A stretch of DNA of 27,743 bases, taken from positions 1 to 27,743 of the IMG/VR virus record IMGVR_UViG_3300025120_000416. One strand, given 5' to 3'. This stretch comes from a virus. Within the stretch, counting starts at the first letter, position 1; every line of letters starts with the position of its first letter. A program made the translations under genes and the position numbers. Below are positions 1-27,743 of this stretch, one piece after another. A model generated the notes under the pieces. The model did not search any database, was not told the DNA's origin, and saw only the letters and a program-made list of their open reading frames with translations.

Positions 1-545
1 TTAGTATGGAAAATGTTCCTCCGGATCATTTCTTTTTAGAATATATAGCAAGACCACAAACTGCAGAAATATTTTTTGAAGATGTATTGATGGCTTGCGT
101 ATTTTATGGTATGCCAATATTAGCTGAAAACAATAAGCCTAGACTATTGTATCATTTTAAGAGAAGAGGTTATAGGGGATATTCTATGAATAGACCTGAT
201 AAATTAAAGCTTTCAGTAACAGAAAGAGAAATAGGTGGAATACCTAATTCAAGCGAAGATATAAAGCAAGCACATGCTGCAGCCATAGAAACATACATAA
301 ACACCCGAGTAGGATTATTAGAAACAGGATATGGTAATATGTATTTTCAAAGAACATTAGAAGATTGGGCAAGATTTAATATAAATAACAGAACAAAGCA
401 TGATGCTTCTATAAGTTCAGGATTAGCATTAATGGCTTGCAATAAAAATAGATATATACCTAGAGCTAAGATACAATATAAAGCTATAGATTTAGGTATT
501 AAACGATACGACAATAAAGGCGGTATGTCTAAAATAATAAAATAA
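1..545 (+). CDS. terL: Terminase large subunit, C-terminal part (partial at left edge)
   Basis: This is the end of a DNA-packaging motor subunit, which cuts concatemeric phage DNA and pumps it into the prohead through the portal. The reading frame is open to the left edge, so the ATG at 6 is probably internal and the ATPase domain lies outside the window. What remains matches the end of the RNase H-like nuclease domain. There is an AENN string near residue 41 (counting from the ATG at 6), of the kind seen in terminases as 'VENN'. An HDA string at residues 132-134, followed by SSGLALMA, sits where terminases carry the last catalytic Asp (the 'HDD..DA' region). The portal gene starts directly after the stop codon, which is the usual terminase-portal order. 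The family call rests on motifs and context; the Walker motifs that would prove it are not visible. Confidence 0.72.
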   Translation, partial: SMENVPPDHFFLEYIARPQTAEIFFEDVLMACVFYGMPILAENNKPRLLYHFKRRGYRGYSMNRPDKLKLSVTEREIGGIPNSSEDIKQAHAAAIETYINTRVGLLETGYGNMYFQRTLEDWARFNINNRTKHDASISSGLALMACNKNRYIPRAKIQYKAIDLGIKRYDNKGGMSKIIK

Positions 546-2951
546 ATGAGAATACAGACTAATACTAACAGTTCATTTCCAAATCAAGTAGTAAGCGAGG
601 CTGAAAAGTCTAGCTTAGACTACGGTATACAGGTAGGTAGAGCCATAGAGGGCGAATGGTTCCAGGAAGGTAGAGCTGGTAATAGGTATGTTCAATCTTA
701 TGCTACTTTTCATAGATTAAGATTATATGCTAGAGGTGAACAAAGTGTTCAAAAATACAAAGATGAATTATCAATAAACGGCGATTTATCTTATCTTAAT
801 TTAGACTGGAAACCTGTTGCTGTCATATCTAAATTTGTAGACATTGTTGTTAATGGTATGGCTAATAAATCATACGATATTTCAACCTTTGCACAAGATC
901 CTTTTTCTGTTAAAACCAGAACAGATTACGCAGCTGCTATTGAAAAAGACATGAATGCTAAACCTATGCTTGAAAATATAAAGCAAGAGTTAGGAATGGA
1001 TATGACTCGAACTGGAAATTTAGAAGATCTTCCAGAAAGCAAAGAGGAATTAGATATTCACATGCAAATGACCTACAAGCAGAATGTTGAAATAGCAGAA
1101 GAAGAGGTTATTAGCAATGTTTTAGCATTTAATAAATATGATCAAACTAAAGCAAGAGTTGCTTATGATTTAACTGTTTTAGGCATAGGAGCAGTAAAAA
1201 CAAGATTTGATTTAAGCGAAGGTATTAAAATTGATTATGTTGACCCCGCTCGTATAGTTTATTCATACACGGAAGATCCAAATTTTGAAGACATATATTA
1301 TGTAGGAGAAGTTAAAGCTATAAGTATTCCTGAATTAAAAAAACAATTTCCGGATATACCAGATGAAGAGCTTCAAAGAATACAAAATATGCCAGGCAAT
1401 TCTCAATACGTTACTGGTTGGGCAAATTACGACAAGAACGCTGTACAGGTTATGTATTTTGAATACAAGACTTATGTTGATCAAGTATTTAAAATAAAGA
1501 AAACAGATCAAGGTTTAGAAAAAACATTAGAAAAGCCAGATACATTTAATCCACCGGAAAACGATAATTTTGAAAGAGTATCTAGATCCATAGAAGTTTT
1601 ATATACTGGAGCTAAAGTTCTTGGCAATAATTACATGCTGGAATGGAAGATGGCGGAAAATATGACCCGGCCTACTGCGGATACAACTAAGGTAGATATG
1701 AATTACTGTATATCTGCGCCTAGAATGTATAAAGGTAGAATAGAATCTTTAGTAAGTAAAATTACAGGTTTTGCTGATATGATTCAATTAACTCATTTAA
1801 AATTACAACAAGTAATGTCTAGAATAGTACCAGATGGTGTATTCTTAGATATGGATGGTTTAGCTGAAGTTGATTTAGGTAATGGAACTAATTATAATCC
1901 AGCGGAAGCTTTGAATATGTATTTTCAAACCGGTTCTATTGTGGGTAGATCACTTACACAAGATGGTGAATTAAATAGAGGTAAAGTTCCTATTCAAGAA
2001 TTATCATCATCGTCTGGACAAGCTAAAATACAAAGTTTAATTGGTACGTATCAATATTATCTTCAAATGATAAGAGATGTAACCGGTTTAAACGAAGCAA
2101 GAGATGGTAGTGCTCCGGATAAAGATGCTTTACTTGGATTACAAAAAATGGCCGCTAACGCTTCAAACACAGCCACAAAACATTTACTAGAATCATTATT
2201 ATACTTAACAGTCAGAACTTGTGAGAACGTAAGTTTAAAAGTAGCGGATTTAATTCAAAACCCTTTAACTGAAAATTCTTTAATAAATTCTATAAGTACA
2301 TTTAATGTTGAAACGTTAGAAGAACTGATGAATTTACAATTGCATGATTTTGGTATCTATATTCAATTAGAGCCTGAAGAGGAAGAAAAAGCTTTACTTG
2401 AGCAAAATATTCAAATGGCTTTGCAAACAGGAGCAATTGCTTTATCTGATGCAATAGATATACGAGAAATAAAAAATATTAAATTAGCCAATCAATTTAT
2501 AAAGCTAAGACAAACCCAAAAAATTAAAAGAGAACAAGAGCAACAGCAAGCAAATATTCAAGCTCAAGCTCAAGCCAATGCACAGTCTGCAGAAAAAGCA
2601 GCTATGGCAGAAGTTCAAAAACAACAAGCATTAACTCAGGAGAAAGTTAGTATTGAACAAGCTAAATCGCAATTTGAAATACAAAGAATGCAAACAGAAG
2701 CTCAAATAAAAAGAGAGCTAATGGCTGAAGAATTTCAATACAATATACAACTAGCTCAAGCTCAGATAGGTGCAACAAAAGCAAAAGAACAAGAAATTGA
2801 AGATCGTAAAGATCAAAGAATAAAATTACAAGGAACACAACAATCCGAACTAATACAACAAAGACAAACAGAAGGATTACCTAAGAATTTTGAATCATCA
2901 GGAAATGATGTTTTAGGTGGATTTGGATTAGAAGAGTTTGGGCCAAGTTAA
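546..2951 (+). CDS. Portal protein (head-tail connector ring)
   Basis: The 801-residue product probably forms the dodecameric ring at one capsid vertex through which DNA is packaged and ejected. A conserved portal-like core is visible. The segment with NLDWKPVAVISKFVDIVVNG (about residues 85-104) resembles the N-terminal wing region of marine and crAss-like phage portals. The stretch with IRDVTGLNEARDGSAPDKDA near residues 508-530 resembles the 'TGIN..G' crown/stem region. Residues from about 655 to 780 form a Gln/Ala/Lys-rich, probably helical tail, comparable in position to the long C-terminal barrel of P22-type portals. The length suits a podovirus portal. The start ATG directly follows the terminase stop (TAAATG) with no Shine-Dalgarno sequence. 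Portal identity is well supported by size, motifs and gene order; the barrel is inferred. Confidence 0.85.
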   Translation: MRIQTNTNSSFPNQVVSEAEKSSLDYGIQVGRAIEGEWFQEGRAGNRYVQSYATFHRLRLYARGEQSVQKYKDELSINGDLSYLNLDWKPVAVISKFVDIVVNGMANKSYDISTFAQDPFSVKTRTDYAAAIEKDMNAKPMLENIKQELGMDMTRTGNLEDLPESKEELDIHMQMTYKQNVEIAEEEVISNVLAFNKYDQTKARVAYDLTVLGIGAVKTRFDLSEGIKIDYVDPARIVYSYTEDPNFEDIYYVGEVKAISIPELKKQFPDIPDEELQRIQNMPGNSQYVTGWANYDKNAVQVMYFEYKTYVDQVFKIKKTDQGLEKTLEKPDTFNPPENDNFERVSRSIEVLYTGAKVLGNNYMLEWKMAENMTRPTADTTKVDMNYCISAPRMYKGRIESLVSKITGFADMIQLTHLKLQQVMSRIVPDGVFLDMDGLAEVDLGNGTNYNPAEALNMYFQTGSIVGRSLTQDGELNRGKVPIQELSSSSGQAKIQSLIGTYQYYLQMIRDVTGLNEARDGSAPDKDALLGLQKMAANASNTATKHLLESLLYLTVRTCENVSLKVADLIQNPLTENSLINSISTFNVETLEELMNLQLHDFGIYIQLEPEEEEKALLEQNIQMALQTGAIALSDAIDIREIKNIKLANQFIKLRQTQKIKREQEQQQANIQAQAQANAQSAEKAAMAEVQKQQALTQEKVSIEQAKSQFEIQRMQTEAQIKRELMAEEFQYNIQLAQAQIGATKAKEQEIEDRKDQRIKLQGTQQSELIQQRQTEGLPKNFESSGNDVLGGFGLEEFGPS

Positions 2952-2963
2952 AATACAAACAAT

Positions 2964-2985
2964 TATTTAATTATATTATATTATG
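2964..2985 (+). repeat. 22-nt A/T leader repeat, copy 1, ending in a start codon
   Basis: A 22-base string running into the ATG of the scaffold gene (core TTATATTATATTATG) is found letter for letter at 5795-5816, before another late gene. It contains no Shine-Dalgarno sequence. It may be a translation-initiation leader or part of a late promoter; the sequence alone does not separate these. Confidence 0.7.
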
Positions 2986-4197
2986 TCAGAAATTAAAACA
3001 AATGAACCTGTTAAGCAGGAAGGAGACTTTAGTTTAAAAGGAAAATCAAAAAAACCAAAGCAATTATCAAACAAAGCGCCTGAAGTAGTAAAGGTTAACA
3101 TTAAAGAACCTTTAGTAAATTTAGAGCCAGATGTAACAAAAGTTGTTATATCTAAAGACGAATCAAAACAAGAAGCAGATGCCATTCAAGAGCAAAGCGC
3201 AGAGAGCGGCGTGTTACATACAGAACAACCCAAAGTGGGATTGCAAGAAGTGGGACAGGGAAACTCAGGGTCCATTGAAGATGTTAAAGAAAATTTGCCG
3301 CTGCAAGAAATAACTGAAGAAGTAAAGCAAGTAGTTCAGGAAGCAAAAGAAGCCGTAAGAGATGAAAAGATTTTAGGTAAACCTTTGCCAGAAAACGTTG
3401 AAAAGCTTGTTGCTTTTATGGAAGACACTGGCGGAACTGTGGAAGACTACGTTAGATTAAATGCAGATTATTCTTCTGTTGATGATAAAACACTATTAAA
3501 AGAATACTATAAAAAAACAAAGCCTTATCTAGAATCGGATGACGTTAGCCTACTATTAGAAGACTACGATTACGATGAAGATATAGATGAGGAAAGAGAT
3601 ATACGCAAGAAAAAAATTGCGTTTAAAGAAGAAGTTGCAAAAGCTAAAAACTTTTTGGAAGAAACCAAGAGTAAATATTACGACGAAATCAAGTTGAGAC
3701 CCGGCGTAACTCAGGAACAACAAAAAGCTATGGATTTTTTCAACCGTTACAATGAAGAGCAAGAAACAGCTACTAGACAGCATGAGGATTTTAAATCTCA
3801 AACTAATAACTATTTCAATAACGAATTCAAAGGTTTTGAATTTGATGTTAGTGGAAAAAAGTTTAGGTATGGAGTACAGGATCCAAGTAAAGTCGCAGAA
3901 GACCAGTCTAACATTAACAACTTTGTAGGAAAGTTTCTAAACAAAGAAGGTAAAGTAACAGACACCAAAGGTTATCACAAAGCTTTGTTTATGGCGTCTA
4001 ACGCAGACACTATTATTAATCACTTTTATGAGCAAGGAAAATCAGATGCTACCAAGGATATTATAGGTAAATCTAAAAATCTAAGCACACAGCCTAGACA
4101 GGTGCAAGAAGGTGAATTTATTAATGGTTTAAAGGTTAGGTCTATAAGCGGTCAAGATTCTTCAAGATTAAAAATAAAAACAAAAAAATTTAACTAA
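2983..4197 (+). CDS. Putative capsid scaffold protein
   Basis: The 404-residue hydrophilic protein lies between portal and major capsid protein, the standard position of a scaffold that guides prohead assembly and then leaves. Its composition fits. The first ~120 residues are Lys/Glu/Gln/Val-rich and look disordered. The centre is strongly acidic, with a DYDYDEDIDEERD run near residues 196-208, followed by a charged, probably coiled-coil helix (RKKKIAFKEEVAKAKNFLEE). The C-terminus is basic (RLKIKTKKFN), as expected of a scaffold that binds the capsid shell. No protease motif is seen. The first part (3181-3270) is about 52% G+C by hand count, well above its surroundings. No family was recognised, so function rests on position and composition. 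Confidence 0.6.
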   Translation: MSEIKTNEPVKQEGDFSLKGKSKKPKQLSNKAPEVVKVNIKEPLVNLEPDVTKVVISKDESKQEADAIQEQSAESGVLHTEQPKVGLQEVGQGNSGSIEDVKENLPLQEITEEVKQVVQEAKEAVRDEKILGKPLPENVEKLVAFMEDTGGTVEDYVRLNADYSSVDDKTLLKEYYKKTKPYLESDDVSLLLEDYDYDEDIDEERDIRKKKIAFKEEVAKAKNFLEETKSKYYDEIKLRPGVTQEQQKAMDFFNRYNEEQETATRQHEDFKSQTNNYFNNEFKGFEFDVSGKKFRYGVQDPSKVAEDQSNINNFVGKFLNKEGKVTDTKGYHKALFMASNADTIINHFYEQGKSDATKDIIGKSKNLSTQPRQVQEGEFINGLKVRSISGQDSSRLKIKTKKFN

Positions 4198-4209
4198 AAA
4201 ATTATTATT

Positions 4210-5679
4210 ATGAGTTTAAGTCCTCAATTTGGTAGTTTAGTCCCTTCGCAGTCGCAAGAGATTTTAAACAGTAACTACCTACAATTTAACGGTGGAGCTG
4301 GAGCAGGCGATACAAACACGTTCGCTCAACAGTATTTACCAGAAATTTATGAACAAGAAGTAGAGCGTTATGGAAACAGAACGTTATCTGGATTCTTAAG
4401 AATGGTTGGCGCTGAAATGCCAATGACAAGTGATCAAGTAATTTGGTCTGAGCAAAATAGATTACATATATCTTATCAAGGTGTTGCAGTAGCAAATGCT
4501 GCTGGTACCACTAGTACTATTACTTTATTCGTAGCTGGAACAGCTGGATTACAGAATGTTATCTCAATCAATGATACTATTGTATTTTTAAATCCTGCAA
4601 CAGGAGAAGAAAGTAAAGCATTAGTAACTGATTCTGGAGCCTACGCTGGATCTGGTCTTGCTGCAACTGATATTGTAGTACAGCCTTTTGATAATGTTCA
4701 AATTACTGCAGCTCTTGCAGCAGTTGGATGTAAAGTGTTTGTATACGGTTCTCAATACCAAAAAGGTCAAAGCATGAATGCTGCTTTTGCTGCTGGTGGA
4801 GCGAATCAAGCACGTATATCTGTTGAACCTACTTTAACTCAATTTTCTAACTCTCCTATTATATTAAGAAGCCAATACGTAGTTAGTGGTTCTGATATGG
4901 CACAAATTGGATGGGTAGAAGTTGCAACTGAAGATGGAACATCTGGGTACTTATGGTATTTAAAAGCTGAATCTGAAACAAGATTACGTTTTGAAGACTA
5001 TTTAGAAATGAGTATGGTAGAAGCTGAGTACAATCAATTACCTGCTGTACCAACAACATCTCCAGGATCTGAAGGTTTATTCTCTGCTATTCAAACACGT
5101 GGAAACGTAGAAGTAGGATTTACTGCTGCTGCTGGTTTAGATGAGTTTGATGCTATTTTAAAGAACTTAGATACTCAAGGAGCTATTGAAGAAAACATGT
5201 TATTTTTACAAAGACAAACATCTTTGGACTTTGACGATATGTTAGCTTCTATTTCTGGTGGATTCGCTGGAGGTACTGCTTTTGGATTATTTGAAAATTC
5301 TGAGGAAATGGCTTTAAATTTAGGTTTCTCTGGTTTCAGAAGAGGTTCTTACGACTTCTACAAGACTGACTGGAAATACTTAAACGATGCGTCAACTCGT
5401 GGAGGAATCAATGGTATCAACTCTGTTGAAGGAGTATTAGTACCTGCTGGAACTTCTACAGTTTATGATCAAGTATTAGGAACTAACATCAGAAGACCTT
5501 TCTTACACGTAAGATATAGAGCTTCTCAATCAGATGATAGAAGAATGAAATCTTGGTTAACTGGTTCTGCTGGTGGTGCTGCAACATCTACTTTAGATGC
5601 TATGGAAGTAAACTTCCTATCTGAAAGATGTTTGATCACTCAAGCTGCTAACAACTTTGTATTATTCAAAGGAATCTAA
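4210..5679 (+). CDS. Major capsid protein
   Basis: The 489-residue product probably builds the icosahedral shell, presumably with an HK97-type fold. Evidence is its place after portal and scaffold, its size, and its Gly/Ala/Ser/Thr-rich sequence. The string DQVIWSEQNRLHISY (residues 77-91) resembles capsid proteins of uncultured marine phages as I recall them. Codon use supports very high expression: from 5320 to the stop, Ile is ATC in 5 of 5 codons, Phe TTC in 6 of 7 and Asn AAC in 6 of 7, while neighbouring genes favour ATA, TTT and AAT. It is followed 15 bases later by a strong intrinsic terminator, which fits an abundant transcript ending here. No N-terminal prohead-protease region is evident. 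The leader is AAAAATTATTATTATG with no Shine-Dalgarno sequence. Confidence 0.85.
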   Translation: MSLSPQFGSLVPSQSQEILNSNYLQFNGGAGAGDTNTFAQQYLPEIYEQEVERYGNRTLSGFLRMVGAEMPMTSDQVIWSEQNRLHISYQGVAVANAAGTTSTITLFVAGTAGLQNVISINDTIVFLNPATGEESKALVTDSGAYAGSGLAATDIVVQPFDNVQITAALAAVGCKVFVYGSQYQKGQSMNAAFAAGGANQARISVEPTLTQFSNSPIILRSQYVVSGSDMAQIGWVEVATEDGTSGYLWYLKAESETRLRFEDYLEMSMVEAEYNQLPAVPTTSPGSEGLFSAIQTRGNVEVGFTAAAGLDEFDAILKNLDTQGAIEENMLFLQRQTSLDFDDMLASISGGFAGGTAFGLFENSEEMALNLGFSGFRRGSYDFYKTDWKYLNDASTRGGINGINSVEGVLVPAGTSTVYDQVLGTNIRRPFLHVRYRASQSDDRRMKSWLTGSAGGAATSTLDAMEVNFLSERCLITQAANNFVLFKGI

Positions 5680-5694
5680 GGATTCAAAATTAAT

Positions 5695-5738
5695 GTAATA
5701 TTACCCTCGTAATAACTACGGGGGTAATTATTACTTTT
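5695..5738 (+). terminator. Intrinsic terminator after the major capsid gene
   Basis: A 17-pair stem with one bulged T (5728) and one T-G wobble is formed by 5695-5711 and 5717-5734. The core is TTACCCTCGTA against TACGGGGGTAA, with loop ATAAC, followed by TTTT at 5735-5738. It starts 15 bases after the capsid stop. The tract of T residues is short, so termination may be partial, allowing read-through to the downstream tail genes. Confidence 0.8.
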
Positions 5739-5742
5739 ATAC

Positions 5743-5782
5743 GACGATAGCCTACTACTATTAATATATACTAGCTATTGTC
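5743..5782 (+). promoter_or_regulatory. Second hairpin in the capsid-downstream gap
   Basis: GACGATAGC (5743-5751) pairs with GCTATTGTC (5774-5782), nine pairs with one G-T wobble, around a 22-base A/T-rich loop. It lies between the terminator and the next gene. No run of T residues follows, so it is more likely an mRNA 5'-end stabiliser, processing site or operator than a terminator. The role is unknown. Confidence 0.45.
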
Positions 5783-5794
5783 ACACTTTTAAAC

Positions 5795-5816
5795 TATTTA
5801 ATTATATTATATTATG
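5795..5816 (+). repeat. 22-nt A/T leader repeat, copy 2, ending in a start codon
   Basis: This is identical over 22 bases to 2964-2985 and again ends in the ATG of a late gene. Because it follows a terminator, a promoter is expected somewhere between 5739 and 5813. No clear Bacteroidota-type -7 element (TAnnTTTG) was found there, so the promoter was not located. Confidence 0.7.
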
Positions 5817-6644
5817 GCTGCAAAAAAAGCACCAGCAAAGAAAGTTGAGGTTGCTCCTCAGCAAGAAGTAGTAGTTAAAGCTGCTACAAAAGTACAACCA
5901 GCTAAACCAAGTTGGGAAATAAAAGATAGAGTATACTATTTAAAAGGTAATAAATCACCTTTAACTTTAACAATACCAGGTAAACATACAAAGAAACATT
6001 CTTTATTGTATTTTGATCCTAAAACTGGTAAGCAAAGAGAAATAAGATATGCTACAAATCAAGACTCACCACTAGTTGATGAGCAAAAAGGAGAATGCAC
6101 TTTAGGTCACATAAGATTTTTGGATGGAACTTTAAAAGTTGGTAAAGAACAAAAAAATTTACAACTATTATTAAGTTTATATCATCCATTAAAAGGGAAA
6201 CTATATGAAGAGTTTAGCGCGGTTGAACAAGCTGAAGATGATTTAGATATTTTATTCTTACAAAATGATGCTGTAAACGCGGCTAGAGATATAGATATTG
6301 ATCAAGCTGAGGCAATATTGAGAGTTGAAGTTGGATCTGAGGTCAGCAACATGAGTTCTAAGGAGCTTAAAAGAGACTTGCTTATGTTTGCTAGAAGAAA
6401 TCCTGCTTTGTTTATAGAACTTGCTAATGATGAAAATGTACATCTTAGAAATGTGGCTATTAGAGCTCAAGAAGCTGGAATAATAGTTTTATCGCAAGAT
6501 CAAAGAACATTTACTTGGGGATCTAATGGAAGAAAACTAATGACAGTTCCTTTCGATGAAAATCCTTATTCTGCTATGGCTGCTTATTTTAAGACCGATG
6601 AAGGTGTTGAAGTATTCAGATCTGTAGAGAAAAACTTAGATTAA
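5814..6644 (+). CDS. Conserved phage virion-module protein, function unknown
   Basis: The 276-residue protein begins with a Lys/Ala/Pro tail (MAAKKAPAKKVE), resembling histone H1-type nucleic-acid-binding tails. A compact domain follows with YYLKGNKSPLTLTIPGKHT (about 42-60), YFDPKTGKQREIRYATNQDS (about 67-86) and SPLVDEQKG. The middle is helical and acidic (EAEDDLDILFL region). The C-terminal part carries SNMSSKELKRDLLMFARRNP and QDQRTFTWGSNGRKLMTVPF. I recall close relatives at this position, just after the capsid gene, in many uncultured marine phages, none with known function. A capsid-associated or head-completion role, or DNA binding through the tail, is possible but inferred. It is the first gene after the capsid terminator and begins at the repeated A/T leader. 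Confidence 0.6.
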   Translation: MAAKKAPAKKVEVAPQQEVVVKAATKVQPAKPSWEIKDRVYYLKGNKSPLTLTIPGKHTKKHSLLYFDPKTGKQREIRYATNQDSPLVDEQKGECTLGHIRFLDGTLKVGKEQKNLQLLLSLYHPLKGKLYEEFSAVEQAEDDLDILFLQNDAVNAARDIDIDQAEAILRVEVGSEVSNMSSKELKRDLLMFARRNPALFIELANDENVHLRNVAIRAQEAGIIVLSQDQRTFTWGSNGRKLMTVPFDENPYSAMAAYFKTDEGVEVFRSVEKNLD

Positions 6645-6654
6645 CATGTAATGA

Positions 6655-6694
6655 TATAATATACCGGCTGCATTAAGTGGTCGGTTATATTATA
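6655..6694 (+). promoter_or_regulatory. Long intergenic hairpin (possible terminator or attenuator)
   Basis: TATAATATA-CCGGCTGC (6655-6671) pairs with GTGGTCGG-T-TATATTATA (6677-6694) around an ATTAA loop: nine A/T pairs, one bulged T, then eight pairs including three G-T wobbles. It fills most of the 67-base gap between two genes. It is followed by ATAAAAAAAACAAAATAATG, rich in A rather than T, so it is a poor intrinsic terminator on this strand. Its T-rich flank would serve the opposite strand. Confidence 0.45.
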
Positions 6695-6711
6695 ATAAAA
6701 AAAACAAAATA

Positions 6712-7650
6712 ATGGCTATAAACGTAGATTTAGTTTATAAAACTGTGTTGCTAATACTTAATCAGCAACAAAGAGGGTACATAACTCCAGACGAATTTAA
6801 TAAAGTTGGTAATCAAGTTCAGTTAGGTATATTTGAAAAATATATGAGTGATCTTAACCAACAACTACGTATACCAGAAAACGATAGCGAATATGCTAAC
6901 AGAGTAAAAAATTTAGAAGAAAAACTAGATATTTTTAAAAGAATAGGTACAGCAACCTTTGCTACGCCTTATTTTAACTTACCAACAACCTCCACTACTG
7001 CAACCTCTACTCAAACATTTACAGTACCGGCTTTACCAAATCCAGCTACAAATAGAATATACAATGTAACTAACTGGTCTCCTTCGCAATCACAAAACGC
7101 TTTAATTAAAGTTTTTAAAAACGGAGTGCTACAAGACTCTCCGGCACGATATTCTTTTAACACAACATCAAATAACATAACTTTTGTTAATGCTCCTGCT
7201 ATTAATGATATTATAATAGCGGAATTATATCCATCTGATTTTTACAGATTAGGTACAGTTATATACAAAAATGATACTTTGGTTCAAATGGTAGAACGTA
7301 ATGAATTTTATTTAATTCAAAGATCGCCATTAACAGCGGCTACAAAAGTTCAGCCTATATTTTTATATGAAGATGAAAAGCTACAAGTTTTCCCTACAAC
7401 TATAACTTCTGATATCAGTGTTTCTTATATAAAGAAACCTAATCAACCACAATGGGGATATTCTATTGGATCTTTAGGTCAATTCTTATATAATCCATCA
7501 TCATCTACAAATTTTGAACTTCATGTATCAGAGCAAGTAGATTTAATAACAGGTATATTATTATATTCAGGAGTCATAATACAAGATCCTACTATAATAC
7601 AAGTAGCATCGCAACAAATACAACAAGAAGACATAAACGAAAAATCATAA
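6712..7650 (+). CDS. Putative head-tail connector / adaptor protein with beta-module insert
   Basis: The 312-residue protein has a helical N-terminus (about 1-75: NQQQRGYITPDEFNKVGNQV, then an EKYMSDLNQQL segment). A Thr/Ser-rich linker follows (about 92-105). A beta-rich module comes next, with VFKNGVLQDSPARY (134-147) and NNITFVNAPAINDIIIAEL (about 153-171). The C-terminal part has the pattern EDEKLQVFP..ITSDISVSYIKKP, the kind of segment seen in phage connector proteins. Proteins with this N-terminus are common in marine phage genomes just downstream of the capsid genes, from memory. The position between capsid and nozzle genes suggests a connector or tail-ring role. Six bases separate it from the next gene, so the two are probably co-translated. 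No experimentally studied homologue was recognised. Confidence 0.5.
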   Translation: MAINVDLVYKTVLLILNQQQRGYITPDEFNKVGNQVQLGIFEKYMSDLNQQLRIPENDSEYANRVKNLEEKLDIFKRIGTATFATPYFNLPTTSTTATSTQTFTVPALPNPATNRIYNVTNWSPSQSQNALIKVFKNGVLQDSPARYSFNTTSNNITFVNAPAINDIIIAELYPSDFYRLGTVIYKNDTLVQMVERNEFYLIQRSPLTAATKVQPIFLYEDEKLQVFPTTITSDISVSYIKKPNQPQWGYSIGSLGQFLYNPSSSTNFELHVSEQVDLITGILLYSGVIIQDPTIIQVASQQIQQEDINEKS

Positions 7651-7656
7651 TAACAC

Positions 7657-8868
7657 ATGGGATTAATAACTGAAAGTAATCAGCAGTACTATGCGGGCTC
7701 TCAAAGGTTTCTATCTGCGGCTGGAAATAATCAAACATTTACAACTACATTCGATACTGAATTAGTATTAGGTAGTTATGATCCTACACAAACTGACTAC
7801 GCTTTAAATAACTTCAAACTATATACAGCTGCACCGGGTGTTTTGACATACACCGAGTATGTACTAAACTATAAAGTTGTTGATAACGTAATAACTATAG
7901 ACGGAAACTTAGCGGCTAATACAAGTGTGGTGGTTCAATTAAAATCTTTAAATGGAGGTCAATATGGAAATAGAGATGCTATTGGTGAAGCTGTGGAGAA
8001 CAACTATAATAGTTATTCTTATATAAAACTTAGAGATATTATAAATAACTTTTTAGTAGCTTATGTAGGAACTGGTAAATTAATACCAAGCTGCAAAAGA
8101 ACCGACATTATATTCCATGCTAAACGAGGTTTACAGGAATTTAGTTATGATACATTAAATAGTATAAAATCTCAAGAGCTAAATATTCCTTCTAGCCTAA
8201 GCGTTGTTATACCTCAAGACTACGTAAACTATGTTAAGATGTCATGGATAGATCATTTAGGTGTAAAAAGACCTATATATCCAGCTAACAATTTAACTAT
8301 AAATCCTTTTTCAACACCATTACAAGATAATTTAGGCTTGCCCACGCAGGATAATTTTGGCGAAAATTTAGAAGGAACTTCAATAACAGAAGAAAGATGG
8401 GCTAAGGCTAATGATAATTTAATAGACGGTAGAGAAATTATTGACAATTCTTCTATTGCTTTTGATGCTTATGGTAGATTTAATGGAATAGATGGAGCTC
8501 TCGGTCAACAGTACGGATTAGATCCTCAATATTCTCAAGTCAACGGATGGTTTGGTATAAATCATAGAGAAGGAAAGTTTTCTTTTTCAAGTAACTTAGC
8601 TAATAAGTTAATAGTGTTAGAATACATTTCTGACGGACTTGCTTATGATTTAGACACTAAAGTTCCAAAGATGGCAGAAGAAGCTTTATATGCTCATATA
8701 AGCCACGCTGTCATAGCTTCCAGAATAAATCAACCTGAATATATAGTTAGAAGATTAAAGCAAGAGAGAAGCTCTAAATTAAGAAATGCTAAAATAAGAT
8801 TATCAAACATTAAGCTTGACGAGATAGTTCAAACAATGAGAGGTAAATCTAAATGGATTAAACACTAA
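7657..8868 (+). CDS. Putative tail adaptor protein (T7 gp11-like role)
   Basis: The 403-residue protein starts with a beta-rich module (about 1-98), including QTFTTTFDTELVLG, NNFKLYTAAPGVL and DNVITIDGNLAANTSVVVQL. A domain follows with YIKLRDIINNFLVAYVG (about 122-138), CKRTDIIFHAKRGLQEFSYD (147-166), and PSSLSVVIPQDYVNYVKMSW, then GVKRPIYP. The second part resembles the adaptor or tail-tubular-A-like protein of podoviruses, where helices pack onto the portal and the 'P.DYV.' strand precedes a tail-binding region. The C-terminus is basic and helical (RRLKQERSSKLRNAKIRL), also usual for adaptors. Context between connector and nozzle genes supports this. A six-base gap leads to the nozzle gene. 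Assignment is by pattern and position. Confidence 0.55.
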   Translation: MGLITESNQQYYAGSQRFLSAAGNNQTFTTTFDTELVLGSYDPTQTDYALNNFKLYTAAPGVLTYTEYVLNYKVVDNVITIDGNLAANTSVVVQLKSLNGGQYGNRDAIGEAVENNYNSYSYIKLRDIINNFLVAYVGTGKLIPSCKRTDIIFHAKRGLQEFSYDTLNSIKSQELNIPSSLSVVIPQDYVNYVKMSWIDHLGVKRPIYPANNLTINPFSTPLQDNLGLPTQDNFGENLEGTSITEERWAKANDNLIDGREIIDNSSIAFDAYGRFNGIDGALGQQYGLDPQYSQVNGWFGINHREGKFSFSSNLANKLIVLEYISDGLAYDLDTKVPKMAEEALYAHISHAVIASRINQPEYIVRRLKQERSSKLRNAKIRLSNIKLDEIVQTMRGKSKWIKH

Positions 8869-8874
8869 AATTAA

Positions 8875-11800
8875 ATGGCTGAAGTTAAAAATACTTTTCT
8901 TAAGGGGAAAATGAACCAAGATCTTGACTCTCGTATTGTGCCTAATGGTGAATATAGAGAAGCTAGAAACTTATCTATAAGTAGATCAGAAGGGTCTACA
9001 GTGGGTGAGTTTGAAAATGTTTTAGGTAATATAGCTATATCTAGTTTAACCTCCATAGGTGCACCTGCAACAACAGAAATAATCGGTAAATTTATTGACG
9101 AGAATTCAAACATGGCTTATTTTATGGCTACTGATTGGAATCCCGGTGATGAGTCTAGAGCTCCGGGAACAGCTAAGTGTTATATAGTAAGTGTTGACTT
9201 GTCTTCAACAAACCCACCTTTAATATTGGTTCAAGGTAGTTTTTTAAATTTTAATCAAGGTTATATAATAACCGGTATAAATTTAATTGAAAACCTATTG
9301 TTTTGGACAGACAATTTAAACCAACCAAGAAAAATAAACATTTCTCTTGCGACTAGTAATTCATCACATTATACAACAGAAGATCAAATATCTGTAGCTA
9401 AATATGCTCCCTTTGAGCCAATACTAGCTATGGAAAGAGTACAAACAACTTTAAATGGAGACGTTACAGCTTCCGATACTATAGTTGTAGCAGATTCTAC
9501 TGGTATAAAAGTAGGTGATATTGTTACTGACAAAGTAAAAATAGGTGCACAACAAATATTAGAATTAGTTACAGTTATAGGTATACCTACGGCAACTGCT
9601 CCTGTTTTACCAAATACATTAACATTATCTACTCCTGTCACTATAATAGATACTACTCCCTTGGATTTTAGTAGACCCTCTATGACTAATAAGAATAGAT
9701 TATTTATGTCTAATCATTCTTCTGGAGCCGTCACTATAGCAGGTGGAGGAACCCCTAATCCAATAACAGCTATATACACTATAAGCGGAACTGGAGCTGA
9801 TGTTGATTTTTTATACAGCGGTAATAACGGAATACCTAAGGTAGGTGATTTAGTTACTGGACCAGGAATATCTGCTGATACTAGAGTTTCTTTTGTTGAA
9901 GTTTTAGACAATGACGCGGTTGCACCTGCTCAATCTATATCCATAAAGCTAAATAAAGAAACTACAACTGCTGGTTCAGATGTTATATCGATAAGTGACA
10001 ATCCTGATTACGATGCTAACTGGAAAGGTGATGATAACTTTTTAGAGGATAAGTTTGTAAGATTTAGTTATAGGTTTAAATTTGAAGATAATGAATATTC
10101 TTTAATGGCGCCCTTTAGTCAACCTATGTTTATACCAAAACAATACAGTCAATTTGGAGGAGGGTTGTTATCTCCTACAGAAGATATGGACGACGCTTAT
10201 AAATCTACAATAGTTGCTTGGTTTGAAAATAATATAAACAACATATTGCTAAGAATTCCAGTAATGGAAAGTACACCGGCAAATTTGATCAGTAGCTTTA
10301 AAATAACAGACATTGATATATTATATAAAGAGTCTGATGCTTTAGCAGTAAAAGTACTTGAAACAGTGCAATTGTCTAATCCATCACCTACTTTTTCCTC
10401 AATAGCATTTCACGATGCTATTCACGGTATAAATACTAAATACTTTTTAGACTACGATTATAGCTCTACGAAACCATATAAAACACTACCTAGTAATCAA
10501 GTAACTAGGGTATCGGATAGAGTACCAGTAAGAGCTCTTGCCCAAGAAGTTATAGGTAACAGAGTAGTTTATGGAAATTACTTAGACAGACATACAGGGC
10601 CTAACTCAATAGCTTTTAGCGCAAACGCTAGTAACAAATCTATAAAGTTTGATAATTATACTCAATTTCCAAAACATCAATTAAAACAAAACAGAACATA
10701 TCAAGTAGGTTTTGTGCTTTCAGATAGGTACGGTAGACAATCAGACGTTATTTTATCATCTTACGACAATGTTCCAGGTGTATCTGGATCTACTGTTTTT
10801 AATCCCTATAATAACTTAGCTGAGCAAACCGCTACTCCAATTTTAGATTGGTTAGGAGATGCTTTAGTAGTTACTCTAAATGAAGCTGTGCAATCAACCT
10901 ATAATCCGGCTACAGGAACCCCTGGTATATATTCTATTAATAATCCTTTAGGTTGGTTTTCTTATAAAATAGTAGTTAAACAGACTGAACAAGAATATTA
11001 CAATGTTTATTTACCTGGATTTGTAAATGGATATCCTGTAATTGAAAACAATGAAAGAAACAAAAGTTTTTTTACAACTCTTTTAGGTGATAATGTAAAT
11101 AAAATACCACGTAATTTACAGGAAGTAGGCCCTAATGATAGAGATTTTGGAAGTGATGAAGGTTTATATATTAGAGTTAATAATCCGCTTATAGATAATA
11201 AACCGCTCGCAGCATATCCAAAAACTGAAGCTTGGAATGCTCAGTATTATCCAGCTGGAATAGAGCAAGAGGTTATACAAATAGCTACGGTTAGAGACAT
11301 GGAAATACAGGCTATACCTTTTAAACCACTTACAACTAAAGCGGGAGAATATGGCGAATCTGATATATTGCAAACATATAATTACTTTGGGGGTATAGTA
11401 GCTGATGGAATAGAAAGTGTTAACGAAACGCCAGAACCTACAGGTAGAATACCCTGGGGTAAAACAGGGCCAGATGCACCTTTATATAGTGCAGATTCAA
11501 ATCCTTTTGTTATAAAAGGTAATCAATCAGAAAATATAAACAACCCAATAGGCGCTTATGTTACTACTTTTTCTGTAAATACTCCTCCTTCGCCTCCTAC
11601 GGCTGTATACTCTATGGTGCCTTTTTTATCCGTAGCCGAAACAGAACCAGTTGAATCTTTGTTAGATGTATTTTTTGAAACATCGTTATCTGGAAATTTA
11701 GCAGAATTAAATGCTTTAGTTGATTCTCAATATGGAGGATTAACAAGTTCTAATTTCGCGGCTGCTGACTTTTTTGAAAATGCAACAACCTCAACTATAG

Positions 11801-13056
11801 TAGGTTTACCTTTTCAGTTTTTAGATGGTGCGGGAACTGCTATAAACGCATCTCTTGTTACTATAGATAGTATAAGTATAATAGACGGAAGAGGAACAGC
11901 TTCAGATCCTTTAAACCTTCCTTTTACGATAACACAAAACGGAACAAGTTTTGAAGTTAAAACTAACACTACATTTTTTTATGATACCACTGTAGATGAA
12001 GGTTTTACAGGCGTATATACTATAACTGCTAACACAAAATATACCAGTGGACTCGTAGATTTTGAGGACACTATAACATTACCAAATATATCGTTAAAAA
12101 ATTCAGCTCCTGTAATAGGCGCATTTACACAGCCTACAGGTGTAACAACAGAAGCAAATGAAGTTATAATAGACACTTTAACAGCTGTAAATGGTAGTGC
12201 TGATACAACCAAAAATACTCAAGAGCTGGTATGGTCATTAGACCCAAGCCAAACAGATTTTAATAATATAAACTCTAACTTTGAAATAAATTCTAATACA
12301 GGCGATTTAACTTCTAAAGTAGAGTTAATTAACAATACACTTTACAATGTGGTGGTCAAGGTAACTGATCTTAATGCAAACGGATCACTTAATGAGTTAT
12401 CAGACACTGCAACGGTAACTTTTCAAGTTGGAAATCCTAGAGTAAACAAAGTTTTATGTGAAGGAATTGATGGGCCATCATTTACGCCGGTTATTACTTG
12501 TAGAGAAAATTTACAGGTTCAATTTTTAAGGAGCAGCACACCGGAAAACTCAAACCCAGCCACAGTAACAGGCCCTTCGAAGACAGTAACATATCCTTCC
12601 ACAATTGGTTCAGGACAAATTTATAATGCACTAGAAAAAAACCCTGGAACTTCACTACCTCCGGTAACATACACAACAGGGGCTTTGGAGCAAGGAGCGG
12701 TAGCTATAACGTGTACTCTTACGAATGCAGGGGGAAGCGCAGGGCGAGAAGATGATACTATTGGTTTTACAATTCAATACAGATCTTTTGAATCACCAGG
12801 TAGTTGGAGCCAAGCAGAGGAATTTGTAGACGGAGAACAGAGGTTTGTATATAACGAAGACTTACAAGTAGGAGTTGATGCTGCTGTTTCTATAAGAAAG
12901 ATTTTTAATAGGGCTGGAGAATACAGGGTTTTAACCACAATAATAAGTGGTGGCCAATGCTCTCTAGGTTTTCCAGATGATCAATCTACTAAGTTTACAG
13001 TTGATTGTGAAGATGCAAATTATGCAGGGCTGCCGTGTACTGATGCTCCGTTGTAA
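8875..13056 (+). CDS. Tail nozzle / stabilisation protein with C-terminal Ig/cadherin-like and Cys-rich extensions
   Basis: The 1393-residue protein begins with FLKGKMNQDLDSRIVPNGEY and ARNLSISRSEG, the signature start of marine phage 'stabilisation' proteins (P22 gp10 / T7 gp12-like, forming the nozzle that closes the tail). Beta-propeller-like sequence continues to about residue 790, including VRALAQEVIGNRVVYGNY (552-569), SDRYGRQSDVILSS and YYNVYLPGFVNGYPV. Two related beta inserts sit inside it, centred on VGDIVTD (213-219) and VGDLVTG (323-329). Beyond about 850 the chain differs: Pro/Ser/Thr-rich linkers, a cadherin/Ig-like domain (about 1076-1185, NSAPVIGAF to DTATVTFQV), then a terminal region (about 1193-1393) with eight or so cysteines. 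The extensions suggest host-receptor binding, an inference. The 3' segment 12541-12750 is near 48% G+C, against 29% just upstream. Confidence 0.7.
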   Translation: MAEVKNTFLKGKMNQDLDSRIVPNGEYREARNLSISRSEGSTVGEFENVLGNIAISSLTSIGAPATTEIIGKFIDENSNMAYFMATDWNPGDESRAPGTAKCYIVSVDLSSTNPPLILVQGSFLNFNQGYIITGINLIENLLFWTDNLNQPRKINISLATSNSSHYTTEDQISVAKYAPFEPILAMERVQTTLNGDVTASDTIVVADSTGIKVGDIVTDKVKIGAQQILELVTVIGIPTATAPVLPNTLTLSTPVTIIDTTPLDFSRPSMTNKNRLFMSNHSSGAVTIAGGGTPNPITAIYTISGTGADVDFLYSGNNGIPKVGDLVTGPGISADTRVSFVEVLDNDAVAPAQSISIKLNKETTTAGSDVISISDNPDYDANWKGDDNFLEDKFVRFSYRFKFEDNEYSLMAPFSQPMFIPKQYSQFGGGLLSPTEDMDDAYKSTIVAWFENNINNILLRIPVMESTPANLISSFKITDIDILYKESDALAVKVLETVQLSNPSPTFSSIAFHDAIHGINTKYFLDYDYSSTKPYKTLPSNQVTRVSDRVPVRALAQEVIGNRVVYGNYLDRHTGPNSIAFSANASNKSIKFDNYTQFPKHQLKQNRTYQVGFVLSDRYGRQSDVILSSYDNVPGVSGSTVFNPYNNLAEQTATPILDWLGDALVVTLNEAVQSTYNPATGTPGIYSINNPLGWFSYKIVVKQTEQEYYNVYLPGFVNGYPVIENNERNKSFFTTLLGDNVNKIPRNLQEVGPNDRDFGSDEGLYIRVNNPLIDNKPLAAYPKTEAWNAQYYPAGIEQEVIQIATVRDMEIQAIPFKPLTTKAGEYGESDILQTYNYFGGIVADGIESVNETPEPTGRIPWGKTGPDAPLYSADSNPFVIKGNQSENINNPIGAYVTTFSVNTPPSPPTAVYSMVPFLSVAETEPVESLLDVFFETSLSGNLAELNALVDSQYGGLTSSNFAAADFFENATTSTIVGLPFQFLDGAGTAINASLVTIDSISIIDGRGTASDPLNLPFTITQNGTSFEVKTNTTFFYDTTVDEGFTGVYTITANTKYTSGLVDFEDTITLPNISLKNSAPVIGAFTQPTGVTTEANEVIIDTLTAVNGSADTTKNTQELVWSLDPSQTDFNNINSNFEINSNTGDLTSKVELINNTLYNVVVKVTDLNANGSLNELSDTATVTFQVGNPRVNKVLCEGIDGPSFTPVITCRENLQVQFLRSSTPENSNPATVTGPSKTVTYPSTIGSGQIYNALEKNPGTSLPPVTYTTGALEQGAVAITCTLTNAGGSAGREDDTIGFTIQYRSFESPGSWSQAEEFVDGEQRFVYNEDLQVGVDAAVSIRKIFNRAGEYRVLTTIISGGQCSLGFPDDQSTKFTVDCEDANYAGLPCTDAPL

Positions 13057-13086
13057 TAAAAGAAAAAAACAAGTAATAAATATAAT

Positions 13087-14715
13087 ATGCCAATAACATT
13101 AGAAGTAGGATATTTTAACTCATTTTACATGAAGAGATTAGCTGATCTTCCTATAGGTAATGGTGAAACAGGAGCTACAAATTACACAACTCCAACCACT
13201 AGCATAGTGCAAGAAGATTGGTATATAGAAGAATCTAGAATACGAGGAGGTTATAATAATATATCAACAGATTTAGGTGTAAAAGCTTATATCGTAGAAG
13301 ATAATGATGCGCAACAACGTAGAAAAAATTCATTAATATATTCAGGAGTATTCAATTCTAGAACAGGTGTAAACCAGTCTAATCAATTTAGTACAGCCGA
13401 AGAAACAACTAGAAGTGTTGATCCAACGGGAGGTAGTATACAAAAGCTTTATGCTGAAGATACAAACTTAATAATATTTCAAGAAGACAAAGTAAACAGA
13501 GCTTTAATAGATAAAGACGCAATATATTCAGCAGAAGGATCTGCTATAACAACTACAGCTAATTTAGTTATAGGTCAAATAGTTGCTTACGCTGGAGAAT
13601 ATGGAATATCAACTAACCCAGAGTCTTTTGCTGTTTACGGATATCAAAAATACTTTGCGGATCGTAATAGGAACGCTATATTAAGATTATCTAGAGATGG
13701 TATAACTGAAATATCTAATTACGGAATGATTGATTTCTTTAGAGATAAGTTATCTTTAGTTGGAACAACTGGGAAAATAATAGGTTCTTACGATATATAT
13801 AATAAAAATTATATAATATCTTTACAAGAATTTAATAATAATTACAATACATTAGGTTTTGAAGAAGCTACTAACGGATGGATTAGTTTTTATGACTACA
13901 ATCCGAGTAACGGGTTTAGTTCACAAGGTCAGTTTTTCACAACCAATGGTACATCGATATGGAAACACTATTCTACTGCTGTTAATAGAAGTAATTTTTA
14001 CGGTACAGATAATAAGTCTTCTGTCAAGCTAATATTAAACCCTGATCCTACAAGAGTAAAAACATTCAAGACAATAGACTATGAAGGCACAAGCGGATGG
14101 GAAGTTATATCTTTAATTTCAGATGATACAGGTACAGATTTTGTCAACGGAGTATGGGTTAATAATAGCGAGAAAGGAACTAGCACTGCTGATCCTGCTA
14201 CATTTACCTTAATAAACCCAGGAAGCGGATTTTATGTTACAGGTAACAATGTAGGTACTTCAACAAGCGGATTTGGTGTTGGAATGAAAGTTAATATAGT
14301 TGGTACTGCAGGCGGAGGTGGTGTAAGTCAAGTATCCATAATTGATCCTGGATTTGGATATCAGCCAGGGGATATACAACAAATAGACACAAATAGCGGA
14401 AGCCCTATTGGAGTTGCGGCAATGTTTGTATTAGATACATATACTAACATATATAGTAGAATTTATAGTTATAATGAAGGTTTATATTTTGAAAGCAATA
14501 TTCCTTATAGAGCTGGGTTTGATAGAAAACAAAACAGATATGTGGCTGCTATATTAAATAATTCACCAACACCTTTGCCTGGTCAAGTATTATCCGGGCC
14601 TAGTAATACAGGTATAAAAGCTTATTATACAACAGTAACAATGCAAACAGATACTACTACCAATCCAGGTGGATTAAAAGAGTTATTCGCAGTAGGATCA
14701 ACATACGGAAGATAA
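13087..14715 (+). CDS. Second nozzle-like tail protein with GxGY beta repeats
   Basis: The 542-residue protein contains WYIEESRIRGGYNN (about 45-58), LIIFQEDKVNRALIDKDAIY (about 128-147), TNPESFAVYGYQKYFADRNR (about 178-197) and LRLSRDGITEISNYGMIDFF. This is a pattern I know from the second half of nozzle/stabilisation proteins in uncultured marine and crAss-like phages. It probably completes the tail nozzle with the 1393-residue upstream product. Between about 355 and 450 sits a Gly-rich beta module with two related turns, NPGSGFYVTG (377-386) and DPGFGYQPGD (420-429), like GxGY repeats of phage fibre and adhesion proteins. No membrane segment or signal peptide is present. It starts 30 bases after the upstream gene with leader AATAAATATAATATG. 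Role as tail protein is fairly sure; exact part is not. Confidence 0.6.
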   Translation: MPITLEVGYFNSFYMKRLADLPIGNGETGATNYTTPTTSIVQEDWYIEESRIRGGYNNISTDLGVKAYIVEDNDAQQRRKNSLIYSGVFNSRTGVNQSNQFSTAEETTRSVDPTGGSIQKLYAEDTNLIIFQEDKVNRALIDKDAIYSAEGSAITTTANLVIGQIVAYAGEYGISTNPESFAVYGYQKYFADRNRNAILRLSRDGITEISNYGMIDFFRDKLSLVGTTGKIIGSYDIYNKNYIISLQEFNNNYNTLGFEEATNGWISFYDYNPSNGFSSQGQFFTTNGTSIWKHYSTAVNRSNFYGTDNKSSVKLILNPDPTRVKTFKTIDYEGTSGWEVISLISDDTGTDFVNGVWVNNSEKGTSTADPATFTLINPGSGFYVTGNNVGTSTSGFGVGMKVNIVGTAGGGGVSQVSIIDPGFGYQPGDIQQIDTNSGSPIGVAAMFVLDTYTNIYSRIYSYNEGLYFESNIPYRAGFDRKQNRYVAAILNNSPTPLPGQVLSGPSNTGIKAYYTTVTMQTDTTTNPGGLKELFAVGSTYGR

Positions 14716-14725
14716 AACAAATAAC

Positions 14726-15511
14726 ATGATAGAATTTTTAGAAATATTTTTATTTGGACAAGGCAACGCTAATGTTCAAATGGCGCTTGAACCACTATCG
14801 GCAGGAATTGCTATTGGAGGCGCTGTGCTTAATGTTGTAGGCGGTCTATTTGGCGGAGGAGCGGCTAAAAGAGCTGAAAGAGCAGCTAAAAGAGAAAGAG
14901 CACAACTACAAAGAAAACTAAACTACTTAGAAAACAATAGACAAGCAATAATAAATCCGGCTGAAGGAGTTTCAAATTTAAGTGGGCTAGCACAGGATTT
15001 AAGCGGGCAATTAACAAATCCAATGGCTAATCTAGGTGTAGCAACACAAGCTGCTGAAATACAAATTGAGCAAGCTGATATATCATTAGCTAATACTTTG
15101 GATACTATAAGAGCTACCGGAGCAGGAGCTGGCGGCGCAACTGCATTGGCTCAAGCAGCGTTACAAAGTAAAAAAGGTGTATCTGCTAGTATTGAACAAC
15201 AAGAAGCTCAAAATGAAAAACTAAGAGCTCAAGGAGAGCAACAATTACAGCAACAAAGAATGGCTGAGCAACAAAGAGTACAGGGGCTACAAATCAGCGA
15301 AGGTGGTAGAGTGCAAGGACTGGAAATGCAAGGTAGACAATTTCAATTTCAAACACAAGAAAACAGAGAAGATGCTAAATTAGATAGAGTCTCTGCTCAA
15401 TTATCAGGAGCACAAGCAAGACAAGCTCAAGCAGGCGCAGACAGAACAGGGGCATTAACGGGTATGATAGGGGGTTTAACTTCTATTGCTAGTTCGGTTA
15501 TTCCTAGTTAA
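14726..15511 (+). CDS. Putative internal core / ejection protein (small, glycine-zipper)
   Basis: The 261-residue protein has an N-terminal hydrophobic, glycine-rich segment (LSAGIAIGGAVLNVVGGLFG, about 23-42). A long Arg/Lys/Gln/Ala-rich helical body follows (about 45-235), then a second hydrophobic C-terminal patch (GALTGMIGGLTSIASSVIPS). This layout is that of podovirus core proteins such as T7 gp14, which leave the virion first and form a pore in the host outer membrane. The Gln-rich middle repeats the string EQQ / QQQRMAEQQRVQGL. The ATG at 14726 gives an extra MIEFLEIFLFGQGNANVQ leader; the ATG at 14780 (MALEPLSAGIAIGG) is an alternative start that would place the zipper closer to the N-terminus. 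Position upstream of two further core candidates fits. The function is inferred. Confidence 0.55.
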   Translation: MIEFLEIFLFGQGNANVQMALEPLSAGIAIGGAVLNVVGGLFGGGAAKRAERAAKRERAQLQRKLNYLENNRQAIINPAEGVSNLSGLAQDLSGQLTNPMANLGVATQAAEIQIEQADISLANTLDTIRATGAGAGGATALAQAALQSKKGVSASIEQQEAQNEKLRAQGEQQLQQQRMAEQQRVQGLQISEGGRVQGLEMQGRQFQFQTQENREDAKLDRVSAQLSGAQARQAQAGADRTGALTGMIGGLTSIASSVIPS

Positions 15512-15526
15512 ATAAAAATATAAAAC

Positions 15527-16930
15527 ATGAGTTACAGAAATCCACAACAGGTAGTAGACACGCAGTCAGGGCAATATGTTAGAGACATGATGAAGAATGT
15601 TACTAATACAGCTGTTAATCTTATACAAACGCGACAAAAAGAGTTAGAAGAGACTCGAAAAAGAAACGTTGAAATGCAGACAAAGGTTATTCAAGCTCAA
15701 GCTAGACTAGCTAATAGCGCCAACGCAGAAGATGTTAGAAATACCGGTACAGATTGGGCAACAGCAATTAGAAAAGGCTTAGATAGATATGGGGTATTAT
15801 ACGCTAAGTCTCTTAAAGATCCCTTAAATTTTACAACTGATGAGGCTCAAGAGATGTCTTCGTTTGCTAATATGGGAACTCAAATTAAACAGCAAGCAGT
15901 AGAGGATCAAGCTGACATGGAAGAGTGGACTTCTATGATTGAATCAGGAGCTGGTCAATATGGCGGTTACGATATGTATGGTAATTCTAAAATATATGAA
16001 AGATTGAATATTCAAGGACAAGTAGGTGCAACACCTGGTCAATCTATTGGTGTATTTGATTGGGATCCTGAAGTTGGTGGGTTATCGACCAAAGTTATAT
16101 CCTATGACGGAGAAGGCAACGAAGTAGGTACTAATGCTAATAGAGGAGCGGAACTTCCGGTAATAGCAAATCCTACTAAGAATATGCAAGAAATTGCTAA
16201 CGCTATAAACCTAACAAAAAAAGATTACTACAAAGATCAAATAACTGAAAGTATATACGATTCTGAGACTGGAATAACTATAAAATTTAGAAAACCAAAT
16301 ATGAAGCAGTTAATAGCTGACGTTAGAGCACAATCTGATAGCTATATAATTGGTTTAGGTACCCAAGGAGCGATTAGATTAGGTAATAACACAATGCTTG
16401 ATGACATGGACGATCCTGCTAAAAGTCAAGGTGCTATAAAAGGCGATTTAGCTAAAATAATGGATCCGGATAAAGTTGTATGGCAAATGAATGAAAATGG
16501 CAAAGTAAATGATCCGGATCTTGAAAGAATTCAAATAGCTTATGCTAAAAAATTAATTAAAGATAGAGGATTAGGTGTAGAATCTATTGTAGACAAAGTA
16601 AGAGATCCAAAACCAAGTGTTGAAAAACAAAGATTTACTCAATTTCAAGATGTTATAGGAGAAGGAATAACTGGTAGCACAATTCAAACTAGTCAATCTA
16701 AAAGATGGGAATTACAAGGGGAAGAAAAGGTGGATAATAAATACAACCCAAAACGTCAATATGTATTGCCTGAAATAAAAGATCCAAATGCTGCAAGCAA
16801 AAATCGTAAAAAAGTAACAGTTGATTACTACAAGACTAGAAACGGCAAAGTTGTATTAAATTCAAATGGAGCGCCAATGATTAACTACCCTGGTATTAAT
16901 GCAGCTTTAGGTTTAACATCTTCAAAATAA
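15527..16930 (+). CDS. Putative internal virion (core) protein
   Basis: The 467-residue soluble protein has no signal peptide or membrane segment. Residues about 25-75 form a charged, probable coiled coil (IQTRQKELEETRKRNVEMQT). A helical region follows (WATAIRKGLDRYGVLYAKSL, about 77-96), then acidic and Gly-rich stretches (GAGQYGGYDMYGN near 147-159) and a mixed alpha/beta half ending in a basic C-terminus. It lies between the glycine-zipper core candidate and the giant polyprotein, in the position held by internal core proteins (T7 gp15-like) in podoviruses. No enzymatic motif was found and no studied family was recognised. The name therefore reflects context only. Confidence 0.45.
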   Translation: MSYRNPQQVVDTQSGQYVRDMMKNVTNTAVNLIQTRQKELEETRKRNVEMQTKVIQAQARLANSANAEDVRNTGTDWATAIRKGLDRYGVLYAKSLKDPLNFTTDEAQEMSSFANMGTQIKQQAVEDQADMEEWTSMIESGAGQYGGYDMYGNSKIYERLNIQGQVGATPGQSIGVFDWDPEVGGLSTKVISYDGEGNEVGTNANRGAELPVIANPTKNMQEIANAINLTKKDYYKDQITESIYDSETGITIKFRKPNMKQLIADVRAQSDSYIIGLGTQGAIRLGNNTMLDDMDDPAKSQGAIKGDLAKIMDPDKVVWQMNENGKVNDPDLERIQIAYAKKLIKDRGLGVESIVDKVRDPKPSVEKQRFTQFQDVIGEGITGSTIQTSQSKRWELQGEEKVDNKYNPKRQYVLPEIKDPNAASKNRKKVTVDYYKTRNGKVVLNSNGAPMINYPGINAALGLTSSK

Positions 16931-16953
16931 TTAAATTAAATAAAACTACAAAC

Positions 16954-19900
16954 ATGTATATAGATTTAGAAACAGGAGTTAGAGTAAGCGAGGCTGACAT
17001 GCAAAATTATGCCGATCAAGAAGGTTTAGATATTGAAGAATACATAAGCTTAATGGGGTTTACTTTAGAATCAGATAACAATACTTCTGAGTCTGCAGAT
17101 ACTAGTTCCGCAGATTTACTTGACCCAACAACTTTTCAAAAAGACGCTGCAGCGGATGCAGATGTGGTGTCTCAACCAATGATAGCATCACAAGCGGAGA
17201 ATGTAACACTAGAAGATACGGAATTAGAGCTGGTAGATACTTCTTTGGATTCACTAGATCCATTAGATGATTACTATGTTACTGTTGAAGATTTAAGGCA
17301 GGATGAAGAAGATGCTTCTCCATCATTAAATAAAAAACTAGCCGGTATTGGTATATCTACCACACAAGGAACTTCATTTGGAAGTCTTGATGCTTTAAAC
17401 TTTGAAAACTCCGTAGATGATGAAATGGAATTAGGAGGAGTAGCAACGAGGTTTGTGGGTGATTTAATAGGTAAGCCAACTAAGATATTTTCAGCTATAG
17501 GAATTGGATCAAATAAAACAGACGAAGAGCTAGCTGCTGCAGCTGCTGAAATAAATGAATATATAAAACTAAAAGCAGATACTAATTTTTTAGACAAAGC
17601 TAAAAAAAGAAGTGGTGATGCTTACGAAAAATATGAAGAAACTTTAAAAGCTCCTGAATTAACAGAAGAAGAGCTGCAATCTTCTATGAAAAAAGATTTG
17701 GTTTCTAAATTTTCTGAAATACAAAGAAGCGAGCTGTCTAATATTACTGAGGGCCCAAAAAATGAAATAGTAGGAGTAAAACAAACGGACGCTACTGTTG
17801 ATCAATTTGAAAACAAAAAAGAATTTCAAGCTTATAATCAATGGAAAAAAGATGGTTATATTCCTGATTTTTCAGAAAACGAAACGCTTTTTTATGATTC
17901 AGAAAGAAAACAAAAATATGCTTTAGACGCATCGCTTAGGTACGCTAGCGACTTGTCCGTAGAAGGGCGTATGGACGTACTAGCTTTAGCCGCAAACGAT
18001 GAAAAAAGACTTAATAATTTTCAAGAAATATCTAATAATTATTTTAAAACAGAGGAATCTTTAAAAAACGCCATTAAAGAATATAAACTCAACCCAACAC
18101 AAGATAACTACAGGGTGGCTACCGCTATAGAAGTAGATTATTTACAAAAACAAGGAGATATACAATCTTTACAAGGCAAATTAAAAAAAGATGGAGTTTT
18201 TGAAAAAAGCAAAACAGTTCCTCTTGCTTTAATGGATTTTAACAAGGATTACAATAGAATAAAACAACTTAGGACATCATTCAAATCTACTATAGGGAGT
18301 GTAACATACGCAGGAGCAGCCTTAGCTACTTTAGCTGGTCAAGTTAATAATCCAGGAGCGATAGCAGTTGCACTAAGTGGGCCGGAGTCAACAAGTGCAA
18401 AAATAGAAAATGTCACTGGATTAGTTTCTTTAGGTGAGGATCTTCAAAAAGAAACTGAAAATTTTCAAAGAGCAATTGCTGTTGATGAAATTAACAGTGT
18501 AAGCGATGCCGGTAAATGGGTTGCTGGATCTTCAGTAAATTTAATACCATCTTTAGCTATGGCTATGACTGGCCCTGCAGCTATGCCTTTATTTTTCTTA
18601 TCCGGATCAGGGAGCAAAGGTATGGAAATGGCTGTTAGCAGAAAAAATTCTAGCGAAAGAATGATTAAAAATAAGCAATTTTTAATTGATAATCCAGATG
18701 CAGATTCTTTTACTGTAATGTCTTTAGAAAAAGAAATGGCTGAAGACGCTAAAATATTAGGCATATCCGAATGGCAATCTTTAGGTATACAAGCTCTTTA
18801 CGGAATAGCAGAGGTAGCTATGGAAAAAGTAGGTACTATGACTCTGTTGAAAAATTTAAAAAACGGAACAAAAATGCTTTCTCCTACTACCGTAAAAGAG
18901 GGGTTTAAATTTTTAGGTAACGGATTAAAAGAAGTTGGAAAAGGAATAAGAGTAGAAGGAGGTTCCGAATTTGGAACAACAGTTGCGCAAAATTTTGGTG
19001 ATATATTTATATTAGGAGAAGACAAAAACTTATTTGAAGGCGGGTTAGAATCTTTTGCACAAGGAGCTTTAATGGGTGGCGCTATGAATAGTGTTGGCGT
19101 AGCTAAAGGTTTAAGGCAAGGATATATTAGCGTTTTAGCTAGTAAAAAAGAATCAGCAAAACTTAAGGAAAACTTAAATGCTTTAAGAAAGCTTACCAAT
19201 CAGCCAGAAATACAAAGCTGGCTAGATTTAAAAAATTTAAATTTAAAGTTGCCTAAAGAAACGCAATCTGTTGTAGATGCTATAACTCTGGATATGCAGA
19301 AAACCGAAGAAGGTGTCATGTTTAAATTAGGAAGCACTTTAAGTATTGACCAAGCTTATAAAGTAGAAGAGGTTAATAGAAAAATGCGATTACTTAATAA
19401 ACAATTAATTGAAGCTTCGACTAACCCTAGCATAAAAGCTGCTGAGCTAACTCAAATAGAATCTCAACTTAGAACTCAATTTGAAGGATTAGCTAAGGAG
19501 CGTGAACAATTGTTATCAGATAGTGTTGATATAAAACAAACTAAAGAAAGCTTTGTTGACCAAAACGTGTCTTTAGACAGTACATTAGGTTATTCTTTTT
19601 ATACTCAATCAATGCTGAACGAAAGCGTAAAATCCGTAATTGGTAATTATAGCAACCTATCACCAGAGGCAAATCAAGCAGGTCTGGACGCAGCAAAAAA
19701 AGCTTTAATAAAAGAAGGAAGCAAAAATCCTTCTGTTAAAGAAATTAAAGACAAAGCTTTAGAAGAATACATTGACAACACTTATAAAAAGAAGATAGAA
19801 TCAGGTAGAAGTAATGCTGAAGCTTTTGCTAAACAGCAAGGTTTGGATCTTGAAATTATGTCTTTTGAAGGTAAAGATGCAGATACTGAAATTATAAAAG

Positions 19901-22900
19901 CTTTTGAAGACGCGGGTGTTGAAGGAACAGAGTTGGCTAAGCTAAAAAAAGCGGTTAAGAACGGAACCTTTGAAGGAGGAGAAATTAGTGGAACTAATAA
20001 GATAATTATTAACCTGAATGCGGCTGTAAAAAATAAACGTATAGGAATTTTTGCACACGAAGTCCTCCATAAATATGCTAAAGAAAAATACGGATCTAAT
20101 CAAGACGCGATTGACAAAGCAGGTGCAGACTTGTTGTCTTATTTAGAAAAAAACGATAAAGATTTATTTGCTAAAGTTAAATTTAGAATAGACCAAAGTT
20201 ATACAGAAAAAGATGCTGAGGGTAATGTAATAAAAGATGCAGATTATTTTGAGGAAGCAATGAATGCTATGTCTGATGTTTTAGCCGACGGTCAAGTTGT
20301 TAACGATAAATCAATGAATAAAATTAGAGTTTTTGCAAATTCATTTTTATCTAAGTTACCTGGTAAGTTTCAATTTACAGTAGATCAAGGAAGAGATGCT
20401 TACGAGTTCGTAAAAGGTTATAATAAAGAAGCTCACTTTGGAGGAGTTAAAACTCCTGATAATCCCATAGTTAGTTCTACAGATGACGATGAAAAAGCAA
20501 TTACAAAAGAAGACAAAGATAAAAAAGTATCTTTATCCGTTAGTAAAGCGCCTTTATTAGATAAAATTAATTCGCTTGTTCCACCTTCAATTACCACTCA
20601 GGAGGAATACTTTAGCCCTAAAATATTTAATGAAGTTTTTAAAGCTACAGAAGAAGGTGGTGCTATAAGTAATTATATAAAATCAAAAGCTTCAAGTAAA
20701 GAAGCGGGTATAAAAACCATAAAAAGTATTCAGGAAAGATTAACTAATTATGATCCTGCTGCAGAAAGAAAAAAAGCAGGTAATAAAGAGCCTATAACTT
20801 TTGGAGAATTTATATTTTCAAATACGCCGTTTGCAATACGTGATGCTAAAAAAGCTTTATTTAAAGAAAGCGAGGCTGCTAAGAAGAAAGCAGATTTAGA
20901 TAGCAAAGAGGTGCAAAGCAAAACAACAGAAGAAGATTCTGGGCCAACAGCAGATACTAGAAAAAAATACAAATCATTAATTTCAAATCCTAAATTAATA
21001 CCTAGTTTTGTTTTAACTGAAATAAAAACAAAGCTTGCTGATGTAGTTTCAAAATTAACGTCGAAACTGTCTACAAGACCTAAGGGTAAAAACAAACAAA
21101 CAACACCGTTAATAGAAGAAATTAAAAAAGCTATTGGTAAAGTTGTAGGAGACGCAACAGCTTTACCTAAGCAGATAATAAATCGAATGGGTAATCCTAA
21201 AGATGGATCCTATCAAAAGTTTTTAATAGACAATAAAAAATCTATTTTAGAAAACATGACGACCACTTATTTGATGACAGCTATACCCGCTGCTGTAGAA
21301 AAATCTGTGGGGGGAGCTTATATCTTAGATAAAAACGGTAAAAGAAAAAAAGATAGCAACAATAATGATATTTTTGATCCAAAGTTTGTTCCTTATCCAG
21401 AGTGGGTAGGTAAAGAAATTGATCGTGAAAAAGTTTCTACTAATAAAAAAGGAGGAACATCTGGTAATCAAATTGTTAGAAGAGCTATTCAAGTAGAAGT
21501 AGATGGTAAATTTGAAGACAGCATTACTGACAAAGACTTTGTAGCAAATTTTGTTGGTAGTGATGGAAAAGTTATACGTGGAAAAAGAGAATCACTAGGA
21601 AAAGCTATAGCGGAGGAAGCCGGTTTTGAAGTGTTAACTAAAGAGCTAGCAAATGAAAACAGTGACATAAGAAAAGCTTTTAAAGGTAATCAAGAAGCCT
21701 TAGGTGTAGTATTAGCAGATAATTTTGTACAACAGTTATCTAGGGATGCAGAAAGAGGCACTGTTAAGTTTAGTAAAACTTTAAATAACTTAGAAAGGGT
21801 TAACTTTTTTGTTGAAGAAATTAATACTTCTAGGTTTAAGCAAACATTATCAGCTACAAAAGACTTAAATAAAGCAATTAAAATACACTTTAAAGACGAT
21901 TTTACAAGACCAGAGCTTCGTAATATAGCGAAAGAAGTTGCAAAAAATAATTTAGTTAAAAACTTTGAATTTCAAATAGAAAAAGTAGGTATAGAAAAAG
22001 CTACAGATATGGTTGTGGATTTTGCAGGGGAAGTTTTATTTACACCCTCGGAATATAAAACTATAATGGCGAAATATGGTTTAGAAAGCAACTACAACTT
22101 AAGAAGTTTGCAAGCTGTAAATGAAGGTAGGCTAGCTGCGCTGTGGTTAAAAGACAAAATGGAAGAATCTAGGTTTGTTAGGGGGTTTTATAGAGCATTA
22201 TCTGGTCCAGCAAGATTAGCTGGATTTGAATTAAAAACCGATCCTGATGGAATTATAGTTTTAGATTCGGATGTAAAAAAAGAAGTTAAAAATCCTAGAA
22301 ATAGCTTGTTTAATAGTGTTAAAGACATTATGAAAGCTTTAAATATAAAGTCGACTAAAGGAGATTTTAGAGACACTGAGCAAACAAGAAAAAATTGGTG
22401 GTTCAGTAAAAACTTTAATAAACTAGATGAACAAGGCAAAAAAGATTATTTACAGAAACTATATAACGAGGGACAACTAGATAAAGAAATTATGCTAGAA
22501 GCAATGGAACTACTAAGAGAAGGGTATGCTAACGGGGATATATCTTTGACTGGTGTACAAATGCTTTGGGTAGGACAATTTGCGGATATGACCGGTGTTG
22601 GTAAAGCTGCAGGAGCACCTAGAATGATACCAGTAATTCCTATGCCTGATGGCACTTTCAAAATAGCAACCGATGCGGATTTAGTAAAAGCAGGATTAGC
22701 TTACTCTAAGGACCCTTATGTATTAGAGCACATGATACCCGCTAAAGAAATAGCTACTTTGTCTTTACAGTATATACTATCGGGAGATGCTCAAATTAAA
22801 AAAGAATTACTTAAAAAATTAGAGAATTACGATACAAGCATACTACCAAAAAAATTAGACGATAAACTTAAAAAAGAAAGAGGTACTCAAGAAATGATGG

Positions 22901-25806
22901 GTATTGATTTTAAAACGGGAGACTCTCCTGTTGACACTAGATATGATGGGCTTGGTATTATGTTTTACGATGCTAAAACCGACACTTTTGTAGGATCCCC
23001 TATTAAATATTCAAAACCTGAATTAACAAAAGTTAAAACAGATCAGAAAGCTATTGAAAACGGAAGGTCTATTAGTTGGTCTAAGTCACCTAAAAAAATA
23101 CGTGTATTTGATTTTGATGATACTTTAGCTAGAACTAAAAGCAATGTGTTATATACAATGCCAGATGGTACTAAAGGAAAAATAGATGCCGCTACATTTG
23201 CTAAGGATGCCGTTAAGATGGAAGCTGAAGGCGCTATATTTGATTTTAGTGAATTTAGTAAAGTAATGGACGGCAAGAAAGGTCCATTGTTTGAAGTGGC
23301 TAAAAAAATAGCGGATGCTAGAGGTACTGAAGATGTATTTGTTTTGACCGCAAGACCTCAAGATGCTGCAGGTCCAATACAAGAATTCTTAAAAAGCTTA
23401 GGTTTAAGTATACCTTTAAAAAATATTACCGGATTAGGTGATGGTAACGCTAAAGCAAAAGCTGATTGGATGATAGGTAAAGTAGCGGAAGGCTATAATG
23501 ATTTTTATTTTGCAGATGATGCTATTAAAAATGTTAAAGCTGTTAAAGATGTATTTGATACTTTTGATATTAAAGGTAAAGTTCAACAAGCTAAAGTTAA
23601 ATTTAGTAAAGGTTTAGATAAAGGGTTCAATGATATGATTGAGCGCCAGACTGGTACAGAATCTTTTAAAGAATTTTCTAAAGGTGTAGCGCAAAGAAGA
23701 GGTAAAAAAGTTGGTAAGTTTAAAATATTTGTTTCACCATCTGCTGAAGATTTTAGAGGATTAACTCAATACAAATTTGCGGGTAAAGGTAAGCAAGGTG
23801 AAGCTGATCAAAAATTCTTTGAAGAAGCATTAATGGATCCTTACTTTAAAGGTGTTGCTGCAGTAGAAGCCGCAAGAGAAACAATAAAGAACGATACTAA
23901 AGCTCTTTTTAAAATATTTAAACCTGTTAAAAAGAAACTAAACAAACTAGTTCCAGGTATTGATTTTACTTATGACGGGGCTGTTCGTGTTTATCTTTGG
24001 AATAAAGCAGGTATAGAAATACCAGGACTTACTAAAAGAGATAACAAAAAATTAAATGACGCTATAGCAAATGACCCTGAGCTTAGTGCTTTTGCAGATG
24101 CTTTATTACTAGTATCTAAACAAGACACATGGCCTGCTCCTACAGAGTACTGGGAAGCAAAAACAACTTTAAGTGACTTAAATACTTTAACTGAAAAAAC
24201 AAACAGAAAAGAGTACCTAACAGAGTTTATTGAAAACGTTGATATTATATTTAGCGAAAAGAATTTAAATAAAGTGGAAGCTCTATACGGTAAAGCATCT
24301 AGAGTAGCTATTGAAAACGCTATATATGCTATGAAGACAGGTAGTAATAGTCCTAATCAAAGTGGCGATGGCATAACAAATAGATGGCTAAATTGGGTAA
24401 ACAACTCTATAGGTACAATAATGTTCTTCAATAGAAGATCAGCATTGTTACAATTAACTTCTGCAACAAACTTTTTAAACTGGTCAGATAATAATCCAGC
24501 CAAAGCAGCATTAGCATTCGCTAATCAACCTCAATATTGGAAAGATTGGGTAATGATATTCAATTCAGATAAATTAAAACAACGTAGAAGTGGTTTAAAA
24601 TCCGATGTACAAGAATCTGAAATAGCTAACGCAGCTAAAAATACGGAAGATAAAATAGGTTCAATTATAGCTTACTTGTTAAAAATAGGTTTTGCACCAA
24701 CACAGATAGCGGATAGTATTGCTATATCTTCAGGTGGTGCTACTTTTTATAGAAATAGAGTTAATACTTATAAAAAGCAAGGTTTAGATGTAAAAGAAGC
24801 AGAAACAAAAGCTTTTGAAGATATGAGTAAGCTTTCTGACGTAGCACAGCAATCAGGTGATCCTGCTTTAGTGTCTCAACAACAGCGAAGCATTGCAGGG
24901 CGTCTTATCTTATCTTTTCAGAACACGACTATGCAATACACTAGATTAATGAAAAAATCTGGCCAGGATCTTATAAACAGACGAGGGGACGATAAAACAA
25001 ATATATCTAAGATACTGTATTATGGAGCTTTGATGAATTTTATATTTAACGCACTATCTCAGACTGCATTTGCATTAATACCTGGTTTTGATGAGGAAGA
25101 AGAGGAAGATAAAGTTAAAAGAGATGAAAAACTTGAAGAAAAAGCATCTAGAGTTTTAAATGGTATGGCAGATTCTATTATCAGAGGTACTGGTATATAT
25201 GGAGCTATTGTCACTACTATAAAAAATACATACAATACTTGGAAAAGAGAGGCTGATAAAGGTTTTAAAGGTGATCAAGCTAAAACACTTCTTGAAGCAG
25301 CTAACGTATCGCCGGCTATAGGATCTAAGCTTAGAAAAATATATTCAGCAATACAGGCTTACCAATTTGATAAAGCAGTAATGGAAAAACATCCATGGAG
25401 TGTGACTATAGACGGTAAGTTTAATCCTTCTGCAACATATAGTGTAATTGGAAATGTAGCGTCAGCAACTCTTAATTTACCTTTAGATAGGGCTTTAGCA
25501 GAAGCTAGAGGTGTAGCTGAAATGTTTGATAATAGAAATAGTGAAATGCAAAGAATAGCATTAGCTTTAGGGTGGAGAACTTGGAACGTAGGTGCTAAAA
25601 ATGAAGAGTTTGATCTTATAAAAATGGAAGCTAAGCAAGCTAAGAAAGATAAAAAAGCAAAAGAAAAGCAAGACTATAAAGATTACTTACAAAGAGTTTT
25701 TGATAAACTAAGTTATGAACAGACTCAAGAATATTTTACAAACAAAGGAGCCGCTGCAAAAAAAGAATGGATATTAAAAATAGGTAAAGAAAAAGGTATA
25801 AAATAA
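16954..25806 (+). CDS. Giant 2950-residue virion polyprotein with metallopeptidase and HAD domains
   Basis: One uninterrupted frame covers about a third of the window. Visible in order are: an acidic N-terminus (1-200); hydrophobic segments at about 447-464 and 527-550 and a Gly-rich FAQGALMGGA patch near 701-710; an HEVLH zinc-peptidase motif (1035-1039) with a possible third ligand E1100 or E1101; an uncharacterised domain near 1380-1600 (NRMGNPKDG, TTTYLMTAIPAAVEKS); another at about 1610-2015 with LEHMIPAKE at 1924-1932; an HAD phosphatase-like domain (about 2046-2212); and a long C-terminal domain with FFNRRSALLQLTSATNFLNW (2491-2510) and a membrane-like helix (about 2686-2709). A [VI]-x-[FYWL]-S-K-like motif recurs between domains. 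It resembles the 'polyvalent proteins' of phages (Iyer and Aravind), thought to enter the cell with DNA. It is probably the large ejection protein; cleavage is inferred. Confidence 0.7.
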   Translation: MYIDLETGVRVSEADMQNYADQEGLDIEEYISLMGFTLESDNNTSESADTSSADLLDPTTFQKDAAADADVVSQPMIASQAENVTLEDTELELVDTSLDSLDPLDDYYVTVEDLRQDEEDASPSLNKKLAGIGISTTQGTSFGSLDALNFENSVDDEMELGGVATRFVGDLIGKPTKIFSAIGIGSNKTDEELAAAAAEINEYIKLKADTNFLDKAKKRSGDAYEKYEETLKAPELTEEELQSSMKKDLVSKFSEIQRSELSNITEGPKNEIVGVKQTDATVDQFENKKEFQAYNQWKKDGYIPDFSENETLFYDSERKQKYALDASLRYASDLSVEGRMDVLALAANDEKRLNNFQEISNNYFKTEESLKNAIKEYKLNPTQDNYRVATAIEVDYLQKQGDIQSLQGKLKKDGVFEKSKTVPLALMDFNKDYNRIKQLRTSFKSTIGSVTYAGAALATLAGQVNNPGAIAVALSGPESTSAKIENVTGLVSLGEDLQKETENFQRAIAVDEINSVSDAGKWVAGSSVNLIPSLAMAMTGPAAMPLFFLSGSGSKGMEMAVSRKNSSERMIKNKQFLIDNPDADSFTVMSLEKEMAEDAKILGISEWQSLGIQALYGIAEVAMEKVGTMTLLKNLKNGTKMLSPTTVKEGFKFLGNGLKEVGKGIRVEGGSEFGTTVAQNFGDIFILGEDKNLFEGGLESFAQGALMGGAMNSVGVAKGLRQGYISVLASKKESAKLKENLNALRKLTNQPEIQSWLDLKNLNLKLPKETQSVVDAITLDMQKTEEGVMFKLGSTLSIDQAYKVEEVNRKMRLLNKQLIEASTNPSIKAAELTQIESQLRTQFEGLAKEREQLLSDSVDIKQTKESFVDQNVSLDSTLGYSFYTQSMLNESVKSVIGNYSNLSPEANQAGLDAAKKALIKEGSKNPSVKEIKDKALEEYIDNTYKKKIESGRSNAEAFAKQQGLDLEIMSFEGKDADTEIIKAFEDAGVEGTELAKLKKAVKNGTFEGGEISGTNKIIINLNAAVKNKRIGIFAHEVLHKYAKEKYGSNQDAIDKAGADLLSYLEKNDKDLFAKVKFRIDQSYTEKDAEGNVIKDADYFEEAMNAMSDVLADGQVVNDKSMNKIRVFANSFLSKLPGKFQFTVDQGRDAYEFVKGYNKEAHFGGVKTPDNPIVSSTDDDEKAITKEDKDKKVSLSVSKAPLLDKINSLVPPSITTQEEYFSPKIFNEVFKATEEGGAISNYIKSKASSKEAGIKTIKSIQERLTNYDPAAERKKAGNKEPITFGEFIFSNTPFAIRDAKKALFKESEAAKKKADLDSKEVQSKTTEEDSGPTADTRKKYKSLISNPKLIPSFVLTEIKTKLADVVSKLTSKLSTRPKGKNKQTTPLIEEIKKAIGKVVGDATALPKQIINRMGNPKDGSYQKFLIDNKKSILENMTTTYLMTAIPAAVEKSVGGAYILDKNGKRKKDSNNNDIFDPKFVPYPEWVGKEIDREKVSTNKKGGTSGNQIVRRAIQVEVDGKFEDSITDKDFVANFVGSDGKVIRGKRESLGKAIAEEAGFEVLTKELANENSDIRKAFKGNQEALGVVLADNFVQQLSRDAERGTVKFSKTLNNLERVNFFVEEINTSRFKQTLSATKDLNKAIKIHFKDDFTRPELRNIAKEVAKNNLVKNFEFQIEKVGIEKATDMVVDFAGEVLFTPSEYKTIMAKYGLESNYNLRSLQAVNEGRLAALWLKDKMEESRFVRGFYRALSGPARLAGFELKTDPDGIIVLDSDVKKEVKNPRNSLFNSVKDIMKALNIKSTKGDFRDTEQTRKNWWFSKNFNKLDEQGKKDYLQKLYNEGQLDKEIMLEAMELLREGYANGDISLTGVQMLWVGQFADMTGVGKAAGAPRMIPVIPMPDGTFKIATDADLVKAGLAYSKDPYVLEHMIPAKEIATLSLQYILSGDAQIKKELLKKLENYDTSILPKKLDDKLKKERGTQEMMGIDFKTGDSPVDTRYDGLGIMFYDAKTDTFVGSPIKYSKPELTKVKTDQKAIENGRSISWSKSPKKIRVFDFDDTLARTKSNVLYTMPDGTKGKIDAATFAKDAVKMEAEGAIFDFSEFSKVMDGKKGPLFEVAKKIADARGTEDVFVLTARPQDAAGPIQEFLKSLGLSIPLKNITGLGDGNAKAKADWMIGKVAEGYNDFYFADDAIKNVKAVKDVFDTFDIKGKVQQAKVKFSKGLDKGFNDMIERQTGTESFKEFSKGVAQRRGKKVGKFKIFVSPSAEDFRGLTQYKFAGKGKQGEADQKFFEEALMDPYFKGVAAVEAARETIKNDTKALFKIFKPVKKKLNKLVPGIDFTYDGAVRVYLWNKAGIEIPGLTKRDNKKLNDAIANDPELSAFADALLLVSKQDTWPAPTEYWEAKTTLSDLNTLTEKTNRKEYLTEFIENVDIIFSEKNLNKVEALYGKASRVAIENAIYAMKTGSNSPNQSGDGITNRWLNWVNNSIGTIMFFNRRSALLQLTSATNFLNWSDNNPAKAALAFANQPQYWKDWVMIFNSDKLKQRRSGLKSDVQESEIANAAKNTEDKIGSIIAYLLKIGFAPTQIADSIAISSGGATFYRNRVNTYKKQGLDVKEAETKAFEDMSKLSDVAQQSGDPALVSQQQRSIAGRLILSFQNTTMQYTRLMKKSGQDLINRRGDDKTNISKILYYGALMNFIFNALSQTAFALIPGFDEEEEEDKVKRDEKLEEKASRVLNGMADSIIRGTGIYGAIVTTIKNTYNTWKREADKGFKGDQAKTLLEAANVSPAIGSKLRKIYSAIQAYQFDKAVMEKHPWSVTIDGKFNPSATYSVIGNVASATLNLPLDRALAEARGVAEMFDNRNSEMQRIALALGWRTWNVGAKNEEFDLIKMEAKQAKKDKKAKEKQDYKDYLQRVFDKLSYEQTQEYFTNKGAAAKKEWILKIGKEKGIK
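20056..20070 (+). other. HEVLH zinc metallopeptidase motif in the giant protein
   Basis: Residues 1035-1039 read HEVLH, preceded by the hydrophobic strand IGIFA, as in zincin active-site helices. The two His would bind zinc and Glu would be the base. A Glu pair in DYFEEAMNAMSDVL (E1100/E1101, about 62 residues on) is a candidate third ligand of a gluzincin-like arrangement. No HxxGxxH metzincin extension follows. Confidence 0.6.
23098..23596 (+). other. HAD-superfamily phosphatase-like domain in the giant protein
   Basis: Residues about 2049-2214 carry the full HAD motif series. Motif I is FDFDDTLA (D2053 nucleophile, D2055 general acid/base, T2057). Motif II is VLTAR (T2132). A candidate motif III Lys lies in AKAKADW (K2167 or K2169), and motif IV is YFADD (D2188, D2189). 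All catalytic positions are present, so a working phosphohydrolase is plausible. The substrate is unknown; nucleotide or nucleic-acid 3'-phosphate are possibilities only. Confidence 0.75.
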
Positions 25807-26165
25807 TGAAGTTTAAATATTTTACTTACGGAGAGTTTGATTCTCCAGACCTGGAGGGTAGTGGTAAAAATATGAGTGATGAACTTATAAGCATGCTAGA
25901 CATTGTTCGTAAAAAATATGGTAAAGCCATTATTCCTAACTCAGGATTTAGAACAGTTGAACACAACAAATCTGTTGGAGGAAAACCTGATTCTTCACAT
26001 TTAAAAGGCTTAGCGATTGATATTGCATGTAAAAACTCTAAAGATAGATTTAAGCTTGAAGGTATATTAAGAGAAGTTGGATTTACAAGAATAGGTATGG
26101 GTAGCACATTTATTCATGTAGACATCGATAAAGAAAAAACACAGAACGTATTATGGACATATTAA
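25806..26165 (+). CDS. M15-type peptidoglycan peptidase (endolysin or virion lysin)
   Basis: The compact 119-residue enzyme shows the zinc site of the M15 (D-Ala-D-Ala carboxypeptidase / L-Ala-D-Glu endopeptidase) family: SSHLKGLAID with H65 and D72, and FIHVDID with H104. GFRT upstream (R49) matches the conserved Arg that precedes the site. It would cut peptide cross-links or stems of peptidoglycan, for lysis or for local wall opening during DNA entry. There is no signal peptide, membrane segment or cell-wall-binding domain, so export would need a holin; none was found in this window. The start overlaps the stop of the giant gene by one base (TAATG), suggesting coupled translation and favouring a virion-linked role, though a lysis role is equally usual. 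Confidence 0.85.
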   Translation: MKFKYFTYGEFDSPDLEGSGKNMSDELISMLDIVRKKYGKAIIPNSGFRTVEHNKSVGGKPDSSHLKGLAIDIACKNSKDRFKLEGILREVGFTRIGMGSTFIHVDIDKEKTQNVLWTY

Positions 26166-26175
26166 AACAAAAATT

Positions 26176-26616
26176 ATGAGCTTTGGATCATTAGTAAGTA
26201 AATTAGTAAAAGACGGTAAATCAAAAGAAGCAGCAACTAAAATAGCTGGTAGCGTAGCAAATGCTAAAATGAAAGGTGCAGGTTCTGGACCAACAGCTAA
26301 GCAAAAAGCTAGGTCTAATTCAGCAGCAAAAATGATTGGACCTCAAGGTTTAGGAAAAAAAGGTAACAATGGTTACAGTATAGGATCTCCTAATGCTATG
26401 AAAAACACAAGTGGTAGATTTAAAGAAATAGTAAAAGAGCTAAAAGGAGCTTCTAAAATGCACTTAAATCAATCAAAAGATTTAGCTAAAATGGCTAAAG
26501 AAAATTCTCCTTTAGATTTAAAAGATGCTTGCTATAAAAAAGTAAAAGCTCAGTACAAAGTTTTTCCTTCAGCCTATGCAAGCGGAGCAATTGCTAAATG
26601 TAGAAAAAACAAATAG
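26176..26616 (+). CDS. Small basic protein with C-terminal PSAYASG motif
   Basis: The 146-residue protein is very rich in Lys, Ala, Gly and Ser (MSFGSLVSKLVKDGKSKEAA, then AGSGPTAKQKARSNSAAKMI), probably disordered and nucleic-acid binding. A helix with KEIVKELKGASKMHLNQSKD spans about 83-102. The last 30 residues read KDACYKKVKAQYKVFPSAYA and SGAIAKCRK. This short module, with two cysteines (C119, C142) around an F/W-PSAYASG core, recurs in many marine phages and some large eukaryotic viruses, from memory; its role is unknown. Position after the lysin, followed at once by another basic protein, suggests a virion or DNA-condensing cassette, which is a guess. Confidence 0.55.
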   Translation: MSFGSLVSKLVKDGKSKEAATKIAGSVANAKMKGAGSGPTAKQKARSNSAAKMIGPQGLGKKGNNGYSIGSPNAMKNTSGRFKEIVKELKGASKMHLNQSKDLAKMAKENSPLDLKDACYKKVKAQYKVFPSAYASGAIAKCRKNK

Positions 26617-26874
26617 ATGTATCAATCACCATTAAGTAAAGTTAGAAAAAGCGAGAAAGGCGCATCACTTAGGCGTTGGTTTAAAGAAGAATGGAAGACA
26701 CCTAGCGGCGATAAAGATTATAGCAAAGGTGAAAACCTATTTAGACCAACAAAAAGAATAAATAAGAAAACAGCCACTACATATAGTGAATTATCAAAGA
26801 GTGAACTAAGAGCTGCTCAAAAAGAAAAAAACACTAAAGGAAGAGTAAGTAGATTCAAAAAGAAAAAAAATTAA
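26617..26874 (+). CDS. Small basic RWFKEEW-type conserved phage protein
   Basis: The 85-residue, highly basic protein begins immediately after the preceding stop (TAGATG). Recognisable strings are SLRRWFKEEWKTPSGDKDYS (17-36), FRPTKRINKKT (42-52), YSELSKSELRAAQKEKNTKG (56-75) and the tail RFKKKKN. I recall this family, with an invariant RWF-EEW start and a basic tail, from marine phages and large DNA viruses (possibly the Pfam family DUF5872; name from memory, not checked). A DNA-binding or capsid-internal role fits the charge but is not shown. Confidence 0.6.
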   Translation: MYQSPLSKVRKSEKGASLRRWFKEEWKTPSGDKDYSKGENLFRPTKRINKKTATTYSELSKSELRAAQKEKNTKGRVSRFKKKKN

Positions 26875-26877
26875 ATT

Positions 26878-27003
26878 ATGGAAAAAAAATTTAAACCACA
26901 TAAAATGTATGGAGGTAAAGGCATAGTAAAGTTTGTAAAAACTATGAAAGAGCACTTAGCTTTAAAAGAAAAAGGCTATGGACATACTAAAAAAAAGGAA
27001 TAA
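26878..27003 (+). CDS. 41-residue basic phage protein
   Basis: An ATG three bases after the upstream stop (TAAATTATG, the same leader type as its neighbours) opens a 41-codon frame ending in TAA at 27001-27003. The product starts MEKKFKPHKMYGGKG and ends EHLALKEKGYGHTKKKE. The FKPHxMY and LxLKxKGYGH pattern is one I recall in small proteins of other marine phages, which supports a real gene. It is the last gene before the bidirectional terminator. Function is unknown; the charge suggests nucleic-acid contact. Confidence 0.6.
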   Translation: MEKKFKPHKMYGGKGIVKFVKTMKEHLALKEKGYGHTKKKE

Positions 27004-27042
27004 ATAAATTGGGCGTACCATACCCACAAATTCCTGTAAATG

Positions 27043-27074
27043 AAAAGGGCCCTCGTATTGAGAGCCCTTTTTTT
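27043..27074. terminator. Bidirectional intrinsic terminator between convergent blocks
   Basis: AAAAGGGC-C-CTC (27043-27054), loop GTATT, and GAG-A-GCCCTTTT (27060-27071) form a stem with one C-A mismatch. On the plus strand it ends in seven T (27068-27074), a classic terminator for the structural operon. On the minus strand the same stem is followed by TTTTCATTT, giving weaker termination for the reductase transcript. Confidence 0.88.
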
Positions 27075-27077
27075 AAT

Positions 27078-27103
27078 TATACACGCATATCATATCGTGT
27101 ATA
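27078..27103 (-). promoter_or_regulatory. Hairpin just downstream of the reductase stop
   Basis: TATACACG (27078-27085) and CGTGTATA (27096-27103) are perfect inverted repeats around a ten-base CATATCATAT loop. They start seven bases beyond the reductase stop codon. Together with the adjacent terminator this may end or protect the 3' end of the minus-strand mRNA. Confidence 0.45.
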
Positions 27104-27109
27104 GCATAG

Positions 27110-27743
27110 TTATCCGTCACATGCCAAACAATCTTCGTTCATTGCTTGCTGTGCTATATCACCACGTAAAACAGATTCTGTTCTAGTATAATACAAAGTC
27201 TTAACACCTTTCTTCCAGGCATCAAAGTGAACTTTGTTTAACCATTTTGGTGTAGCTTCAGATGGAAAAGCTAAGTTTAAACTAACTGATTGATCTACAT
27301 ATTGTTGTCTAAGACCAGCTTGATTAACTAATTCTAATTGATTAATCTCTTTAAAAGTTTTAAAAACTTCCTTAACTGGAATGTTGTGGCCCATAGTAAT
27401 ATTGTCCAGAGCAGCAATATCTTGTACGCTACCTCCGTCAGCCAATATTTTATTCCATATTTCATTTGTATTTATTTTATGTTTTTTTAATAGCTTAACT
27501 AACGTTGGGTTTTTCCTAATGAAAGTCCCTTTCGCACTTTGCTCTGTAAAAACATTTGCAGCCCATGGTTCAATGCCTGGAGAAACATTCCCACTAAGCT
27601 TGCTGTTACTAACAGTAGGAGCAATAGCACGTAAATGAGTATTACGCATACCCGTCCCAACACACCATAAAGGCTCTCCGTAAATCTCTGCCAGATCTCT
27701 AGAGGCCCTTTCGCTTTCAATTTTAATTTGAGAAAATATTTTC
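27110..27743 (-). CDS. nrdA: Class I ribonucleotide reductase alpha subunit, C-terminal part (partial at right edge)
   Basis: The minus-strand frame is open to the window edge; about 210 C-terminal residues are present. The enzyme reduces ribonucleotides to deoxyribonucleotides to feed phage DNA synthesis. Diagnostic strings are GTGMRNTHLRAIAPTVSNSK, SGNVSPGIEPW, QQYVDQSVSLNLAFP and KGVKTLYYTR. The last holds the Tyr-Tyr pair that carries the radical in class I enzymes (Y730-Y731 in E. coli). The extreme C-terminus, EDCLACDG, has the CxxC pair that re-reduces the active site. The active-site cysteines lie upstream, outside the window. The ATG at 27649 is internal, since the frame continues upstream through EPLWCVGTG. 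It is transcribed towards the structural genes, implying a separate early/metabolism block. Confidence 0.93.
   Translation of the reverse strand, partial: KIFSQIKIESERASRDLAEIYGEPLWCVGTGMRNTHLRAIAPTVSNSKLSGNVSPGIEPWAANVFTEQSAKGTFIRKNPTLVKLLKKHKINTNEIWNKILADGGSVQDIAALDNITMGHNIPVKEVFKTFKEINQLELVNQAGLRQQYVDQSVSLNLAFPSEATPKWLNKVHFDAWKKGVKTLYYTRTESVLRGDIAQQAMNEDCLACDG

Follow-up and report, generated by a model that had tools for sequence, protein, structure and literature searches.

The window analysed here is a 27,743 bp stretch of viral DNA (positions 1 to 27,743 of IMG/VR record IMGVR_UViG_3300025120_000416), whose structural gene run has as its last long ORF (coordinates 16954..25806; + strand, as are all features below) the gene for a giant virion-type (polyvalent) protein of 2,950 aa, syntenic with phi40:1 gp101 and elemo gp18. 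Residues ~490–720 (18421..19113) form a domain common to phi38:1/phi40:1 gp101, elemo gp18 and Panino CDS0069, and a HEVLH zinc-metallopeptidase-like motif at residues 1035–1039 (20056..20070) marks a candidate cis protease. A HAD phosphatase-like domain occupies residues 2047–2213 (23092..23592), with the motif ISWSK on its upstream side (residues 2040–2044; 23071..23085) and VKFSK on its downstream side (residues 2215–2219; 23596..23610); an additional VKFSK copy is present at residues 1604–1608 (21763..21777). The giant closes with a conserved C-terminal region lacking a Pfam name (residues 2230–2900; 23641..25653).

The earlier note proposed that a complete HAD domain is bracketed by the two motif copies, and this is borne out. 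The fold and motif hallmarks of the HAD superfamily are present, with a Rossmann-like core, the DxD of motif I (DFDDT, residues 2053–2057; 23110..23124) providing the nucleophile D2053 and the acid/base D2055, the motif II S/T in LTAR (residues 2131–2134; 23344..23355), the motif III lysine Lys2169 (23458..23460), and the motif IV DD in YFADD (residues 2185–2189; 23506..23520). An AlphaFold2 model and a second built from a more diverse HAD alignment have pLDDT values of 85.5 and 88.1 for the domain, and Foldseek matches the predicted structure to HAD phosphatases. The folded core extends from approximately residue 2048 to 2212 and residues 2216–2231 have a pLDDT below 50, placing ISWSK and VKFSK at the edges of the fold, with VKFSK opening a low-confidence linker. 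D2053 and D2055, together with all of the other catalytic motifs, are invariant in 80/80 metagenomic homologues, and motifs I–IV are also kept across stand-alone relatives; neither loss of the catalytic Asp in most homologues nor a non-HAD fold was encountered. Because the motifs are invariant, the structure matches HAD phosphatases, and selection is purifying (dN/dS 0.04–0.15), the domain is not a chance match, and the fold and conserved residues predict that it is a catalytically competent phosphatase. The same invariance argues against use of the HAD fold as a spacer or assembly domain in which catalysis is incidental, a role that its embedding in a large structural-type protein and its complete loss from some related giants might suggest, but which we regard as very improbable.

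At least 208 marine viral contigs carry the domain, and searches of Pfam, NCBIfam and PDB sequences for a subfamily name gave sub-threshold matches only. Matches in bacterial and archaeal MAG contigs were considered as host genes, but most of them are short contigs of marine origin whose domain is of the same giant type, and they are read as mis-binned virus. A view of the HAD as the best-conserved segment of the giant was also considered and dropped: to control for search bias, giants were retrieved by their C-terminal region, and in these the mean identities were similar, at 62.7% for the HAD (a mean that includes three low-identity chance alignments) and 61.7% for the C-terminal region.

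Cutting at both edge motifs was proposed to free the HAD, but this does not hold as a general rule. When an [FWY]S-type motif was scored in 68 HAD-bearing giants, it was present at the upstream edge in just 17/68, at the downstream edge in 47/68, and at both in 15/68, and clades whose HAD edges have the form 'LDQPVKK...AKASKRQTF' contain neither motif. The location of ISWSK and VKFSK at the fold edges is nonetheless what would be expected if putative cleavage there released an enzyme of ~170 residues, and a HExxH motif lies within the same giant protein, as it does in 45/77 dereplicated giants (the phrog_87 metallo-protease is matched by 2/16). The 77 dereplicated giants contain 70 occurrences of the pattern [VI]K[FWY]S versus 14 in shuffles, with 37 remaining versus 14 when HAD-edge sites are removed and no enrichment of a scrambled control, although these counts include related sequences and thus overstate independence. 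Similar motifs also bracket a kinase that replaces the HAD in one relative (L152), and the repeats in the linkers that flank inserted modules of three others (L163, L165 and L093) can also reflect recombination or linker sequence. Overall we view excision at the two motifs as unlikely.

The HAD was also suggested to reside in a virion protein, and this is supported by gene position and by the shared N-terminal domain, through which packaging of the window giant itself is deduced. Phage phi40:1 gp101 is annotated in its record with 'experimental MS/MS proteomics', and like the window giant, gp101 of phi38:1 and phi40:1 (Pervagoviridae) ends the structural run as its last long ORF. Residues ~490–720 match gp101 (blastp 1.4e-6 for phi38:1; profile 6.9e-18), elemo gp18 (2e-10) and Panino CDS0069 (2e-5). 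The gp101 proteins differ from the window giant in being 1,691 aa long and aligning over the common N-terminal region only, with no alignment to the HAD. The HAD was not found in the cultured relatives elemo, Panino and phi38:1, and a tblastn search for cultured carriers found none. The homology and position relative to an MS/MS-detected protein suggest that the window giant is packaged.

The HAD behaves as an exchangeable cassette within the giant. Among giants fetched without using the HAD it is clearly present in 35/47 and absent from 12/47, and in related giants it can be missing, relocated, or split by an insertion, either a kinase of the zeta-toxin type or an ART-like domain, the site of insertion being the tip of the flap hairpin (residues ~2070–2074; 23161..23175). 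Two relatives (L044 and L054) have a HAD that is 64–69% identical and a C-terminal region that is just 31–32% identical. In L150, L151 and L168 a P-loop kinase of the phrog_505 'polynucleotide kinase'/zeta type is inserted within the HAD, and in L152 such a kinase substitutes for it; the inserted or replacing kinase matches AAA_33, Zeta_toxin and phrog_505. The window giant and its relatives are thus very long and multidomain with exchangeable enzyme modules, as are polyvalent proteins, and they share with the proteins described in the main text of Iyer et al. 2017 (PMC5512222) the HExxH metallopeptidase-like motif, ART-like and kinase modules (here in the relatives), and a proposed delivery with DNA. 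That main text differs in describing no HAD, dehalogenase or phosphatase domain, and we found in it no description of enzyme insertion into a HAD flap.

Stand-alone relatives of the HAD (30–38% identity) are present in phages with a T4-type gp23 and an S77 prohead protease, both detected in part of the record set (the records may be fragmentary). An [LI]xE site lies within 24 aa upstream of the HAD in 17/18 distinct stand-alone genes versus 1/68 giants, and most of these sites fall in a 10-residue leader, MIKLKDILxE. The leader pattern is found at the N-terminus of 29/186 ORFs in the stand-alone-HAD records versus 0/795 internal Met positions, and two of the stand-alone genes (L174 and L175) are inside a head-gene cluster; a stand-alone kinase bearing the same leader is present in L097. 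With a leader of ~10 residues ending in xE in phages having gp23 and S77, these look like the capsid-targeting sequences (CTS) of T4, with cleavage presumed from the pattern, and the T4 precedent is that internal proteins with a 10-residue CTS are ejected (PMC9026906). The stand-alone HADs therefore resemble the T4 internal head proteins Alt and IPI–III, whereas the window HAD is fused to a giant protein and has no leader, and the cargo is a HAD phosphatase. The leaders provide independent, indirect support for HAD packaging.

Two types of substrate merit consideration. The phrog_415 'polynucleotide kinase' family matches the window HAD (4.3e-6) and 5/5 stand-alone relatives tested, and activity as a nucleic-acid 3′-end phosphatase is weakly favoured. 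The HAD could act in PNKP-like end healing, as a 3′-phosphatase or 2′,3′-cyclic phosphatase, alone or together with a P-loop kinase, repairing RNA or DNA ends cut by host defence nucleases as soon as it enters. This tentative reading draws also on the family matches of the kinase that is inserted in or replaces the HAD, on the leader-bearing kinase of L097, and on the assignment of jumbo-phage HAD phosphatases to RNA repair (PMC7824862), although that kinase is equally readable as zeta-toxin-like. There is likeness to T4 PNKP (PseT) and phage PNK-type HAD phosphatases in motif I and in the phrog_415 match at the family level, but the HAD scores 13.8 bits with the NCBIfam DNA 3′-phosphatase model TIGR01664, far under its cut-off of 107.65, and hhalign to the PseT phosphatase domain covers just 32 columns, at motif I, with weak similarity beyond. 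Unlike T4 PNKP, the window HAD has no fused N-terminal kinase, and where relatives have a kinase it is nested in the HAD or replaces it. An RNA ligase was weakly matched in 3/19 records, including one from a locus that lacks the HAD, and was mostly absent in a second search run without a positive control; the lack of a ligase in most near-complete records weakens a role in tRNA sealing.

Alternatively, the HAD could act on small molecules, as a phosphatase or nucleotidase whose targets are host or signalling nucleotides, in metabolic takeover or counter-defence. The fold has a generic small cap, the closest Foldseek structures are small-molecule or protein phosphatases such as PSPH, MDP-1, HisB-N, Lem4 and Eya2, and nucleotide-degrading domains have been proposed within polyvalent proteins (PMC5512222); however, no specific nucleotidase family was matched and a PADLOC search gave no defence-family match, and we hold this to be somewhat unlikely.

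We consider it fairly likely that marine podoviruses of the Bacteroidota type carry the catalytically competent HAD as exchangeable cargo in a polyvalent ejection protein, and thus that it is probably an ejected effector. This reading is supported by the HAD fold, by catalytic residues that do not vary, by purifying selection and the exchange of modules, and by a domain and gene position in common with an MS/MS-identified virion protein. We infer that the HAD would be packaged in the virion as a portion of the giant and delivered alongside the DNA as infection starts, possibly with proteolytic release, either by a host protease or by the candidate metallopeptidase within the giant, and that inside the host it would act as a phosphatase, with a nucleic-acid end or a nucleotide as its most likely target.

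Given the cassette in the giant and the capsid-packing-like tags on the T4-like relatives, phages of two unrelated kinds seem to package a HAD in their virions and probably inject it into host cells. It is possible, at somewhat less than even confidence, that these constitute an undescribed family of virion-delivered HADs in two phage groups with two packaging routes (ejection-protein fusion and a T4-like leader), whose flap docks nested kinase or ADP-ribosyltransferase-like effectors, forming in some phages an injected nested kinase–phosphatase end-healing or effector enzyme. Enzymes injected with phage DNA work ahead of any phage gene expression and are therefore candidates for disarming first-line defences, and to our knowledge few are known beyond T4 Alt/IPI, P1 Dar and the N4-like RNA polymerase. 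If correct, a conserved phosphatase that is injected and has similar counterparts in two unrelated packaging systems would represent a new and directly testable class, and the T4-like leader and the exchange points of the giants would offer a route to listing more proteins that uncultured marine phages may inject.

Two structural proteins of the window, a 27.7-kb IMG/VR virus record, have their nearest counterparts in podoviruses of marine and aquatic Bacteroidota. These relatives of the portal (546-2951) and the major capsid protein (4210-5679) include an uncultured Manatee Spring phage, Maribacter phage Panino, the Flavobacterium elemo phages, and Cellulophaga phage phi38:1. The final long ORF in the structural run (16954-25806) codes for a giant protein of 2,950 residues, and its relative gene position is the same as that of gene 101 in phages phi38:1 and phi40:1. 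The gp101 proteins share residues ~490-720 of the giant (blastp 1.4e-6; profile 6.9e-18), as do elemo gp18 and Panino CDS0069, and the database entry for phi40:1 lists its gp101 as detected by MS/MS. Outside this region the N-terminal 2,000 residues are highly variable among the metagenomic giants, and a HAD phosphatase-like domain and the C-terminal 700 residues are common to most of them, the figure for the HAD being biased by the search. The C-terminal region (23641-25653) is strongly conserved, with up to 97% identity between contigs, and carries no family name.

An earlier note described this HAD as an intact catalytic domain between two copies of a motif, ISWSK (residues 2040-2044) and VKFSK (2215-2219), and all of its landmarks are where it placed them. 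The predicted HAD fold spans residues ~2048 to 2212, with pLDDT mostly >80, and the model is of low confidence beyond residue 2216, such that the two motifs lie at the edges of the domain. Foldseek comparison with the PDB gave HAD matches to phosphoserine phosphatase, MDP-1, HisB-N, Lem4, Eya2, and the DsGPDH HAD domain; the model is clearly of the HAD fold class but not assignable to a subfamily, because probabilities are high (mostly 0.85-1.0) whereas E-values (best 4e-4 and 1.4e-3) and TM-scores (~0.4-0.5) are modest. Searching 2.9 million viral contigs yielded 208 relatives, of which 80 were kept, and none of the 80 extracted domains departs from DFDDT, LTAR, or the Asp pair of motif IV. 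K2169 is invariant throughout the aligned giants and stand-alone relatives, and synonymous change in the HAD exceeds non-synonymous change 7- to 28-fold. The proposal of an intact HAD is thus upheld, with neither loss of the catalytic Asp nor a different fold.

The bracketing of the HAD holds in the window but is not general among the giants. Among 68 HAD-bearing giants, [FWY]S is present just upstream of the HAD in only 17, downstream in 47, and at both edges in 15. Because FSK-like sequences are enriched relative to shuffles yet flank both edges so rarely, we take the motif to be a genuine feature of the linkers between modules, and cleavage there to be putative; recombination within a shared linker would explain the motif equally well.

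Of 47 giants retrieved solely through the C-terminal region, 35 clearly have the HAD; the other 12 lack it and have unrelated sequence immediately upstream of the same junction. Two giants (L044 and L054) have the HAD near residue 900, ~700 residues ahead of the C-terminal region, and their HADs are 64-69% identical to that of the window, compared to only 31-32% for the C-terminal region, which indicates from the sequences that the HAD module has recombined. Three loci (L150, coordinates 7840-9000; L151; L168) contain a zeta-toxin/polynucleotide-kinase-like P-loop kinase within the HAD flap hairpin (AAA_33 1.6e-16, Zeta_toxin 2.6e-11), and in L152 a related kinase replaces the HAD, bracketed by IKWSK/VKFSL and IKFSKS. 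A probable NAD-dependent ADP-ribosyltransferase-like (ART) domain occupies the same flap position in the L128 (residues ~2225-2372) and L138 (~1890-2040) giants, the L128 ART-PolyVal Pfam match being weak (0.0049, below cut-off). In L163 and L165 extra modules separate the HAD from the C-terminal region, and the 'DVKxKVQQAxxxFS' linker occurs a second time; in L163 an unnamed module with 'MLDTHWGEKTNPWCVTA' (residues ~2337-2800) lies in this interval.

Like all the stand-alone relatives scanned, the HAD of the window matches phrog_415 ('polynucleotide kinase'). The kinases nested in or replacing the HAD match phrog_505, likewise annotated, and RNA repair has been assigned to jumbo-phage HADs of this general sort (PMC7824862). 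A PNKP-like end-processing phosphatase is a tentative reading, but against a strict PNKP the domain falls short of the NCBIfam cut-off, T4 PseT aligns over motif I only, and RNA ligases are scarce. A role as a small-molecule or nucleotide phosphatase is ranked just below it, equally tentatively, and the remaining weight lies with other or unknown roles.

HADs also occur outside the giants, and a search with one distant stand-alone relative (L095) found 22 further loci. A T4-type prohead protease is present in 4/9 stand-alone-HAD records and gp23 in 5/12, and in two (L174 and L175) the HAD gene is inside a head-gene cluster. An [LI]xE site lies no more than 24 residues upstream of the HAD in 17 of 18 distinct stand-alone HADs, compared to 1 of 68 giants. 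At 12 of the 14 loci L095-L108 a leader of 10 to 11 residues, M(A)IKLKDILxE, stands at the very start of the HAD gene, whereas in L097 and L105 the HAD, with a second ILKE right beside it, comes after another segment. Within these loci the leader pattern is at the first Met of 29/186 ORFs and at 0/795 internal Met codons. In T4 IPIII, capsid targeting needs no more than the first 10 residues, and processing depends on positions 8 and 10 (PMC9026906). Independently of the giants, we infer that the stand-alone HADs are probably packaged internal proteins. In a T4-like record (L112, 5995-7473), between the genes for the prohead protease and for scaffold/gp23, a HAD is joined in one protein to a Mom-like DNA modification protein (phrog_1384, 5e-31).

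Both kinds of carrier, the giant injected multidomain protein and the capsid-targeted protein of T4, are already known; neither a HAD phosphatase as cargo common to the two nor other effectors nested in a HAD flap was found in the open-access main texts read. MIKLKDILxE starts many otherwise unrelated ORFs in L095-L108, including a stand-alone P-loop kinase (L097, 46-744) in a record that also has a leader-bearing HAD. The leader could help to pick out further candidates for injection among the proteins of uncultured marine T4-like phages.
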